Assembly: GCF_027812955.1 (NCBI RefSeq)
Contig: NZ_JAPYZV010000004.1
Span: forward strand, 62,001 to 126,000
DNA: 64,000 nt
Source of the DNA: Pedococcus sp. 5OH_020
Lineage (GTDB): Bacteria > Actinomycetota > Actinomycetes > Actinomycetales > Dermatophilaceae
Direction of reading: 5' to 3'
Part shown: in pieces, positions 1-64,000 of the stretch
Position numbering within the stretch: position 1 is the stretch's first letter
How the letters are laid out: every line of letters starts with the position of its first letter
Made by a program: the position numbers and the translations under genes
Notes under the pieces: model-generated
Told to the model about the DNA's origin: nothing
Seen by the model: only the letters and a program-made list of their open reading frames with translations
Databases searched by the model: none

Positions 1-1496
1 GAGCCGAGGGCGCGCTCGCGCCGCAGCCGCAGCACCTGCCGGTAGAGCTCGAGGGTGGAGCCGTCGACGCCGTCCTGCTGGTCCACGGCGTACTCGCCGT
101 AGATCGGCGGTTGGGGCAGCCACGTCTGCCCCGAGGGGCCGAAACCGAACGACGGGGCATCCTTCTTCCACGGGATCGGGACCCGGCAGCCGTCTCGGCC
201 GACCTCCTCGCCGTTGCTGCGCAGGAAGGTCGGGTCCTGTCGGTACTGGGCCTCCAGGTCGGTGGAGTCCGGCAGGCCGAGCTCCTCGCCCTGGTAGATG
301 TACGCGCTGCCCGGGAGGCCGAGCATGAGGAGGGTGGCTGCCCGGGCGCGGCGCAGGCCCAGCTCGCGGTCGGGCTGGGGGTCCTGCGCGCTGATGCCGT
401 TGGGGCGGCGCTGACCGACGGGGAGACCGAGCCGCGAGGCGTGGCGCACCACGTCGTGGTTCGACAGCACCCAGGTGCTGGGGGCGCCGACGCTGTCCGC
501 CGCCTTCAGCGACGAGTCGATCACCTCGCGCAGGTCCTCGGCCCGCCACTGCGCCTGGAGGAAGTCGAAGTTGAACGCCTGGTGCATCTCGTCGGGTCGC
601 ACATACCGGACTGCGCGCTCCTGCGGCCGCACCCATGCCTCGGCGCACAGGATGCGGTCCGGCTTTCCATAGCTGTCCAGGACCTTGCGCCACGAGCGGT
701 AGACCTCGTGGACGCCGTCCTGGTCCCACATCGGCGGCATGGGGGCCCCCGGCCTCACCTCGCCGTCGAGGATGTGCAGCTCGGCGTCGTAGTTCGGCAG
801 GCCTGCCTCTTTGACGAGCCCATGGGCGACGTCCACGCGGAAGCCGTCGATCCCCCGGTCCAGCCAGAACCTCAGGATCGCCTCGAACTCCTCGCGGACC
901 TCGGCGTTGTCCCAGTTGAAGTCCGGCTGCTTGACGTCGAACAGGTGCAGGTACCACTGGCCCGGTGTGCCGTCGGCCTCCGTCACGCGCGTCCAGCCCT
1001 GGCCGCCGAAGACGGAGTGCCAGTCGTTCGGCGGCTCGCTGCCGTCCGGGCCGCGGCCGTCACGGAAGATGTACCTGTTCCGCTCGCGGCTTCCGGGACC
1101 GGCGGCCAGGGCGGCCTGGAACCACGGGTGCTCGTCGGAGCTGTGGTTGGGCACGAGGTCGACGATCACCTTGAGCCCGAGCTCGTGTGCCTTCGCCACC
1201 AAGGCGTCCGCATCCTCCAGCGTCCCGAACAGCGGGTCGATGTCGCGGTAGTCAGCGACGTCGTACCCGGCATCCGCCTGAGGGGACCGGTAGAACGGGC
1301 TGAGCCACACCGCGTCGACCCCCAGAGCCTGCAGGTACGGGAGCCGCTGCGTCACACCGGGCAGGTCGCCGACGCCGTCCCCGTCGCCGTCGGCCCAGGA
1401 CCGCGGGTAGATCTGGTAGATCACCGCATGACGCCACCAGGTGGCGTCCTCGGTGGCGGCGGGGTGGATGAGCTGGCTGGAGAGCGTGTCGGTCAC
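1..1496 (-). CDS. GH13 alpha-glucosidase / oligo-1,6-glucosidase (C-terminus beyond window)
   Basis: Glycoside hydrolase of the alpha-amylase family, expected to hydrolyse terminal or short-chain alpha-glucosides in the cytoplasm; no signal peptide is visible. The N-terminal catalytic barrel opens with WWRHAVIYQIYPRSW, and the three catalytic acids are present: nucleophile Asp at about residue 222 (GFRVDVAH), acid/base Glu about 286 (CAEAW), and the transition-state Asp about 348 (LSNHDVV). The frame is open to position 1, so roughly the last 10-15% of a usual ~550-residue protein is missing because the window ends. GTG at 1496 is chosen as the start because the conserved region begins about 20 residues later; a TTG three codons upstream is possible and no strong ribosome site separates them. 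Exact substrate preference is not resolved. Confidence 0.9.
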   Translation of the reverse strand, partial: MTDTLSSQLIHPAATEDATWWRHAVIYQIYPRSWADGDGDGVGDLPGVTQRLPYLQALGVDAVWLSPFYRSPQADAGYDVADYRDIDPLFGTLEDADALVAKAHELGLKVIVDLVPNHSSDEHPWFQAALAAGPGSRERNRYIFRDGRGPDGSEPPNDWHSVFGGQGWTRVTEADGTPGQWYLHLFDVKQPDFNWDNAEVREEFEAILRFWLDRGIDGFRVDVAHGLVKEAGLPNYDAELHILDGEVRPGAPMPPMWDQDGVHEVYRSWRKVLDSYGKPDRILCAEAWVRPQERAVRYVRPDEMHQAFNFDFLQAQWRAEDLREVIDSSLKAADSVGAPSTWVLSNHDVVRHASRLGLPVGQRRPNGISAQDPQPDRELGLRRARAATLLMLGLPGSAYIYQGEELGLPDSTDLEAQYRQDPTFLRSNGEEVGRDGCRVPIPWKKDAPSFGFGPSGQTWLPQPPIYGEYAVDQQDGVDGSTLELYRQVLRLRRERALG

Positions 1497-1584
1497 GAGT
1501 ACCAATGCTGACGCATGCGTGGCCGTCGCGAAAACCGAGATCCGCCCGTCTTGCTGGGTGAACGCGGTGATGCGGGTGCGCTCA

Positions 1585-1980
1585 CTACTCGTCGAAGGAG
1601 TTCACCATGCTGTGCGCCGCGCGGTCCAGGTAGTCGCGGAGCAGCAGGTCGTGGGCCGGTGCCAGGTTCAGGCTGTCGACGGCCGCCATCATGTGGTGCA
1701 GCCAGCGGTCTCGCTGTGCAGGGGTGACCTTGAACGGATGGTGCCGCATCCGCAGCCGGGGATGGCCCCGCTGCTGGGAGTACGTCGTCGGCCCGCCCCA
1801 GTACTGCTCCAGGAACAGGCGCAGCCGCTCCTCCGCCGGGCGCAGGTCCTCCTCGGGGTACAGCGCTCGCAGGGCGGCGTCGCCTGACACGCCGCGGTAG
1901 AACTCCGCCACGAGCCTGCGGAAGGTGTCGTGTCCGCCGACCTCCTCGTAGAAGGTGACGGGTCGTCCGGGTGAGGTCAT
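1585..1980 (-). CDS. glbO: Truncated haemoglobin, group II (GlbO-like)
   Basis: A 131-residue 2/2 globin that binds haem and oxygen; group II members in actinobacteria are linked to oxygen/NO handling at respiratory membranes. Visible marks are TFYEEVGG at the N-terminus, the LEQYWGGP segment typical of group II, the RMRHHPF segment carrying the proximal His, and a C-terminal helix RDYLDRAAHSM. The ATG overlaps the stop of the upstream mechanosensitive-channel gene by ATGA, so the two are translationally coupled. A longer open frame extends upstream, but it is out of register with the conserved channel gene and is not used. Length is normal for the family. Confidence 0.92.
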   Translation of the reverse strand: MTSPGRPVTFYEEVGGHDTFRRLVAEFYRGVSGDAALRALYPEEDLRPAEERLRLFLEQYWGGPTTYSQQRGHPRLRMRHHPFKVTPAQRDRWLHHMMAAVDSLNLAPAHDLLLRDYLDRAAHSMVNSFDE

Positions 1981-2909
1981 ACGCCCGCCACCGGTCCGAA
2001 CGGCATGATCGCGGGACCCTTCACGCCGTGCTCGTCGAACGCCGCCTTGACCCGTTCCCGGATCTCGCGCGAGACGCCCAGCTCCTGCTGAGGTGCTGTC
2101 TTCGCCAGCACTCGGATCGTCATCACCGAGCCGGTCATCGACTCCACTCCCATCACCTGCGGCTCCTCGAGCAGCTTGTCCTTCCACTGCGGCGACTCGT
2201 CCAGCTCCTGCACCACGGTACGGATGATCGGCAGGACCCGCTCGAGCGACTCGGAGTAGGCGACCGGGATGTCGACGGTCGCCGTCGCCCAGCCCTGGCT
2301 CCTGTTGCCGATCCTCACGATCTCGCCGTTGCGGATGTACCAGATGACGCCCTGGCCGTCGCGCAGCCTCGTCACCCGCAGGGTGACCTCCTCCACCGTG
2401 CCGATGGCCTCTCCGGTGTCCACGACGTCGCCGACCCCGTACTGGTCCTCGAGGATCATGAAGATCCCGGACAGGAAGTCCTTGACCAGGCTCTGGGCTC
2501 CGAAGCCCAGTGCGACCCCGCCGACTCCCGCGGAGGCGAGCAGGGGCGCGAGCGGGATATCGAAGACCGCCATCACCGTGAGGATGGTGATGAGCGCGAT
2601 CACGAACGTCACGATGCTGCGCAGCAGGGAGGCCATCGTCAGGGTGCGTTGCCGATGTCGCTCGTGCAGCGCGCCGGCGGCCTGCGCCAGCACCCGCCCG
2701 GCCCGGCTCGCCTGCCCCCCGCGACGAGCGTCCGAGCGTGCCAGCGTCACCGTGACGACCCGCCCGATGGAACGCAGCAGCACCCACCGCAGCACCAGCG
2801 CGGCCGCCACGCTGATGACGACCATCAGCGGCCGTCCGGTGAACCAGCTCCACACGGCCTGGGGCGTCAGCTCCGCGACCGCACGCAGAAGTGCCTCAGG
2901 CATCGGCAT
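1977..2909 (-). CDS. Small-conductance mechanosensitive channel, MscS family
   Basis: An integral membrane channel that opens under membrane tension to release solutes during hypo-osmotic shock. About 310 residues with three hydrophobic segments (near residues 25-45, 95-115 and 120-140). The pore-lining helix is Gly/Ala-rich (SAGVGGVALGFGAQSLVKDF), followed by the beta domain with GDVVDTGEAIGTVEEV and RNGEIVRIGN. The start could be the ATG at 2909 or the one at 2903; both lie inside the end of the upstream aminopeptidase gene. It is followed by the globin through an ATGA overlap, so pepN, this gene and the globin form one operon. No truncation is seen. Confidence 0.92.
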   Translation of the reverse strand: MPMPEALLRAVAELTPQAVWSWFTGRPLMVVISVAAALVLRWVLLRSIGRVVTVTLARSDARRGGQASRAGRVLAQAAGALHERHRQRTLTMASLLRSIVTFVIALITILTVMAVFDIPLAPLLASAGVGGVALGFGAQSLVKDFLSGIFMILEDQYGVGDVVDTGEAIGTVEEVTLRVTRLRDGQGVIWYIRNGEIVRIGNRSQGWATATVDIPVAYSESLERVLPIIRTVVQELDESPQWKDKLLEEPQVMGVESMTGSVMTIRVLAKTAPQQELGVSREIRERVKAAFDEHGVKGPAIMPFGPVAGV

Positions 2910-5445
2910 CCCGGGCTTGGGCTCGCAGCGCGCGGGCCACGCCGTCGCGGTTCTCGGCGACGAGCCGGACGAGGCCGGCAGGAGCGTCGTGATGCGTGGC
3001 CAGCCACTGCTCGGAGGCGTCGAGCAGCTCCTGGTCGGCCAGCACGCTCGGGTAGAAGGTGGTCAGCACGACCTCCGCGATCGCGTGCGTCCGCGACTCC
3101 CAGAGGCTGACGAGGCAGTCGTGGTACCGCGCGACGAAGGGGCGCAGCACCTGCGGGTCGGTGGCTCGACCGAAACCCTGGCCGATCGCCTCGATGATGG
3201 TGTTGGGCAGGCCTTCGCCCTCGACGGCCTCGCGCCAGGCAGCCTCCTTGCGCTCCGGCGTAGGCATGACAGCCAGCGCCTTGGCGGCCCGCTCGCGTCC
3301 GGTCAGGGTGTTGTCCCGTTCCTGTTCGGCCGCGATCTCCTGCTCCGTGGCTGCGCCGACCGCCGCCATCGCCGTGAGCAGCGTCCACCGCATCTCGGTG
3401 TCGATGGCCAGACCCGGCAGCTCCTGCGTCCCGTCGAACAGGCCACGCAGGTATGCAGCGTCCGCACCGCCGCGCTGCAGGGCGGCGTACGTGGTGACGA
3501 GCTGGAGCTGGGCGTCGCTGCCGGGCTCCGCGGCCGCGGCCAGGTCCCGGAGTGCGGCGACCGCGGACTCCAGGGTGGCCTCACGGTGCTGCGGTGCGAC
3601 ATAGACCTGAAGGGTGGTCTGGAGCTGGCCGAGGGTGGTACGCAGCATGGTGGAGTTGGTCTCACCCGGCAGGGTCGCCAGGACCAGGCTGACGAAGTCG
3701 CGGCCAGACATCTCGGCGTCGCGGGTCATGTCCCAGGCGGCGCCGAGGACGAGTGCGCGGGGCAGGCTGCTCTGGAAACCGCGCGGGTGCGCCAGCGCCG
3801 TGCCGAGCGAGCGCTCGTCCAGCCGGATCTTGGCGTACGCGAGGTCGTCGTCGTTGACCAGCACCAGGTCGGGCATCTCGCGTCCGACGAGCTCCGGCAG
3901 CGCAGTGCTGCTGCCCTCGACGTCGAGCTCCAGGCGGTCGGTCCGGACCAGGGAGCCGTCCTGTACCCGGTACAGGCCGACGGCGAGCCGGTGCGGACGC
4001 AGCGTCGCGTACGCCGGTGCGTGGGTCTGCTCGATGACCGCGGAGGAGACCAGGCCCCGGTCGTCCGTCTCGATGAGGGGACGCAGGGTGTTCACGCCGG
4101 CCGTCTCCAGCCACAGCTTCGACCAGGTGCCGAGGTCGCGTCCGGAGGTCTCCTCCAGCTCACCCAGCAGGTCCTGGAGGGTGGTGTTCCCCCACGCGTG
4201 CTTGGCGAAGTAGGAGCGAAGGCCCGCGACGAAGGGCTCGCGCCCCACGTAGGCCACCAGCTGCTTGAGGACCGAGGCGCCCTTGGCGTAGGTGATGCCG
4301 TCGAAGTTGACCTCGACGTCCTCCAGGTCGCGGATCGGCGCGACGATGGGGTGCGTGGAGGAGAGCTGGTCCTGCCGGTAGGCCCACGCCTTCTCCGAGA
4401 TGCCGAAGGTGGTCCACGCGGACTCCCACTGCGTGGCCTCCGCCTGGCACGTGGTGGAGGCCCACTCAGCGAAGGACTCGTTGAGCCACAGGTCGTTCCA
4501 CCACTTCATCGTCACCAGGTTGCCGAACCACATGTGCGCCAGCTCGTGCAGCAGGGTCAGCGCCCGGCGCTCGACGAGAGCCTCGGTGACCTTCGCGCGA
4601 AAGACGTACACCTCGTTGATGGTGACGGCGCCGGCGTTCTCCATCGCGCCCATGTTGTACTCGGGCGTGAAGAGCTGGTCGTACTTCTCGAACGGGTACT
4701 CGCAGTCGAACTCGCTCTCGAAGAAGGCGAACCCGCGCTTGGTGGCGTCGAAGATGTTGTCCGCGTCCAGGTGCTCGAGCATCGACCGCCGGCAGAAGAT
4801 GCCCAGCGGGACGGTCCCACGGCGCGTGATCACCTCGTCGCGCACCACCGCGTACGGGCCGGCCACCAGGGCGGTGATGTAGCTGGACATCCGCGGGGTC
4901 GGCGCGAAGTCCCATCTGCTCACCCCGTCCCGCACGACCGTCGGCTCAGGCGTGGGCGAGTTGGACACCACCTGCCAGTGCGAGGGCGCCGTGACGGTGA
5001 ACGCATAGCTCGCCTTGAGGTCGGGCTGCTCGAACACCGCGAACATCCGGCGTGAGTCCGCGACCTCGAACTGGGAGTAGAGGTAGACCTCGTCGTCGAC
5101 CGGGTCGACGAACCGGTGCAGCCCCTCGCCCGTGTTCATGTAGGCGGCCGTCGCCTCGATCGTCAGAGTGTTGTGCTCGGCCAGGTCCGGCAGGCTGACC
5201 CGCACCCCGTCGAAGTGTTCGGCCGGGTCGAGCGACCGGCCGTTCAGGGTGATGGAGCCCACCGACGGAGCAATCAGGTCGATGAAGGTGTCGTCGCCGG
5301 GTCTGCCGCTGGCGAAGGTGACGGTCGTGGTGCTCGCGAACGTGGTGTCGCTCGTCGTGAGGTCGAGGGCCACGTCGTAGTGGTCGACGGTGATCGCGGC
5401 GGCACGGGTCACGGCCTCGTCGCGGGTCAGGTTCTTGCCGGGCAC
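2896..5445 (-). CDS. pepN: Aminopeptidase N, M1 family
   Basis: A cytosolic zinc metallopeptidase that removes N-terminal residues from peptides in protein turnover. The 849-residue length is normal for actinobacterial PepN. The substrate-binding GAMEN box (TPEYNMGAMENAGAVT) and the zinc site HELAHMW (first His at about residue 300) with downstream NESFAEW are intact, followed by a C-terminal helical domain. GTG at 5445 is chosen because AGGAG lies 7 nt upstream and the protein then starts VPGKNLTRDEA, a common beginning for this family. The open frame continues upstream to 6489, but that stretch is antisense to two well-supported plus-strand genes. Its 3' end overlaps the mscS start. Confidence 0.95.
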   Translation of the reverse strand: MPGKNLTRDEAVTRAAAITVDHYDVALDLTTSDTTFASTTTVTFASGRPGDDTFIDLIAPSVGSITLNGRSLDPAEHFDGVRVSLPDLAEHNTLTIEATAAYMNTGEGLHRFVDPVDDEVYLYSQFEVADSRRMFAVFEQPDLKASYAFTVTAPSHWQVVSNSPTPEPTVVRDGVSRWDFAPTPRMSSYITALVAGPYAVVRDEVITRRGTVPLGIFCRRSMLEHLDADNIFDATKRGFAFFESEFDCEYPFEKYDQLFTPEYNMGAMENAGAVTINEVYVFRAKVTEALVERRALTLLHELAHMWFGNLVTMKWWNDLWLNESFAEWASTTCQAEATQWESAWTTFGISEKAWAYRQDQLSSTHPIVAPIRDLEDVEVNFDGITYAKGASVLKQLVAYVGREPFVAGLRSYFAKHAWGNTTLQDLLGELEETSGRDLGTWSKLWLETAGVNTLRPLIETDDRGLVSSAVIEQTHAPAYATLRPHRLAVGLYRVQDGSLVRTDRLELDVEGSSTALPELVGREMPDLVLVNDDDLAYAKIRLDERSLGTALAHPRGFQSSLPRALVLGAAWDMTRDAEMSGRDFVSLVLATLPGETNSTMLRTTLGQLQTTLQVYVAPQHREATLESAVAALRDLAAAAEPGSDAQLQLVTTYAALQRGGADAAYLRGLFDGTQELPGLAIDTEMRWTLLTAMAAVGAATEQEIAAEQERDNTLTGRERAAKALAVMPTPERKEAAWREAVEGEGLPNTIIEAIGQGFGRATDPQVLRPFVARYHDCLVSLWESRTHAIAEVVLTTFYPSVLADQELLDASEQWLATHHDAPAGLVRLVAENRDGVARALRAQARDADA

Positions 5446-5553
5446 GGAGCTCTCCTGGGTGAGGTCGAGTCGGTTCTGCGCAAATCCTCGCACGACCCAC
5501 CGACCAGCCGACTGGTTGGCCGCCTCGGCGAGGGCAGTGGCAGGATTGGTGAC

Positions 5554-6180
5554 GTGAGCCCGACAGCACCCGAAGAGTCCCGTTCCCGCGCAGAGTTCTG
5601 GTTCGACCCGTTGTGTCCCTGGGCGTGGATGACGTCGCGCTGGATGATGGAGGTCGAGAAGGTCAGGCCCGTGGACGTGACATGGTCCGTGATGAGCCTG
5701 TCCGTCCTCAACGAGGGTCGGGAGCTGCCCGAGCAGTACCGCGAGCTCATGGACCGGGGGTGGGGACCGGTGCGCGTGGTCGTGGCCGCAGCCGAGCAGT
5801 ACGGCGACAAGGTGGTGAAGCCGCTCTACGACGCGATGGGCACCCGGATCCACCTCGGTGGTGAGAGGGACCTCGCCACAGTCGTCGCGGGCGCCCTCGA
5901 CGAGGTGGGGCTCGACGCGGACCTGGCCAGGTTCCTCGAGCTCGACGACCACGACGACCTCCTGCGCGCCAGCCACCAGCGCGCCATCGACCTCGTCGGC
6001 GACGAGGTGGGCACCCCCGTGATCGCCGTCAACGGCCAGGCCTTCTTCGGGCCGGTCGTCAGCCCGGCCCCCAAGGGTGAGGCAGCCGGAAAGCTCTGGG
6101 ACGGCTGCGTCCTCGTCGCCGGGACGCCCGGGTTCTTCGAGCTGAAGCGCAGCCGCACCGTCGGCCCGATCTTCGACTGA
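5554..6180 (+). CDS. DsbA-family mycothiol-dependent nitroreductase-like protein (Rv2466c homologue)
   Basis: A 208-residue thioredoxin-fold protein resembling mycobacterial Rv2466c, a mycothiol-dependent reductase. It has the N-terminal FWFDPLCPWAW, then LPEQYRELMDRGWGPVRV, the cis-Pro region VGTPVIAVNG, and C-terminal FFELKRSRT. As I recall it, Rv2466c carries a CPWC active site; here the second cysteine is Ala (CPWA), leaving only the nucleophilic Cys, which would force a monothiol mechanism using mycothiol. GTG at 5554 gives VSPTAPEESRSRAEFWF; no good ribosome site is visible. It is divergent from pepN, with 108 nt between the two starts, and followed 26 nt later by rpiB. Confidence 0.88.
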   Translation: MSPTAPEESRSRAEFWFDPLCPWAWMTSRWMMEVEKVRPVDVTWSVMSLSVLNEGRELPEQYRELMDRGWGPVRVVVAAAEQYGDKVVKPLYDAMGTRIHLGGERDLATVVAGALDEVGLDADLARFLELDDHDDLLRASHQRAIDLVGDEVGTPVIAVNGQAFFGPVVSPAPKGEAAGKLWDGCVLVAGTPGFFELKRSRTVGPIFD

Positions 6181-6206
6181 CCGCGACAGCCCAAGGAGCC
6201 CGACGC

Positions 6207-6674
6207 ATGCGCGTTCACATCGGCGGCGACCACGCCGCCTACGACCTGTTGGGCGAGCTGGTCTCCTTCCTCGAGGCGCAGGGGCACGACGTGACGAACC
6301 ACGGACCGCACGTGCTGGACGCCGAGGACGACTACCCGGTTTTCGTGCTCCGGGCCGCGGAGGCCGTGGCGGCGGACCCGGAGTCCCTCGGCGTCGTGCT
6401 GGGCGGCTCGGGCAACGGTGAGCAGATGGCAGCCAACAAGGTGAAGGGCATCCGGGCCGCCCTGTGCTACAACGTCGAGCTGGCCTCACTCGCCCGTGAG
6501 CACAACAACGCGCAGGTCATCTCCATCGGCGCCCGGATGACCTCCGTGCAGGACGCCAGGGAGATGGTGGCCGCCTTCCTGGAGACGCCGTTCTCCCGCG
6601 CGCCGCGACACCAGCGCAGGATCAGCATGGTCGAGAGCTACGAGCAGGAGGGTCGGCTGCCCGACCTCCCGTGA
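6207..6674 (+). CDS. rpiB: Ribose-5-phosphate isomerase B
   Basis: Interconverts ribose 5-phosphate and ribulose 5-phosphate in the pentose phosphate pathway. A 155-residue protein starting MRVHIGGDHAAYDL with the phosphate/active-site loop GGSGNGEQMAANKVKGIRAAL. As in mycobacterial RpiB, the position used as a catalytic Cys in E. coli RpiB is not a Cys, and the Glu of GNGEQ is the likely base. ATG at 6207 follows AAGGAG (SD) by about 9 nt. It lies directly downstream of the DsbA-like gene and probably shares its transcript. Downstream, an inverted repeat GGGAAA...TTTCCC (6678-6694) may end the transcript. Confidence 0.94.
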   Translation: MRVHIGGDHAAYDLLGELVSFLEAQGHDVTNHGPHVLDAEDDYPVFVLRAAEAVAADPESLGVVLGGSGNGEQMAANKVKGIRAALCYNVELASLAREHNNAQVISIGARMTSVQDAREMVAAFLETPFSRAPRHQRRISMVESYEQEGRLPDLP

Positions 6675-6677
6675 TGC

Positions 6678-6694
6678 GGGAAATCCCTTTTCCC
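6678..6694 (+). terminator. Short inverted repeat after rpiB
   Basis: GGGAAA and TTTCCC form a 6-bp stem around a 5-nt loop, four bases after the rpiB stop codon. It could be a weak terminator or an operator for the next gene, whose -10 starts 15 nt downstream; the sequence does not decide. Confidence 0.35.
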
Positions 6695-6709
6695 GTCCAG
6701 CGCGAGCAC

Positions 6710-6715
6710 TACGCT
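6710..6715 (+). promoter_or_regulatory. Probable -10 hexamer for the PP2C phosphatase gene
   Basis: TACGCT fits the TAnnnT pattern found ahead of many genes here. It would start transcription near 6722 and give a leader of about 90 nt before GTG 6811. Confidence 0.45.
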
Positions 6716-6722
6716 GAACGGA

Positions 6723-6776
6723 GGTCGCAAAGGGGGCGACCCGTCCAGTAGACACCCGTCCAGCAGACGCACGGGT
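6723..6776 (+). repeat. Structured leader: hairpin plus two adjoining 15-bp direct repeats
   Basis: GGTCGC and GCGACC (6723-6741) pair around a 7-nt loop. They are followed by two abutting 15-mers, ACCCGTCCAGTAGAC (6739-6753) and ACCCGTCCAGCAGAC (6754-6768), differing at one base, and by ACGGGT (6771-6776), which can pair with the ACCCGT of the second repeat. A third CCCGTCCAG sits upstream at 6692-6700. The position between a putative -10 and the start codon suggests a regulatory leader; I do not recognise a known riboswitch class. Confidence 0.5.
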
Positions 6777-6810
6777 GCCGTGCTCCCACCATGCCGAAGG
6801 ATCTGGCCAC

Positions 6811-7905
6811 GTGATCGTCGACAGGACGGTGTTCTCCCGCCGCTCCCTGATGACCCGCGTCCAGCGGTCGCGGACGCGCTGGACCCGGTGGACCCTGCCG
6901 ACCACCGTGGCGGGCATCATCGCCGTGAACACGGCGCTCTGCTGGGCGATGGTGCAGTGGCCGCTGTGGGTGCCGTTCTCCGCGTTCATCCCCGTCGCGG
7001 TGCTGGCCGGCCTGTTCCTGCCACCGCGGATCCTGGCGGCGCTGGACGCCTGCATCCTCATCGCCGCGGCGTACGTCGTGGTGGACCGTGACAGGATGCC
7101 TGCGCTGTACGCGGCATACGGCGTGCTCGTCATCGTGATGATCATCATGTTCTGGGTCGCCGCCTCCCGCGCCCGGCTCGGCGTCCAGGGCAACCTCGGC
7201 GAGACCATGCTGGTCGACCTCCGCGACCGGCTGCGTACCCAGGGGGAGCTCCCCGAGCTACCCAGGGGCTGGGGCGCAGAGCTGGCGGTGCTGTCGGCGT
7301 ACGGAGACTCGTTCTCGGGAGACTTCCTCGTCACCAGCAGGTCGGACGACATCCTCGAGGTTGCCCTGGTGGACGTGTCTGGCAAGGGGATCGCGGCCGG
7401 TACGCGGTCCCTGCTCCTGTCCGGTGCCTTCGGTGGGCTGCTGGGGTCGATGGCCGTGGACCGCTTCCTCCCCGCGGCGAACTCGTACCTGCTGCGACAG
7501 CACTGGGACGAGGGGTTCGCCACCGCGGCCCACGCGATGATCGACCTCGACAGCGGAGAGTTCAGCCTGGGGTCGGCCGGGCACCCGCCGGCCGTCCGGT
7601 TCGCGGCCGGGTCGGGGCGGTGGGAGGTGCTCGAGGGAGACGAAGGACCAGTGCTGGGCGTGACGGAGGGCCTGGCCTTTCCCCGGATGCGTGGGCGGCT
7701 GGGGCGCGGGGATGCTCTGCTGCTCTACACCGACGGTGTCATCGAGGTGCGCAACCGCGACCTGCGTGACGGCATCGACCGCATGCTCGGGACGGCTGAG
7801 CAGATGATCGGCCGTGGCTTCGAGGGCATGGCCGCGAAGATGTGCGCGGCCGCGCGGGCCGGTGAGACCGACGACCGTGCCGCCGTCCTGATCTGGCGTA
7901 CCTAG
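6811..7905 (+). CDS. Membrane-anchored PP2C-type serine phosphatase (RsbU/SpoIIE-like)
   Basis: A 364-residue protein with three or four N-terminal membrane segments (roughly residues 30-120) and a C-terminal SpoIIE/RsbU phosphatase domain. Metal-binding motifs are visible: GDSFSGDFLVT, VDVSGKGIAAG, GSAGHPPAV, LLYTDGVIEVRN and ETDDRAAVLI. Such proteins dephosphorylate anti-anti-sigma factors in partner-switching signalling, but no anti-sigma or STAS gene is adjacent, so the target is unknown. GTG at 6811 is preferred because AAGGA lies about 9 nt upstream; an in-frame GTG at 6775 and an ATG at 6850 are alternatives. The leader carries direct repeats and a hairpin. Confidence 0.85.
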   Translation: MIVDRTVFSRRSLMTRVQRSRTRWTRWTLPTTVAGIIAVNTALCWAMVQWPLWVPFSAFIPVAVLAGLFLPPRILAALDACILIAAAYVVVDRDRMPALYAAYGVLVIVMIIMFWVAASRARLGVQGNLGETMLVDLRDRLRTQGELPELPRGWGAELAVLSAYGDSFSGDFLVTSRSDDILEVALVDVSGKGIAAGTRSLLLSGAFGGLLGSMAVDRFLPAANSYLLRQHWDEGFATAAHAMIDLDSGEFSLGSAGHPPAVRFAAGSGRWEVLEGDEGPVLGVTEGLAFPRMRGRLGRGDALLLYTDGVIEVRNRDLRDGIDRMLGTAEQMIGRGFEGMAAKMCAAARAGETDDRAAVLIWRT

Positions 7906-7951
7906 CTGAGCTGCCGTACCGCGCTGGTCCGGCGTTGCCCGCTGCTTCCGG

Positions 7952-8449
7952 CTAGCTCGCCGTCTGCCGGGTCGCGGTCCGCCGGCCGATGTCGGCGCAC
8001 TCGACGCAGATCGACTCCGAGATGACGCCCAGGCGCATCAGCCAGCCGAACACGATGCAGCCGACGCAGATGCCGGCGAGCGACTCCAGGGCCGGGAACA
8101 CGACCATCACCACTGCGATCACCAGCACCGGAGTGCTCGTCCCCAGGAGCCAGAGCGCCGTCGCGACGACCGTGAGCGCCGCGCCGACGGCGGACGCGAA
8201 CCGCTTCGGCGGGCCTGCGGTGTACCTGGGCCCGACGTTCAGCCGAGGACGGACGAAGCGCTGCACGAGGAGAGCGAAGGGACTGGCGGACGGCCCCCAG
8301 CCGCTGCGCAGCAGGAAGTCCACTGCCAGCACCGGGTACAGCCACCACTGGTGCGCGGCCAGCGCCACGACGGCCACCACGAGCACCACGGCGGCGACGA
8401 GACGCACCGAGATGTCGTCGACGATGTTCGGGAAGCGGGAGATGCGCAT
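7952..8449 (-). CDS. DUF4395 membrane protein
   Basis: A 165-residue protein matching the DUF4395 pattern: an N-terminal RFPNIVDD, membrane segments near residues 15-35 and 85-125, the RFVRPRL and PPKRFA boxes, and two CxxC pairs (GICVGCIV and SICVEC). The paired cysteines suggest metal or redox chemistry at the membrane, but no function is established. ATG 8449 is fixed by a CATAAT hexamer ending exactly 6 nt upstream, the leaderless arrangement. It is divergent from trmB across an AT-rich palindrome and convergent with the PP2C gene. Confidence 0.82.
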   Translation of the reverse strand: MRISRFPNIVDDISVRLVAAVVLVVAVVALAAHQWWLYPVLAVDFLLRSGWGPSASPFALLVQRFVRPRLNVGPRYTAGPPKRFASAVGAALTVVATALWLLGTSTPVLVIAVVMVVFPALESLAGICVGCIVFGWLMRLGVISESICVECADIGRRTATRQTAS

Positions 8450-8454
8450 ACACA

Positions 8455-8473
8455 CATTATGGGTCACATAATG
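8455..8473. promoter_or_regulatory. Perfect AT-rich inverted repeat between DUF4395 and trmB
   Basis: CATTATG and CATAATG form a perfect 7-bp inverted repeat around GGTCA. Each arm reads CATAAT outward on its own strand; the left arm is placed as the -10 of the DUF4395 gene (6 nt before its ATG). It could be a divergent promoter, an operator, or both. The low GC of this spot stands out from the surroundings. Confidence 0.55.
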
Positions 8474-8521
8474 ACGTGTTATCCACGGGATGTGGCATCG
8501 ACCCTCAGCCGCAGCGCCGCA

Positions 8522-8527
8522 TACCCT
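8522..8527 (+). promoter_or_regulatory. -10 hexamer of trmB (leaderless)
   Basis: TACCCT, then six bases, then GTG 8534. The spacing would put the transcript start on or next to the start codon, which selects this GTG over upstream in-frame codons. Confidence 0.55.
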
Positions 8528-8533
8528 TGGCCG

Positions 8534-9262
8534 GTGGGCGTGGAGGCGCAGTTCAAGGGCCAGGTGCGCTCGTACAACGCCCGGCGAGGCCGGCTGTCGC
8601 CCCTGACGGTCGAGCGCCTGGAGACCCTTGGCCCTCGTCACAGCATCCCCGACGGGCCGCTCGACCCGGCGGTGGCCTTCGGGCGCCGGGCGCCCGTGGT
8701 GCTGGAGGTCGGCTGCGGCCACGGCGCCGCAGCCATCGCCTATGCCTGCGCCCATCCACAGCACGACGTCCTCGCCGTGGACGTCTTCACCCCTGCGTTG
8801 GCGCGGATGCTGGCGGAAGCGCAACGCCGGGGGCTCTCCAACCTCTGGATGCACCGCGGCGACGCCGTCCAGCTGCTGCAGGACCGCATCGCGCCCGCGT
8901 CCCTGCGCGCGGTGCACCTGTTCTTCCCCGACCCGTGGCCGAAGGCCAAGCACAGCAAGCGGCGGTTCCTTGCCCCGCACACCGTCGACCTGCTCGCCTC
9001 GAGCCTGGAGCGCGGCGGGCACCTCCTCGTCGCCACGGACCATGACCGGTATGCCGCGCACGCCAGGTCGGTGCTCACGGCGGACGGGCGGTTCACCGTC
9101 ACCGGGGGGGAGCGACCCCCCTGGCGACCGCGGGACGGCTTCGAGGCCAAGGGCCTGGCCGCCGGGCGTCGGGTGAGCGAGCTCCGGGCGCAGCTCACGA
9201 CTACGCCGGACGACGAACGAAGCCCCGCACCGAGAGGTGCGGGGCCCTTTCCGAGCGGGTGA
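8534..9262 (+). CDS. trmB: tRNA (guanine-N7-)-methyltransferase
   Basis: Methylates G46 of the tRNA variable loop using SAM. The Rossmann methyltransferase core shows VVLEVGCGHGAAAIAYA (SAM loop), LAVDVFTPAL, and the family signature LHFFPDPWPKAKHSKRR (here VHLFFPDPWPK...HSKRRF), with a distal RPRDGFEAKG. GTG 8534 gives 242 residues. In-frame starts exist upstream (ATG 8471, GTG 8492), but the -10 spacing favours 8534. The last 13 or so codons run through a strong hairpin (9223-9244), and the TGA lies inside the opposite-strand tRNA-Gly gene, so the C-terminal tail PRGAGPFPSG is probably a late read-through extension. Confidence 0.92.
   Translation: MGVEAQFKGQVRSYNARRGRLSPLTVERLETLGPRHSIPDGPLDPAVAFGRRAPVVLEVGCGHGAAAIAYACAHPQHDVLAVDVFTPALARMLAEAQRRGLSNLWMHRGDAVQLLQDRIAPASLRAVHLFFPDPWPKAKHSKRRFLAPHTVDLLASSLERGGHLLVATDHDRYAAHARSVLTADGRFTVTGGERPPWRPRDGFEAKGLAAGRRVSELRAQLTTTPDDERSPAPRGAGPFPSG
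9223..9244 (-). terminator. Hairpin terminator of tRNA-Gly, inside the 3' end of trmB
   Basis: CCCCGCACC-GAGA-GGTGCGGGG is a perfect 9-bp stem with a GAGA loop. On the minus strand it lies 9 nt past the tRNA-Gly 3' end and is followed by TTCGTTCG, so it most likely ends that transcript. On the plus strand CCCTTT follows it, so it may act in both directions. Confidence 0.75.
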
Positions 9263-9324
9263 CGAGAATCGAACTCGCGTAGCTAGTTTGGAAGACTAGG
9301 GCTCTACCATTGAGCTACACCCGC
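9254..9324 (-). tRNA. tRNA-Gly(TCC)
   Basis: A 71-nt cloverleaf: acceptor GCGGGTG/CACCCGC with discriminator T, D arm GCTCAATGGTAGAGC, anticodon loop CTTCCAA (anticodon TCC, reads GGA/GGG), and T loop TTCGATT. CCA is not encoded. Its 3' end overlaps the last codons of trmB on the other strand. Confidence 0.95.
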
Positions 9325-9415
9325 GTGGGTCGGTGATGCCCCTTGTCGGGGCGGCCGATCCGAGGGGCTAGCCTAATGCCCGCGATCGCGTGGGCCGAAA
9401 TCGGCTCGCCGTCCG

Positions 9416-9489
9416 CGGGGTATGGCGCAGGTTGGTAGCGCGTCCGCTTTGGGAGCGGAAGGCCGCCGGTTCAAATCCGGCTACCCCGA
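9416..9489 (+). tRNA. tRNA-Pro(TGG)
   Basis: A 74-nt cloverleaf: acceptor CGGGGTA/TACCCCG with discriminator A, D arm GGCGCAGGTTGGTAGCGC, anticodon loop TTTGGGA (anticodon TGG), and T loop TTCAAAT. CCA is not encoded. It is head-to-head with tRNA-Gly; a TAGCCT hexamer at 9369-9374 may be its -10, giving a 5' precursor of about 35 nt. Confidence 0.95.
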
Positions 9490-9522
9490 CGAGAGACCAA
9501 GCAGGCAGGGGGCTCTCACGGC

Positions 9523-10950
9523 TCAGAGCCCGTACTCCTCGAGCAGCCGCAGCCAGATCTCGCTCATCGTCGGGTATGACGGCACCGCGTGCCACAGGGT
9601 GGCCAGGGGAACCTTCCCCACGATGGCGACCGTGGCCGGATGCAGGAGGTCGGCGACGTCCTGGCCGACGAAGGTGGCGCCCACCAGCACCCCCGCGTCC
9701 TCGTCCACGACGATGCGCGCCTGACCCTGGTAGCCCTCGGCCTGAAGGCCTGGTCCAGCCGCGGCGTCCATCGGGATGTCCACCACCCTTACGGTGAGCC
9801 CACGGTCCCGGGCCTGCTGCTCGGTGAGGCCGGTGGAGGCGATCTCGGGGTCGGTGAAGACCACCTGCGGAGGCCCGAGGGCGGTGGCCCAGGGCCGCAT
9901 CCGTTCGCCGTCCATCGCTGCGCCCTTCGCCCGCGCCCCGACGCGGTCCCCACAGGCCCTCGCCTGGTACTTGCCCATGTGGGTGAGCAGCGCCTGGCCG
10001 TTGACGTCCCCGACGGCGTACAGCCAGGGAGTGTCCCCGGACGGTCCCTGCACCTCCATGTCGTCGTTCACCACGACGTACCCTCGGTCGTCGGTCCGGC
10101 CCCCGACCGACTCCAGGCCTAGCCTGCCGGTCCCGGGGTCGCGGCCCGTCGCCACGAGCAGCTCGTCGACGACCACGGTCGAGGCGTCGGCCAGCTCCAG
10201 GGTGACGCCGACCGCGCCATCGCGAGACACCCGCGTCACCTGGGCCCCGGTGCGTAGGTCCACCCCGTCGCGACGCAGCGCCTTGGCGACGGCCTGGCCG
10301 GCGAACTCCTCGTTGCGGGAGAGCAGGCCGTCGGCCCGTACGAGCACGGTCACCTCGGACCCGAGCGCCGCGAACACCTGTGCCATCTCGCATGCCACCA
10401 CCCCGCCGCCGATGACCCCCAGCCGCTCGGGGATGCGACGGGTGGTGGCCGCCTCGCGGTTGGTCCACGGCTCGGCCTCGCGCAGGCCCGGGGTGTCAGG
10501 GACGAACGGCTCGCTGCCCGTTGCCAGCACGACGGCGTGCCGGGCGGCGACCCGACGGCCGTCGACCTCCACCAGGCGCTCGCCGAGCAGGCGTGCGGTG
10601 CCGCGCAGCAGCGTGATCCCGACGTGGTCCAGCCACCCGACCTGGCCGCTGTCGTCCAGCCCGTTGATCCACGTGTCGCGGCGGTCCAGGACCCCGACCG
10701 GGTCCACCGTTGCTCCCACGGAGCCCTGGACCCGTTGGGACGCCCTCGTGGCGTGGATCGGCCGGAGCAGGGCCTTGGTGGGGGAGCAGGCATAGAAGCT
10801 GCACTCGCCGCCGACGAGGTGCTTCTCGATGATCGCCACGCTCAGTCCGGCCTTGCGCGCGCGGTCGGCCGCGTTCTCCCCGACCGGGCCGGCCCCCACC
10901 ACCACGACATCGAACTCGAGAGGCTGGGCAGCGGGCGTCGTGGGGTCCAT
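9523..10950 (-). CDS. FAD/NAD(P)-dependent pyridine nucleotide-disulfide oxidoreductase
   Basis: A 475-residue class I flavoprotein disulfide reductase related to dihydrolipoamide dehydrogenase and mercuric reductase. Domains in order: FAD site VVVVGAGPVGENAA, redox pair CSFYAC (C-x4-C within GGECSFYACSPTKALL), NAD(P) site GVIGGGVVACEMAQVF, the second FAD motif LYAVGDVNG, and the dimer domain ending HAVPSYPTMSEIW with the catalytic His/Glu pair. Because a true lpd sits at 52.8 kb, this is a paralogue acting on another disulfide; the substrate is unknown. ATG 10950 is fixed by a TAGGTT hexamer six bases upstream (leaderless). Confidence 0.88.
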   Translation of the reverse strand: MDPTTPAAQPLEFDVVVVGAGPVGENAADRARKAGLSVAIIEKHLVGGECSFYACSPTKALLRPIHATRASQRVQGSVGATVDPVGVLDRRDTWINGLDDSGQVGWLDHVGITLLRGTARLLGERLVEVDGRRVAARHAVVLATGSEPFVPDTPGLREAEPWTNREAATTRRIPERLGVIGGGVVACEMAQVFAALGSEVTVLVRADGLLSRNEEFAGQAVAKALRRDGVDLRTGAQVTRVSRDGAVGVTLELADASTVVVDELLVATGRDPGTGRLGLESVGGRTDDRGYVVVNDDMEVQGPSGDTPWLYAVGDVNGQALLTHMGKYQARACGDRVGARAKGAAMDGERMRPWATALGPPQVVFTDPEIASTGLTEQQARDRGLTVRVVDIPMDAAAGPGLQAEGYQGQARIVVDEDAGVLVGATFVGQDVADLLHPATVAIVGKVPLATLWHAVPSYPTMSEIWLRLLEEYGL

Positions 10951-10956
10951 CCCCCC

Positions 10957-10962
10957 AACCTA
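10957..10962 (-). promoter_or_regulatory. -10 hexamer of the disulfide oxidoreductase gene
   Basis: TAGGTT followed by GGGGGG and ATG 10950; leaderless spacing. It lies just after the terminator of the upstream S53 peptidase gene, so this gene has its own transcript. Confidence 0.55.
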
Positions 10963-10976
10963 GGGCGCCGCGCACG

Positions 10977-11010
10977 ACGGCGGCCCCGTACCGAGGTCCG
11001 GGGCCGCCGT
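10977..11010 (-). terminator. Strong hairpin after the S53 peptidase gene
   Basis: ACGGCGGCCCCG and CGGGGCCGCCGT pair perfectly over 12 bp with a 10-nt loop. It lies 45 nt past the peptidase stop codon and has no U-tract, as is usual in high-GC actinobacteria. Confidence 0.7.
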
Positions 11011-11054
11011 GGTGAAGCGGGGTCTCCCTGACGGCAGGCGTCAGGAGGTGGACG

Positions 11055-12251
11055 TCAGAACGCGCTCGTGCCGTTGGGCGTGCCCAGGCCGGTGGGCCCG
11101 TCCCAGCCCGACTTCGCGGTACACCACGAGGCGCACGTGCCGTTGCTGCCCGACGTGACGTCGAACAGGCCGCCGCTGGCGGCGTACGGGAGGGTGTTCG
11201 CGTAGCCGGCCGTGTTGCCGCTGAGGGCGTAGACGGCTGCCACGATCGGCGCCGACAGGCTGGTCCCGCCGTACTGCGCCCAGGACGAGGACGTCTTGGT
11301 GGTCGGCGCGTACGTCGCGAGGCCGGTGTTGGGGTCGGCGACAGCCGAGACGTCCGCCATGGCCCGCCCGGAGCAGCTGGTCATGGCGGCGGTCTGGCCG
11401 GTCGGGGCGGCGTTCAGGGTGGTGCACCCGGACCCTGCGCCGTTCCAGACCGACTCCGACCAGCCGCGGCTGTTGGAGTCCCTGACGAGCGAAGTGCCGC
11501 CGACGGCGGTGACGTAGTGCGAGGACGCGGGGAAGCTGCCGCCCTGGTAGCCGTTGTCTCCGGTGGAGGCGGTCACCGCGAACCCGGGGTGGTTGTAGTA
11601 GCTCCCGTAGGTACTGTCCGACAGGTCGCCGCCGCCGTAGCTGTTGGAGATGGCCACGACCCCGGGCTGGCTGGCAGCGGTGTTCACGCCGGCCCCGAGG
11701 TTGGCGATGCTGGCGCTGGAGGCCTGGACGAGAAGGATCTTGCAGTCAGGGCAGGTGGCGGAGACCGCATCGAGGTCCAGCGCCTGCTCCCCGGCCCAGC
11801 CCACGTCGAACCGAGGCAGGGCGGTGCCGCCGCTCTGGTTCACGATCCGCAGGCAGCCGTTGGCCGTCGTGCAGGCCGGAAGTCCCCACTGCGACCGGTA
11901 CACGCCGAGGTCGCGCTCGGCGTTGGGGTAGCCGTAGGCGTCGACGATGGCGACGGTGCGTCCACCGGAGGACAGCCGGGCCACCTTGTAGGCGTCCTGG
12001 ATGTCGGAGGGCGTCTTGCCGGAGATCGCGTGGGGCGAGACGGGCTGGCCGGCCGGGTTCACGGCGCGGCCGCTGTCGTCGACCAGCTTGAGCGACCTGC
12101 AGGCCGCGACCTCGGGCGAGGACGGAGTCGCACACAGACGCGCTGCGTGGGCGCGGGGTGAGGGCGATGCGGATGCGGTGGTGACCGCTGTCGTGACGAG
12201 CCCCAGGGATGCCGAGGCAGCGAGCGCGACGGAGAGGATCTGCTTGCGCAT
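11055..12251 (-). CDS. Secreted S53 (sedolisin-like) serine-carboxyl peptidase
   Basis: A 398-residue exported peptidase. A signal peptide (MRKQILSVALAASASLG..., cleavage near ASA at about 28) is followed by a short N-terminal region and the catalytic domain. The sedolisin active site is complete: Glu about 155 and Asp about 159 in GEQALDLD, oxyanion Asp in ASTGDNGY, and nucleophile Ser about 331 in GGTSLSAPIV. DVTSGSNGTC near the C-terminus resembles the family calcium site. The ~170-residue activation pro-domain of classical family members is absent. ATG 12251 is chosen because AGGAG lies 10 nt upstream and the signal peptide starts there. Confidence 0.88.
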   Translation of the reverse strand: MRKQILSVALAASASLGLVTTAVTTASASPSPRAHAARLCATPSSPEVAACRSLKLVDDSGRAVNPAGQPVSPHAISGKTPSDIQDAYKVARLSSGGRTVAIVDAYGYPNAERDLGVYRSQWGLPACTTANGCLRIVNQSGGTALPRFDVGWAGEQALDLDAVSATCPDCKILLVQASSASIANLGAGVNTAASQPGVVAISNSYGGGDLSDSTYGSYYNHPGFAVTASTGDNGYQGGSFPASSHYVTAVGGTSLVRDSNSRGWSESVWNGAGSGCTTLNAAPTGQTAAMTSCSGRAMADVSAVADPNTGLATYAPTTKTSSSWAQYGGTSLSAPIVAAVYALSGNTAGYANTLPYAASGGLFDVTSGSNGTCASWCTAKSGWDGPTGLGTPNGTSAF

Positions 12252-12632
12252 GCGTAGTGTCTCCTGACCGGTGGAAAACGGGGGGCCGGTGCCGCCCGCG
12301 GTCGAAGAACATCGGAAAGAGCCGCTGGTCAGCAATACTTTTCGTCCCACTTCGGGCCCTTATGCGAAGAATTGGCAGAGGCGCGGAAAAGCCTTGACGA
12401 AAAGTCATGACGGATGTCATGGGTAAACGGCCCGCAGATGTGTCCCGCGGGGCTGCAGTGACGTGCGGACGCAAGGCCGCTGGCTGTCGCCGGGATGGGC
12501 CCGGCTCGAGTTCGGGGCGCCTGTCCCCAACGGCTACGATTGGCCCTGGGCCCGGTCGCCGGCTCGGCCCTCCACGGGGCCTTCGGCGTTAGCCGTTCCA
12601 CCGTCCCTCCCAACGATCCTGGAGTTCCCGCA
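12252..12632. other. Divergent intergenic region between the S53 peptidase and tig
   Basis: About 380 bases with no supported gene. It holds an AT-richer patch (about 12330-12425) that includes TGAC-GAAAA-GTCA (12395-12407), the palindrome GTCATGAC (12404-12411) and a second GTCATG at 12416-12421. The tig promoter hexamer is at 12535-12540. The patch probably carries the peptidase promoter and a regulator site on the minus strand. Confidence 0.5.
12535..12540 (+). promoter_or_regulatory. Probable -10 of tig
   Basis: TACGAT, with TTCGGG about 18 bp upstream as a weak -35. Transcription from about 12547 would give an ~85-nt leader before GTG 12633. Confidence 0.4.
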
Positions 12633-13964
12633 GTGAAGAGTGCCGTCGAGACCCTCAACCCGACCCGGGTCAAGCTGACCGTCGAGGTCCCCTTCGAGGA
12701 GCTCAAGCCGAGCCTCGACGCGGCATACGCGACGATCGGCAACCAGATCCAGGTGCCGGGCTTCCGCAAGGGAAAGGTCCCCAGCCGCATCATCGACCAG
12801 CGCGTCGGCCGGGGAGCGGTGCTGCAGGAGGCCGTCAACGAGGCCCTGCCGCAGTTCTACGGCCAGGCCGTGGAGGAGAACCACGTGCGGCCGATCGGCC
12901 AGCCCGAGGTCGACGTGACGGAGGTGCCAGCGGAGGAGGGCCAGGAGCTGAAGTTCACGGTGGAGGTGGACGTCCGCCCGGAGGTCACCCTGCCCGAGGA
13001 CTTCAGCACCATCACGGTCGAGGTCGACGAGGCCAAGGCGTCCCCCGAGGACGTGGAGGAGCGCCTCGTCTCGCTGCAGGAGCGGTTCGGCACGCTCAAG
13101 GGCGTCGAGCGTCCGGTGCAGACCGGTGACTTCGTGTCCATCGACCTCGACGCCCGGATCGGTGAGGAGCAGATCGACTCCGTCACCGGTGTGTCGTACG
13201 AGGTGGGGTCGGCGAACATGCTCGACGGTCTCGACGAGGCGCTGGTCGGCATGTCGGCGCAGGAGACCAAGCGCTTCACCGCGCCACTGGCCGGCGGCGA
13301 CCACGAGGGCGAGGAGGCCGACGTCACCGTGACGGTGCAGTCGGTGAAGGAGCGCGAGCTTCCGGCCCTCGACGACGACTTCGCCCAGCTCGCCTCCGAG
13401 TTCGACACGCTGCGCGAGCTCCGCGAGGACGTCACCAAGCAGGCAGAGCGCGCCAAGAGGTTCGAGCAGGGCGTCCAGGCTCGCGACAAGGTGCTCGAGC
13501 ACCTCCTGGAGACGGTCGACATCCCCGTGCCGGACAGCGTCGTCGAGGCCGAGGTCCACGCCCACCTCGAGGGCGAGAACCGGCTCGAGGACGACGAGCA
13601 CCGTGCAGAGGTTGACGAGAGCACGCGCAAGGCGCTGCGTGCTCAGTTCCTGCTCGACGCCATCGCCGAGAAGACCGAGGTGAAGGTCGAGCAGCCCGAG
13701 CTCATCGAGTACCTCGTCATGTCGGCCCAGCAGTACGGCATGGACGCCAACCAGTTCGCCCAGGCCATCGACCAGCAGGGACAGGTTCCGGCGATGGTGG
13801 CCGAGGTGGCCCGCCGCAAGGCGTTGGCCGCGGTCCTCGAGCAGGCGCGGGTGGTCGACACCCAGGGCACCGAGATCGACCTCAACGACGTGACGGCGAC
13901 GGACATCGCGTCCGAGCTCGTCGGAGGCGCCGAGGACGAGCACGCGGGCCACGACCACGACTGA
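12633..13964 (+). CDS. tig: Trigger factor (ribosome-associated chaperone and peptidyl-prolyl isomerase)
   Basis: A 443-residue chaperone that meets nascent chains at the ribosome exit. The N-terminal ribosome-binding domain contains the signature PGFRKGKVPSRI (about residues 43-54), followed by the FKBP-type isomerase domain (GDFVSIDLDARI... about 168 onward) and the helical C-terminal arms. The C-terminus ends in an acidic/His tail (EDEHAGHDHD). GTG 12633 (VKSAVETLNPTRVKL) has GGAG 8-9 nt upstream. In actinobacteria tig normally heads clpP1-clpP2-clpX; here three unrelated genes lie between them. Confidence 0.96.
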   Translation: MKSAVETLNPTRVKLTVEVPFEELKPSLDAAYATIGNQIQVPGFRKGKVPSRIIDQRVGRGAVLQEAVNEALPQFYGQAVEENHVRPIGQPEVDVTEVPAEEGQELKFTVEVDVRPEVTLPEDFSTITVEVDEAKASPEDVEERLVSLQERFGTLKGVERPVQTGDFVSIDLDARIGEEQIDSVTGVSYEVGSANMLDGLDEALVGMSAQETKRFTAPLAGGDHEGEEADVTVTVQSVKERELPALDDDFAQLASEFDTLRELREDVTKQAERAKRFEQGVQARDKVLEHLLETVDIPVPDSVVEAEVHAHLEGENRLEDDEHRAEVDESTRKALRAQFLLDAIAEKTEVKVEQPELIEYLVMSAQQYGMDANQFAQAIDQQGQVPAMVAEVARRKALAAVLEQARVVDTQGTEIDLNDVTATDIASELVGGAEDEHAGHDHD

Positions 13965-13983
13965 GCACGGTCAGCACGGCCAA

Positions 13984-14022
13984 ACGTATGCCGCGCACCC
14001 CAACGGGGGGCGCGGCGTACGT
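13984..14022 (+). terminator. Terminator hairpin after tig
   Basis: A 13-bp stem with one G-T pair (5' arm ACGTATGCCGCGC, 3' arm GCGCGGCGTACGT), with a further CCCC/GGGG helix capped by AAC inside the loop. It starts 20 nt past the tig stop. Confidence 0.75.
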
Positions 14023-14066
14023 CATAAGGGTGACCCGCATCCGGGCCCTGAGCCCGATCATGAGCC

Positions 14067-14507
14067 ATGGACATCACGTCATTCCACCGCCTGCGTAGGG
14101 CGGTGCAGGAGAGCTCGCGGCCTGCGGCGTCGCAGGACGTGGCGATGGTGGAGCAGACCCTGTCGCACGGCCTGGTCGCCAGTGGCCTCTTCGCCGAGGT
14201 CGAGCTGGGGACCACGCAGGACCCGGACCAGCTCGTCATCGGGCTGTGCCGCTGCACGGACGGCGTCCTGCCCTGGGAGGCGGGGATGGGGGTCCAGAGC
14301 CTGTGGAGCCGCCTCGCGGCGCACCACCAGTGGGAGGCCCACCATGTCGGCGCCACGGACTCACTCATGGAGTTCGAAGGTGCCCTGACCGTGGACAGCA
14401 GCGGCCACTACCTGACCGTGCACCTCGTGGCCGAACCCGCCGTCCCTGCCGGGCTGGAGCAACAGCGCCGGTCCGCGACCGCACCCTCCGCCGCGCTCGG
14501 GAGCTGA
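14067..14507 (+). CDS. Hypothetical protein
   Basis: 146 residues, soluble, with no signal peptide or membrane segment. I do not recognise a family. An N-terminal helical part (FHRLRRAVQESSRPAASQDVAMVEQTL) is followed by an alternating hydrophobic stretch that looks like an alpha/beta fold, and a Ala/Ser-rich tail. Codon usage is like its neighbours, so it is very likely a real gene. CATAAGGGT at 14023-14031 may hold its -10. It sits between the tig terminator and a convergent LacI-type regulator gene. Confidence 0.65.
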   Translation: MDITSFHRLRRAVQESSRPAASQDVAMVEQTLSHGLVASGLFAEVELGTTQDPDQLVIGLCRCTDGVLPWEAGMGVQSLWSRLAAHHQWEAHHVGATDSLMEFEGALTVDSSGHYLTVHLVAEPAVPAGLEQQRRSATAPSAALGS

Positions 14508-14540
14508 GGGAGCGCACGGGGGGCTGACGACGGCAGAGCG

Positions 14541-15605
14541 TCACCGTACGGCCGCGGTGGTCGTCCCCACTCGCAGGTCCGTGCCCTGCTCCTCGTCGGC
14601 GGGCCTGCGCCCTTCCAGCAGCTCTCGTAGCAGCGCTCCGAGCCGGCGGCCCTTGGCCTCACCGTGCTGGTCCATCGTCGTCAGGACGCCGGGAAACCAT
14701 GGCAGCTCCACCCCGTCGAAACCCGTCACGCTGAGGTCCTGCGGCACCCGTAGCCCCAGGTCGCCCGCGGCCCGGACCACTCCCATGGCGAGCAGGTCGG
14801 ACTGCGCCACGATCGCGGTGGGGCGCTCGCCGCCGTGGTCGAGCAGCAGCCGAGCCGCTGTGGCGCCCTGCTCCACGTCGGGCAGAGAGGTCTGAACCAT
14901 CAGCTGGTGCTTGCCGAAGACGTCGCGGAACCCGAGGGCCCGGTCGCGGCTGTCGAGGAACACCGCCGCGTCCAGCTGGCTGGGGGTAACGGGGCCGGTG
15001 GTGCCCTCCGGCCCCAGCGGCATGAGCAGGTGTGCCACGCGGCGATGGCCGAGCCCCTGCAGGTAGCGGCTCACGGCCGCGCTGGCCCCGCGGTTGTCCA
15101 CGCCGAGGTTCACCACCCGGGGGTCCGCCGGGGAGCCGTCGGCCAGCATGGGGATGCCGCGCGCCGCAAGGTGGTCCACGGCAGGGTTCTCCCTGGGCCC
15201 GCAGAGCAGGAAGGCCACCGCGTCAAGGGCTGACGCGGACAGGTGCGGCAGCACGCGCTCAGGGCTGCCCGCGGACTGAGCGATGAGCAGCATCCCGGCC
15301 GGGATCTCGTCGAGGACCTGCGAGAGTCCGTCCAGCACGCTCACGGCGAACGGGTCGCGGAAGGCGTGCAGCAGCCTGCCCTCCACCACGACCCCAACCA
15401 CCCCGGACCTGCCCTGACGCAGTGATGACGCCAACGGGTCAGGGCCGGCATACCCGAGGCGCTGCGCTGCCGCCAGCACCCTCCCCACCGTCTCCTGCGC
15501 CACTGGGCCTTTGCCGCTGAACGCGAGGGAGGCGGTCGAGGTCGACACCCCTGCTGCCTGCGCCACTGCCCGAAGGGTGACGCGGGTTTGACGCGTCCCT
15601 GCCAT
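14541..15605 (-). CDS. LacI-family transcriptional regulator
   Basis: A 354-residue repressor. The N-terminal helix-turn-helix and hinge are clear: TLRAVAQAAGVSTSTASLAFSGKG followed by the hinge-helix region PDPLASSLRQGRSG. A periplasmic-binding-like sensor domain follows, with GVDNRGASAAVSRYLQGLGHRRVA and the DNA-contact-adjacent VTGFDGVELP. The ligand cannot be told. It is divergent from an MFS transporter gene; a perfect 14-bp palindrome abutting its own -10 is the probable operator, implying autoregulation and control of the transporter. ATG 15605 is fixed by TAGTCT six bases upstream. Confidence 0.93.
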   Translation of the reverse strand: MAGTRQTRVTLRAVAQAAGVSTSTASLAFSGKGPVAQETVGRVLAAAQRLGYAGPDPLASSLRQGRSGVVGVVVEGRLLHAFRDPFAVSVLDGLSQVLDEIPAGMLLIAQSAGSPERVLPHLSASALDAVAFLLCGPRENPAVDHLAARGIPMLADGSPADPRVVNLGVDNRGASAAVSRYLQGLGHRRVAHLLMPLGPEGTTGPVTPSQLDAAVFLDSRDRALGFRDVFGKHQLMVQTSLPDVEQGATAARLLLDHGGERPTAIVAQSDLLAMGVVRAAGDLGLRVPQDLSVTGFDGVELPWFPGVLTTMDQHGEAKGRRLGALLRELLEGRRPADEEQGTDLRVGTTTAAVR

Positions 15606-15611
15606 GAGGGG

Positions 15612-15617
15612 AGACTA
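15612..15617 (-). promoter_or_regulatory. -10 hexamer of the LacI-type regulator gene
   Basis: TAGTCT, CCCCTC, ATG: leaderless spacing. It abuts the palindromic operator, so a bound repressor would cover the RNA polymerase site. Confidence 0.55.
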
Positions 15618-15631
15618 TCGAATCGATTCGA
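15618..15631. promoter_or_regulatory. Candidate LacI-type operator
   Basis: TCGAATCGATTCGA is a perfect 14-bp palindrome with a central CG, the symmetry LacI-family repressors use. It lies between the two divergent genes, 30 nt ahead of the MFS start. Confidence 0.7.
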
Positions 15632-15660
15632 CCCATACCAAGGAACCGAGACCGACGCCC

Positions 15661-16902
15661 GTGCCGAGCCAGACCCCCGCCGCCGACCGCCAGCAGGTCC
15701 TCGCCGCCCGCAACGCCGTCTTCGTCGTCTTCGCACTGGCAGGCGTGGCGTTCGCGGCCTTCGCCTCCCGGATCGCGGACAGCAAGGCAGAGCTCGGGCT
15801 CAGCGCCGGGCAGCTCGGGCTGACCCTCTTCGCCGCGTCGGCCGGTTCCCTGACTGCGCTGCCGTCGGCAGGCCGGGTGGCGGCCCGGATCGGCGCGGCG
15901 CGCACCATTCTGACCGGCATGGCCGTGAGCTTCGCCGCGCTGCTCGTGGTCGCGTGGGCCGTCGATGTCGCGCAGTCCCGCTGGGTGATGGCCGCCGGCC
16001 TGTACTTCCTCGGCATGGGCGTCGGCCTGTGGGACGTCGCCATGAACCTCGAGGGCGCGGCTGTCGAGCGGCTGCTCGGTAAGACGGTCATGCCGCGGTT
16101 CCACGCCGCCTTCTCCGGCGGCACCGTGCTGAGCGCGCTCGTCGGGGCTGTCATGTCGTGGGGCGGCGTTCCCCTGCTGGCGCACCTCGCCGGGGCGGTG
16201 GTCGTGTCCGGGGCGCTGGGGCTGTGGGCGCTCCGGTCCTTCCTGCCGCGCGACGTCGAGGTCTCGGGACCGACCACCGCGCAGACCGCGACGCCGGGGG
16301 ACGCTGCTCGCCCGCGGTCCGCCTGGCTGGAGCCCCGGACCCTGATGATCGGTCTCGTCGTGCTCGCGGCCGCCTTCACCGAGGGGACGGCGAACGACTG
16401 GGTGGCCGTAGGGTTCGTCGAGGGCCACGGGCTCCCCGCCTGGGCCGGGGTCCTCGCCTTCGCCTCCTTCCTGTCGTTCATGACGGTGGGCCGGCTGGTC
16501 GGCACGGGGCTCCTCGACCGCTACGGGCGGGTGCCGGTGCTCCGGGGCACCTTCGCGATGGCCGCTGCCGGCTCCCTGATGGTCATCTTCGGGCCCGCGT
16601 GGCTCGCCTACCTCGGGACGGCCGTCTGGGGCGTGGGCGCGTCGCTGGGGTTCCCCGTGGGCATGAGTGCCTCGGCGGACGACCCGGCGCGCGCGGCCGC
16701 GCGGATGTCGGTCGTGGCCACGGTCGGCTACACCGCGTTCATCGCCGGACCGCCGCTGCTCGGCTTCCTCGGCGACCACTTCACCGTGCTCAAGGCACTC
16801 CTGGCCGTCACGGTCATGGTGCTGCTGGCCCTGCTCGTCATCCCGGCCACCCGCGAGCCCGCGCGCAGCCCGGTGCCGGCGGAGGCCGCGGCGCGCTCCT
16901 GA
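15661..16902 (+). CDS. MFS transporter
   Basis: A 413-residue permease with 12 hydrophobic segments. The first helix (NAVFVVFALAGVAFAAFASRI) is followed by a conserved DSKAELGLSAGQLGLTLF loop, and the cytoplasmic loop between helices 8 and 9 carries GRLVGTGLLDRYGRVPVL. This resembles sugar/fucose-permease-like members, but the substrate is unknown; the divergent LacI-type regulator suggests a sugar or related ligand. GTG 15661 (VPSQTPAADRQQ) is chosen for length; the only purine-rich site upstream, AAGGA, is about 15 nt away and weak. Confidence 0.85.
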   Translation: MPSQTPAADRQQVLAARNAVFVVFALAGVAFAAFASRIADSKAELGLSAGQLGLTLFAASAGSLTALPSAGRVAARIGAARTILTGMAVSFAALLVVAWAVDVAQSRWVMAAGLYFLGMGVGLWDVAMNLEGAAVERLLGKTVMPRFHAAFSGGTVLSALVGAVMSWGGVPLLAHLAGAVVVSGALGLWALRSFLPRDVEVSGPTTAQTATPGDAARPRSAWLEPRTLMIGLVVLAAAFTEGTANDWVAVGFVEGHGLPAWAGVLAFASFLSFMTVGRLVGTGLLDRYGRVPVLRGTFAMAAAGSLMVIFGPAWLAYLGTAVWGVGASLGFPVGMSASADDPARAAARMSVVATVGYTAFIAGPPLLGFLGDHFTVLKALLAVTVMVLLALLVIPATREPARSPVPAEAAARS

Positions 16903-16931
16903 CCCACGTCGACGCCTGGGAGCCGCCGCTG

Positions 16932-16945
16932 CGCTCAGGGCGAAC
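16932..16945 (+). promoter_or_regulatory. Candidate ClgR operator upstream of clpP1
   Basis: CGCTCAGGGCGAAC fits the core CGCYNANRGCGWWS that I recall for ClgR, the activator of clp genes in actinobacteria. It is centred about 60 bp upstream of the predicted transcript start, a normal activator position. The clgR gene is not in this window. Confidence 0.5.
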
Positions 16946-16984
16946 ACGGCCCTGGTCGGGGACTTCGGGCCGCCACCTCCGCGT

Positions 16985-16990
16985 TAGGGT
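16985..16990 (+). promoter_or_regulatory. Probable -10 of clpP1-clpP2
   Basis: TAGGGT, placing the transcript start near 16997 and leaving a leader of about 27 nt. Confidence 0.5.
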
Positions 16991-17023
16991 CACTGACAAG
17001 CACGAACCTCTAGCGATGGAGAC

Positions 17024-17671
17024 ATGGTGAGCACGCCACAAGAGATCGTCGCCGCCGACGAGCGGCCGCAGGGTGGTCTCGACGACCACATTTACAACCG
17101 TCTCCTCAAGGAGCGGATCATCTTCCTGGGATCCGACGTCCGCGACGACAACGCCAACGCGATCTGCGCACAGCTGCTGCTGCTCGCCGCCGAGGACCCC
17201 GGCAAGGACATCTGGCTGTACATCAACTCGCCGGGCGGGTCCATCTCCGCCGGCATGGCGATCTACGACACGATGAAGTGGATCCCGAACGACGTGGCGA
17301 CGGTGGCCATGGGGATGGCGGCCTCGATGGGCCAGTTCCTGCTCTCCGCCGGCACCCACGGCAAGCGGTACGCGACTCCGCACGCCCGCGTGATGATGCA
17401 CCAGCCCTCCGGTGGCATCGGCGGCACGGCCTCCGACATCAAGATCCAGGCCGAGCAGATGCTCTTCGTGAAGAAGCAGATGGCCGAGCTGATCGCGCAG
17501 CACACGGGCCAGCCGCTCGAGCAGATCGAGAAGGACTCCGACCGCGACCGGTGGTTCAGTGCCGAGGAGGCCCGCGACTACGGCTTCGTCGACCACGTGT
17601 TCAGCAGCGCCGCGCAGGCCGGTGGACGCACTGGCGCCGACGACGACAACCCGGTCACCGGGGACAAGTGA
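17024..17671 (+). CDS. clpP1: ATP-dependent Clp protease proteolytic subunit 1
   Basis: One of two ClpP paralogues that form a mixed 14-mer chamber driven by ClpX or ClpC. 215 residues; the catalytic Ser is about residue 101 (GMAASMGQF), the His about 126 (MMHQPSGG), and the Asp follows in the [15 protein letters not shown] region. The C-terminus ends NPVTGDK. ATG 17024 is given, but GTG 17027 fits the GGAG ribosome site better (5 nt spacing), so the first Met may not be used. clpP2 starts 12 nt downstream with its own GAGGGA site. Confidence 0.95.
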
Positions 17672-17682
17672 GGGATCGACAG

Positions 17683-18354
17683 ATGAACTTCAAGGCCAAC
17701 CCCCGGGGCGCCGGACTCCAGGTCCCGGCGGTCTACAGCCCGGCCAGCCGCTACATCCTCCCGCAGTTCGAGGAGCGCACCTCCTACGGCATGAAGCGGC
17801 TCGACCCCTATACCAAGCTCTTCGAGGACCGCATCATCTTCCTCGGCGTGCAGGTGGACGACGCCTCCGCGGACGACGTCATCGCCCAGCTCATCGTGCT
17901 GGAGTCGCAGGACCCGGACCGCGACATCCTGATGTACATCAACAGCCCCGGCGGCTCGTTCACGGCGATGACGGCGATCTACGACACCATGCAGTACATC
18001 CGCCCGGACGTGCAGACGTTCGTGGTGGGGCAGGCTGCCTCGGCGGCGGCCGTGCTGCTCTCCGCCGGCGCCAAGGGCAAGCGCTTCGCGCTGCCGAACT
18101 CGCGGATCCTCATCCACCAGCCGGCCCTGGCCGGCGGTGACTACGGCCAAGCCTCGGACATCGAGATCCAGGCGAACGAGGTGCTGCGGATGCGGAGCTG
18201 GCTGGAGGACACGTGGGCCGAGCACTCGGGGCGCACCCCGGAGCAGGTCCGCAACGACATCGAGCGCGACAAGATCCTGTCGGCGGCGGAGGCCAAGGAG
18301 TACGGCCTCATCGACGAGGTGCTCGCCTCGCGCAAGGCCTCCGCGGAGGACTGA
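17683..18354 (+). CDS. clpP2: ATP-dependent Clp protease proteolytic subunit 2
   Basis: The second ClpP subunit, 223 residues. It has an N-terminal extension typical of actinobacterial ClpP2 (SRYILPQFEERTSYGMKRLDPYTKL), catalytic Ser about 120 (GQAASAAAV), and His about 145 (LIHQPAL). It is expected to pair with ClpP1, with ClpP2 docking the ATPase ring. ATG 17683 has GAGGGA 7 nt upstream. A perfect 15-bp hairpin follows the gene, and clpX has its own promoter signal. Confidence 0.95.
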   Translation: MNFKANPRGAGLQVPAVYSPASRYILPQFEERTSYGMKRLDPYTKLFEDRIIFLGVQVDDASADDVIAQLIVLESQDPDRDILMYINSPGGSFTAMTAIYDTMQYIRPDVQTFVVGQAASAAAVLLSAGAKGKRFALPNSRILIHQPALAGGDYGQASDIEIQANEVLRMRSWLEDTWAEHSGRTPEQVRNDIERDKILSAAEAKEYGLIDEVLASRKASAED

Positions 18355-18399
18355 CCCCGCACTGCGCCCGGCACCCGAACCGGCCGCCACCGGCACCCC

Positions 18400-18434
18400 G
18401 TCGCCCTTGTCCGCCCTGAGCGGACAAGGGCGAC
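18400..18434 (+). terminator. Perfect 15-bp hairpin between clpP2 and clpX
   Basis: GTCGCCCTTGTCCGC and GCGGACAAGGGCGAC pair perfectly around CCTGA, 45 nt past the clpP2 stop. No U-run follows. It probably ends or attenuates the clpP1P2 transcript. Confidence 0.75.
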
Positions 18435-18484
18435 GAACTGCCGACTCGACGGTTTCAATGGAGCCAAGGACGCGCCCCGCGCTG

Positions 18485-18490
18485 TAGCGT
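18485..18490 (+). promoter_or_regulatory. Probable -10 of clpX
   Basis: TAGCGT after the clpP2 hairpin; transcription from about 18497 would give a ~50-nt leader containing GGAGG before GTG 18546. Confidence 0.45.
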
Positions 18491-18545
18491 CGGAGCGTTG
18501 CTGTTCCGGATGGCCAGCACGGCACAGGAAGACGGAGGACTTCGC

Positions 18546-19820
18546 GTGGCACGCATGGGAGAGAGCGGCGACCTGCTGAAGTGCTCGTTCTGCGGCAAGA
18601 GCCAGAAGCAGGTCAAGAAGCTCATCGCCGGTCCGGGTGTCTACATCTGCGACGAGTGCATCGACCTGTGCAACGAGATCATCGAGGAGGAGCTCGCCGA
18701 GTCCTCCGAGCTCGGGCTCGACGAGCTGCCCAAGCCGCGCGACATCTTCGACTTCCTGGAGAACTACGTCATCGGCCAGGACGTCGCCAAGCGAGCCCTC
18801 GCAGTAGCCGTCTACAACCACTACAAGCGCATCCAGGCGGGCGAGGCGACCGGGAAGAAGGACGCCGAGTCCGTCGACATCGCGAAGTCCAACATCCTGC
18901 TCATCGGCCCGACGGGCTGTGGCAAGACCTACCTCGCCCAGACGCTCGCGCGGATGCTCAACGTGCCGTTCGCGATCGCCGACGCCACCGCGTTGACGGA
19001 AGCCGGCTACGTGGGGGAGGACGTGGAGAACATCCTCCTCAAGCTCATCCAGGCCGCCGACTACGACGTCAAGAAGGCCGAGACCGGGATCATCTACATC
19101 GACGAGGTCGACAAGATCGCCCGCAAGAGCGAGAACCCCTCGATCACCCGCGACGTCTCGGGGGAGGGCGTGCAGCAGGCCCTGCTGAAGATCCTCGAAG
19201 GCACGACCGCGAGCGTGCCGCCGCAGGGCGGGCGCAAGCACCCGCACCAGGAGTTCATCCAGATCGACACGACGAACGTCCTGTTCATCGTCGGAGGCGC
19301 GTTCGCCGGTCTCGAGAAGCTCATCGAGTCGCGCAACGGCAAGAAGGGCCTCGGCTTCGGCTCCGAGCTGCACACCCCGAAGGACCTCGCGGACTCGATC
19401 CACGAGGTGATGCCCGAGGACCTCATGAAGTTCGGGCTGATCCCCGAGTTCATCGGCCGGCTCCCCGTCATCACGACCGTCAGCCCGCTGGACCGCCAGT
19501 CGCTCGTCACCATCCTGTCCGAGCCGCGCAACGCCCTGGTCAAGCAGTACAAGAAGATGTTCGAGATCGACGGGGTCGAGCTGGAGTTCACGCAGGATGC
19601 GCTGGAGGCGATCGCCGACCAGGCGCTCAACCGCGGCACCGGGGCTCGCGGGCTGCGCGCGATCATGGAGGAGGTGCTCATGCCGGTCATGTTCGACGTG
19701 CCGAGCGACGACGGCATCTCCCGCGTCGTGGTCACCCGCGAGGTCGTGAAGGACAACGTGCTCCCCACGATCGTGCGCCGCGACGAGGAGCCGAAGCGCA
19801 CCCGCAAGCGCTCGGCCTGA
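18546..19820 (+). CDS. clpX: ATP-dependent Clp protease ATP-binding subunit ClpX
   Basis: AAA+ unfoldase that feeds substrates to ClpP1P2. 424 residues: N-terminal zinc-binding domain (CSFCGKSQ ... CDECIDLC), Walker A GPTGCGKT about residue 122, Walker [12 protein letters not shown], sensor regions, the substrate pore loop GYVGED, and the ClpP-docking loop containing IGF replaced by LGFGSELH-type sequence in this lineage. GTG 18546 (VARMGESGD) has GGAGG 7 nt upstream; ATG 18555 is a poorer alternative. Two 14-bp direct repeats lie just after the gene. Confidence 0.96.
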
Positions 19821-19843
19821 CGCGCGCCGTCACCGCCGGAAAC

Positions 19844-19871
19844 GCTCAGCTCAGCACGCTCAGCTCAGCAC
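19844..19871. repeat. Two tandem copies of a 14-bp unit between convergent genes
   Basis: GCTCAGCTCAGCAC occurs twice in direct contact, and the unit itself contains a CTCAG doublet. It fills the gap between the ends of clpX and the minus-strand membrane protein gene. Confidence 0.75.
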
Positions 19872-19873
19872 CG

Positions 19874-20404
19874 TCAGCTTCTTGGCTCCCGGGACAGCAG
19901 CCACACCGCCGCGGTGAGGATCGCCGTCCCGGCGATCGCGGCATACGTGAACGAGACCCTGCCCGCGACGCCCTGCTGCGCCGTCACGGCCGTCACCGCC
20001 CACACCGGTACGACGAACAGGGCTGCGAGACTCGCGCGACGTAGCCATCGGCGCACCGTCCCGGCCGCCAGGGCCGCACCGGGCGGCAGGCTCGCCGCCA
20101 GGCTGGCGCTGAGGTGCACGGCCAGCACCAGCCACGCTGCCACGAGCACCCACCCCCACCCCGAGACCGTGAAGGTGGTGACGGTGGGCAGCGGCACGGC
20201 CACCAGCCAGTGCAGGACGTGGCCGCCCACCAGCACACCCACGACGGGCGAGTCGGGCACGGCGCAGGCGTAGGCGGTGAGCCCGACGACGACCACTACG
20301 GCTACGACCACCGGATGGCCCGAGCGCAGGACGGTCAGCAAGAGCAGCCCCAGCGACGACGCCGCGAGCAGCGCACGCACTGCGACCTGAGAGCGGGCCA
20401 TCAT
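19874..20404 (-). CDS. Hypothetical membrane protein, last gene of the MoxR/DUF58 operon
   Basis: 176 residues with five hydrophobic segments spread along the chain and no recognised domain. It starts by ATGA overlap with the DUF58 gene, so it belongs to that operon. A short basic loop (TVRRWLRRASL) lies before the fourth segment and the C-terminus ends LLSREPRS. In other actinobacteria a small membrane protein or a transglutaminase-like protein often ends such operons; this one has no transglutaminase signature. Confidence 0.75.
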   Translation of the reverse strand: MMARSQVAVRALLAASSLGLLLLTVLRSGHPVVVAVVVVVGLTAYACAVPDSPVVGVLVGGHVLHWLVAVPLPTVTTFTVSGWGWVLVAAWLVLAVHLSASLAASLPPGAALAAGTVRRWLRRASLAALFVVPVWAVTAVTAQQGVAGRVSFTYAAIAGTAILTAAVWLLSREPRS

Positions 20405-21797
20405 CTCGTCACCACGCGGGGCGAGCGAGAGCGGCGGCCAAGGTCGCGAAGCACCAGGTCCAGGGTTCCGGGGCCGGCCCACGGCACGACCGGCACACCC
20501 GCATCCCGGGCACGGGTCATCTCCCGGCTCCGCTCCATCAGCCGCAGCCGCCACGCCAGACGGGCCAGCTCGGGCCGCTGCACCGCCGAGCCGGCCAGCT
20601 GTTCGAGCCGGCCGGCCTCGAGGTCCGGGCCGGCCAGGTCGGGCGGCAGGGTGTCGACCGTGACGACGGCGACGCCTCGCCGCGAGAGGGCCAGCGCGTG
20701 GGCCAGCACCTGCGGCGAGATGGCAGGGGTCAGGACCACGGCCAGGGTCCCCGCCCAGACGTGGTGCCGCAGCTGGGTCCTCAGTCTCTTCTCGTCGCTC
20801 ACCGTACCGTCGGCGACAGTGACGCGGGCCAGCACGTCGAGCAGCCGCCGCAGGTGGTTCCCGCCCGCAGCCGCTCGCACCTGAGGCAGGTCCCGCGCTC
20901 CGAGCACCAGCAGCCCCACGCGGTCGCCGGCCCGCAGGTAGTGCTCGGCGATGGCTCCCGCGGCCCGGACAGCGTTGTCCAGGCTGCTGCTGGCACCGCC
21001 GACGCCCTCGCTGCGCCCGAGGTCGTGCATGGCGTCGACCAGTAGCAGGATCTCGCTGTCCTGGTCCGCGTGCGTGGCGGTGACGTGCAGGGCACCGGTG
21101 CGCACCGACACCGGCCAGTGCACCCGACGCAGACGGTCCCCGAACCGGAAGGGGCGGATCTGGTCGAGCTCGCCGCCCTCTCCCTGGTGGTGCGAGCGGT
21201 TCTGCCCCACCAGCCCGTCCGGCCTCGGCACCGGCACGCGCGCGGTGAACCGGTCCGGCAGAGGCACGGTCGGCACTGCGGGCAGCGAGACGGGCTCCGG
21301 CTCCCAGCGGTAGGCGCCGAGCGGGCCGGTGAGGGCGACGGTCGCGGGACCCAGCACCCGGTGACCCCAGCGGGTGCTCTGGCAGACGACCTCGAGCCGC
21401 AGCGGTTCTCGCGGCTCGGCACCGGGACCGGGACGAGGACTGCCACCGAACGAGCCCGCGACCGAGCGGGAGCCCGGTGTGTAGAGCGTGTACGGCGTGG
21501 CCAGCAGGGAGACCCCCGCCTCCTCCACCCCCTCGGCGGCGTCCACCGTGGCGAGCCAGCGCGTGGCCTGGCCCTCCCGCAGGACCGGGTGCTGGACCCG
21601 TGCTCGCACCACCGGTGACGACGAAGGCCGACGGACCGTCGACCACACGGCCACCACGAGCAGCGGCGAGCCGAGCACGAGCGCGTCGGGACGGCGCAGC
21701 AGCACCGACAGCCCCACGGACGCGAGCCCCAGCAGGAGCGCCCGGACATGCGCCGGGGTCACCCGCCACCGCGCCTGCAGGTCTGTTCCGGCCGCGC

Positions 21798-21801
<4 letters not shown>
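20401..21801 (-). CDS. DUF58 domain protein
   Basis: A 466-residue protein with two N-terminal membrane segments (about residues 20-50) and a C-terminal von Willebrand-A-like domain. The family signature is seen as FGDRLRRVHWPVSVRTGALHV, followed by the metal-site-like LLLVDAMHDLG. DUF58 proteins act next to MoxR ATPases in envelope- or complex-assembly functions; the precise role is not known. GTG 21801 overlaps the moxR stop by GTGA, and the stop overlaps the next start by ATGA. Confidence 0.88.
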
Positions 21802-22790
<989 letters not shown>

Positions 22791-23291
22791 TTAGAGCTCC
22801 TCCAGTCTGGTGACGAGGCGTGCCAGCCGGTCGGCCGCCACGGGGCTGGTCGGGGGTTGCCCGAGGTAGGCGGTCAGGTCCGGCCCCAGTGCGCTCGTGG
22901 CCCCGTCCGGGTCCTGGTCCGCCTCGATGCCGCGGCGGTCGCGCAGGCGCTCGTGGGCCAGGCCGGCCAGGACGGCGTGCAGCCTGGCGGCGGAGTCCGC
23001 GTCGCCCTCGGCGCAGCGGTGCAGGTCGCCTGCGAGCCGGTCGACGCGGGAGTCGACCCCCCGGGGCGGGGTCGTGGGCGCGAACCGGTTGGACCAGTCG
23101 GTGGGGCGCTGGCTCTGCCAGAGCCACTGGGCCAGCAGGGCGAACGAGGCGACGAGCGCCAGGCAGGCCAGCAGCAGCCCGACGCCGGCCAGAGCCGGAA
23201 CGGTGACGGCCGCCGTCCCGACGAGGACTGCCACGACGGCGCTGGTCATGAGCTGCTGGGCGGCCGAGAGGCGTGCGAGGCGCTGTCTCAT
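22791..23291 (-). CDS. Hypothetical membrane protein in the MoxR operon
   Basis: 166 residues with two adjacent N-terminal membrane helices (about residues 15-30 and 33-55) and a polar helical C-terminal half (VDSRVDRLAGDLHRCAEG ... RLARLVTRLEEL). I do not recognise a family. Its position between the DUF4129 and moxR genes, 7 nt from the former and directly abutting the latter, places it in the same complex or pathway. Confidence 0.75.
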   Translation of the reverse strand: MRQRLARLSAAQQLMTSAVVAVLVGTAAVTVPALAGVGLLLACLALVASFALLAQWLWQSQRPTDWSNRFAPTTPPRGVDSRVDRLAGDLHRCAEGDADSAARLHAVLAGLAHERLRDRRGIEADQDPDGATSALGPDLTAYLGQPPTSPVAADRLARLVTRLEEL

Positions 23292-23298
23292 GCTGCGG

Positions 23299-24012
23299 TC
23301 ACCGTCCCGTGCCCACGGTGCTGGAGCTGGCGCGACGTCGGGCCTGCGACCTCAGGTCGTCCTGCACCAGCCGTAAAGCCTGCGCCGCCTCGGTTCGCAT
23401 GCTCTCCTCGACCGGATGTCGCGAGAAGCGCGCCTCGCGGTAGAGCTCGGCCAGCCGGTCCAGCGGCTCACGGCGTACGGCGTACGCACCGAGCACCGCT
23501 GTGACCAGCTCGGCCGCCGTGCGCGCGTCATCCGCGCCCACCCCGGTGGACCGGACCGCCTCCTCCAGGGCGAGCCATGCGGCGATGACGGCGTTCGCCG
23601 GCGTGCCGTGCGCCAGCAGGGCCTCGGACTCCCGGGCTCGTTCGAGCAGCGTCTCGGGCAGGACCTCGGAGAACGCCGTCTCGCTCCGCGGACCGCCGCG
23701 GGCGAACCACCGCTCGAGGAGCGCGCGTGCCACGACGACGAGCACGGCAAGGACCACGACGGCGAGGAGCAGCTTCATCACCCAGTCGACCACGTCGACG
23801 ACGAACGGGTTCGTGGCCCGGGGCCCTGTCCCGCGGGCGCCGTGCGCCGTGGGGTCGGGGCCGGTCGCGTACTCCTGCCCGGGCGCCTTCGCCTCGACGC
23901 CGGAGAAGGCGGGCGTGGTGAGGAAGCGCACCGGACCGGCAGCCGACGCCCAGGCGGAGAGCAGCAGCACGGCAGCAGTCCCCGCGGCCAGCGCTGCTCC
24001 TCCACGTCTCAC
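23299..24012 (-). CDS. DUF4129 domain membrane protein
   Basis: 237 residues: an N-terminal signal/anchor (GGAALAAGTAAVLLLSAWASA), a short extracytoplasmic stretch, a membrane helix (VMKLLLAVVVLAVLVVVARAL), and a cytoplasmic C-terminal DUF4129 region containing AVIAAWLALEEAVRSTGV and RLAELYREARFSRHPV. In other genomes DUF4129 is often fused to a transglutaminase domain; here it stands alone. GTG 24012 is chosen because TAGGGT ends 8 nt upstream; GTG 24018 would be inside the promoter. First gene of the operon. Confidence 0.82.
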   Translation of the reverse strand: MRRGGAALAAGTAAVLLLSAWASAAGPVRFLTTPAFSGVEAKAPGQEYATGPDPTAHGARGTGPRATNPFVVDVVDWVMKLLLAVVVLAVLVVVARALLERWFARGGPRSETAFSEVLPETLLERARESEALLAHGTPANAVIAAWLALEEAVRSTGVGADDARTAAELVTAVLGAYAVRREPLDRLAELYREARFSRHPVEESMRTEAAQALRLVQDDLRSQARRRASSSTVGTGR

Positions 24013-24020
24013 GGTCACCC

Positions 24021-24026
24021 ACCCTA
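24021..24026 (-). promoter_or_regulatory. -10 hexamer of the DUF4129-MoxR-DUF58 operon
   Basis: TAGGGT, ending 8 nt before GTG 24012. Confidence 0.45.
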
Positions 24027-24116
24027 GGGACGACCCGCCCGGTCCGCGCGCAGCTCGTGCCGATCGCGCACGATTCGTGACCGCGATGAGTTCTGGGGCC
24101 GGCGGAGGTCTCTCTT

Positions 24117-24169
24117 CTGTAGGCACTACCAGTTCTGTCGGCACTGTCGGCACTGTCACCCTGTCGGTC
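24117..24169. repeat. Cluster of five related 8-9-bp repeats ahead of the ECF sigma factor gene
   Basis: CTGTAGGCA (24117), CTGTCGGCA (24135 and 24144, tandem), CTGTCACC (24153) and CTGTCGGTC (24161). They end about 50 nt before the sigma factor start codon, in the expected promoter area, and could be regulator-binding iterons or simple slippage repeats. Confidence 0.6.
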
Positions 24170-24220
24170 CCGCGTGCCAGGCTGGGACTCACTGCCGGCA
24201 GACCGACCCAGGAGGACACG

Positions 24221-25255
24221 ATGACGCAGGTGCGCGACCGCAGGGGGCTCGAAACGGCCGACGATGTCACGTCCGAAGTCCCGGACTTCCCGGAGGCCAC
24301 CGACGGCTTCCGTCGCGAGCTGACGGCCCACTGCTACCGCATGACTGGGTCGATCCACGACGCGGAGGACCTCGTCCAGGAGACGTACCTGCGTGCCTGG
24401 CGCGCCTACGCCGCCTTCGAGGGTCGCTCGTCGGTGAGGACCTGGCTCTACCGGATCGCGACGAACGTCTGCCTCACCGCGCTCGAAGGCAAGGACCGGC
24501 GGCCGCTGCCCACCGGTCTGGGCGCGCCCGCGAGCGACCCCGGGGAGGCGGTCATCGAGTCAGCCGAGGTGTCGTGGCTGGAGCCTGCGCCAGACCCACT
24601 GCTGGCCGCAGAGGCCACCGACCCGGCGACCATCGTGGCTCAACGCGAGAGCATCCGGCTGGCGTTCGTCGCAGCCCTGCAGCACCTGCCTGCCCGCCAG
24701 CGCGCGGTCCTCATCCTGCGCGACGTGCTCCGGTGGAAGGCCTCGGAGGTGGCGCAGGCGCTGGAGAGCAGCGAGGCAGCGGTGAACAGTGCGCTCCAGC
24801 GCGCCCACGCGCAGCTGGCCAAGGCCAACGTCACGCAGGACAGCGTGGACACCGACCTCGACGCGGCGCAGCAGGTCCTGCTGGACCGGTATGTGAAGGC
24901 CTTCTGGGAGAAGGACATCTCGGCCATCGTGTCGATGCTGACTCGGGACGCGGTGTGGGAGATGCCGCCGTTCACGGGGTGGTACCTGGGCGCCCACAAC
25001 ATCGGCCGGCTGATCGACACGCAGTGCCCCGGCGGACAGCACGACATGCCGATGGTGACGACCAGGGCGAACGGCCAGCCGGCGTTCGGCCTGTACATGC
25101 GCCAGGCGGACGGCACGTTCGAGCCGTTCCACCTGCAGGTCCTGACCCTCGACGGCACGCGCGTCAGCCACGTCGCGGCGTTCTTCGACCCGGCCCTGTT
25201 CGCCACCTTCGGTCTGCCGGCGTCCCTGCCGGCCGACTACGGCCGCGAGACGTGA
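24221..25255 (+). CDS. ECF sigma factor with C-terminal SnoaL-like domain (SigG / TIGR02960 type)
   Basis: 344 residues. Sigma region 2 is ELTAHCYRMTGSIHDAEDLVQETYLRAWRAY followed by SSVRTWLYRIATNVCLTALEG; region 4 is LPARQRAVLILRDVLRWKASEVAQAL with the recognition helix SEAAVNSALQRAHAQL. A SnoaL/NTF2-like domain (about residues 220-335, FWEKDISAIVSMLTRDAVWEMPPF) replaces the usual separate anti-sigma factor and is thought to regulate activity in cis. ATG 24221 has a strong AGGAGG site 6 nt upstream. The next gene, 7 nt downstream, is a mycothiol-isomerase-like protein, an arrangement repeated in related sigma clusters. Confidence 0.92.
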   Translation: MTQVRDRRGLETADDVTSEVPDFPEATDGFRRELTAHCYRMTGSIHDAEDLVQETYLRAWRAYAAFEGRSSVRTWLYRIATNVCLTALEGKDRRPLPTGLGAPASDPGEAVIESAEVSWLEPAPDPLLAAEATDPATIVAQRESIRLAFVAALQHLPARQRAVLILRDVLRWKASEVAQALESSEAAVNSALQRAHAQLAKANVTQDSVDTDLDAAQQVLLDRYVKAFWEKDISAIVSMLTRDAVWEMPPFTGWYLGAHNIGRLIDTQCPGGQHDMPMVTTRANGQPAFGLYMRQADGTFEPFHLQVLTLDGTRVSHVAAFFDPALFATFGLPASLPADYGRET

Positions 25256-25262
25256 GGCGGCG

Positions 25263-25877
25263 ATGACGTCGGCCCCCGGGCCAGCGGCGTGGCAGAACCC
25301 GACGGCGTGGCAGGGGGGGCCGGCCGCCGAGCTGCTCGACCGGGCAGTGGCATACACAGCCGGCTGCCTGGCGCTGGTCGGCGACGGGACCGCCGGCCTG
25401 GACCGCCGGACGCCGTGCCGGGGGTGGACGCTGAAGGACCTGCTGCTGCACCTCGACGACTCCCTGGCTGCCCTCACCGAGGCCGCCGGTGCGCCGGTGC
25501 TGTCCCTGGTTCCCGTACCAAGGCCGGCGGAACCGGGGGTCCTGCTGTCTGGCCTGCGACAACGCGCCTGTGCGCTGGTGGCGCAGTGGATGCGGCCCGC
25601 GAGCCCGGTCGTGCGGCTGGGGTCGGCGACCCTGTCCCGGGAGACCCTCGGCGCCGTGGGCGCCCTCGAGATCACGCTGCACGGGTGGGACGTGGCCGAG
25701 ACCGTGGGCCTGCCCCGGCCCATCCCGGCAACGCTCGCGATGGACCTGTGGCCCGTCGCCCGTGACCACATCACCGAGGACGACCGTCCGACACGGTTCG
25801 GCCGACCGCTGGGCGTGGGCGACGCAGACCCCCCGGCGGTGCGACTGCTGGCTCACGCCGGGCGGCGTGCCCTGTAG
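25263..25877 (+). CDS. Maleylpyruvate isomerase / DinB-like metal-binding protein (TIGR03086-type)
   Basis: 204 residues in the mycothiol-dependent maleylpyruvate isomerase superfamily, a four-helix bundle with a three-histidine metal site. Visible elements are the TPCRGWTLKDLLLHLDDSL motif (metal His in LLLHLDD) and EITLHGWDVAETVGLPRPIP (second His and the tryptophan/Asp pair). It is co-transcribed with the ECF sigma factor and may modify a thiol substrate or modulate the sigma factor; the exact reaction is unknown. Confidence 0.78.
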   Translation: MTSAPGPAAWQNPTAWQGGPAAELLDRAVAYTAGCLALVGDGTAGLDRRTPCRGWTLKDLLLHLDDSLAALTEAAGAPVLSLVPVPRPAEPGVLLSGLRQRACALVAQWMRPASPVVRLGSATLSRETLGAVGALEITLHGWDVAETVGLPRPIPATLAMDLWPVARDHITEDDRPTRFGRPLGVGDADPPAVRLLAHAGRRAL

Positions 25878-25961
25878 ACGGTCAAGGCGAACAGGTCCTT
25901 CCTGCTGTGGGCCTGCTCGGGATGCTGGACGCGCACCGGCGGCACCGGACAGGATGGGGTC

Positions 25962-26663
25962 ATGTCCTCGGGTTTCCGGCTGCGCAGCGGCGACCTCGGC
26001 CCCATCCAGCAGAGCCCGGTGACCTGCGGCTCCGCGTGCCTGACCGTGGCTCGCATGCTGGTGAACCCCGCCTTCGCGCGCTGGATCGTCAGGGGCGAGG
26101 GACCGCGGGGCGACGCTCCCGCCGGGGCAAGCGAGCAGGAGCGCTTCGCGGCGTACGAGCGCGTCGTCATGGCTCGCACCAACGGCCTGTTCGGGGCGGG
26201 TCGGCGCCTCAACCTTCCCTGGCCCCACGCCCTCGGCACCCCGCCGTGGGGCGCGCGGAAGGAGCTGGAGTTCGGCGCAGCACGGCGGGGCACCGACTAC
26301 CAGCTCCGGGTCGTGCGCCACCTCACGACCCGCGGCCTGCGCGAGGCGCACTCCCGGCTCGTCGAGGTCGTCGGCGACGGGGAGCCGGCCCTGCTCTACC
26401 TCGGCAGCGCGACGCTGCCCCGGCATGTAGCGCTCGTGCTGCCCGGCGACGGCGACCGGGTGCTGGACGTGTACGACCCCGCCACCGGACAGGTGACCCT
26501 GCTGGACCAGGAGCGGTTCGCCTCCAGGGAGTTGCGGGTCGCAGGGTGGAACGTCCCGTGGATCACGGTGCAGCCCAACGGCCTCCGCAAGGCTCACGCG
26601 TTCGGCTTCGCCACCGGGATCAGCTCTGCGTCGCGCACCTCGGGCATCTCTGCCTCGGCATAG
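25962..26663 (+). CDS. Hypothetical protein with a C39-like cysteine-peptidase fold
   Basis: 233 residues, no signal peptide or membrane segment. QQSPVTCGSACLTVARML looks like the Gln-Cys box of papain/C39 peptidases (oxyanion Gln, nucleophile Cys about residue 22), RHVALVLPG holds a candidate catalytic His, and DVYDPATGQVTLL the matching Asp with its Gly turn. It lacks an ABC transporter neighbour, so a bacteriocin-leader role is unlikely. No family name is certain. ATG 25962 follows the weak leader GGATGGGGTC. Its last 70 nt overlap the 3' end of valS on the opposite strand. Confidence 0.65.
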   Translation: MSSGFRLRSGDLGPIQQSPVTCGSACLTVARMLVNPAFARWIVRGEGPRGDAPAGASEQERFAAYERVVMARTNGLFGAGRRLNLPWPHALGTPPWGARKELEFGAARRGTDYQLRVVRHLTTRGLREAHSRLVEVVGDGEPALLYLGSATLPRHVALVLPGDGDRVLDVYDPATGQVTLLDQERFASRELRVAGWNVPWITVQPNGLRKAHAFGFATGISSASRTSGISASA

Positions 26664-29212
26664 TCCAGCGCTCCGGTGATCCGGCCGGCAGCGCGCAGGT
26701 CCGCCTCCGCGTGCCGGACCAGCTCGGCCCACGGCGCGGGCCCGGCCAGCACCATGGAGGCGACCTCGGCCCGCATGCCGACCTTGGCCTCCGACTTGGT
26801 CCTGCGGATCCCGGCCAAGGCCTCCCCGACGGCCGTCAGCAGGGCCGCGTCCCCGCCACGCCCGGCGGGGACGTCGGCGCTGCCCGGCCACGGCGCCCGG
26901 TGAACCGAGCCCTCGTGCCACCACGACCACACCTCCTCGGTGACGTACGGCAGCAGCGGTGCGAAAAGCCGGAGCAGGACGTCGAGCGCGATCCGCAGCG
27001 CGGCGCGGGCCGAGGCCGCCGCGGCGTCGCCGCGACCGCCGTACGCCCGGTCCTTGACCAGCTCGAGGTAGTCGTCGCAGAAGGTCCAGAAGAAGGTCTC
27101 GGTCACCTCCAGGGCTCGCGTGTGGTCCCAGGCCTCGAAGCCGGCGGTCGCCTTGTCGACGACCTCGGCTAGCCCGGCAAGCATCGCCTGGTCCAGCGGT
27201 TCGGTGACCGCGTGGGCAAGGTCGCCCTCGACGTCTCCGAACGAGAGCGCGAACTTCGTGGCGTTGAGGATCTTGATGGCCAGCCGGCGGCCGACCTTCA
27301 TCTGGCCCGTGTCGTACGCCGCGTCCGAGCCGAGCCGCCCGCTCGCCGCCCAGTAGCGCACGGCATCGGCGCAGTGCTCCTTCACGACGTCCTCAGGCGT
27401 CACGACGTTGCCCTTGGACTTGCTCATCTTCTTGCGGTCCGGGTCGAGGATCCAGCCCGACAGCGCTGCATGTCGCCATGGGACCGAGTCGAACTCGAAG
27501 TGCGCCCGCACGATCGTCGAGAACAGCCACGTCCGGATGATGTCGTGGGCCTGTGGCCGCACGTCCATCGGGAAGACGCGCGCGAAGAGGTCCGGGTCGC
27601 CGCGCCAGCCGCCGGCGATCTCCGGCGTCAGGGACGAGGTGGCCCAGGTGTCCATCACGTCCGGGTCCCCGACGAAGCCGCCGGCCTGGCCGCGCTGGGA
27701 CTCCTCGTAGCCGTCGGGCGCCTCGGCCGCGGGGTCGACGGGGAGCTGGTCCTCAGAGGGGACCAGTGGCTTGTCGTAGACCGGGTCGCCGGACTCGTCC
27801 ACCGGGTACCAGACCGGGATGGGGACCCCGAAGAAGCGCTGCCTGGAGACGAGCCAGTCGCCGTTGAGGCCGCTGACCCAGTTCTCGTACCGGGAGCTCA
27901 TGAACGACGGGTGGAACTCGACCTCCCGCCCGCGCTCGAGCAGCTCGGCGTTGAGGTCGGCGTCGCGGCCGCCGTTGCGGATGTACCACTGGCGCGACGT
28001 GACGATCTCGAGCGGCTTCTCGCCGCGCTCGTAGAAGTTCGCCTTGCGCTGCGTGGGCACCGGATCACCCTCGAGGTCGCCGGACTCGCGGAGCGCGGCC
28101 ACGACGGCCTCGCGGGCGCTGAACGTCGTCTTGCCGGCCAGCTCCTGGTCGAACAGGCGCCGGCCGGAGCCGGTGGGGATCCACTCCGGGACCTCCTGCT
28201 GCAGCCGCCCGGTACGCGTGATGACCGACCTCGTGGGCAGCCGCAGCTCCCGCCACCACAGCACGTCCGTCAGGTCGCCGAAGGTGCAGCACATCGCGAT
28301 CCCGGCGCCCTTGTCCGGCTCGGCGGCCGGGTGGGCGAGCACGGGGACCTCGACGCCGAACAGTGGCGAGCGCACCGTGGTCCCGAACAGCCCGGCATAC
28401 CGCTCGTCGTCGGGGTGCGCGATGAGCGCCACCACTGCCGGGATCAGCTCCGGCCGGGTGGTCTCGATGAACACCGGCGCGGCGTCCTGGCTCGTGGGAT
28501 GGAAGGCGACGCGGTGGTAGGCGCCGGGGTAGTCGCGTGCCTCCAGCTCGGCCTGGGCCACCGCCGTCTGGAAGGTGACGTCCCACAGGCCAGGCGCCTG
28601 GGACTGGTACGCCTCCCCGCGGGCGAGGTTGCGCAGGAACGCCTGCTGGGCCGTCGCACGAGAGTGGTCGTCGATCGTGCGGTAGCTGATGTCCCAGTCG
28701 AAGGAGAACCCCATCCGCCGGAACAGCGACTCGAACGCGGCCTCGTCCCGCACGGTGAGCTCGTCGCAGAGCTCGATGAAGTTGGCCCGCGAGATCGGCT
28801 GCTGGTCGGCGGCCTTGAGGCTCCGGACGTCTCCGGCGTGGGGTGGCTGGTAGCCCTCGACGAACGGCAAGGAGGCGTCGCCGCGCACACCGTAGAAGTT
28901 CTGGACCCGCTTCTCCGTGGGCAGGCCGTTGTCGTCCCAGCCGATCGGGTAGAACACCTCGAACCCGGCCATCCGCTTGTAGCGGGCCATGCAGTCCGTG
29001 TGGGTGTACGAGAACACGTGGCCCATGTGCAAGGAGCCCGACGCGGTGGGTGGAGGGGTGTCGATCGAGAAGACCTGCTCGCGCGTCTTCGAACGGTCGA
29101 ACCGGAACGTCCCCTCCCGCTGCCAGACCTCGGCCCACTTGTCCTCCAGGCCGTCGATGGAGGGCTTGTCGGGGATGGTGGCGGCGCCAGGCGTGGAGGG
29201 TCCGTCGGTCAT
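26594..29212 (-). CDS. valS: Valyl-tRNA synthetase
   Basis: Class I synthetase charging tRNA-Val, 872 residues. HIGH motif as GSLHMGHVF, editing (CP1) domain containing FIETTRPELIPAVVALIAHPDD, and KMSKS motif as KKMSKSKGNVVTPEDV. The segment DKGAGIAMCCTFGDLTDVLWW is the archaeal-like version of the editing domain seen in a subset of bacteria, rather than the common E. coli type. The C-terminal coiled tRNA-binding arm of the common bacterial type is not evident. ATG 29212 (MTDGPSTPGAA) is the first in-frame Met before conserved sequence; no strong ribosome site is visible. Confidence 0.95.
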   Translation of the reverse strand: MTDGPSTPGAATIPDKPSIDGLEDKWAEVWQREGTFRFDRSKTREQVFSIDTPPPTASGSLHMGHVFSYTHTDCMARYKRMAGFEVFYPIGWDDNGLPTEKRVQNFYGVRGDASLPFVEGYQPPHAGDVRSLKAADQQPISRANFIELCDELTVRDEAAFESLFRRMGFSFDWDISYRTIDDHSRATAQQAFLRNLARGEAYQSQAPGLWDVTFQTAVAQAELEARDYPGAYHRVAFHPTSQDAAPVFIETTRPELIPAVVALIAHPDDERYAGLFGTTVRSPLFGVEVPVLAHPAAEPDKGAGIAMCCTFGDLTDVLWWRELRLPTRSVITRTGRLQQEVPEWIPTGSGRRLFDQELAGKTTFSAREAVVAALRESGDLEGDPVPTQRKANFYERGEKPLEIVTSRQWYIRNGGRDADLNAELLERGREVEFHPSFMSSRYENWVSGLNGDWLVSRQRFFGVPIPVWYPVDESGDPVYDKPLVPSEDQLPVDPAAEAPDGYEESQRGQAGGFVGDPDVMDTWATSSLTPEIAGGWRGDPDLFARVFPMDVRPQAHDIIRTWLFSTIVRAHFEFDSVPWRHAALSGWILDPDRKKMSKSKGNVVTPEDVVKEHCADAVRYWAASGRLGSDAAYDTGQMKVGRRLAIKILNATKFALSFGDVEGDLAHAVTEPLDQAMLAGLAEVVDKATAGFEAWDHTRALEVTETFFWTFCDDYLELVKDRAYGGRGDAAAASARAALRIALDVLLRLFAPLLPYVTEEVWSWWHEGSVHRAPWPGSADVPAGRGGDAALLTAVGEALAGIRRTKSEAKVGMRAEVASMVLAGPAPWAELVRHAEADLRAAGRITGALDYAEAEMPEVRDAELIPVAKPNA

Positions 29213-29281
29213 GGCGTGAATCTTCCCATCCCGGGTCGTGAGCCCGCACACCACCGGGCGGGCACGCCGAGGCGCGCCCCC

Positions 29282-29287
29282 TAGGGT
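29282..29287 (+). promoter_or_regulatory. -10 hexamer of the acyltransferase gene (leaderless)
   Basis: TAGGGT, TGGCGC, ATG 29294. Confidence 0.55.
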
Positions 29288-29293
29288 TGGCGC

Positions 29294-30052
29294 ATGGAAC
29301 CCGTCTACACCCCCGTCATCGGGTTCGCCCGTCTGCTGTTCGCGGCCCAGGGGCTCAAGCTCACGATCAGGGGCACCGAGAACGTGCCGCGCCCCGGTGG
29401 AGCCGTCATGGCCGTCAACCACACAGGCTACTTCGACTTCACGTATGCCGGGCTGGCCGGGGTCAAGGCCGGCCGGCTGGTGCGGTTCATGGCGAAGAAG
29501 TCCATCTGGTCCAACCCGGTGGCCCGGCCGCTCATGACGGGCATGCACCACATCCCCGTCGACCGGGAGGCAGGACAGGGCTCGTTCGACGCCGCGCTCG
29601 AGGCCTTGCGACGTGGTGAGATCGTGGGTGTCTTCCCCGAGGCCACCATCTCGCGCTCCTTCGAGCTGAAGGCCTTCAAGTCCGGCGCCGTACGCCTCGC
29701 GCAGGACGCCGGGGTGCCGGTCCTGCCGGTGACCATCTGGGGCTCCCAGCGCGTCTGGACCAAGGGCCAGCCACGCCGGATGGGGCGCCACGGCATCCCG
29801 ATCTTCATCACGGTGGGTGCGCCGATCGCCGTGGACAGCCACGAGAACGCCAACGAGGCGACGCAGCGGGTTCGTGCGGCGATGGAGGCACAGCTGCACG
29901 CCGACCAGGCCACGTACCCCTCGTGGCCGGAGGCGGAGCGTCACCTCCTGCCGGTACGGCTGGGCGGCACTGCGCCGACGCGCGAGGAGGCCGACGCCCT
30001 CGACCTGGCCGACAGCAGGCGCCGCGCGACCCGTCCCGCGGGACGGGGCTGA
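29294..30052 (+). CDS. plsC: 1-acyl-sn-glycerol-3-phosphate acyltransferase (PlsC family)
   Basis: 252 residues. It transfers an acyl chain to lysophosphatidic acid in phospholipid synthesis at the inner face of the membrane. The catalytic NHTGYFD (HxxxxD form, VNHTGYFDFTY), the substrate box VFPEATISRSFELK, and the downstream VPVLPVTIWGSQRVW are all present. A hydrophobic N-terminal stretch (about residues 8-22) may dip into the membrane. Actinobacteria carry several paralogues, so the exact acyl acceptor is not certain. It is leaderless and divergent from valS, with 81 bases between the starts. Confidence 0.88.
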   Translation: MEPVYTPVIGFARLLFAAQGLKLTIRGTENVPRPGGAVMAVNHTGYFDFTYAGLAGVKAGRLVRFMAKKSIWSNPVARPLMTGMHHIPVDREAGQGSFDAALEALRRGEIVGVFPEATISRSFELKAFKSGAVRLAQDAGVPVLPVTIWGSQRVWTKGQPRRMGRHGIPIFITVGAPIAVDSHENANEATQRVRAAMEAQLHADQATYPSWPEAERHLLPVRLGGTAPTREEADALDLADSRRRATRPAGRG

Positions 30053-30073
30053 GCGGTCCGGCGCCTACGCCAC

Positions 30074-30610
30074 CTAGAGCGCGTGGCCCAGGTGGGCGAG
30101 GGCCTGGCGCAGCAGCACGCCGTGGCCGCCGTCCATCTCGGCCAGCAGCGAGGGCTCGCCGGCCTCCTGAGGGCTGAGCCAGGCCAGGTCGAGGGCGTCC
30201 TGCTGGGGGTGGCAGTCGCCGGCCACCGGGACGACGAAGGCGAGCGAGACGGCGTGCTGGCGAGGGTCGTGGAACGGCGTGACGCCGGGGGTGGGGAAGT
30301 ACTCGGCCACGGTGAACGGCTGGGGGCTCGCCGGGATCTGGGGGAGCGCCATCGGGCCGAGGTCCTTCTCGAGGTGACGGATGAGCGCGTCACGGACCCG
30401 CTCGTGGTAGAGCACCCGCCCCGAGACCAGCTCCCGGTTGATCCGGCCGTCCGAGGCCCGCAGCAGCAGGCCCACCGCCGTCAGGGCGCCACGCTCGTCG
30501 ACCCGGACGGGCACTGCGTCCACGTAGAGGATCGGCAACCGCTCGCGGGCGGCGTCGAGCTCCTCGTGGGTCAGCCAGGACTCGCTGCGTTCGAGGTCGA
30601 GGGGGCTCAT
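30074..30610 (-). CDS. NUDIX-hydrolase-related protein (DUF4916)
   Basis: 178 residues matching the DUF4916/NUDIX-like family of actinobacteria: an N-terminal ESWLTHEELDAARERLPILYVDAVPVR, the core GRINRELVSGRVLYHERVRDAL, and PRQHAVSLAFVVPVAGD. The canonical NUDIX box (GX5EX7REUXEEXGU) is not intact, so hydrolase activity is uncertain. ATG 30610 has TAGAAA 13 nt upstream, an imperfect form of the leaderless promoter. Convergent with plsC. Confidence 0.75.
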   Translation of the reverse strand: MSPLDLERSESWLTHEELDAARERLPILYVDAVPVRVDERGALTAVGLLLRASDGRINRELVSGRVLYHERVRDALIRHLEKDLGPMALPQIPASPQPFTVAEYFPTPGVTPFHDPRQHAVSLAFVVPVAGDCHPQQDALDLAWLSPQEAGEPSLLAEMDGGHGVLLRQALAHLGHAL

Positions 30611-30656
30611 GGCGTCGTTTCTACCAGTCGGCCCAGCACGGCAACACGGCTGCCCG

Positions 30657-30750
30657 GTCAGTCGTGCCCCGTCAGTCGTGCCCCGTCAGTCGTGCCGGGT
30701 CAGGCGTCCCCGGTCAGTCGTGCCCCGTCAGTCGTGCCCGGTCAGCCGCC
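30657..30750. repeat. 14-bp tandem repeat, about 6.7 copies
   Basis: Six units, each 14 bp (type unit GTCAGTCGTGCCCC at 30657, 30671 and 30713, variants at 30685, 30699 and 30727), then a partial GTCAGCCGCC that runs into the stop of the FAD oxidase gene. The array is intergenic, downstream of that gene and upstream of the NUDIX-like gene. It looks like a slippage-prone minisatellite. Confidence 0.9.
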
Positions 30751-32105
30751 TACGACCAGTACACGCGGCCGGGGTTGAGGATTCCCCGCGGGTCGAAGAG
30801 CGCCTTGAGGGACCGCTGGCGCTCCAGCGAGGCGCAGCCCACCTCCTGCGGCAGCCACCGAGCCTTGAGCGAGCCGACACCGTGCTCGCCGGTGATCGTC
30901 CCGCCCATCGACAGGGCCACCTTGACGAGGTCGCCGAACGCCTCCTCGGCGCGGTGCCTGCTGGCCTCGTCCGCCGGGTCGTAGAAGAAGGACGGGTGCA
31001 GGTTCCCATCTCCACCGTGGCCGGACATCGAGATCTCGACCCCGGTGCGGGCGGAGATCTCGTGCCCCGCGGCGATGAGCCGGGTCAGATCGCCCACCGG
31101 GACGCACAGGTCCTCGATGAAGTGGGTGCCCTTGGCCACCAGCCCGTGGTGCAACGCCCGCCGGCCGGCGAGCAGGGCGTCGCTCTCCTGAGCGTCGTCG
31201 GCGACCGCCACCTCGGTCGCCCCTGCGTCGGTGAGGACCGCGGCATACCGCTGGACGTCCTCCGCCGTGTGGCCGGGCCGGTCGGACTGCACGATGAGCG
31301 CGGCGGCGCAGCCGGCCGGGAAGCCGAAGTCGGCGATCGACTGGACGGCGGCGATGGAGGTCGCGTCGAGGAGCTCGAGCAGGCTCGGGCGGTGGCGGTC
31401 TCGTCGCAGCCGGAGGATGGCCTCGCTCGCTTCGCCGAGGGTGGCGAAGGTGGCCAGGACGGTCAGCGCGGGGTCCGGTGCCGGTAGTAGCCTGAGCGTT
31501 GCCTCGGTGACGACGCCCAGGGTCCCCTCCGAGCCGACGAAGAGACCGGTGAGGTCCAGGCCTGCGACTCCCTTGGCCGTGCGGCGCCCGGTGCGCATCA
31601 CCTCACCGCCGGCCAGCACGACCTCGAGGCCGCGGACGTAGTCCGCGGTGACGCCGTACTTGACGCAGCACAGCCCACCGGCGTTGGTGGCGACGTTCCC
31701 GCCGATGGTGCAGAACGCCGACGAGGCGGGGTCGGGCGGGTAGAAGAGCCCCTGCGCGGCGGCCGCCGCCTTGACGTCCGCGGTCACCATGCCGGGGGAC
31801 ACGACGGCCAGACACTCGACCGGGTCCACGTCGAGCAGCGAACGGAGACGTTCGAGGCTCAGCACGATCCCGCCCTCCACGGCAACCGCACCGCCGGCGA
31901 GCCCGCTGCGAGCGCCTTGGGGTACGACCGGCGTACCCGTGTGGTGCGCGTAGGTCAGGACCTCCACGACGTCGTCGAGGTCTCGGGCGCGCACCACCTC
32001 GAAGTGGTCCGGGGCCGCGACACCGACCGACTCGTCGACAGCGTAGGTGGCCTTCACCTCCGGTTCGGTCACGGCACGGGCGGTGAGCGAGGAGGGCAGC
32101 GTCAC
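30750..32105 (-). CDS. FAD-linked oxidase (glycolate oxidase GlcD / D-lactate dehydrogenase-like)
   Basis: 451 residues with FAD_binding_4 and FAD-oxidase C-terminal domains. The N-terminal PCMH fold shows VVPQGARSGLAGGA and CTIGGNVATNAGGLCCVKYG; the C-terminal part has GHGGDGNLHPSFFYDP and GEHGVGSLKARWL. It oxidises a 2-hydroxy acid such as glycolate or D-lactate; which one cannot be told. GTG 32105 overlaps the S-component stop by GTGA, so it can be expressed from the B12-riboswitch operon, but it also has its own TACCCT hexamer six bases upstream. Confidence 0.88.
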   Translation of the reverse strand: MTLPSSLTARAVTEPEVKATYAVDESVGVAAPDHFEVVRARDLDDVVEVLTYAHHTGTPVVPQGARSGLAGGAVAVEGGIVLSLERLRSLLDVDPVECLAVVSPGMVTADVKAAAAAQGLFYPPDPASSAFCTIGGNVATNAGGLCCVKYGVTADYVRGLEVVLAGGEVMRTGRRTAKGVAGLDLTGLFVGSEGTLGVVTEATLRLLPAPDPALTVLATFATLGEASEAILRLRRDRHRPSLLELLDATSIAAVQSIADFGFPAGCAAALIVQSDRPGHTAEDVQRYAAVLTDAGATEVAVADDAQESDALLAGRRALHHGLVAKGTHFIEDLCVPVGDLTRLIAAGHEISARTGVEISMSGHGGDGNLHPSFFYDPADEASRHRAEEAFGDLVKVALSMGGTITGEHGVGSLKARWLPQEVGCASLERQRSLKALFDPRGILNPGRVYWS

Positions 32106-32992
32106 CCCTCTAGGGTATGCCGCGTGGCCGGCGCGTCCGTGAAGGTGACCTCGCTGTCGAACGCGGCCCGCCGAGCGGCGCGCCGCAGGGTGGCCAGGAT
32201 GGGCCGCGCTGTCGCGGCGACCAGGACGGCGTTCGTCAGGGCCCGCCCCACGTCCCACCACAGCGAGGTGGCGAGGGAGAAGACGAGGAAGCGGCGCAGG
32301 TTCTCGGCCGGTCCGGCGCCTGGGACGAAGGACAGGTCACCGCCCAGACCTGTGGAGAAGGGCCAGAAGGAGAAGTTGAGGGCCACGCCGTAGAGGAGGC
32401 CGGCCAGCGCTCCGTACCCGCACAGCAGGGGCACCTCCCATCGTCGCGGCATGCGAGGCAGCAGGCCGGCTCCGAGGCCCACCCAGGCCGCGCCCAGCAT
32501 CTGGTACGGCAGCCACGGTCCTACGCCGCCTGTGACCAGCGCCGAGGCGAACAGCGTCGTCGCGCCCAGGACGAACCCGAAGCCGGGGCCGAACACCCGG
32601 CCACCCAGGATGAGGAGGAAGAACACCGTCTCCAGCCCGGCGGTCCCGGCACCCAGGGGCCGCAGGGCGGCCCCGACAGCGGAGAGCACGCCGAGCATCG
32701 CGATGGCCTTGACGTCCAGACCGCCCTCGCTGATCTCGAAGAGCACGACGGCCATCAGCAGGGGGAGCAGGAGCGCGAAGACCAGCGGGGCGTCAGTGCC
32801 GCTACCGAGCCGGGAGCCGGCCCCCGCGAGCAGGGGCCAGCCGAATGCCAGCAGACCGGCGACGGAGACGAGGACCAGAGCCGCGGTCGAGCGCGGGCGC
32901 AGGGCGATGGCGCGTCGGGAGCCGGGGGCCGTCGAGCCGGAGGTCGTCGAGCCGGAGATCGTCGAGCCGGAGGTCGTCGAGTCGGACGTCAT
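32102..32992 (-). CDS. ECF transporter S component, probably cobalamin-specific (CbrT-like)
   Basis: 296 residues with an N-terminal Ser/Thr/Gly repeat tail (about residues 1-25) and six or so membrane segments. It is the substrate-binding subunit of an energy-coupling-factor importer. Conserved-looking stretches are GTAGLETVFFLLILGGRVFGPGFGF and NFSFWPFSTG. Substrate is inferred from the B12 riboswitch heading the operon and the transcobalamin-like surface proteins encoded with it; sequence alone does not prove it. Start ATG 32992 overlaps the ATPase stop by ATGA. The tail is encoded by four 15-bp repeats. Confidence 0.75.
   Translation of the reverse strand: MTSDSTTSGSTISGSTTSGSTAPGSRRAIALRPRSTAALVLVSVAGLLAFGWPLLAGAGSRLGSGTDAPLVFALLLPLLMAVVLFEISEGGLDVKAIAMLGVLSAVGAALRPLGAGTAGLETVFFLLILGGRVFGPGFGFVLGATTLFASALVTGGVGPWLPYQMLGAAWVGLGAGLLPRMPRRWEVPLLCGYGALAGLLYGVALNFSFWPFSTGLGGDLSFVPGAGPAENLRRFLVFSLATSLWWDVGRALTNAVLVAATARPILATLRRAARRAAFDSEVTFTDAPATRHTLEG
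32112..32117 (-). promoter_or_regulatory. -10 hexamer of the FAD-linked oxidase gene
   Basis: TACCCT, AGAGGG, GTG 32105: leaderless spacing inside the last codons of the ECF S-component gene. It gives the oxidase a transcript independent of B12 control. Confidence 0.5.
32931..32990. repeat. Four 15-bp tandem repeats encoding the N-terminal tail of the S component
   Basis: Units GTCGAGCCGGAGGTC (32931), ...GAGATC (32946), ...GAGGTC (32961) and GTCGAGTCGGACGTC (32976) keep the reading frame and encode repeats of Ser-Gly-Ser-Thr type. Copy number could vary among strains without breaking the gene. Confidence 0.85.
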
Positions 32993-34665
32993 GGCCGCCG
33001 CCCTACCGCAGCCTGCATAGCGCGCCGTACCTGTTCCACGGTGAGCAGGCGATGCGGCGCGACCACCTTGGCGACCTGCGGTGCGAAGGCCGGGGAGTCG
33101 CACAGGACCTCCGCCGTCGCCCCGTCGGCCACCACCCGACCCTCGGCGAGGACCACGACGCGGTCGGCTGCCACGGCCGCGAACTCCACGTCGTGGGTCG
33201 CCACCAGGACCGTTCGCCGGTCGTCGGCCAACGCCGCGAGGAGGACCCGGAGCGCCCGTTTCGCCGCGTAGTCCAACCCCCTGGTCGGCTCGTCGAGCAG
33301 CAGGACGGCCGGCGCGGGGGTGAGCTGGACCGAGAGCACCAGCGCGAGTCGCTGGCCCTCCGAGAGGTCGCGTGGATGGCGGTCGTCGGGCAGGCCCGGC
33401 GCCAGGCGGTCGAGGTAGCCACGGCAGGTGCCGTCCGGCGCGCCGGACTCACGGTCCGCCTGCCGGCACTCCGCACCGACCGACTCCCGGTACAGCAGGT
33501 CGGCGGCGCTCTGCGGCACAAGGCCCACCACCCCACGCCGCGACGAGGGCGGGAGGGTGGCAGGGTCGGTTGCCCTCGTCAGGCCCGCGGTGACCTCGAC
33601 GGCCCCCCCGCTGCGTGGGCCGGAGCCCTGAAGCGCCCACAGCAAGGAGGACTTCCCGGAGCCGTTGCGGCCCATCAGAGCCACCACCTCCCCGCTCGCC
33701 AACGCCAGGTCCACCCCAGCCACCGCGGTCAGGGCCCCATGCCGGACCTGCACGCCGGTTCCGCGAAGCAGGATCGACCGTGTGGTCGCACTTCCGGTCG
33801 GGCCCACCACGGGGTTCCGCCCCGGCGCGACGTCGTCCAGCGCCTCGCGCAGCGTCACGCCGGCACGCCGGCCGTCGCGGATGGTCAGGGGCAGGGGGGA
33901 CCAGCCGGCCCACCTGCCGAGCTCGACGAGGGGCGGCGCCAGTGGGAGGGTCGCGAGGACGTCGCCGGGCCTCCCCCAGGAGACCGTGCCCTCGCCGTCG
34001 ACGGACACCAGCCGGTCCGCCATCCCGATGACGCGTTCCAGCCGGTGCTCCGAGAGCACGACAGTGAGCCCCAGGTCGTGCACCAGGCGTGACACCGTGG
34101 CGAGCACCTCCTCCGCGCCGACCGGGTCGAGCGCGGAGGTCGGCTCGTCCAGCACGACGAGCCGCGGGCCGGCGGTGAGGACCGACCCGATGGCCACCCG
34201 CTGCTGCTGACCACCCGAGAGGTCCGCCAGTGGCGCTCGCCGCAGGTCCGCGATCCCGAGGAGGTCCAGCACCTCTTCGACCCGACGACGCATCACCGGC
34301 GCCGGCAGGGCGAGCTGCTCCAGCGTGTAGGCGAGCTCCTCCTCGACCGTGTCGGTCACGAACCCGGCAGCCGGGTCCTGGCCCACCACGCCCACCAGGG
34401 CGGCGAGGTCGCGGGGCTTGTGGGTCCGCGTGTCGAGCCCGCACACGGTGACCCGGCCGGACAGGTGACCGCCGGTGAAGTGCGGGACCGTGCCGTTGAC
34501 GGTCCCGAGCAGCGTGGACTTCCCTGCGCCGGTGGGTCCCGCCACAAGCACGAGCTCTCCCTCCTCGACGACCAGCGACGCCGCACGGAGCGCCGGCCGG
34601 CTCTGCCCGGCATACCGGACAGTCACGTTCTCGAGGGCGAGGCAGGGCTCGTGCGGTGACGTCAT
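32989..34665 (-). CDS. ECF transporter ATPase, two ABC domains in one chain
   Basis: 558 residues made of two fused ABC ATPase domains, equivalent to EcfA and EcfA'. Domain 1: Walker A GPTGAGKST (residues 43-51), signature LSGGQQQR, Walker B LVVLDEPTSALD, switch His in VVLSEHRLE. Domain 2: Walker A GRNGSGKSS, signature LSEGQRLAL (Gly to Glu change at the third position), Walker B VLLLDEPTRGLD, switch His in VLVATHDVEF. It powers uptake with the T and S components encoded on either side. ATG 34665 overlaps the EcfT stop by ATGA. Confidence 0.92.
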   Translation of the reverse strand: MTSPHEPCLALENVTVRYAGQSRPALRAASLVVEEGELVLVAGPTGAGKSTLLGTVNGTVPHFTGGHLSGRVTVCGLDTRTHKPRDLAALVGVVGQDPAAGFVTDTVEEELAYTLEQLALPAPVMRRRVEEVLDLLGIADLRRAPLADLSGGQQQRVAIGSVLTAGPRLVVLDEPTSALDPVGAEEVLATVSRLVHDLGLTVVLSEHRLERVIGMADRLVSVDGEGTVSWGRPGDVLATLPLAPPLVELGRWAGWSPLPLTIRDGRRAGVTLREALDDVAPGRNPVVGPTGSATTRSILLRGTGVQVRHGALTAVAGVDLALASGEVVALMGRNGSGKSSLLWALQGSGPRSGGAVEVTAGLTRATDPATLPPSSRRGVVGLVPQSAADLLYRESVGAECRQADRESGAPDGTCRGYLDRLAPGLPDDRHPRDLSEGQRLALVLSVQLTPAPAVLLLDEPTRGLDYAAKRALRVLLAALADDRRTVLVATHDVEFAAVAADRVVVLAEGRVVADGATAEVLCDSPAFAPQVAKVVAPHRLLTVEQVRRAMQAAVGRRP

Positions 34666-35753
34666 GCGGCGGCGCCACGGCGAGCGACGGGCGGCGGCGG
34701 CGCGAGCAGGGCCGGAGCCGCGCCGACAGCCAGGGCCAGGACGCCGGGCCAGGGGAGCGCCGGCCAGCCGAGCGGCTCCAGGGGCAGGCTGATGCTGGTC
34801 GGCTGATGAGCCGCCAGGACGACCATGAGGGTGCCGGCGGCCACTCCGGACCCGGCCACCGCCCACTCCGGTCCTGCCCAGGCGTCCGGACGGTAGACGG
34901 TTCGGTGCACGCCCCGTCCACCGACGTGCAGGCCCAGCGCGCACAGCACCAGCCCTGCCGCGAGCAGGGGCCACCCGGCGATGCCGGTGCTCGTCTGGTC
35001 CAGGACGGCGTACAGGCCTAGAGCGGCACCGAGCAGGCCCGTCAGCGTGAGGAAGGCCGTGAGCCGCCGCGTGGCGGGGCGCTGCGCCGCACGGCGACCG
35101 TAGCCGCGCGAGTCCATGGCCGAGGCGAGCAGCAGCGAGCGGTCGAGCGTGTCCTGCAGGACCGGTAGGGCGATGCGACCGACCGTTCGCAGGCCGCCCC
35201 CCTGCTCTCCCCGGAGGGCTCTCGCCCGACGCACGCGCAGCACGCTCTCCGCGAGCTGAGGCGCGACGCTGACCGAGATCACGACCGCCGTACCGATCTC
35301 GTGGAGGGCGCTGGGCAGCGTCCGCAGGAGGCGCTTGGGGTTGGCCAGGGCGTTCGCCGCTCCGATACAGACGATGAGTGTGGCCAGCCGAAGGCCTTCC
35401 GCCGCGGCAGCGAGCAGGCCCTCGAGGTACAGCGGGCCCAGCAGGGTGATGCCGGGCAGGTGGACCCCTGGCAGGGCGAGCAGCCGTATGGTGCCGGCCT
35501 TCTGGCCGACCAGCACGTGCAGGACCACCCGCATCAGGACGACGGCAGAACCGAGGGCGAGGTACAGGCGGAACGCCCGTGCCCACGGTGAGCTGCCCCG
35601 CTTGGCGACCACCACCATCCCGGTCACGCTCACCGTGAGGAGCAGCAACAGCGGGTTGGTGGTGCGGGACGCCGCGACCGCCATGCCGATGGCCCACGCC
35701 CACCAGCCGACCGGGTGCAGGTCGCGGGGCAGGACCGAGCCTGCGAGACGCAT
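34662..35753 (-). CDS. ECF transporter transmembrane T component
   Basis: 363 residues with six or more hydrophobic segments. EcfT couples the ATPases to the substrate-binding subunit through two short Arg-containing motifs; here VRRARALRGEQGG and AMDSRGYGRRAA fit those. The N-terminal LHPVGWWAWAIGMAVAAS is typical of CbiQ-like proteins. ATG 35753 is 4 nt after the stop of the DUF4430 gene. The C-terminal ~100 residues add extra hydrophobic segments not needed for the core fold; their role is unclear. Confidence 0.9.
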   Translation of the reverse strand: MRLAGSVLPRDLHPVGWWAWAIGMAVAASRTTNPLLLLLTVSVTGMVVVAKRGSSPWARAFRLYLALGSAVVLMRVVLHVLVGQKAGTIRLLALPGVHLPGITLLGPLYLEGLLAAAAEGLRLATLIVCIGAANALANPKRLLRTLPSALHEIGTAVVISVSVAPQLAESVLRVRRARALRGEQGGGLRTVGRIALPVLQDTLDRSLLLASAMDSRGYGRRAAQRPATRRLTAFLTLTGLLGAALGLYAVLDQTSTGIAGWPLLAAGLVLCALGLHVGGRGVHRTVYRPDAWAGPEWAVAGSGVAAGTLMVVLAAHQPTSISLPLEPLGWPALPWPGVLALAVGAAPALLAPPPPVARRGAAA

Positions 35754-35757
35754 CGGG

Positions 35758-36666
35758 CTATCCCGCGCTCCGCCGGCGCACCGCCAGGTACGCGGCGGTT
35801 GCGGCGACGGCGCCGACCAGGCCCAGGCCGGCGAGGAGCGAGGTCGGTGACCCGCCCGACGAGGTCGCGGCCGTGCGGCCGGCAGCCGGGGCCTGGTCCG
35901 GGCTGAGGGGAGCCGCGGAGACCCTCGTCCCGGTCGTGGAGGTGGCCGACGTAGTGGACGCAGCGCTCGTGGGTCGAGCCGAGCCGCGGGTCGCCTTGGC
36001 GGTCGCGCCGGTACGGGCCGGACCGCGTGTCGTCGTGCCGGGGGCGCGCGACGGGGCAGTCCCCGGGCTGCGGGGCGTCCCTGCACCCGACGAGGACGGG
36101 CTAGCGGCCGGGCCGGTCCTGCGCGACGACGGCCGGGTGGCAGGCGTCGAGGGCGTCGCGCTGCGCCTGGGGGTCGCGGTCAGGGTCGCAGTCGGGCTCC
36201 GGGTCGTCGGCGTGGTGGCCGCCCTCGCCGGTGGTGGCGTGCTCGGTGGCGCGCCGGCGCCGAACGCGAAGCCGAGCACGGTGCCGGGCGCCGGGTCGTA
36301 GTCGGCCACGCCCGAGCCGCTGTAGGTCCACGACCCACCCCGGGAAGCGTGGAAGAAGGCCCAGTAGGCGCTCGCCGGAGGCATCCGCTGACACGGGTCG
36401 CTGGCCGGGGCGCCGTTGATGCGGCACACCACCGTTCCGGGGTACTGCACCGGGCTGGTCACCGTAGCGACCGCCCGAAGGGCCGACATGGCCGACGAGG
36501 GGTCACCCCCTGCGCAGGACGTGGTGGAGGTGGACCCGTAGTCCACCACCACGGTGACGCCGGCAGTTCCCGAGCACGCTGATGCGTGCGCCGCGCCACC
36601 CGGCAGGGCGAGGCCACCGATCACCACGAGACCGGCCGCGGCGGTGAGCCGTGCGAGGGCCGCCAT
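35758..36666 (-). CDS. Surface DUF4430 protein, transcobalamin-like beta domain with C-terminal anchor
   Basis: 302 residues. A signal peptide (to about residue 28) is followed by a DUF4430 domain (about 30-137), the fold that forms the beta domain of intrinsic factor and transcobalamin. Family residues are visible: VVCRINGAPASDPC, MPPASAYWAFFHA, SWTYSGSGVADYDPAPGTVLGFAFG. A long Ser/Thr/Pro-rich spacer (about 138-270) then leads to one membrane helix (LLAGLGLVGAVAATAAYLAV) and a basic RRRSAG tail. It is held at the membrane outer face and probably caps bound cobalamin. Start shares one base with the upstream stop (TGATG). Confidence 0.82.
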   Translation of the reverse strand: MAALARLTAAAGLVVIGGLALPGGAAHASACSGTAGVTVVVDYGSTSTTSCAGGDPSSAMSALRAVATVTSPVQYPGTVVCRINGAPASDPCQRMPPASAYWAFFHASRGGSWTYSGSGVADYDPAPGTVLGFAFGAGAPPSTPPPARAATTPTTRSPTATLTATPRRSATPSTPATRPSSRRTGPAASPSSSGAGTPRSPGTAPSRAPGTTTRGPARTGATAKATRGSARPTSAASTTSATSTTGTRVSAAPLSPDQAPAAGRTAATSSGGSPTSLLAGLGLVGAVAATAAYLAVRRRSAG

Positions 36667-38324
36667 CAGGCGTGCGCGCCCTTGCGCCGGGCCAGGACGG
36701 TCGCCACGAGTCCCCCCAGGAGCAGCAGGGTGCCGAGCAGGACCAGGCCTGAGACCTCCGCACCGGTGAACGCCAGGCTGCCAGGAGCCGCGGAGGCCGC
36801 TGGGACCGAGGCTGGGTCACTGCGTTGGTCACTGGCTGCGTCGCCTGTGCCGGCGCTACCAGCGGGCTGCCCGCTCGTACTCGAGGCGGTGGTGGTAGCC
36901 GTGGTGGTGGTCGTCGTGGTCGTCGTGGTCGTCGGCTGGCAGCTGAGGGTGGGTGCCGTGGCGGCTGCCCCTTCGGCGGACACGGTGAGCAGGGACCCGC
37001 CGGCCAGGCCGAGCGTGGCCTGCGGGGTGGCGCGAAGCGTACGGTCCAGCAGGCCCTGGTCACCGGGCTTCGTCCTCGCGAGGGAGAAGTCGGCAGCGGT
37101 GAACGCGATGCCCCCGCGCAGGCGAGCCGCGAAGCGGCAGTCGAACTGGAGGCTCGCGAGGAAGGACTGGGCGCGCTTCTGCTGAGCCGCCCAACCCGCC
37201 GCTGCGAAGGCCTGGGCCGCCACGCCGGTGGTGTTGGCGTTCGCCGCGGGAGCGGTGGGGTCCGCGTTGCCGATGCCGCCGTCGGCGCGCTGGTGCGTCG
37301 ACAGGTAGGTGAGGGCCTTGACCGTGAGGGCGTCGTCCGCACCGCGCAGGCCCACCAGCACCTGGGTCGCGAACGCCGTGGCGTCCGGGTCGCTCGCGCA
37401 GGCGCCACCTTTGGGCCCGAGGTCGCCACGGAAGCCGTCGTCGGCGCACTGCTGGTCGAGGAGGAACTGGGCGGCCGCGCCGGGCACGGAGCCGGTGGCA
37501 CGGCCGAGCGCGATGAGGTCGAGCGACTGGCCGATGGTGTTGGAGTAGTCGCCGTACGCCGACTTGTCCGAGAACCGGCCGTCGGGGCCCAGCAGCCCCT
37601 GCAGCCTGCTGACCAGGTCCTGACCGCCGAACTGCGTCGGGTCGCCACCCTGAGCGACGACTCCCAGGACGAGCTTGCCGAGCGGGCCCGCGTAGGTCTC
37701 GGGGCTGGACGGGTTCTTCGCGCCCGGGTCGCCGACGTACGCGTTGACGTGGGCGGCGAGGTAGTCCGTCGCCGCGTCCGCCTCGTCCAGACCTACGCCC
37801 GCCCCGTCAAGACCCAGGACGGCGTCGATGGTGTTGCCGCCGTCGAAGAAGGTCGAGCCCGGGTAGGTGTAGCGGTCGCCGCGGGCGGCCAGCGTGCGCG
37901 CGATGAACCCGCCGGCGTATGCCGCCTGGACGGAGGGCCTTGCGGCCACGCGGGCCGACTGGCGGGCGGGCAGGTGCGCGAACGGAACCTGCGTGCCCGT
38001 CGCCAACGCCCTGCTCGCCGTGCTTTCGTGCGTCCCGGGCGACGTGCCGGTGCCCGCTGCCGCCGTCGCTCGGTCCGAGCGCGTCGTCGGCGCGGCCCCC
38101 GTCGTGACGGGCGTGGTGCTGACGGGCGTCGTGCTGGTCGGCGTGGTGGTGGGCGTGGTGGTGGGCGTGGTGGTGCTGGGCGTGCTGGTCACGGCGGTGG
38201 TCGTCGTGCGTGTGGGTGCGGGCGAGGTCCCGGCCGCGAGCGCGGCGCCGGGCGCCGCGAGCGCCGCGCCGACGGCCAGCGCGAGGACGGCGGCCGGACG
38301 GGCGCGTCGGATGGTGTGGTGCAT
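36666..38324 (-). CDS. Wall-anchored alpha/alpha-barrel protein, intrinsic-factor-like, LAFTG sorting signal
   Basis: 552 residues. Signal peptide (to about 31), a Thr/Pro-rich spacer (about 37-80), an all-helical repeat region (about 120-430) resembling prenyltransferase/squalene-cyclase and the transcobalamin alpha domain (repeats such as AAQFLLDQQCADDGFRG and LTYLSTHQRADGGIG), a second Thr-rich spacer (about 455-475), then LAFTG (517-521), a membrane helix and RRKGAHA. LAxTG is the class E sortase motif, so the protein should be linked to the wall. With the DUF4430 partner it could bind cobalamin. ATG 38324 has GAGAGG 5-6 nt upstream. First gene after the B12 riboswitch. Confidence 0.82.
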   Translation of the reverse strand: MHHTIRRARPAAVLALAVGAALAAPGAALAAGTSPAPTRTTTTAVTSTPSTTTPTTTPTTTPTSTTPVSTTPVTTGAAPTTRSDRATAAAGTGTSPGTHESTASRALATGTQVPFAHLPARQSARVAARPSVQAAYAGGFIARTLAARGDRYTYPGSTFFDGGNTIDAVLGLDGAGVGLDEADAATDYLAAHVNAYVGDPGAKNPSSPETYAGPLGKLVLGVVAQGGDPTQFGGQDLVSRLQGLLGPDGRFSDKSAYGDYSNTIGQSLDLIALGRATGSVPGAAAQFLLDQQCADDGFRGDLGPKGGACASDPDATAFATQVLVGLRGADDALTVKALTYLSTHQRADGGIGNADPTAPAANANTTGVAAQAFAAAGWAAQQKRAQSFLASLQFDCRFAARLRGGIAFTAADFSLARTKPGDQGLLDRTLRATPQATLGLAGGSLLTVSAEGAAATAPTLSCQPTTTTTTTTTTTATTTASSTSGQPAGSAGTGDAASDQRSDPASVPAASAAPGSLAFTGAEVSGLVLLGTLLLLGGLVATVLARRKGAHA

Positions 38325-38404
38325 GGTGCCTCTCAGAGCGAGCGGTGTCGCGACGGTGGCACCGGGACCAGAGAAAGACGAAACCCCCGGGAGCTGCACG
38401 CAGT

Positions 38405-38590
38405 GCAGTCTCGGGGGGCGGCTCGGACTGGTGTCCGGGCTCCGCCCCGCGTACCTCGACGGAAATGGAGCCGCTCCGCGTCCCAGGCAGTCCGGCTCGC
38501 CGCCAGGAAGGCGGCCTACGGTTGCGGGTCAGCGCCGGAGTTGGACCGGCTTCCCCTGGGTGCGCGTCGTGGTGCTACCCGAAGGCAGCG
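38405..38590 (-). ncRNA. Cobalamin (B12) riboswitch
   Basis: Read on the minus strand, the conserved core GGGGAAGCCGGT (ends near 38545), CCGGCGCTGACCCGCAACCGT (38525-38540 area) and the B12 box GAGCCGGACTGCCTGG (38483-38498) occur in the canonical order. A strong GC hairpin at 38415-38448 (GTCCG/CGGAC and GGGGCGG/CCGCCCC pairs) follows and is the probable expression platform. The first start codon downstream is ATG 38324. This class turns genes off when adenosyl- or methylcobalamin is plentiful. Boundaries are approximate. Confidence 0.9.
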
Positions 38591-38596
38591 GTGCTC

Positions 38597-38602
38597 ACCC
38601 TA
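38597..38602 (-). promoter_or_regulatory. -10 hexamer ahead of the B12 riboswitch
   Basis: TAGGGT on the minus strand, placing the transcript start near 38590. Confidence 0.45.
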
Positions 38603-38647
38603 CACCGCGTCAGGGCGGCACTCGCCGGTCGAAGGGCTGTTCCGGTT

Positions 38648-38653
38648 AGACTT
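38648..38653 (+). promoter_or_regulatory. -10 hexamer ahead of the ileS T-box
   Basis: TAGACT, placing the transcript start near 38660, directly before the T-box stem I. Confidence 0.45.
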
Positions 38654-38659
38654 CCGTCA

Positions 38660-38890
38660 CAGGCACAGACCCGGCTATCACCGGTGAGCCTCCGGAAGAA
38701 CGGATCCGCCGCCGACGGGTCTCAGTAGAACCGGACGGGTGGGTCCGTCATCGCCCGGGGCAAGAGCGGTCGTCCGCGCGACAAGCTGGTCGTGGCGCTG
38801 GGCGGCAAGCGAGGTGGTACCGCGGTGCCGTCGGGAGGTCCGGCGACGTCGTCCTCGTGCAGGTGCACGCGAGCGATGTGAGGACTGCCG
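38660..38890 (+). ncRNA. T-box leader of ileS (tRNA-Ile sensing, translational)
   Basis: Stem I carries an ATC isoleucine specifier (38678-38680) in a short loop, followed by GGAAGAACGG. The T-box proper is AGGTGGTACCGCGGTG (38812-38827), with the TGGT bulge at 38815-38818 that pairs with the tRNA ACCA end. Downstream, GTCCTC (38851-38856) is exactly complementary to GAGGAC (38880-38885), which contains the ribosome site of ileS. Thus uncharged tRNA-Ile would free the ribosome site. Ultrashort stem I, translational T-boxes on ileS are known in actinobacteria. Confidence 0.9.
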
Positions 38891-38895
38891 ACACC

Positions 38896-41800
38896 ATGAC
38901 CTATCCCAAGGTCTCCTGCGACGCAACCGCCTTGACCCCCGGGTCGTCCCGTGAGCCGGTCGGCGTACCGTCCGCGCCAAGCTTTCCCGCGATCGAGGAG
39001 CGGGTCCTGCGGTACTGGGACGAGGACGGCACCTTCCTCGCCTCCGTGGAGAACCGGTCGGCCGGGCAGGACGGCGACAACGAGTTCGTCTTCTACGACG
39101 GCCCCCCGTTCGCGAACGGGCTGCCGCACTACGGCCATCTCCTGACCGGGTACGTCAAGGACCTCATCCCGCGCTACCAGACCATGCGGGGACGCCGGGT
39201 GGAGCGCCGGTTCGGCTGGGACACCCACGGCCTTCCCGCCGAGCTCGAGGCCATGAGCCAGCTGGGCATCAAGACGAAGGACGAGATCCTCGAGCTGGGC
39301 ATCGAGGAGTTCAACGCCAAGTGCCGGGAGTCGGTCCTGAAGTACACCGACGAGTGGCGCGAGTACGTCACGCGCCAGGCACGCTGGGTCGACTTCGACC
39401 ACGACTACAAGACGCTCAACCCCGACTACATGGAGAGCGTCATCTGGGCGTTCAAGGCGTTGTACGACAAGGGCTACGTCTACGAGGGCTTCCGTGTGCT
39501 GCCCTACTGCTGGAACGACCAGACGCCCCTGTCCAACCACGAGCTCCGGATGGACGACGACGTCTACCAGATGCGTCAGGACCCCGCCGTCACGGTGGGC
39601 CTGCGTCTGGAGACCGGCGAGCTGGCGCTGGTCTGGACGACGACGCCCTGGACGCTGCCGTCCAACCTGGCCGTGATGGTGCACCCGGACATCGAGTACG
39701 TGGTGGTCGAGACGGACCTTCCGACCGGTCGGCTCGAGCGATACCTGATCGGCGCCGAGCGGCTCCGGGCGTACGCACGGGACCTGTTCGGTGATGCCAA
39801 GGCCGACGTGGAGTCCTTCGTCGTCGAGAGGCTGACCGGCCGCGACCTGTTGGGACGGTCGTACACGCCGCCCTTCTCCTACTACGTCGGGCACGAGAAC
39901 GCACACCGGGTGGTGGAGGCCGACTTCGTGACGACCGGCGACGGCACCGGGCTGGTGCACAGCGCCGGCGCGTTCGGTGAGGACGACAAGATCGTCACGG
40001 ACCGCGAAGGTATCGAGCCGGTCATGCCGGTCGGCGCTGACGGTCGCTTCACCTTCCCCGTGGCCCAGTACGAGGGCATGCTCGTGTTCGACGCCAACCT
40101 GCCGATCATGGACGACCTGAAGGCCGCCACCCGCGGCGAGCCCTCCCACGGGGCCGTGACCGACGGCACCGTGCTGCTGCGGCGCGAGACCTACGACCAC
40201 TCCTACCCGCACTGCTGGCGCTGCCGCCAACCGCTCATCTACAAGGCTGTGTCGAGCTGGTTCGTGGAGGTCACGAAGGTCAAAGAGCGGATGTTGGAGC
40301 TCAACGAGCAGATCGAGTGGGTTCCGGACCACATCAAGCACGGGCAGTTCGGCAAATGGCTGGAGAACGCCCGCGACTGGTCGATCTCCCGCAACCGGTT
40401 CTGGGGCAGCCCTATCCCCGTGTGGAAGTCGGACAACCCCGAGTATCCCCGCGTGGACGTGTACGGGTCCTTCGAGCAGCTGGAGCGCGACTTCGGCGTC
40501 ACCGTCGACGACCTGCACCGGCCGTTCATCGACCGGCTGACCCGGCCGAACCCGGACGACCCGACAGGGCGGTCGACCATGCGTCGGGTCGAGGACGTGC
40601 TGGACGTCTGGTTCGACTCCGGGTCGATGTCCTTCGCGCAGGTGCACTACCCGTTCGAGAACGCCGACTGGTTCGAGCACCACTTCCCTGGTGACTTCAT
40701 CGTCGAGTACATCGGCCAGACGCGCGGCTGGTTCTACACGCTCCACGTCCTGGCAACGGCGCTGTTCGACCGGCCGGCCTTCTCTGCGTGCGTGTCCCAC
40801 GGCATCGTCCTGGGCTCCGACGGGCAGAAGATGTCCAAGTCGCTGCGCAACTATCCGGACGTGCGCGACGTCTTCGACCGGGACGGCGCGGACGCGATGC
40901 GCTGGTTCCTGATGTCCTCGCCCATCCTGCGGGGCGGGAACCTCGTGGTGACCGAGCAGGGAATTCGCGACGGCGTCCGGCAGGTCATCATCCCGCTGTG
41001 GAACACCTGGTACTTCTTCTCGCTGTACGCCAACGCCTTCCGGGGCGGTGAGGGGTACGACGCGAAGTGGTCGACGGCCTCGACGGACCGGCTGGACCAG
41101 TACCTCCTCGCCAAGCTGGGGCAGTTCGTGCAGGACATGCAGGACCAGCTCGACGTGTACGAGGTGGCAGCTGCGTGTGACACCACACGCAGCTTCCTCG
41201 ACGTGCTGACCAACTGGTACGTTCGCCGGTCTCGCGAGCGCTTCTGGGACACGGGCGGCGGGTCTGGTGCGGAGCAGGCCTTCGACACGCTGTACACGGC
41301 GCTCGAGGTCGTATGCCGCGTTGCCGCGCCGTTGCTGCCGCTGACCACCGAGGAGATCTGGCGTGGCCTTACCGGGGGCCGGTCGGTGCACCTGACGGAC
41401 TGGCCCGTGGCCTCTGACCTTCCCTCGGACGACGCTCTGGTGGCGGGGATGGACCGCGCCCGCGAGATCTGCTCCGTGGCCTCGTCACTGCGCAAGGCGA
41501 ACGGCCTGCGGGTCCGGCTCCCGCTGCGGGACCTCACGGTGGTGGCCGCAGACGCAGCGGGGCTGAGACCTTTCGGGCCGATCGTGGCGGACGAGGTCAA
41601 CGTCCGGACAGTCACGCTACGGGACATCAGCGACGCCAGCGAGGCCGACTTCGGCGTGTCCCAACGGCTCACCGTGAACGCCCGGGCCGCCGGCCCGCGC
41701 CTCGGTCGGGACGTGCAGCAGGTCATCAAGGGCAGCAAGTCAGGCGACTGGTCAGTGGCGGAGGACGGGACCGTGACCGCCGGTGGGCTCACGCTCGTAG

Positions 41801-42195
41801 CAGGCGAGTACACGCTGGAGACGGTCGTCGACGCAGAGAAGGAGACCGGTTCCCGGGCCACAGCCATGCTGCCGGGCGGCGGCTTCGTCGTGCTCGACAC
41901 GGAGGTCACCCCGGAGCTGGCCCAGGAGGGCCTCGCCCGAGACATCGTGCGCGCGGTGCAGCAAGCGCGCCGCGACGCCGGCCTTCAGGTATCGGACAGG
42001 ATCTCTCTCACGGTGACCGGGTCACAGGCGGTCTGGGAAGCCACCGTTGCGCACCAGAGCCTGATCGTGGAGGAGACCCTCGCGACGCAGTTCGGGTCGG
42101 CGCCGCAGCTCGAGGCGCTGCCTCAGCGTTCCGACGTCACGGAGACGACCGTAGGCGACGGCGAACCGGTGCGTATCAAGGTGATGCGGCTCTGA
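38896..42195 (+). CDS. ileS: Isoleucyl-tRNA synthetase, IleRS2 type
   Basis: Charges tRNA-Ile; 1099 residues. HIGH motif as PHYGHLLTG, editing domain with [18 protein letters not shown], a zinc-like [10 protein letters not shown] knuckle, and KMSKS motif as [18 protein letters not shown]. The NYPD after KMSKS and overall length are features of the eukaryote/archaeal-like IleRS2 group, which is usually resistant to mupirocin. ATG 38896 lies 10-12 nt after the GAGGAC site that the T-box can sequester. Its 3' end overlaps the convergent DUF222-HNH gene by 20 nt. Confidence 0.95.
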
Positions 42196-43600
42196 GTGAC
42201 GGGGCTCTGAGCCTGCGTTCTCGCGCAGACACCAGCCGTAGGGGAACGCCGTCGGCGGAGCCCGCAGCGATCTCCGTGCCGCCATAGCCGTCCTGGACGA
42301 ACTCGACGTCTCTCGCACGCATCGGCCCGCCCGCGGGACTGGGATAAGGCGCTGCCTCGTTGCTCGCTCGCGTCTCGGCCTGGCTCGGTCCACGGAGGTC
42401 TGCCCCGACTGGTTGGCACACGGGTACTCCGTAGCGGTTGGTGAAGATCAGCCCTGCAGGGTCGACGGGGTCGCCGCTGACGGAGTAGTCGCCGCGGTGG
42501 TGGGCGTCGTGGTGGAAGGGGCACAGGCTGAGCTGGCGGTCGTAGTCGGTGGCCCCGCCGTCAGCCCAGTGGTCGAGATGGTGCACCTCGACGAACCTCG
42601 TTGCTCCACAGCCTGGGAACCGGCAGCCGCGGTCGCGGTCCTCGATGAGCCGGCGAGTGCGCAACGGGACGATCCGCTGTCCGCGACCCACGCTGACCGG
42701 ACGTCCGCCGGCCTCCCACAAGGGCTGCGCCGTGCCGTCACACGTGAAGCGGCCGGCAAGGGCCGGGGTGATCGCGCCTCCTCCACCGACCCAGGCGCCG
42801 TCCGTGCTGAGATGGACATAGACGCGATAGCGGGCGGCCCGGCCTGCCGACTGCACGGATGCAAGGGAGCGGGCGGCGACTTCGGCCAAGCCGTCCGCAA
42901 ACGAGGGAGCGGCACCAGCGTGACCGCCCTCAGCGCCAGCGCTGTCGGCGTGGACGGCCGGGAACAGGGCGTCTCTGGCTTCTTTCACCGCCTGCTCGAC
43001 CAGTGCGCCGACGTCGGCAGGCGCGGAGTAGCGGAGGTGGAAGCGGCCCACCTCGTCGTAGTGCATCGCCAGGTCTGGCTTGGCACCTGCTCGCTCCGCT
43101 CGGCGCCGGTCCTCGGCCTCTCGCAAGGCGGTCAGTGGGTCGGTGGCCCCGTCCGAGGGAGTGGCATTGGGTGGCGTCCCAGGCTCGAGGAAGACGGACC
43201 TGGACAGGGCGCGACGCAGCTGCGGAACGGTCGTGTGGCGGGCGAACCTCGCCAGGCCCGCCTGGTGGTCCGCCCGAGCGTGTCGAGCGAGGACGGCCGC
43301 CTGGTCGACGGACAGCTCGCCGGCAGCCAGCGCGGTCGCAGCGTCGGGAAGCTCGCCTCTTCGTCGTGCGATGCCGACGACGTCGGAGGCTCGGGACGGC
43401 GAGAGGCCTGCTCGGACCACCAGCCAGTGCTCGACGGACCTGAACCCGCCGTCGCCCCAGTGGCCACCTTCGATCAGCTGCACCGCGACGTCGACGAGGT
43501 CGGAATGGGCGCGGTTCAGCACGCCGGCCACCCGGCTCGCCCGTTCCCAGAGCTCCTGGGTGGTCGCTTCGTGAGCGACTGCGGCTGTGGCCAGGGACAT
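42176..43600 (-). CDS. DUF222 / HNH endonuclease domain protein (13E12 repeat family)
   Basis: 474 residues. The N-terminal DUF222 region (about 20-330: [19 protein letters not shown] ... [15 protein letters not shown]) is followed by a C-terminal HNH nuclease domain ([24 protein letters not shown] then [14 protein letters not shown]). The nuclease residues are intact. Mycobacterial 13E12-family genes are partly SOS-regulated, and this gene has a near-consensus LexA box over its promoter. ATG 43600 is fixed by TACGAT six bases upstream (leaderless). Function is unknown; many actinobacteria carry multiple copies. Confidence 0.9.
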
Positions 43601-43606
43601 ACCGGA

Positions 43607-43612
43607 ATCGTA
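43607..43612 (-). promoter_or_regulatory. -10 hexamer of the DUF222-HNH gene
   Basis: TACGAT, TCCGGT, ATG 43600; leaderless spacing. It is covered by the LexA-like box. Confidence 0.55.
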
Positions 43613-43623
43613 CGTATGTTCGA
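43608..43623 (-). promoter_or_regulatory. Candidate LexA (SOS) box
   Basis: TCGAACATACGTACGA matches the actinobacterial SOS box TCGAAC-N4-GTTCGA at 11 of 12 specified bases. It overlaps the -10, as expected for a repressor site. Confidence 0.65.
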
Positions 43624-43786
43624 ACGCCGGTAGCAAGGTCAAGGGGAAACCGACTTTTCACACCGCCGCGCCTCAGTTAAGGCTCGCTGGGCGCGAACCA
43701 TGCCGGACCGGCCGGCGGACGCTGCCGACCCAGCTCCGTTCTGCCGGCGGCGGAGGCCGTGCGTGGGCTGGTGGATGATGGACCCC

Positions 43787-45175
43787 ATGCCCCCCGCACC
43801 CGATGCCGCCCAGCGTGAAGCCGCGCGCACCCTCGAGGTCACCAAGCGGATGCGCCACGCCGAGGAGGCGATCCTCGCGCGCGCCCCCGAGCACGACCTT
43901 CAGCCCAGCCTGGACCGGATCCAGGCAGTCATGGAGCTCCTGGGCGACCCGCAGCGCACCTTCCCGGTCATCCACCTCACGGGCACCAACGGCAAGACGT
44001 CCACGACCCGGATCATCGAGTCTCTGCTGCGCGAGCTCGGCCTGAAGACCGGGCGTTTCACGTCGCCCCATCTGCACACCATGAGGGAGCGCATCGCGTT
44101 TTCCGGCCAGCCGATCAGCGCCGAGCGCTTCCTCGACGCGTACGAGGAGGTGCTGCCGTTCGTGGAGATGGTCGACGCCAGGTCGGTCGCCGACGGCGGA
44201 CCGCCGATGACCTACTTCGAGGTCCTCGTGGCCGTTGCGTACGCAGCCTTCGCCGACGCTCCGGTGGACGTCGCCATCGTCGAGGTGGGGCTCGGCGGCA
44301 GTTGGGACGCCACGAACGTCGCGGACGGCACGGTGGCCGTCGTCACGCCGATCGCGTTGGACCACCAGCACTTCCTGGGCGACGACGTGGAGTCGATCGC
44401 CACCGAGAAGTCGGGAATCGTCAAGCCGGACGCGGTCGCCGTCGTAGGGGTGCAGGAGCCGGAGGTCGCCCAGATCCTTGCCGAGCGCGCCCACCAGGTG
44501 GGCGCGCGGATCGCCTTCGAGGGCAACGACTTCGGCCTCCTGACGCGTGAGGTCGCGGTCGGTGGGCAGCAGCTGTCGGTCCGCGGCCTCGGCGGCGACT
44601 ACGAGGAGCTGGTCCTGCCCCTCCACGGCGCCCACCAGGCGCACAACGCCGCCCTGGCGATCGCGGCTGTCGAGGCGTTCCTCGGGGGCGGCGAGCAGCG
44701 CCTGGACCCGGAGGTCGTGCGGGCCGGGCTTGCCGCGGCCGCGTCTCCGGGGCGTCTGGAGATCGTGCGGCGGTCGCCGACGGTGATCGTCGACGCCGCC
44801 CACAACCCGGCAGGGGCGCTCGCCCTGCGCACCGCGCTGGAGGACTCCTTCACCTTCGCCCGCGTCATCGGGGTCCTGGCCATCCTCAAGGACAAGGACG
44901 CCACGGAGATGCTCGAGATCCTCGAACCGGTGCTCGACCATGTCGTGGTGTCACGGACGACGTCCCCCCGTGCGATGCGTCCGGACGAGCTGGGCGAGCT
45001 CGCCACCGACATCTTCGGCGAGGAGCGGGTCACGGTGGTGGCGGACCTGCCCGACGCCTTGGACCTCGCGGCCGGGATGGCGGACGAGGGTGGTCTGGGG
45101 GGCGGTGTGCTGGCAACGGGGTCGGTGACCACGGCCGCAGAGGTACGGATGCTTCTCGGGACCACCGAGGTCTAG
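43787..45175 (+). CDS. folC: Folylpolyglutamate synthase / dihydrofolate synthase
   Basis: Adds glutamate to folates and makes dihydrofolate from dihydropteroate. 462 residues with the Mur-ligase-like ATP loop HLTGTNGKTSTTRI (about residue 60-75), the folate-site FTSPHLHTMRERI, VEVGLGGSWDATN, and the ligase C-terminal domain with VDAAHNPAGALAL. In-frame ATGs at 43775, 43778 and 43787 compete; 43787 is chosen because GATGAT lies 7 nt upstream, close to the leaderless pattern. Followed by DUF4233 and ndk, the usual actinobacterial order, but two small genes and a repeat array intervene. Confidence 0.93.
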   Translation: MPPAPDAAQREAARTLEVTKRMRHAEEAILARAPEHDLQPSLDRIQAVMELLGDPQRTFPVIHLTGTNGKTSTTRIIESLLRELGLKTGRFTSPHLHTMRERIAFSGQPISAERFLDAYEEVLPFVEMVDARSVADGGPPMTYFEVLVAVAYAAFADAPVDVAIVEVGLGGSWDATNVADGTVAVVTPIALDHQHFLGDDVESIATEKSGIVKPDAVAVVGVQEPEVAQILAERAHQVGARIAFEGNDFGLLTREVAVGGQQLSVRGLGGDYEELVLPLHGAHQAHNAALAIAAVEAFLGGGEQRLDPEVVRAGLAAAASPGRLEIVRRSPTVIVDAAHNPAGALALRTALEDSFTFARVIGVLAILKDKDATEMLEILEPVLDHVVVSRTTSPRAMRPDELGELATDIFGEERVTVVADLPDALDLAAGMADEGGLGGGVLATGSVTTAAEVRMLLGTTEV

Positions 45176-45184
45176 CGGCGCAGC

Positions 45185-45322
45185 GCCTCAGCCCTCAGCG
45201 GCTCACCGCCTCAGCCCTCAGCGGCTCAACGCCTCAGCCCTCAGCGGCTCACCGCCTCAGCCCTCAGCGGCTCACCGCCTCAGCCCTCAGCGGCTCAACG
45301 CCTCAGCCCTCAGCGGCTCAAC
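45185..45322. repeat. 23-bp tandem repeat, six full copies
   Basis: Six consecutive 23-bp units starting at 45185, 45208, 45231, 45254, 45277 and 45300. They begin GCCTCAGCCCTCAG and end GGCTCACC or GGCTCAAC; that single A/C position is the only difference seen. A seventh partial copy covers the stop codon of the small minus-strand gene. It fills the space between convergent folC and that gene. Confidence 0.95.
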
Positions 45323-45325
45323 GCC

Positions 45326-45457
45326 TCAGCGCTTGCCGAGCTTGCTGATGTCGAGGTGCTCCTTGGCGTCCGACTTGGCCTGCTTGTCGGCCCGCTTCTC
45401 CTTCAGGCTCTTCCCGGCCTTCTTGGACAGGTGCTGTCGCGGTGACTTGTCGCTCAT
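45326..45457 (-). CDS. Small lysine-rich protein (43 residues)
   Basis: MSDKSPRQHLSKKAGKSL... with 14 or so Lys/Arg residues and no hydrophobic core; predicted highly charged and probably nucleic-acid-binding or disordered. Similar tiny basic proteins starting MSDKSPRQ are, from memory, widespread in actinobacteria as uncharacterised proteins. ATG 45457 has AGGGGA about 8 nt upstream. Its stop lies inside the edge of the 23-bp repeat array. Confidence 0.8.
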   Translation of the reverse strand: MSDKSPRQHLSKKAGKSLKEKRADKQAKSDAKEHLDISKLGKR

Positions 45458-45527
45458 GGCTGCGTCCCCTTGTTCGGAAGCCCCGATGGCTCCAGCACCG
45501 ACGGTACCCGCGTGGCGCCCCACGGCA

Positions 45528-45533
45528 TACCCT
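45528..45533 (+). promoter_or_regulatory. -10 hexamer of the 30-residue membrane peptide gene
   Basis: TACCCT, CAGGTC, ATG 45540; leaderless spacing. It probably drives DUF4233 too. Confidence 0.55.
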
Positions 45534-45539
45534 CAGGTC

Positions 45540-45632
45540 ATGTTCGGCAAGCTGATCATCCTCATCATCGTGGTGGCCGTCGCCTTCTGGCTCCTCACCA
45601 GGTTCCGCGACTCGGGCCGGGGGCGCCGGTGA
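45540..45632 (+). CDS. Single-pass membrane micro-protein (30 residues)
   Basis: MFGKLIILIIVVAVAFWLLT followed by the basic tail RFRDSGRGRR: one membrane helix with a positive cytoplasmic end. The exact leaderless promoter spacing and a GTGA overlap with the DUF4233 gene argue that it is a real gene. Function unknown; it could be a subunit or regulator of the DUF4233 membrane protein. Confidence 0.7.
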   Translation: MFGKLIILIIVVAVAFWLLTRFRDSGRGRR

Positions 45633-46021
45633 GGGGGGTGGTCCTGTACGGCGCCCTCGGCAAGTTCACCTGGCGGATGCTCGCAACCGTGCTGGCCGGG
45701 CAGGGGGTCGTCGTCTTCCTTGGCGCCCTCGTCGCGCGCGGCCTGGCGGACGCCCAAGGGCATGACAGCGGGACGGCCCTGCTCTGGGTGGGGACCGCCC
45801 TGGCCGTTCTGTGCTTCCTGGCCGCCGGCCTCATGCGTCGGAGCTGGGGGGTGACGCTCGGATGGCTCATCCAGGTGGCGACGTTCGCCTCGGCGGCCGT
45901 CGTCCCGGCCATGCTCGGCGTCGGTCTGATCTTCCTGGTCCTGTGGGTCGGGTCGCTCGTGGTCTGCCGCAGGGTGGAGGACCAGGTGGCTGCTCGGCAG
46001 GGGTCCGGCGCGCCTGGGTAG
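45629..46021 (+). CDS. DUF4233 membrane protein
   Basis: 130 residues with four membrane segments. DUF4233 proteins are found between folC and ndk in many actinobacteria, as here. GTG 45629 overlaps the micro-protein stop by GTGA. Its TAG stop (46019-46021) is at the same time the first three bases of the ndk promoter hexamer. No biochemical role is known. Confidence 0.88.
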   Translation: MRGVVLYGALGKFTWRMLATVLAGQGVVVFLGALVARGLADAQGHDSGTALLWVGTALAVLCFLAAGLMRRSWGVTLGWLIQVATFASAAVVPAMLGVGLIFLVLWVGSLVVCRRVEDQVAARQGSGAPG

Positions 46022-46024
46022 GCT
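46019..46024 (+). promoter_or_regulatory. -10 hexamer of ndk, formed by the DUF4233 stop codon
   Basis: TAGGCT, seven bases, GTG 46032. The first three bases are the DUF4233 stop codon. Confidence 0.5.
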
Positions 46025-46031
46025 GACCGGC

Positions 46032-46460
46032 GTGACGACGCAGACGGAACGGTCCCTGGTCCTGGTCAAGCCCGACGGGTTCTCGCGTGGCCTCACCGGA
46101 GAGGTGCTCCGCCGCGTGGAGGCGAAGGGTTACACCATCGCCGCGCTCGCCGTGACGACCCCGACCCGCAAACAGCTGGCGGAGCACTATGCCGAGCACG
46201 AGGGGAAGCCGTTCTACGAGCCGCTCGTCGACTTCATGTCCAGTGGACCGGTGGCCGCCGTCGTCATCGAGGGCCACCGCTGCATCGAGGGCTTCCGCGC
46301 ACTGGCGGGCGCCACCGACCCGACGGCCGCGCTGCCGGGCACCATCCGAGGGGACCTTGGCCGGGACTGGGGTCTGAAGGTCCAGCAGAACATCGTGCAC
46401 GGCTCGGACTCCGCGGATTCCGCCACCCGCGAGATCGGGATCTGGTTCCCTGAGCTGTGA
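46032..46460 (+). CDS. ndk: Nucleoside-diphosphate kinase
   Basis: Balances nucleoside triphosphate pools by phosphate transfer through a phospho-His. 142 residues: ERSLVLVKPDGFSRGLTGEVLRR at the N-terminus, the FMSSGPVAAVVIEG strand, and the active-site His in NIVHGSDSADSATREI. It ends with the typical ...IWFPEL. GTG 46032 is fixed by the TAGGCT hexamer. Tail-to-tail with a marR gene, 3 nt apart. Confidence 0.96.
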   Translation: MTTQTERSLVLVKPDGFSRGLTGEVLRRVEAKGYTIAALAVTTPTRKQLAEHYAEHEGKPFYEPLVDFMSSGPVAAVVIEGHRCIEGFRALAGATDPTAALPGTIRGDLGRDWGLKVQQNIVHGSDSADSATREIGIWFPEL

Positions 46461-46463
46461 CGC

Positions 46464-46979
46464 TCAGGCGGTCTCGATCTCGTCGAGGCCGCTGATCACG
46501 ACCTCCAGGAGCGCCGCCAGCTCACCGCGCTCCTTCGACGTCAGCCGGGCCAGGGTGTCCGACTCCACCACGTTCGCCTCGCGGACCGCGCTCTCGAACA
46601 GCTCCCATCCCTGCTCCGTGAGCTCGACGAGCACCCTGGTGCGGTTCGCCGGGTCGGGGGACCGGCGCACGAGGCCCCGCCCGGCCATCCGGTCCAGCCG
46701 ATGGGTCATCGAGGACGCCGCGACGTTGGTCACGTCGGCGAGGCGGGTGGGCGTGACCGGTTCGTCGCCGGCGGTCGCCAGATGCGCCAGCACCGACCAC
46801 TCGCCGTGGGTGAGGCCGAGGTCGGCCAGCTGACGGCGGTACCACTGGTCCAGCTTGCGGGTCAGCGAGAACACCGCGGTGATGACCCTCTGCACGGACT
46901 CCTCGCCGCCGGCGGCCACGTAGGCAGCCACGGCATCGCGGTACTGCTGCTGGACGCTGGAGGCCCGTCGTGCCGACAT
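46464..46979 (-). CDS. MarR-family transcriptional regulator
   Basis: 171 residues with the winged-helix core: LGLTHGEWSVLAHLATAGDEPVTPTRLADVTNVAASSMTHRLDRMAGRGLVRR, wing sequence DPANRTRVLVELTEQG, and a C-terminal dimer helix. It is divergent from an MFS exporter-like gene with an inverted repeat GTTTCGAA...TTCGAAAC between them, suggesting it represses both. The ligand is unknown. ATG 46979; a TAACAT hexamer (46994-46999 complement) may be its -10. Confidence 0.92.
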   Translation of the reverse strand: MSARRASSVQQQYRDAVAAYVAAGGEESVQRVITAVFSLTRKLDQWYRRQLADLGLTHGEWSVLAHLATAGDEPVTPTRLADVTNVAASSMTHRLDRMAGRGLVRRSPDPANRTRVLVELTEQGWELFESAVREANVVESDTLARLTSKERGELAALLEVVISGLDEIETA

Positions 46980-47001
46980 GGCGCCATCCTCGCATGTTAG
47001 T

Positions 47002-47026
47002 GTTTCGAAGTCGAAATATTCGAAAC
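47002..47026. promoter_or_regulatory. Candidate MarR operator
   Basis: GTTTCGAA (47002-47009) and TTCGAAAC (47019-47026) form a perfect 8-bp inverted repeat with a 9-bp spacer, in the 68-bp gap between the divergent marR and MFS genes. Confidence 0.7.
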
Positions 47027-47047
47027 CGAAGAAACGTTGTCCTTCCC

Positions 47048-48328
47048 ATGCGCGCCCGCCTGCTCATCATCGCCTCCGCCGTTGCCATGCTCGGCTGGGG
47101 CACCGTCCTGCCGTACCAGTACGCCTACGCGGCCACCACCCGCGGGTGGGGCGCAGTGCTGGCCGCGGCGGCGTCCAGCCTCTTCTCCGTGGGCGCGCTG
47201 CTCGCCGCCCCCCTCGGGGGACGACTCGCCGACCGGGTGTCACCTGTCGCGGTGGCTGTCGGGGCCAAGGCCGTGGCCGCCGCAGGTGCAGCGTCGCTGA
47301 TCTGGGCCGACGCGCCGCAGACCTTCCTGATGGGGATGTTCGTCTTCGGGCTCGGCATCACCGCAGCAGGCCCGGCGCAGTCCGTCCTCGTACTTCGCTG
47401 GGTCGGCGGCACCGACCGGCGGCGCGTGTTCGCCTGGCAGTTCACCGGGCAGGCCCTCGGGATGGCCGTGGGCGCGTTCGCCGCGGGGTATGTCGTGCGC
47501 CTGGACCGCGCGGACGGCATGTGGCCCGCCTTCGCCGCGGCTGCCGCGGGCTTCGTCCTGTCCGCGCTCCTTCTCCTGGTGGCCGGTGTCCTGCGGCGCG
47601 AACCCGTGCGCCGTGAAGCCGCGTTGCCAGAGCTGGACCAGGAGCCGTCCGCCGTGCCGGAGAGCCTCGTCGGCCACGGCGGAGCGCGGGAGGCACTGCG
47701 GGCCATCTGGGCCGTACCAGCGCTGCGGTGGACCGCGCTGGTGACGGTCACGCTGGCGCTGGGGTTCTACGCCCAGTTCGAGTCCGGCCTGCCGGCGTAC
47801 GCCCTCACAGTGCTCGACGTCCACGAGACGACCATCGGGCTCGCAGCGGCGGTGAACTGCGTGGTGATCATCGTCCTGCAGATGCTCGTCGTGCGGCTCA
47901 CCGCCCGGCGCGACGGGGCGACCCTGCTCATGGGAGTAGGGGTCGTCTGGACCATCTCCTGGCTCGTGCTGGCCGCGGCCGCCTTGGCCCCGGAGCTCGC
48001 AGCGACGCTCTTCGTGACCACCTTCGGGGTCTTCGCCGTAGGTGAGACGATGTACGCGCCGGTGCTGAACCCGCTCACCGCGGCTCTGGCGCCGTCCGGG
48101 CTGGTGGGGACGACCCTCGGAGTCTTCACCGCCCTGCAGACCGGGTTCTCCGCCGTCGGCCCGCTCGTCGCCGGGGTGATCCTCGGTGCCGGCCTCGGTG
48201 GGCTGTTCGTCGGCGTCCACATCGTCGTCAGCGTGGTGGCCGTGTTCGGCGCCTGGCGCCTGCGAGCCGTTCTGCGAGCCCATCGCTCCGCCGTGGGCCG
48301 TCCTGTGCGCACCGCCCTGGCGGCCTGA
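47048..48328 (+). CDS. MFS transporter (drug-efflux-like)
   Basis: 426 residues with 12 predicted membrane segments. The loop between helices 2 and 3 has the MFS signature form GGRLADRVSPVAVAVGAK, and helix 5 carries GQALGMAVGAFAAGYVVRL. Divergence from a MarR regulator with a shared operator suggests export of a toxic or signalling compound, but the substrate is unknown. ATG 47048 (MRARLLIIASAVAMLGWG) begins the first membrane helix. Confidence 0.88.
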   Translation: MRARLLIIASAVAMLGWGTVLPYQYAYAATTRGWGAVLAAAASSLFSVGALLAAPLGGRLADRVSPVAVAVGAKAVAAAGAASLIWADAPQTFLMGMFVFGLGITAAGPAQSVLVLRWVGGTDRRRVFAWQFTGQALGMAVGAFAAGYVVRLDRADGMWPAFAAAAAGFVLSALLLLVAGVLRREPVRREAALPELDQEPSAVPESLVGHGGAREALRAIWAVPALRWTALVTVTLALGFYAQFESGLPAYALTVLDVHETTIGLAAAVNCVVIIVLQMLVVRLTARRDGATLLMGVGVVWTISWLVLAAAALAPELAATLFVTTFGVFAVGETMYAPVLNPLTAALAPSGLVGTTLGVFTALQTGFSAVGPLVAGVILGAGLGGLFVGVHIVVSVVAVFGAWRLRAVLRAHRSAVGRPVRTALAA

Positions 48329-48396
48329 GCATCGCCGGCCCACGACACCGACCACAACACGCCGCGCGGCAGCCGGGACTCGTGCCAGGTCCCGCG

Positions 48397-48402
48397 TAGC
48401 AT
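48397..48402 (+). promoter_or_regulatory. -10 hexamer of mreB
   Basis: TAGCAT, seven bases, GTG 48410; leaderless spacing. Confidence 0.5.
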
Positions 48403-48409
48403 CACCGCC

Positions 48410-49444
48410 GTGAGCGCTGGCTGGGGCTGGAGGACGTTGGGTCGTGACCTCGCCATCGACCTCGGCACCGCGAACACGCTGGTCTACGAGCGTGGACGTG
48501 GCGTGGTGCTCGACGAGCCGTCCGTAGTGGCCGTGCAGGCGGGAACGAACCAGCTCGTGGCGGCGGGAAGCCGGGCGAAGGAGATGCTCGGCAGGACCCC
48601 TGGCCACGTGCAGGCCGTGCGCCCGTTGCAGGACGGCGTCATCTCCGACGCGGACGTCACGGAACGCATGCTGCGCTACTTCGTCGACCAGGTCCGTCCG
48701 TCACGGCTCGTCCGGCCCCGCATGGTGGTGTGCGTACCCAGCGAGGTGACCGGCGTCGAGCGCCGGGCGCTGGAGGAGGCTGCCGTGCGGTCCGGGGCCC
48801 GGCGGGTCTACGTCATCGAGGAACCGATGGCGGCCGCGATCGGCGCCGGCCTTCCGGTACACGAGACCTCGGCCTCCATGGTCGTGGACATCGGCGGGGG
48901 CACGACCGACGTGGCGGTGATCAGCCTCGGCGGCATCGTCACCTCGCGTTCGGTGCGCGTGGGAGGGGACGAGATCGACGAGGCCGTCATGGCTTTCGTC
49001 AAGAGCGAGTACAGCCTGCTGCTCGGTGAGCGCAGCGCCGAGGACATCAAGATCGCGGCCGGCTCGGCGTTCCCCCTTCGCGAGGAGACCAGCACGCGCA
49101 TCCGCGGCAGGGACCTCGTGACAGGCCTGCCCAAGACCGTGACGATCTCGAGCCCGCAGGTGCGCCGCGCGATCGAGGCGCCGGTGCTCCAGATCGTCGA
49201 GCTCGTCCGCGCGACCCTCGACGTCTGTCCGCCCGAGCTGGCCGGTGACATCCTCGACAACGGCATCACCCTCACTGGCGGCGGCGCCCTGCTCCGTGGG
49301 CTCGACGAGCGGTTGCGGCACGAGCTGGGTGTCCCGGTCGCAGTGGCGGACGACCCGCTTCGGGCCGTGGTCCGCGGGTCGGGCCGGTGCGTCGAGGAGT
49401 TCAGCACGCTGCAGCGCGTGCTCGTCGACACCCGTCGCTACTGA
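48410..49444 (+). CDS. mreB: Rod shape-determining actin homologue MreB
   Basis: 344-residue bacterial actin that directs lateral wall synthesis. Phosphate loop 1 DLAIDLGTANTLVYERGRG, phosphate loop 2 MVVDIGGGTTDVAVISLGG, the connecting IEEPMAAAIGAGLPV, and adenosine motif ITLTGGGALLRGLDERL are all intact. First gene of mreB-mreC-mreD-PBP2, with starts 2-3 nt apart or overlapping. Its presence suggests a rod-forming stage or spore/wall function in this organism. Confidence 0.95.
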   Translation: MSAGWGWRTLGRDLAIDLGTANTLVYERGRGVVLDEPSVVAVQAGTNQLVAAGSRAKEMLGRTPGHVQAVRPLQDGVISDADVTERMLRYFVDQVRPSRLVRPRMVVCVPSEVTGVERRALEEAAVRSGARRVYVIEEPMAAAIGAGLPVHETSASMVVDIGGGTTDVAVISLGGIVTSRSVRVGGDEIDEAVMAFVKSEYSLLLGERSAEDIKIAAGSAFPLREETSTRIRGRDLVTGLPKTVTISSPQVRRAIEAPVLQIVELVRATLDVCPPELAGDILDNGITLTGGGALLRGLDERLRHELGVPVAVADDPLRAVVRGSGRCVEEFSTLQRVLVDTRRY

Positions 49445-49446
49445 CG

Positions 49447-50271
49447 ATGTCCTCACCGTCCTCGTCGTCCCACCGCCGTCTCCTCGTCCTCCTGGTCGCG
49501 GTCACGCTGGTGGTTCTGGCGCTCGACGTCGCAGGAAGCAGGGCCCCCTTGCGAGTGCGGGCGCTGGGGGGAGCGGTCTTCGGTCCGATCGAGCGCCTCG
49601 TGGCCTCCTCCCGGGAAGGCGACACCGTGGCGCGAGCGGGCGCGGTCCGCACCGCGACCGACGCAGACCTGCGAACAGCGGACGACGCGGCTGTCGCCGG
49701 CGTTGCGGCGCTAAGGAAGGCGCCGGAGACCACCGGCCGAAGGTTCGTGGCCGCCCGCGTCGTGGCGCTCGGACGGCAGGGCGCTGCGGGACCAGAACGG
49801 CTCACCATCGACGCGGGTTCCCGGGACCGAGTCCGCGTCGGGGCCGGCGTGGTCTCGGCCGACGGGGTCGTGGGTCGCGTCGTCTCCGTCTCGCCCTGGA
49901 CTGCCGACGTGCTCCTGCTCGGCGCACCGGGACTGCAGGTCGCGGTAAGGGTGGGGTCGGCAGGCACCTTGGGGGCGGTCGGTCCCGAGCGAGCTTCGCA
50001 CCCCGGCGCGGCAGGCCTGCAGCTCAGCCTCGTCCAGCTAGCGCCGGTCTCGGCCGGCGACATCGTCACCACGCTCGGGAGCATCGGTGGTGCGCCGTTC
50101 GAGCCAGGGCTGCGCGTCGGGACCGTGCGGCAGCTGGACACGCGAGCCGGTTCCCTGGTGCCCGCCGGCACCGTGACGCCGTCGGTCGATGTCGCCCGCC
50201 TGGACGTCGTCGGGGTCCTGCTCCCGCGGACACGCACGACGCCGCGACCGGCCGCCACCGGTGGTGGCTGA
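49447..50271 (+). CDS. mreC: Rod shape-determining protein MreC
   Basis: 274 residues: one N-terminal membrane helix (about residues 12-30), a helical linker starting near 58 where MreC dimerises, and two extracytoplasmic beta domains (VAARVVALGRQG..., RLTIDAGSRDRVRVGAGVVSADGVVGRV and GDIVTTLGSIGGAPFEPGLRVGTV). It links MreB-directed filaments to PBP2. ATG 49447 begins 2 nt after the mreB stop. The C-terminus is a short Pro/Thr-rich tail. Confidence 0.92.
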   Translation: MSSPSSSSHRRLLVLLVAVTLVVLALDVAGSRAPLRVRALGGAVFGPIERLVASSREGDTVARAGAVRTATDADLRTADDAAVAGVAALRKAPETTGRRFVAARVVALGRQGAAGPERLTIDAGSRDRVRVGAGVVSADGVVGRVVSVSPWTADVLLLGAPGLQVAVRVGSAGTLGAVGPERASHPGAAGLQLSLVQLAPVSAGDIVTTLGSIGGAPFEPGLRVGTVRQLDTRAGSLVPAGTVTPSVDVARLDVVGVLLPRTRTTPRPAATGGG

Positions 50272-50274
50272 GGA

Positions 50275-50769
50275 GTGCGGACCCCGACCCGCTCTGGGCT
50301 CCTGCGACTTCTGCTCCTCGTGGCGACGGTGGTGCTGTCCGGCACGGTGACGGCCCGGACGGCACGCCTCTCCCCGGACCTCGTCATGCCCGTCGTGGTA
50401 GCCGCCGCGCTGTGGTCCGGTCCCACCCGGGGGGCTCTGTTCGGGCTGGGCGCCGGCTGGGTGGTGGACCTCGTCCCGCCGGGCGCGTCGACCCTGGGGA
50501 GCAGCGCGCTGCTCTACGCGGCCTGCGGCCTCGTGGCGGGGGCAGGGCGCCGTGAAGGCAGCAGCCCGTGGGCCTGGCTCGCAGTGGTGGGTGCCGCAGC
50601 GAGCGCCGTGGGGTCGTTGGGACGGGCCCTCGTCGCCCTGGGCTCCGGGGCGCCCCTCCTCCCGGTCGAGCTGGCCGGCACGCTGCTCCTGACGTGCGTC
50701 CTGTGCGCCGTCGCCGTACCGCCCCTGCTCCGCGTCGAGCACGCGCTGGCCCGACGGCGTACGACGTGA
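50275..50769 (+). CDS. mreD: Rod shape-determining protein MreD
   Basis: 164 residues with five hydrophobic segments. The region SPDLVMPVVVAAALWSGPTRGALFGLGAGWVVDLVPPG is the typical MreD signature: a membrane segment followed by G.F.G...D. It completes the MreBCD membrane complex. GTG 50275 lies 3 nt after the mreC stop, and its stop overlaps the PBP2 start by GTGA. Confidence 0.9.
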   Translation: MRTPTRSGLLRLLLLVATVVLSGTVTARTARLSPDLVMPVVVAAALWSGPTRGALFGLGAGWVVDLVPPGASTLGSSALLYAACGLVAGAGRREGSSPWAWLAVVGAAASAVGSLGRALVALGSGAPLLPVELAGTLLLTCVLCAVAVPPLLRVEHALARRRTT

Positions 50770-52775
50770 CGTGGTTCCGCGGACGACCTCGGCGGGGTCG
50801 CCGGGTCCCGCTCCTGTGCCTGCTCGCCGTCAGCCTGATGGGCACCCTCCTGGCCCGCCTCGGTGAGGTCCAGCTGGGTGACCACGCCGAATACCAGCGG
50901 GTCGCGCAGACCGCGAACACCCGCACCGTCGCCGTACCCGCGCTCCGCGGCCGGATCCTCGACCGGCACGGAGTGCCGTTGGTGGACAACGGCACTCGCA
51001 CCGTCGTCACGGTGCAACGACACACGCTGGCCGACGCGCCGGACGGCGGCCGTGCTCTCGTCGCCCGGCTGGCCTCCACCCTCGGGCTGTCCTTCGACCA
51101 GCTCTGGGGACGGACCTTCCCGTGCGGGACAGCCGGTGCGCCGCCCGCGCCGATCTGCTGGGCGGGGTCCGCATATGTCCCGCTGCCCCTGACCGCAGAC
51201 GCCGACCCCCGGCGCGCGCTCGGCCTGCTGGAGCGGCCGGACCTGTTCCCCGGCGTGGAGGTGTCCGCCGAACCCGTCCGTGCCTACCCGATGCAGGCCA
51301 CAGCAAAGGCAGCGCACGTGCTGGGCTACCTCGGCCGCCCGACCGCCGAGGAGGTGGCCTCGTCTGACGGTCGGATCGGCGACCTCGACCTGGTGGGCCG
51401 CTCGGGCCTGGAGCAGGAGTACGACGCGCAGCTGCGGGGTGTGCCGGGGTCGACCACCGTCGCCCTCGACCCGCGGGGCGTCGCCATCGCCGAGCTGGCC
51501 CACACCGACCCCGTTCGCGGCCGGGACCTCGTCACCAACCTGGACCTGCGGGTGCAGTCGGCCACCGAGGCTGCGCTGTCCGCCGCAGCGGCCGCCGCCC
51601 GCCGGACCGGCCACCGAGCCGACTCCGGTGCCGCGGTGGTCCTCGACGTCCGCACCGGTGCCGTGCTGGCAGCCGCCAGCTACCCGACCTACGACCCTCA
51701 GGTCTGGACGGGCGGGATCAGCGCGAAGGCGCTGTCCGCCCTCACCGACCCACGGGCAGGCACCCCGCTGGTCTCCCGGGTCATCGCCGGGACGTTCGCG
51801 CCGGCCTCGACGTTCAAGGTGGTGAGCCTCCCGGCGGCCATCACCGCCGGCAACCCCCTGGGGGGCACCTACGACTGCTCCTCGAGCTACACGATCGGCA
51901 ACCGCCGGTTCGCCAACTTCGAGTCGAAGGCCTACGGACGCATCGGTCTCCGGCGGGCCGTCGTCGTCTCGTGCGACACGATCTTCTACGACTTCGCCTA
52001 CCGGTCGTGGCTCGCTCAGGGCGGCCTCGCCGCGAAGGGCGACGGCGGGGACCCGTTCGTGGCCATGGCGCGGTCGTTCGGACTGGGCGCCCGCACCGGC
52101 ATCGACCTCCCCGGGGAGCAGGCGGGACGGGTTGCGGACCGTCGCTGGAGACGGGCCACCTGGGAAGCCACGAAACAGCAGACCTGCGCCCGGGCCAAGG
52201 TCGGCTACCCGCAGGTCGCTCGGGTCGACAGGGCCAGGGCGGCGTACCTCAAGGCGCTCGCCGAGGAGAGCTGCCGTACCGGGTTCCAGCTGCGCGCCGG
52301 CGATGCGGCGAACTTCGCCATCGGTCAAGGCGACAGCACGGTGACGCCGCTGCAGATGGCCCGCGTGTATGCCGCGGTCGCGAACGGTGGGACCCTGTGG
52401 ACCCCGCAGGTGGCCCGGGGCTTCCGGGACCCCGACGGCACCCTCGGCGAGCCGCTGGAGCCGCGCGCCACGGGACAGGTCGACCTCCCGCCGGGGACGG
52501 TCGGGCTGCTGCACAGCGCACTGGCCGGGGTGGTGTCCGAGGGCACGGCGAAGGCCGCGTTCCAGGGGTTCGCGCTGGACCGCTGGCCGGTGGCAGGCAA
52601 GACCGGCACCGCGGAGTCGTACGGGGCGCAGGACACGTCGTGGTTCGTGTCGTACGCGCCGGCCACCCGACCGAGGTACGCCGTCGCGGTCGTGGTCTCC
52701 CAGGCCGGCACGGGGGGCGGGGCCGCGGCGACGGCTGCACGCCGGATCCACGAGGTGCTCCGGAGGCTGCCGTAG
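50766..52775 (+). CDS. mrdA: Penicillin-binding protein 2 (elongation-specific transpeptidase)
   Basis: 669-residue class B PBP that cross-links peptidoglycan during elongation. One N-terminal membrane helix (about 15-32), the dimer/pedestal domain with RGRILDRHGVPLVDN, then the transpeptidase domain. The active-site Ser is about 348 in PASTFKVV (SxxK), the second motif is SCD (VVSCDTIFYDF), and the third is KTG at about 612 (GKTGTAE). An insertion with three Cys residues (about 450-500) lies before GDAANFAIGQGDSTVTPLQMA. No rodA gene follows; it must be elsewhere. Confidence 0.94.
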   Translation: MTWFRGRPRRGRRVPLLCLLAVSLMGTLLARLGEVQLGDHAEYQRVAQTANTRTVAVPALRGRILDRHGVPLVDNGTRTVVTVQRHTLADAPDGGRALVARLASTLGLSFDQLWGRTFPCGTAGAPPAPICWAGSAYVPLPLTADADPRRALGLLERPDLFPGVEVSAEPVRAYPMQATAKAAHVLGYLGRPTAEEVASSDGRIGDLDLVGRSGLEQEYDAQLRGVPGSTTVALDPRGVAIAELAHTDPVRGRDLVTNLDLRVQSATEAALSAAAAAARRTGHRADSGAAVVLDVRTGAVLAAASYPTYDPQVWTGGISAKALSALTDPRAGTPLVSRVIAGTFAPASTFKVVSLPAAITAGNPLGGTYDCSSSYTIGNRRFANFESKAYGRIGLRRAVVVSCDTIFYDFAYRSWLAQGGLAAKGDGGDPFVAMARSFGLGARTGIDLPGEQAGRVADRRWRRATWEATKQQTCARAKVGYPQVARVDRARAAYLKALAEESCRTGFQLRAGDAANFAIGQGDSTVTPLQMARVYAAVANGGTLWTPQVARGFRDPDGTLGEPLEPRATGQVDLPPGTVGLLHSALAGVVSEGTAKAAFQGFALDRWPVAGKTGTAESYGAQDTSWFVSYAPATRPRYAVAVVVSQAGTGGGAAATAARRIHEVLRRLP

Positions 52776-52813
52776 CCGGGAAGCCACCGGTGGGGGCGCG
52801 CGGGCCCAGTCAG

Positions 52814-52819
52814 TAGGCT
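52814..52819 (+). promoter_or_regulatory. -10 hexamer of lpd
   Basis: TAGGCT, GCCGCC, ATG 52826; leaderless spacing. Confidence 0.55.
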
Positions 52820-52825
52820 GCCGCC

Positions 52826-54220
52826 ATGGCTGACTTCGATGTGGTGGTCCTCGGTGCTGGTCCCGGTGGGTACGTCTCGGCGATCCGCGCCTCGCAGCTC
52901 GGGCTCAAGGCGGCGGTCGTCGAGTCCAAGTACTGGGGCGGGGTCTGCCTCAACGTCGGCTGCATCCCCTCGAAGGCGCTGCTGCGCAACGCGGAGCTCG
53001 CGCACATCCTGCAGCACGAGAAGGACAAGTTCGGGATCGAGGGTGAGGCCCGGATGTCGTTCGGGGTGACGCACGCCCGCTCGCGCAAGGTGAGCGAGGG
53101 GATCGTCAAGGGCGTCCACTTCCTCATGAAGAAGAACAAGATCACCGAGATCGACGGCTGGGGCACCCTCACGGGTCCGAAGTCGATGGACGTGGCGCTG
53201 AGCTCGGGGGAGAAGCGGTCGCTGACCTTCGACAACCTCATCATCGCGACGGGCGCGACCACCAGGCTGATTCCCGGTACCGCACTGTCCGACCGGGTCG
53301 TCACGTACGAGGAGCAGATCCTCACCGACCAGCTGCCCGGTTCCATCGTCATCGCCGGCTCGGGTGCCATCGGTGTCGAGTTCGCCTACGTCATGAAGAA
53401 CTTCGGGGTCGACGTCACCATCGTGGAGTTCCTCGACCGGATGGTGCCGACCGAGGATGCCGAGGTCTCCAAAGAGCTGCTGAGGCATTACAAGAAGCTC
53501 GGGGTCACCGTGCTGCTCTCCACCAAGGTGGAGTCGATCGACGACAGTGGGGAGAAGGTTCGCGTCACGGTCTCGCCGGCGGGCGGCGGCGAGTCGCGCG
53601 TCCTCGAGACGGACAAGGTGCTTCAGGCCATCGGGTTCGCGCCACGCCTGGAGGGCTACGGCCTGGAGTCCTTGGCCGTGGTGACCGAGCGCGGTGCCAT
53701 CGTGATCGACGAGTACTGCCGCACGAACGTCGAGGGGGTCTACGCCATCGGCGACGTCACCGGCAAGCTGATGCTCGCGCACACCGCGGAGGCGCAAGGC
53801 GTCGTCGCGGCGGAGTCGATGGCCGGTGCCGAGACGATGCCCGTGGAGTACGACTTCATCCCGCGCGCTACCTTCTGCCAGCCCCAGATCGCCTCGTTCG
53901 GCTACTCCGAGGAGCAGGCCAAGGAGAAGGGATTCGACGTCAAGGTGGCCAAGTTCCCGTTCTCCGCCAACGGAAAGGCCATGGGTCTGGGGGAGGCGGT
54001 CGGGTTCGTGAAGGTCGTCGCCGACGCCACCCACAACGAGATCATCGGGGCGCACCTCATCGGGCCGGAGGTGACCGAGCTGCTGCCGGCCCTCACCCTG
54101 GCGCAGAAGTGGGACCTGACCGCGGACGAGATGGCGCGGAACGTCTTCGCGCACCCCACGCTGTCGGAAGCCGTCAAGGAGGCCGTCGAGGGCATCGCCG
54201 GCCACATGATCAACCTCTAG
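52826..54220 (+). CDS. lpd: Dihydrolipoamide dehydrogenase (E3)
   Basis: 464-residue flavoprotein that reoxidises lipoamide in 2-oxoacid dehydrogenase complexes. FAD motif [21 protein letters not shown], redox pair CLNVGC (C-x4-C in [18 protein letters not shown]), NAD motif [20 protein letters not shown], second FAD motif [14 protein letters not shown], and the C-terminal catalytic [13 protein letters not shown] (His/Glu pair). Complete and normal in length. Followed 11 nt later by a GNAT acetyltransferase gene. Confidence 0.95.
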
Positions 54221-54231
54221 GCGGGGGTCCG

Positions 54232-54804
54232 GTGCCACGCGTCCGGCTTCCGCTGCACACCGACCGGCTGGTGCTGCGCAGCTTCCGCCCGGGCGACGAG
54301 GACGACGTCTCCGCCTACCGGTCGGTGGAGGAGGTCGTCCGCTACATCCCCGGCGAGCCCAGGACGCGCGAGCAGGTCGCCGACCTGGTGGCAGAGCGAG
54401 CCACCGCGGGAAGGTTGGAGCCCGCCTCGCCCATCCTCACCCTCGCCGTCGAGCTCCCCGGGCGGGTCATCGGTGACGTCCTGCTCCATCTCGACGGCCT
54501 CGACGGCCACGACGGGCGGCAGGCCGAGGTCGGGTGGGTCTTCACGCCCGACGTGGCTGGACAGGGGTATGCCACCGAGGCGGCTCGCGCGATCATCCAG
54601 GCGGCGTTCGAGCAGGTCGGCGTGCATCGCGTGTGGGCCCAGCTGGAGCCGGACAACACCGCCTCCGCACGCCTGTGCGAACGGCTCGGCATGCGGCGAG
54701 AGGCGTTCTTCGAGAAGGCCTCCTGGTTCAAGGAGCGGTGGACCGACCTTGCGATCTACGCCATCCGCGCGGACGAGTGGGCGGCTAGGTCTTCGCCTTC
54801 CTGA
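54232..54804 (+). CDS. GNAT acetyltransferase (RimJ/RimL-like)
   Basis: 190 residues. The acetyl-CoA fold is seen from LHTDRLVLRSFRPGDEDDVSAYRS through the coenzyme loop VGWVFTPDVAGQGYATEAARAIIQAAF to NTASARLCERLGMRREAFF. RimJ/RimL relatives acetylate protein N-termini or small molecules; the target is unknown. GTG 54232 starts 11 nt after lpd, and its 3' end overlaps the convergent TfoX-like gene by 20 nt. Confidence 0.88.
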   Translation: MPRVRLPLHTDRLVLRSFRPGDEDDVSAYRSVEEVVRYIPGEPRTREQVADLVAERATAGRLEPASPILTLAVELPGRVIGDVLLHLDGLDGHDGRQAEVGWVFTPDVAGQGYATEAARAIIQAAFEQVGVHRVWAQLEPDNTASARLCERLGMRREAFFEKASWFKERWTDLAIYAIRADEWAARSSPS

Positions 54805-55135
54805 CCTTGGGCGGCAGCCGGGCGATGTGGTCCCGGGCGCGCTCCACCCATGCGGCGCGCTCCTCCTCGCCCAGGTCGGCGGGAAGGGAGGCCCAGCCAC
54901 CCATCGGCCGCTCGGCGGGACCGAAGGGCCCGCTTCCGGGGAGCGCACGAAGCTCCGCCAGTCCGGCGTCGTCGAGCTTGACCCCGACGTCGTCGCCGAA
55001 CAGCCCGGCATACATGTTCCCGTTCACGAACGCGCCGACACTGCCGAACATCGGCTTGACCTCCACGTCGGGTCCCGGCCGCACCAGGTCCCGGAAGGCA
55101 GCCTTCGCCTCGTCGCTGTGCGTGGGGATCTGCAT
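54785..55135 (-). CDS. TfoX N-terminal domain protein
   Basis: 116 residues. Family features: AFRDLVRPGPDVEVKPMFGSVGAFVNGNMYAGLFGDDVGVKL, then PERPMGGWASLP-like sequence. TfoX/Sxy is a competence regulator in Gammaproteobacteria, but stand-alone N-terminal domains like this are common in actinobacteria and of unknown function. ATG 55135 has TTTGAT six bases upstream, one base off the leaderless hexamer pattern. Confidence 0.85.
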   Translation of the reverse strand: MQIPTHSDEAKAAFRDLVRPGPDVEVKPMFGSVGAFVNGNMYAGLFGDDVGVKLDDAGLAELRALPGSGPFGPAERPMGGWASLPADLGEEERAAWVERARDHIARLPPKVRKAKT

Positions 55136-55207
55136 GGCACCATCAAAGCAAGTGCGGCGGCCGGTGGGGAGCCCCCGCACCGATTAGGGGCGCCGCGGAC
55201 CCGCTGG

Positions 55208-55213
55208 TAGCCT
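55208..55213 (+). promoter_or_regulatory. Probable -10 of rpsO
   Basis: TAGCCT, giving a transcript start near 55220 and a ~90-nt leader that could fold for S15 autoregulation. Confidence 0.4.
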
Positions 55214-55308
55214 GGAACCCGCCGTAGACCGGCCGCGGATCGAGAGAGCCCAGGTGGACCAGCCCTGGCGCACCGCGCAACGACCAGTTCGAAGGAGAGT
55301 GTCGCCCC

Positions 55309-55578
55309 ATGCCGTTGAGCACGGACGTCAAGAAGAAGATCATGACCGAGTACGCCACGCATGAGGGCGACACGGGCTCCCCCGAGGTCCAGATCGCGAT
55401 GCTGACCCAGCGCATCCTCGACCTCACCGAGCACTCGCGGCAGCACAAGCACGACCACCACAGCCGCCGTGGGCTCCTGCTCCTGGTCGGCCAGCGTCGT
55501 CGCCTGCTGCGCTACCTCGAGAGCGTCGACGTCGAGCGTTACCGCTCGTTGATCAAGCGCCTCGGCCTGCGCCGATAG
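55309..55578 (+). CDS. rpsO: 30S ribosomal protein S15
   Basis: 89 residues, binds 16S rRNA early in 30S assembly. Conserved stretches: [50 protein letters not shown] and [20 protein letters not shown] 55309 has a strong AAGGAGAG site about 9 nt upstream. Followed by a hairpin and pnp, the usual bacterial order. Confidence 0.97.
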
Positions 55579-55589
55579 GCATCCGACGG

Positions 55590-55615
55590 GGGCGGTCCTC
55601 AGCAGAGGACCGCCC
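55590..55615 (+). terminator. Hairpin between rpsO and pnp
   Basis: GGGCGGTCCTC and GAGGACCGCCC pair over 11 bp with an AGCA loop, followed by TTCTC. It may terminate rpsO partly and, as in other bacteria, may be an RNase III processing site controlling pnp. Confidence 0.75.
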
Positions 55616-55761
55616 TTCTCGCATGGAGAGCGGCAGCCGTGCCAGAAGCGCGGCTGCCTGAGATGGACAACTGCATAGAGGCACGACAGCAGAACAGAAG
55701 AACGCCCGCGCACAACGACGATGCGCGTGGTTCGTTGAGAGAGAAGAAATGGAGGGCCCAC

Positions 55762-58239
55762 ATGGAGGGTCCAGAGATTCAGTACGCCGAAGCGACGATC
55801 GACAACGGTTCGTTCGGCACCCGCACGGTCCGGTTCGAGACCGGACGCCTGGCCAAGCAGGCCGGCGGCGCCGTCGCCGCCTACCTGGACGAGGACACGA
55901 TGCTCCTGTCCACCACCACCGCCGGCAAGAGCCCGCGCGAAGGTTTCGACTTCTTTCCCCTGACGGTCGACGTCGAGGAGCGGATGTACGCCGCGGGCAA
56001 GATCCCCGGCAGCTTCTTCCGCCGCGAGGGCCGCCCGTCCACCGACGCGATCCTCACCTGCCGCCTGATCGACCGCCCGCTGCGACCCACGTTCACCAAG
56101 GGCCTGCGCAACGAGGTCCAGGTCGTCATCACGGTGCTCGCCCTGAACCCCGACCACCAGTACGACGTGCTCGCCATCAATGCCGCGAGCGCCTCCACCC
56201 AGATCTCCGGTCTGCCGTTCTCCGGCCCCATCGGTGGCGTGCGGATCTCGCTGGTCGACGGTCATTGGGTGGCGTTCCCGAACTTCTCCGACATCACGCG
56301 CTCGACCTTCGACATGGTCGTCGCGGGCCGCATCGCGGGCGACGACGTGGCCATCATGATGGTGGAGGCCGAGTCCACCGAGTCGACGTGGGACCTGGTC
56401 AAGAACGAGGGCAAGCAGGCGCCTACCGAAGAGGTCGTCGCCGAGGGACTCGAGGCTGCCAAGAAGTTCATCAAGGTTCTCTGCGAGGCCCAGCAGGAGC
56501 TCGCGTCGAAGGCCGCCAAGCCCGTGCAGGAGTTCCCGATCTTCCTCGACTACGAGGACGACGTGTACGCCGCCGTCGAGGGCGCCGTGACTGCTGACCT
56601 GTCTCAGGCCCTCACCATCGCGGGCAAGCAGGAGCGCGAGGAGCGCATCGACGAGATCAAGGACGCCGTCAAGGCTGAGCTCGCCGCGGAGGGCAAGGAC
56701 TTCCAGGGACGCGAGAAGGAGATCTCCGCGGCCTACCGCTCCGTCCAGAAGAAGCTGATCCGCCAGCGGATCCTGCGCGACAAGGTGCGCATCGACGGCC
56801 GCGGTCTGGCCGACATCCGCGCCCTTGGTGCAGAGGTCGAGGTCCTGCCCCGGGTGCACGGCTCGGCGCTGTTCGAGCGCGGCGAGACGCAGATCATGGG
56901 CGTCACCACGCTCAACATGCTGCGCATGGAGCAGCAGCTCGACACGCTCTCCCCGGTGACGCGGAAGCGCTACATGCACAACTACAACTTCCCGCCGTTC
57001 TCCACCGGTGAGACCGGACGCGTGGGCTCGCCCAAGCGTCGCGAGATCGGTCACGGCGCACTGGCCGAGCGGGCTCTCATGCCCGTCCTGCCGACGCGCG
57101 AGGAGTTCCCGTACGCCATCCGCCAGGTGTCCGAGGCCCTCGGCTCCAACGGCTCGACCTCGATGGGATCGGTCTGCGCCTCGACCCTCTCGCTGCTCAA
57201 CGCCGGTGTGCCGCTGCGCGCGCCGGTCGCGGGCATCGCCATGGGCCTGGTCTCCGACGAGGTGGACGGGCAGACGCAGTACGCCGCGCTGACCGACATC
57301 CTCGGCGCTGAGGACGCCTTCGGCGACATGGACTTCAAGGTCGCCGGCACGCGTGAGTTCGTGACCGCCATCCAGCTCGACACCAAGCTCGACGGCATCC
57401 CCGCCTCGGTGCTGGCCGGCGCGCTGACCCAGGCACGCGACGCACGGCTGCACATCCTCGACGTGATGAACGAGGCGATCGACGCTCCTGACGAGATGAG
57501 CCCGTTCGCGCCGCGCGTCATCGCGGTCCAGGTCCCCGTGGACAAGATCGGGGAGGTCATCGGCCCGAAGGGCAAGATGATCAACCAGATCCAGGACGAG
57601 ACCGGCGCCGACATCTCGATCGAGGACGACGGCACCGTCTACATCGGCGCCACCGACGGCCCGTCCGCCGAGGCAGCGCGGGCGATGGTCAACGCGATCG
57701 CGAACCCGCAGATGCCGGAGGTGGGCGAGCGCTTCCTGGGCACCGTGGTGAAGACCACGACGTTCGGCGCGTTCATCTCGCTGCTGCCCGGCAAGGACGG
57801 CCTCCTGCACATCTCGGAGGTGCGCAAGATCGTCGGCGGCAAGCGCATCGACGCTGTCGAGGACGTCCTGGGCGTCGGTCAGAAGGTCCAGGTCGAGCTC
57901 AAGGAGATCGACCCACGGGGCAAGCTGTCGCTGGCCGCCGTCCTCCCCGAGGGCGAGAGCGGTGAGGCCGTGGCCGACGGCCAGACCGCCGACGGCGAGA
58001 CCGCGGTCGAGGCCCGATCCGCCGACCCGTCCGCCGACGGGGGCGACCGCGCCGACCGAGCTGACCGTGGCGAGCGCGGCGGCCGCAGCCGAAACCGCAA
58101 CCGTCGCCGTGGCGACCACGGCGACCGCAGCGAGCATGGCGAGCGCGTCGAGCAGGGCACCGGAACGCCGGCGTCGGAGAACCTCGTCGACGCCCACCAG
58201 GGTGGCGCCGCCGCGTCGTCGGAAGACGTCGCCGGCTGA
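55762..58239 (+). CDS. pnp: Polynucleotide phosphorylase / guanosine pentaphosphate synthetase
   Basis: 3'-5' phosphorolytic exoribonuclease, 825 residues. Two RNase PH domains (RNase PH 1 with [25 protein letters not shown]; RNase PH 2 with [12 protein letters not shown] and [18 protein letters not shown]), a KH domain ([20 protein letters not shown]), an S1 domain ([29 protein letters not shown]), and a disordered Arg/Gly/Asp/Glu-rich tail. ATG 55762 has GGAGG 8 nt upstream. The leader holds purine-rich tracts and the rpsO hairpin. Confidence 0.97.
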
Positions 58240-58260
58240 CGTCGGTCCCCGCACGGAACC

Positions 58261-58298
58261 CAAGGGCCGGCACACCTTCCGCGGTGTGCCGGCCCTTG
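58261..58298 (+). terminator. Terminator of pnp
   Basis: CAAGGGCCGGCACACC and GGTGTGCCGGCCCTTG pair perfectly over 16 bp around TTCCGC, 21 nt past the pnp stop. Confidence 0.85.
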
Positions 58299-58331
58299 CG
58301 TCCGCCGGGTGGAGCCGGGGAGGCTGGCCCC

Positions 58332-59588
58332 ATGTCTGAAGCAGAGAGTGCAGACCGGTCTGACCAGCGCAGCTTCGTCGTAGTGGGCGGTGGCCTGGCA
58401 GGGGCCAAGGCCGTGGAGGGTCTGCGCGAGCGGGGCTTCGGCGGGCGGGTCGTCCTGCTTGGCGCGGAGCCGCACCTGCCGTACGAGCGGCCACCGCTGT
58501 CCAAGGCGTACCTCAAGACGGGCGAGAAGCTCGACGAGGCGTTCGTCCACGACCAGGAGTGGTACGACGCCCACAACATCGAGGTCCGGACGTCGACTCG
58601 CGTCGTGGCGGTGGACCGTGACGCGAAGACCGTTCGCACGCAGGACGGCCAGCAGGTCCGCTATGACCGGCTGCTGCTGACGACCGGTGCCTCCCCGCGC
58701 ACCCTCTCGATTCCAGGGGCGGATCTCCCAGGGGTGCTGACGCTGCGCACCATCGAGGACAGTGACCGGATCAGACAGGTGCTCCGTGAGGGGAACCGCG
58801 TGGTGTTCGTCGGGGGCGGCTGGATCGGCCTCGAGGTGGCCTCGGCGGCAGCCGAGGCGGGCGCGCGCGTGACGGTGCTGGAAGCGCTGGAGCTGCCGCT
58901 GGTGCGGGTGCTCGGACCCCGCATCGCGCAGGTCTTCGTCGACCTGCACCGGGAGCACGGCGTCGACCTGCGCACCGGGGTCACGGTGCAGGCGCTGGAG
59001 CCGCAGGAGGGCCGGCCCGACGCCGTCGGCGCGGTGCTCCTCGGGGACGGCACCCGGATCCCGGCGGATGCAGTCGTCGTCGGAGTCGGCGCTGCGCCGA
59101 ACGTGCAGCTCGCGGAGGCGGCCGGCCTCGAGGTGGACAACGGGGTGGTGGCGGACGCCGTCGGTCGGACGAGCGACCCCGACATCTTCGTGGCCGGCGA
59201 CCTGGCCAACGCCGAGCACCCGTTCCTGGGCCGCCGCGTGCGGGTGGAGCACTGGGCAAACGCGCTCAACCAACCGGCAGTGGTGGTGGCTGGCATGCTC
59301 GACGAAGCGGGGCCCCAACCGGAGCTGCCGTACTTCTTCACCGACCAGTACGACCTCGGCATGGAGTACACCGGTCTGGCGTCGGCCGAGGACGACGTGG
59401 TCGTCCGGGGCGACCTCGCGACCCGTGAGTTCATCGCCTTCTGGCTGCGCGACGGCAGGGTGACGGCCGGCATGAACGTCAACGTGTGGGACGTGACGGA
59501 GCCCATCAATGCCCTGGTGACCAGTCGTGCGGTCGTGGACCCGCAGCGGCTGGCCGACCAGGCGGTACCACTGGAGGAGCTGACCTGA
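58332..59588 (+). CDS. Ferredoxin/rubredoxin-type NAD(P)H reductase (flavoprotein)
   Basis: 418-residue FAD/NAD flavoprotein of the putidaredoxin/rhodocoxin reductase type. FAD motif FVVVGGGLAGAKAVEGLRE, the PYERPPLSKAYL box, NAD motif VVFVGGGWIGLEVASAAAE, second FAD motif DPDIFVAGDLANAEHP, and the C-terminal reductase domain (VEHWANALNQP...). It passes electrons from NAD(P)H to a ferredoxin for a P450 or oxygenase; no such partner is nearby. ATG 58332 has GGGGAGG about 9 nt upstream. The end overlaps a possible small frame by CTGA. Confidence 0.88.
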   Translation: MSEAESADRSDQRSFVVVGGGLAGAKAVEGLRERGFGGRVVLLGAEPHLPYERPPLSKAYLKTGEKLDEAFVHDQEWYDAHNIEVRTSTRVVAVDRDAKTVRTQDGQQVRYDRLLLTTGASPRTLSIPGADLPGVLTLRTIEDSDRIRQVLREGNRVVFVGGGWIGLEVASAAAEAGARVTVLEALELPLVRVLGPRIAQVFVDLHREHGVDLRTGVTVQALEPQEGRPDAVGAVLLGDGTRIPADAVVVGVGAAPNVQLAEAAGLEVDNGVVADAVGRTSDPDIFVAGDLANAEHPFLGRRVRVEHWANALNQPAVVVAGMLDEAGPQPELPYFFTDQYDLGMEYTGLASAEDDVVVRGDLATREFIAFWLRDGRVTAGMNVNVWDVTEPINALVTSRAVVDPQRLADQAVPLEELT

Positions 59589-59764
59589 CCTTTACGCTCT
59601 CCTCACCCCGGTGGTTCCCAGGGCCCCAGGAGGACCCGCTCCAGGTGCTCTGCCGCGCGTCCTCGGACCACGACCCCGAGGTGCTGGGCCTGAACGCCTT
59701 CGCGCGGTAGCGCCGGACCGACGCCGAGGCACTGTACCGACGATCGCTACGCTGGCGCGCGTGA
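59585..59764 (+). pseudogene. Small coding-like frame interrupted by one amber codon
   Basis: From CTG 59585 the frame runs 41 codons to TAG 59708-59710, then stays open with coding-like GC-rich third positions for 17 codons to TGA 59762-59764. It overlaps the upstream gene by CTGA and the dapB start by GTGA, the joint used by many genes here. The product would start LTFTLSSPRWFPGPQEDPL and contain VLCRASSDHDPEVLGLNAF; no family is recognised. It could be a small gene lost by one nonsense mutation, a 41-residue protein, or a chance frame. Confidence 0.45.
59748..59753 (+). promoter_or_regulatory. -10 hexamer of dapB
   Basis: TACGCT, seven bases, GTG 59761; leaderless spacing. Confidence 0.5.
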
Positions 59765-60522
59765 GCGAGAACGCGACAGCGACGAGGGTGGCGGTCATCG
59801 GGGCGGCGGGACGGATGGGCGGCGAGGTATGTCGCGCGGTCGACGCGGCGGGCGACCTCGAGCTGGTCGGCCGGTTCGACCAGGGCGACAGCCTGGGCGA
59901 CCTCGGCGAGGCCGAGGTCGCCGTCGAGTTCTCGGTGCCGGCGTCCTCCCCGGCGAACGTCGCCTACTGCGTCGACCGGGGCGTCCACGTGGTCGTGGGG
60001 ACGACGGGCTGGGACGAGGCCCGGCTCGATGCAGTGCGCGCGCAGCTGGTCGAGCACACTGGGGTCGGAGTGCTCGTGGCGCCCAACTTCGCCATCGGTG
60101 CGATCCTCATGATGCGTTTCGCGCAGCAGGCCGCCCCGTTCTACGAGTCGGTGGAGGTCATCGAGCTGCACCATCCCGACAAGGTGGACGCGCCCTCGGG
60201 GACCGCGGCCAGGACCGCCGCGCTGGTCGCCCGCGCGAGGCAGGAGGCCGGCCTGGGAGCAGTTCCGGACGCCACCACACAGGACCCGGACGGTGCCCGC
60301 GGCGCCGACGTCCACGGCATACCCGTGCACTCCGTGCGCCTGCGCGGTCTGGTGGCCCACCAGGAGGTGCTGTTCGGTGCGGTGGGGGAGCTGCTGACGG
60401 TTCGCCACGACTCCTTCGACCGCTCCTCCTTCATGCCGGGTGTCCTTGCCGGTGTCCGTGCCGTGCCGCGCCACCCGGGCCTCACCGTGGGACTGGAGCA
60501 CTACCTGGGTCTGGACGACTGA
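59761..60522 (+). CDS. dapB: 4-hydroxy-tetrahydrodipicolinate reductase
   Basis: Lysine/diaminopimelate pathway reductase, 253 residues. NAD(P) motif VAVIGAAGRMGGEVCRAV, VVVGTTGWDEARLDAV, the substrate/catalytic ELHHPDKVDAPSGTA (His-His and Lys), and the C-terminal GLEHYLGLDD. Supplies meso-diaminopimelate for the wall and lysine. dapA, encoding the preceding enzyme, begins at the right edge of this window; between them lie azlCD, a GNAT, folA and thyA on the other strand. Confidence 0.96.
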   Translation: MSENATATRVAVIGAAGRMGGEVCRAVDAAGDLELVGRFDQGDSLGDLGEAEVAVEFSVPASSPANVAYCVDRGVHVVVGTTGWDEARLDAVRAQLVEHTGVGVLVAPNFAIGAILMMRFAQQAAPFYESVEVIELHHPDKVDAPSGTAARTAALVARARQEAGLGAVPDATTQDPDGARGADVHGIPVHSVRLRGLVAHQEVLFGAVGELLTVRHDSFDRSSFMPGVLAGVRAVPRHPGLTVGLEHYLGLDD

Positions 60523-60873
60523 GTGCGCGAGAAGGTCACCGCGCTGGTCCTGCTCCTCGTCCTGGGGTTCTACTCGGCGACGATCGGCTGGCGCGGCGTC
60601 GAGCTGGTCCGTGACGGCCGGCCCGTCCCCGTGCTGCTCGGCCTGGCCGTCATCCTCGTCCCCGTCGTCGTCGTCGTGGCGATGGTCCCGCTCCTGCTGC
60701 TCGCCCGAGACGGGGCGCGGATGATGGAGCAGGCGCGCGAGCGGGGAGCCGAGGGGGACTGGGGCCGCGAGCTGGAACGGGCGGAGGCGAGCCGGGTGGC
60801 CCGGGACCGGGGGGCTGAGCAGCGCCACTACCGCGCCGCGGTGCGCGCGTGGCGGGCCGGCCGACCGCGCTGA
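60523..60873 (+). CDS. Hypothetical membrane protein downstream of dapB
   Basis: 116 residues with two N-terminal membrane helices (about residues 5-22 and 37-62) and a charged cytoplasmic tail rich in Arg and Glu (ARMMEQARERGAEGDWGRELERAEASR). GTG 60523 abuts the dapB TGA directly, so it is co-transcribed. No family is recognised. Confidence 0.75.
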   Translation: MREKVTALVLLLVLGFYSATIGWRGVELVRDGRPVPVLLGLAVILVPVVVVVAMVPLLLLARDGARMMEQARERGAEGDWGRELERAEASRVARDRGAEQRHYRAAVRAWRAGRPR

Positions 60874-60886
60874 CCTGGCTCCAGGC

Positions 60887-61201
60887 TCACGGGAGGCCCA
60901 GCAGCCGCAGGCCGGCTGCCACGGCGGCTGCCGCGACCACGACGACGATGAACGGCGCTCGCAGCAGCAGCGCGATGACCGCCACCCCGACGGCCGCGGC
61001 ACGGGAGTCGACCGCCACCTGACCCCCGCTCGACGTCAGGGTCTGCACCCCCACCAGCGCCGCCAGCAGCGCGATGGGTAGTGCCGAGGTGATCCGGGTG
61101 GTCCGGTCGCCGCCCAGCCAGGTGCCGGGAACGATGTAGCCCAGGAGCTTGAGCAGGAAGGCCAGGGCCGAGGCCAGCAGCACGGCCGTCCAGGTGCTCA
61201 T
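60887..61201 (-). CDS. azlD: AzlD-family branched-chain amino acid transporter subunit
   Basis: 104 residues with four hydrophobic segments. AzlD pairs with AzlC in export of branched-chain or related amino acids. Typical features are the N-terminal FLLKLLGYIVPGTWLG, LPIALLAALVGVQTLTS and APFIVVVVAAAAVAAGLRLLG. ATG 61201 overlaps the azlC stop by ATGA. Confidence 0.88.
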   Translation of the reverse strand: MSTWTAVLLASALAFLLKLLGYIVPGTWLGGDRTTRITSALPIALLAALVGVQTLTSSGGQVAVDSRAAAVGVAVIALLLRAPFIVVVVAAAAVAAGLRLLGLP

Positions 61202-61935
61202 GGGACCTCGCCCTCCGCCTCGTCCGGCCAGTGGTGTGGCGGCCGGGGGTCGTGACGGGCCCGACGCCATACGCCCGCCGGCAGCGCGCAGGCGGCAGCA
61301 ACGAGCACCGGCACACCCGCCGGCGCGTGCGGAGCCAGCAGGACCGCCACGAGGCAGGCGAGCGCGGCGATCGCGAAGGCATCGACGGACTTCAGGCGTG
61401 GCCACAGCAGCGCGCAGAAGGCGGCCGCGGCGGCAGCGTCGAGCCCGTACCGGCGCGGGTCTCCGATGGCATCGCCCACGACTGCCCCTACCAGCGTCAT
61501 GAGGTTCCAGAGCGCGTAGACCCCGGCTCCTGTGACCCAGAAGCCGAGCCGACCCGAGGCAGTGTCCGGCTGCCCGACGCCCACCGCAGTGGACTCGTCG
61601 ATCGTCAGCTGGGCGGCGAGCGCTCTGCGCGGGCCTCGGGCACCGAGCATCCGCGCCACCTGCAGGCCGTAGAGGCCGTTGCGGACGCCGAGCAGCGTCG
61701 AGGTGGCGATGGCGGCTCCCGCGCCCGCGGGCCCGGCGGCCATCACGCCCACGAAGGCGAACTGGGACCCGCCTGAGAAGAGGAGGAGGGACAGGGCCTG
61801 AGTCTGCAGGAGGGACAGACCCGCGGCGACGGACAGCGCGCCGAAGCTGACGCCGTAGGCGCCGGTCGCCACCGCGACGGACAGTGACTGGCGGACGACC
61901 TGGCGCCTGCGCTCCTGAGCCAGCGTTCCGCTCAC
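61198..61935 (-). CDS. azlC: AzlC-family branched-chain amino acid transporter subunit
   Basis: 245 residues with eight or so hydrophobic segments. AzlC signature regions GAYGVSFGALSVAAGLSLLQTQ, LLFSGGSQFAFVGVMAAG and ARMLGARGPRRALAAQLTIDESTAV are present. GTG 61935 overlaps the stop of the GNAT gene by GTGA, so the GNAT, azlC and azlD are one operon. Exported substrate (branched-chain amino acids, or another) is inferred from the family. Confidence 0.9.
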   Translation of the reverse strand: MSGTLAQERRRQVVRQSLSVAVATGAYGVSFGALSVAAGLSLLQTQALSLLLFSGGSQFAFVGVMAAGPAGAGAAIATSTLLGVRNGLYGLQVARMLGARGPRRALAAQLTIDESTAVGVGQPDTASGRLGFWVTGAGVYALWNLMTLVGAVVGDAIGDPRRYGLDAAAAAAFCALLWPRLKSVDAFAIAALACLVAVLLAPHAPAGVPVLVAAACALPAGVWRRARHDPRPPHHWPDEAEGEVP

Positions 61936-62558
61936 GCCGGTGGCTGGGTGATCGCCGCGACCAGCCGTACCTCGCGGGCGACGTCCCCGTCCGGGGAGAC
62001 CACGCGGTCCCGGAAGGCTCCGTCCGGCCGCAGGCCCGCCTGCGTGAGGAAGGCGCGCGTCGTCTCGTCGGTCACCAGGACCCAGGCGGACAGGTACTCG
62101 GCGTCCGCGCCCCGCAGGGTGTCGACCGCGGCGTTGAGCAGCCGCGAGCCGTGTCCCACCCGTCGAGCCTGGGGGTGCACCCCGAGGGCGGTCAGCTCGC
62201 CCGTGGTCGGTGAGGCATCGGGGTCCTGGCTCGGGCCGATCGCCGCGAAGCCCACGACCTGGTCGCCCGCACAGGCCGCCAGGAGGCGGTAGATGCCTGC
62301 CGGTGGCGCTGCCAACGAGCGGCGCCACCCCGCGGCGAACGCCTGCGGCTCGAAGGCCTCCAGCGCCTGGGCCGGCAGCACCCCCGCATACGCCTCCCGC
62401 CACACGGCCGACTGCACCAGCCCCACGGCGGGAACATCGGTCTCCCGAGCGAGCCGCACGCTGGCGTCCGCCAGCGGGCGCGGGCCGTGCGTGTGGGACG
62501 GGGCGTCGTGGGCCGGGGCGTCGTCGGCGGGGGAGGTGTGACTGTGGTCGTGCGGCAC
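61932..62558 (-). CDS. GNAT acetyltransferase with His-rich N-terminus
   Basis: 208 residues. The N-terminal ~27 residues are unusually rich in His and Asp (HDHSHTSPADDAPAHD...SHTHG), then a standard GNAT fold: VRLARETDVPAVGLVQSAVWREAYAGVL and the acetyl-CoA loop ALGVHPQARRVGHGSRLLNAAVD. The histidine tail could bind metal. It is the first gene of the azlCD operon; its substrate is unknown. GTG 62558 is chosen; an upstream TTG would add four residues. Confidence 0.83.
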   Translation of the reverse strand: MPHDHSHTSPADDAPAHDAPSHTHGPRPLADASVRLARETDVPAVGLVQSAVWREAYAGVLPAQALEAFEPQAFAAGWRRSLAAPPAGIYRLLAACAGDQVVGFAAIGPSQDPDASPTTGELTALGVHPQARRVGHGSRLLNAAVDTLRGADAEYLSAWVLVTDETTRAFLTQAGLRPDGAFRDRVVSPDGDVAREVRLVAAITQPPA

Positions 62559-62602
62559 AGCAGGCAATCCTGCCACCGGGCTGTGCGAGGCTCGAACCTC
62601 GG

Positions 62603-63070
62603 TCAGCCGCGCTCGTAGGTCACGATCTCGAAGCCGTCCTCCGGGACGCGACCCACCTCTCGCCACTCGCGCGGGTCCCAGCTGGGGAAGAACGTGTCGC
62701 CGTCGGGCGAGGCGGGTACGTGGGAGAGCACCATGCGCTGGGAGTAGGGCATGGCCTCGCGGTAGAGCTCCCCACCACCGACGACGAAGAGCTCGTCCCC
62801 CGGGCCGGCCAGGGCCAGCGCCTCGGCGAGCGAGTGGGCGGCCTCGACGTCGGAGTGCTTCCAGTCCCGCTGGCGTGTCACGACGATCGTCCGCCGGCCC
62901 GGAAGGGCCCGACCGATGGAGTCGAACGTCTTGCGCCCCATCACCATGGGGTGGCCCATCGTCGTGGCCTTGAAGTGCCGAAGGTCCGCCGGCAGGTGCC
63001 ACGGCATGCGGCCGTCCCGGCCGATCACGAGGTTGCGTCCGATCGCGGCCAGCAGCGTCACCCGGGTCAT
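62603..63070 (-). CDS. folA: Dihydrofolate reductase
   Basis: Reduces dihydrofolate to tetrahydrofolate; 155 residues. TRVTLLAAIGRNLVIGRDGRMPWHLPADLRHFK (substrate-site Asp/Trp), GHPMVMGRKTFDSIGRALPGRRTIVVTRQ (NADPH site), and GPGDELFVVGGGELYREAMP are intact. Leaderless: TACCCT lies six bases before ATG 63070. It pairs with thyA upstream on the same strand, as thyA produces the dihydrofolate that folA recycles. Confidence 0.95.
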   Translation of the reverse strand: MTRVTLLAAIGRNLVIGRDGRMPWHLPADLRHFKATTMGHPMVMGRKTFDSIGRALPGRRTIVVTRQRDWKHSDVEAAHSLAEALALAGPGDELFVVGGGELYREAMPYSQRMVLSHVPASPDGDTFFPSWDPREWREVGRVPEDGFEIVTYERG

Positions 63071-63076
63071 GGGACG

Positions 63077-63082
63077 AGGGTA
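63077..63082 (-). promoter_or_regulatory. -10 hexamer of folA
   Basis: TACCCT, CGTCCC, ATG 63070. It lies in the 18-nt gap after thyA, giving folA its own leaderless transcript in addition to read-through. Confidence 0.55.
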
Positions 63083-63088
63083 TGCGGC

Positions 63089-63880
63089 TCAGACGGCGAT
63101 GGGTGCCTTGATCGAAGGGTGCGCCTGGTACCCCACGAGGTCGAAGTCGCCGAGGTCGAACTCGTCGATGGCCTTGCCCGAGGCGATCGTGAGGTGAGGA
63201 AGCGGGTGCGGGGTGCGGGTGAGCTGCAGGCGCGCCTGGTCGAGGTGGTTGGAGTAGAGGTGGGCGTCTCCCAGCGTGTGGACGAAGTCGCCCGGCTCCA
63301 GGTCGCAGACCTGCGCGACCATCATGGTGAGCAGCGCGTAGCTCGCGATGTTGAAGGGGACACCCAGGAAGACGTCGGCGGAGCGCTGGTAGAGCTGGCA
63401 GGAGAGCCGGCCGTTCGCGACATAGAACTGGAACAGCGCGTGGCAGGGGGGCAGCGCCATGGAGTCGACGTCCGCGACGTTCCAGGCCGAGACGATGTGG
63501 CGCCGGCTGTCCGGGTTCGTCCTGATCGACTCGATGACCTTGGCGATCTGGTCCACGTGGCCCCCGTCCGGGGTCGGCCAGGAGCGCCACTGGTAGCCGT
63601 AGACCGGCCCGAGGTCGCCGTTCGCGTCGGCCCACTCGTCCCAGATCGTGATGCCGCGCTCCTGCAGCCAGCGGACGTTGGAGTCGCCCCTCAGGAACCA
63701 CAGCAGCTCACCGATGATCGACTTGAGGTGCAGCTTCTTGGTCGTCAGCACCGGGAAGCCCTCGGACAGGTCGAACCGCATCTGGTAGCCGAACACCGAC
63801 CTCGTCCCCGTCCCGGTGCGGTCCGGCTTCTCCGTACCGGTGGTCAGGACGTGGTCGAGGAGGTCGAGGTACTGCTGCAC
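63089..63880 (-). CDS. thyA: Thymidylate synthase
   Basis: Methylates dUMP to dTMP; 263 residues, ThyA type. [43 protein letters not shown], the active-site Cys in [32 protein letters not shown], and C-terminal [13 protein letters not shown] 63880 ([12 protein letters not shown]) is fixed by TAGGCT six bases upstream. Confidence 0.97.
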
Positions 63881-63886
63881 GCCCGC

Positions 63887-63892
63887 AGCCTA
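63887..63892 (-). promoter_or_regulatory. -10 hexamer of thyA
   Basis: TAGGCT, GCGGGC, GTG 63880; leaderless spacing. Confidence 0.55.
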
Positions 63893-63929
63893 ACCCGGTG
63901 CGCGCGAGGGACACGACGTACCGGGACGA

Positions 63930-63935
63930 TAGCCT
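63930..63935 (+). promoter_or_regulatory. -10 hexamer of dapA
   Basis: TAGCCT, GCAGGT, ATG 63942; leaderless spacing. Confidence 0.55.
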
Positions 63936-63941
63936 GCAGGT

Positions 63942-64000
63942 ATGAGTGCGACGTCTCCTTTCGGCCGGGTGGTCACCGCGATGGTCACCCCGATGCGCGC
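63942..64000 (+). CDS. dapA: 4-hydroxy-tetrahydrodipicolinate synthase (first 19 codons; cut by window end)
   Basis: The start MSATSPFGRVVTAMVTPM matches the conserved N-terminus of DapA (G...TA.VTPF/M). Only these codons lie inside the window. It would make the substrate of dapB, encoded 3.4 kb upstream on the same strand. Leaderless start. Confidence 0.8.
   Translation, partial: MSATSPFGRVVTAMVTPMR

Follow-up and report, generated by a model that had tools for sequence, protein, structure and literature searches.

We found that a minus-strand operon at 32102-38555 of the window (the whole 64,000-nucleotide stretch of Pedococcus DNA analysed here) probably serves B12 uptake, with two surface proteins that resemble the domains of transcobalamin and intrinsic factor and would capture B12 for an ECF importer. 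We put the probability of this overall reading at roughly 75%. Its firm part is that the operon serves B12 uptake, which is very probable; its weaker part is that the toroid and beta proteins jointly clasp B12, for which we see about even odds.

Composition of the operon

The operon runs from a cobalamin riboswitch through the genes for a surface toroid, a membrane-anchored beta-grasp protein, EcfT and a fused EcfAA' to an ECF S component. All features lie on the minus strand:

38430-38555, minus: cobalamin riboswitch RF00174, model positions 46-168 (32.0 bits, gathering score 31.5)
38384-38417, minus: G+C-rich hairpin between the aptamer and the first gene (fold of 38360-38440: -40.2 kcal/mol, z -3.87)
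36666-38324, minus: surface toroid (alpha/alpha) protein, 552 aa, from the sequence
36939-37928, minus: toroid domain (iterated HMM; fold predicted through the homologous L121 model)
36762-36776, minus: LAFTG sorting motif, read from the sequence (class E sortase encoded elsewhere in the genome)
35758-36666, minus: membrane-anchored beta-grasp (transcobalamin-like SLBB) protein, 302 aa, from the sequence and the class of its tail
36253-36579, minus: SLBB beta-grasp domain (iterated HMM; AlphaFold2 pLDDT 93.1, pTM 0.87; best PDB matches transcobalamin)
34662-35753, minus: EcfT, CbiQ family (PF02361, 34.0 bits, cut-off 25)
32989-34665, minus: fused EcfA-EcfA' ATPase (two ABC_tran stretches, 143.8 bits, cut-off 25)
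32102-32992, minus: ECF S component (PF12822, ECF_trnsprt, 35.6 bits, cut-off 30.7)

A preliminary description of this DNA had claimed a riboswitch-led operon on this strand with EcfT, fused EcfA-A' and an S component, and each of these parts was confirmed at its claimed position. Profile search found all the parts of an ECF transporter (T, two ATPases and the S component), and the fused ATPase matched TIGR04520 with E 9.9e-73 (244.9 bits, under the family cut-off of 315). Read from the sequence, the toroid and beta genes share one base at a TGATG junction, a 4-base gap separates the beta gene from EcfT, and the EcfT/EcfA and EcfA/S junctions are ATGA overlaps.

The RF00174 match passes its gathering threshold by a thin margin, and it was the only one found across the host genome, in a search that scored 150 of its 340 first-look candidates. 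The element recurs at the operons of relatives: 96 of 111 loci were preceded by a cobalamin riboswitch or its core motif, and none was detected at the other 15 by DNA core pattern and Rfam. The core pattern was too strict (66/114 loci), and Rfam matches were added. The count leaves out L040, L041, L047, L050 and L051, where no ECF genes were found; L047 and L050 do contain a cobalamin riboswitch. A terminator scan found nothing, and the G+C-rich hairpin is a possible expression platform.

Predicted folds and anchoring of the two surface proteins

The toroid protein consists of a signal-peptide-like start, Thr-rich linkers, the toroid domain, the LAFTG motif, a hydrophobic helix and a basic tail. 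Class E sortases cut LAxTG, and the sortase of this class in the host genome scored 266.3 bits (cut-off 160), so that motif, helix, basic tail and enzyme are all in place for sortase anchoring. The beta protein ends in a C-terminal hydrophobic helix, a plain transmembrane tail without a sorting motif. The separate anchoring of the two proteins, claimed beforehand, is thus supported on both sides.

When the model of the window SLBB domain was compared with the PDB, transcobalamin took ranks 1-6 (probability 0.99-1.00, E 0.013-0.04) and a Ruminococcus protein, 3u7z, took ranks 7-8. The E-values are modest (0.013-0.21), and the modelled domain appears to be of the transcobalamin beta-grasp type. 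By sequence, the SLBB profile reached only three antibody chains among solved structures (E 0.03 or worse), and the single window surface proteins reached nothing meaningful. The beta protein had been labelled DUF4430, which we take to be Pfam PF14478. That label did not hold as a Pfam assignment: the window protein had no Pfam match at E<=1, DUF4430 included, and 0/69 homologous SLBB domains matched DUF4430 at E<=0.01, which leaves it as a label of predicted structure only.

The window toroid scored 17.5 bits with the Prenyltrans toroid profile (under the cut-off of 26.5). In sequence-only comparison with solved structures, toroid profiles matched terpene cyclases and squalene-hopene cyclases best and never reached transcobalamin. 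The homologous toroid domain of L121, a locus of a relative, was modelled as all-helical and ranked with transcobalamin and intrinsic factor, and through this model the window domain is predicted to be an alpha/alpha toroid.

L121 is one of several relatives' loci where a single open frame spans both toroid and SLBB, with the order toroid-SLBB at L032, L114 and L121 and the order SLBB-toroid at L086, L096, L136, L157 and L168. At L114 and L121 the fusion replaces the two surface genes ahead of EcfT-EcfA-S. A further candidate, L102, was rejected as a clean fusion, with a sorting-like motif and hydrophobic stretches between its domains. In the window the two domains lie on two genes, and the first three loci hold them on a single chain in the same order. 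The term "split", used in the preliminary description, is borne out by those relatives whose two domains form a single chain.

The L121 fusion model (pLDDT 90.1, pTM 0.80) provided a structural test of the claimed likeness to animal carriers. Among the best 50 of 528 PDB matches, transcobalamin and intrinsic factor occupied ranks 1-12 and 14 (E 3.4e-10 to 1.6e-7), above the cyclases, which the toroid also resembles. Together with ranks 1-6 of the window SLBB model, the likeness passed this test at the level of predicted models. The match is domain by domain only, with an rmsd of 22-24 A over both domains and TM-scores of 0.34-0.41 by query length and 0.37-0.48 by target, and the whole-chain geometry of the fusion model does not superpose on transcobalamin. 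Human and animal transcobalamin and intrinsic factor thus share the predicted toroid and beta-grasp folds with the window proteins, but they are one secreted chain, whereas the window encodes two tethered chains.

Clasping, receptor and cargo

We propose that, when B12 is scarce, the riboswitch would permit expression of the operon. The wall-held toroid would correspond to the alpha domain and the membrane-held beta-grasp to the beta domain of transcobalamin or intrinsic factor, and B12 would be caught on the outer side of the membrane, most likely between the two proteins as they close around it. B12 would then be handed to the S component, and EcfT and the fused ATPase would drive it into the cytoplasm. 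More tentatively, and with the odds somewhat against it, we suggest a two-body intrinsic factor, in which wall and membrane halves clasp B12 across the wall-membrane gap and release it into the ECF importer, and in which the membrane half is elsewhere, in other lineages, circularly permuted (the SCO2322 family), sometimes paired with a toroid and sometimes not.

The distribution among relatives bears directly on joint clasping. At loci with enough upstream sequence, the SLBB protein is near-constant (36/38 class-sample loci and 58/59 genome-contig loci). The toroid is optional: it occurs at 23 of the 38 class-sample loci, and none was found near the operon at the other 15 or at 10/59 genome-contig loci. 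Six of the 15 toroid-less class-sample loci belong to one family of small genomes (f32). A two-part clamp therefore cannot be required everywhere, and the pairing of a near-constant beta protein with an optional toroid weakens the idea of an obligatory split clamp. These counts favour a reading in which the ECF transporter has the beta-grasp protein as its sole B12 receptor and the toroid is an independent surface store or bait in some species, with no two-part clamp. Toroid genes preceded by a riboswitch of their own are also found apart from ECF genes, both at L050, in a genome (G011) that has a full operon as well (L037), and as the third toroid of L111. We nevertheless consider a lone beta-grasp receptor rather unlikely, given that toroid and SLBB are fused naturally in either order, that the toroid and beta genes of the window overlap at TGATG, and that the L121 fusion model ranks with two-domain PDB structures.

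With regard to cargo, we observed a MetH match of 430 bits and three MM_CoA_mutase matches over cut-off in the host genome, where CbiC and CobS were sought and not found. By gene content, the host apparently uses B12 and cannot make it. The riboswitch, the B12-dependent enzymes and the failure to find CbiC or CobS make B12, the cargo claimed at the outset, a likely one. The same genome holds a possible other B12 binder, a Peripla_BP_2 match of 40.6 bits whose start has no visible signal peptide.

The natural cargo of the same machinery could also be a precursor of B12, a different cobamide or some other ring compound. The authors of PMC1796856, replying to a reviewer, admit non-B12 ligands for this domain clade, and Lactobacillus CbrT takes both cobalamin and cobinamide, as described in PMC5997447. 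We regard a different cargo as improbable, since a cobalamin riboswitch or core motif stands at most relatives' loci; moreover, with CobS sought and not found in the host, cobinamide should be of little use to it. Despite the squalene-hopene cyclase matches, we rejected a terpene cyclase identity for the toroid, since the protein has the look of a secreted, anchored one and relatives are fused to an SLBB domain, and with the fusion model ranking transcobalamin over cyclases, a cyclase-like enzyme or structural wall protein riding as a passenger in a B12 operon is very improbable.

Relation to known B12 systems

Bacterial toroid and SLBB proteins in CbiO/CbiQ operons were described by Burroughs et al. 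2007 (PMC1796856), who, in the text available, proposed them for B12 scavenging and as the source of the animal carriers. Those proteins combine both of these domains, with fusions in one order or the other, and they have a surface location and CbiO/CbiQ neighbours. The clades named in that text are low-GC Gram-positives, planctomycetes and euryarchaea, and its sole mention of actinobacteria concerns ComEA. The window differs from the proteins described there in placing the domains on two differently anchored actinobacterial proteins and in having a riboswitch and an S gene alongside them. ECF-CbrT of Lactobacillus delbrueckii, for which a crystal structure has been described, is likewise an ECF-type importer tied to B12 auxotrophy, but PMC5997447 places CbrT within an nrdJ-cbrS-cbrT-pduO cluster, unlike the window. 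With regard to a CbrT-type S component, the S-component profile matched no ECF chain among PDB sequences, and the window's S component itself matched only the generic ECF_trnsprt profile.

The mycobacterial importer BacA is a lone ABC protein of a different type, without the surface proteins, and BtuG and BtuH belong to Gram-negative outer-membrane systems with other folds. BacA is likewise reported to import B12 in an actinobacterium (PMC3603451, PMC10960864), and Bacteroides BtuG/BtuH are likewise reported to capture B12 at the surface ahead of import (PMC6143338, PMC8941943). Among the papers surveyed, we met no characterised actinobacterial B12 importer apart from mycobacterial BacA.

The general idea was thus already published in 2007 for other bacteria; what is new is the actinobacterial split variant and the circular permutation. 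Likely B12 import genes can now be named in a class where the S component is present in 158/296 genomes. Relatives of the human B12 carriers are now available from bacteria in split and fused form, so that questions of how the intrinsic-factor clamp arose and how it works become testable in culturable bacteria. The window proteins also match, below cut-off, two NCBI families named without a function, SCO2321_fam and SCO2322_fam (presumably NF053823 and NF040672), and a likely function and fold can be offered for both. The toroid matched SCO2321_fam with E 2.6e-22 (79.3 bits, cut-off 300) and the beta protein matched SCO2322_fam with 27.0 bits (cut-off 85); the SCO2322-family proteins carry the beta domain of the window in circularly permuted form.

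Operon layout, riboswitch and predicted host need for B12

Gene calls, our reading of the gene junctions and profile matches bore out the make-up and minus-strand orientation that the preliminary description had given for the operon:

38430-38555, minus strand: cobalamin riboswitch (Rfam, 32.0 bits against a threshold of 31.5)
Minus strand, first gene after the riboswitch: toroid (alpha/alpha) protein, 552 aa, signal-peptide-like start
Minus strand, second gene: beta protein with the beta-grasp SLBB domain, 302 aa
Minus strand, downstream of the beta protein gene: EcfT, then the fused ECF ATPase pair, then the S component

The junctions read TGATG between the toroid and beta protein genes, a 4-base gap before EcfT, then ATGA and ATGA, so that translational coupling along the operon is plausible. 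A G+C-rich hairpin (fold z -3.87), a possible expression platform, lies between the aptamer and the toroid gene, yet a terminator scan gave no match. Genome-wide, the scoring of 150 among 340 first-look candidates revealed no cobalamin riboswitch other than that of the operon. The leader of the divergent ileS (38857-42195, plus strand) contains, at 38813-38825 (plus strand), an exact T-box-like sequence, GGTGGTACCGCGG, which we take to be the T-box signature (0.26 matches expected at up to one mismatch); the Rfam scan of the window returned no T-box at gathering score for this leader.

Profile searches of the host genome (4.4 Mb, completeness 100%) found MetH and three MM_CoA_mutase-family matches, and no match to CbiC or CobS. 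Among 14 control genomes, MetH was matched in 7, MM_CoA_mutase in 8, CbiC in 7 and CobS in 10. With neither CbiC nor CobS found, the host should lack the means both to assemble the corrin ring and to complete a cobinamide. The sole BtuF-like hint came from a Peripla_BP_2 protein (40.6 bits) in which no signal peptide is visible. We put the probability that the operon's function is B12 import at roughly 85%; import would be under riboswitch control, with B12 captured at the surface by the transcobalamin-like toroid and beta proteins.

Of 135 loci of relatives with ECF genes (L-numbered here), 114 had at least 900 bases before the operon, and 111 remained after removal of three exact duplicates. 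We called a riboswitch where the 1.5 kb upstream contained, in the orientation of the operon, either the strict core pattern of the B12 box or a match to the Rfam cobalamin clan, counting the pattern before the operon's first domain and Rfam-only matches before any domain of the chain. We observed a cobalamin riboswitch or core motif upstream in 96 of the 111 loci (65 by pattern, 31 by Rfam alone). The other 15, all tested with Rfam, had none upstream; they include L048 and L118, the same locus left unmerged. The core pattern matched 86 times in 2.3 Mb, 67 times inside upstream stretches, and base shuffles gave about seven matches in all. The best pre-operon riboswitch match was AdoCbl-II at three Lentzea loci (L108:5007-5078, L112:4808-4879 and L139:4911-4982) and the AdoCbl class at L133:2081-2231, L142:2479-2624 and L146:2407-2552, so the switch class may have been exchanged at these six loci while the operon genes stayed. 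At L050:5972-7180 and at L111:16631-17888, the latter being the third toroid of its locus, an extra toroid gene distant from the ECF genes follows a cobalamin riboswitch of its own.

Distribution and anchoring

In an even sample of 296 genomes from the class Actinomycetes, 158 had a match to the S component (E<=1e-10). From these 158 we hand-picked 39 loci, six of them from one family of small genomes, and retained the 38 in which 3.5 kb or more of sequence precedes EcfT; 36 carried SLBB and 23 the toroid, the six small-genome loci belonging to the 15 without it. Named genomes and MAGs yielded at least 505 loci. Of the 80 best, we left out 21 whose upstream sequence was too short; the remaining 59 had SLBB in 58 cases and the toroid in 49. 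In the host family, Dermatophilaceae, the profile of SCO2321_fam, an NCBIfam family named without function, matched in 22 of 59 genomes, some matches looking cyclase-like (e.g., at L051). Fifteen of 20 regions from this family had ECF genes, all 15 with both toroid and SLBB, and five had only toroid-like genes. Across samples, the toroid is therefore common yet not obligatory.

The window toroid ends in LAFTG, a hydrophobic helix and a basic tail. Class E sortases cut LAxTG, and the one sortase-family match in the host genome is of class E (266.3 bits, cut-off 160). The tail of the beta protein is hydrophobic and carries no LAxTG-type motif, and the proposed placing of the toroid in the wall and the beta protein in the membrane thus fits the window and its near kin. 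It did not extend to toroids at large: among 100 unique unfused toroid ORFs, 31 ended in LAxTG/LPxTG, 33 in a membrane tail and 36 in none/other, a class that includes ORFs cut at locus ends here and below. The 142 unique unfused SLBB ORFs divided into 104 with a membrane tail, 36 none/other and two with a motif, which may have arisen by chance. Judged by these tails, a membrane location is common for SLBB proteins and a wall location is not general for toroids.

Predicted transcobalamin-like folds and natural fusions

The window toroid gave a weak Prenyltrans match (17.5 bits, cut-off 26.5) and reached 79.3 bits of the 300 cut-off with SCO2321_fam; the beta protein reached 27.0 bits of 85 with SCO2322_fam (NF040672), likewise named without function. 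The label DUF4430, earlier attached to the beta protein, needs correcting: its profile matched neither this protein nor a single one of 69 related domains. PDB sequence searches with the toroid and beta proteins or profiles never reached transcobalamin.

Toroid and SLBB share one chain in nine open frames among 140 loci. The toroid precedes SLBB, as in the animal carriers, at L032, L114 and L121; the order is opposite to theirs at L086, L096, L136, L157 and L168, each of which has a further SLBB gene, and the L136 fusion and the ECF genes of that locus lie on opposite strands. We rejected the ninth frame, at L102, as a clean fusion, since hydrophobic stretches separate its domains. At L114 and L121, a single fused gene stands directly before EcfT-EcfA-S, at the place of the window's two genes. 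At L032:5715-11428, an anchorless fusion is followed by a toroid gene and an SLBB gene, each encoding its own hydrophobic tail, and then by EcfT, possibly a free carrier together with a tethered pair in one operon. The leader of this locus matches the cobalamin-box core pattern and falls under the Rfam gathering score.

We searched 350,542 PDB chains with the predicted structure of the L121 fusion (pLDDT 90.1, pTM 0.80). Among the 50 best of 528 matches, transcobalamin and intrinsic factor took ranks 1-12 and 14 (E 3.4e-10 to 1.6e-7), and squalene-hopene cyclases appeared from rank 13 (E 1.6e-7), mostly behind them. For the window SLBB model (pLDDT 93.1), transcobalamin took ranks 1-6, with the human beta domain on its own at rank 3, and the Ruminococcus protein 3u7z ranks 7-8; these matches were modest (E 0.013-0.21, probability 0.96-1.00, none reaching E 0.001). 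The suggested likeness to intrinsic factor thus held for the fold ranking but not for the overall superposition: TM-scores of the L121 fusion were 0.34-0.41 by query length and 0.37-0.48 by target, with an rmsd of 22-24 A, so either its two domains are placed unlike those of transcobalamin or the prediction places them badly. We regard joint clasping of B12 by the toroid and beta proteins as an evenly balanced proposition, because the fusions and the gene overlap favour it, whereas toroid-free operons and the separately riboswitched toroids of L050 and L111 oppose a universal need; joint clasping is not needed everywhere.

Burroughs et al., 2007 (PMC1796856) proposed proteins that join SLBB and toroid domains, with either one first, as B12 scavengers, mainly of low-GC Gram-positives, and as the source of the animal carriers; their genes occur together with CbiO/CbiQ; the general kind of system was therefore already known. 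Titles and abstract starts among the open-access matches listed contained no actinobacterial case and no function for SCO2321 or SCO2322; most subscription papers lie outside this literature, so we claim no priority. The sole open-access paper naming SCO2321 concerns, by its title and abstract start, transdermal peptides.

Probable circular permutation in the SCO2322 family

Among the 38 class-sample loci, 26 carried an SCO2322-type SLBB gene, 13 with and 13 without a toroid. All 13 proteins tested (L178, L179, L180, L181, L183-L187, L191, L194, L197 and L201) matched the SLBB profile of the window type with its two parts exchanged: the N-terminus corresponds to profile positions 74-111 (20-36 bits) and the C-terminus to a stretch ending at 62-66, which alone gave just 3-12 bits. 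When each sequence was doubled, a single continuous match of 38-58 bits spanned the junction, and 0 of 260 doubled shuffles exceeded 8 bits. L178 matched NF040672 over positions 1-143 of 144 (171 bits). From these alignments, the SCO2322 family looks like a circularly permuted transcobalamin-like SLBB domain. In the accessible text of PMC1949818, circular permutation is mentioned solely for another beta-grasp domain.
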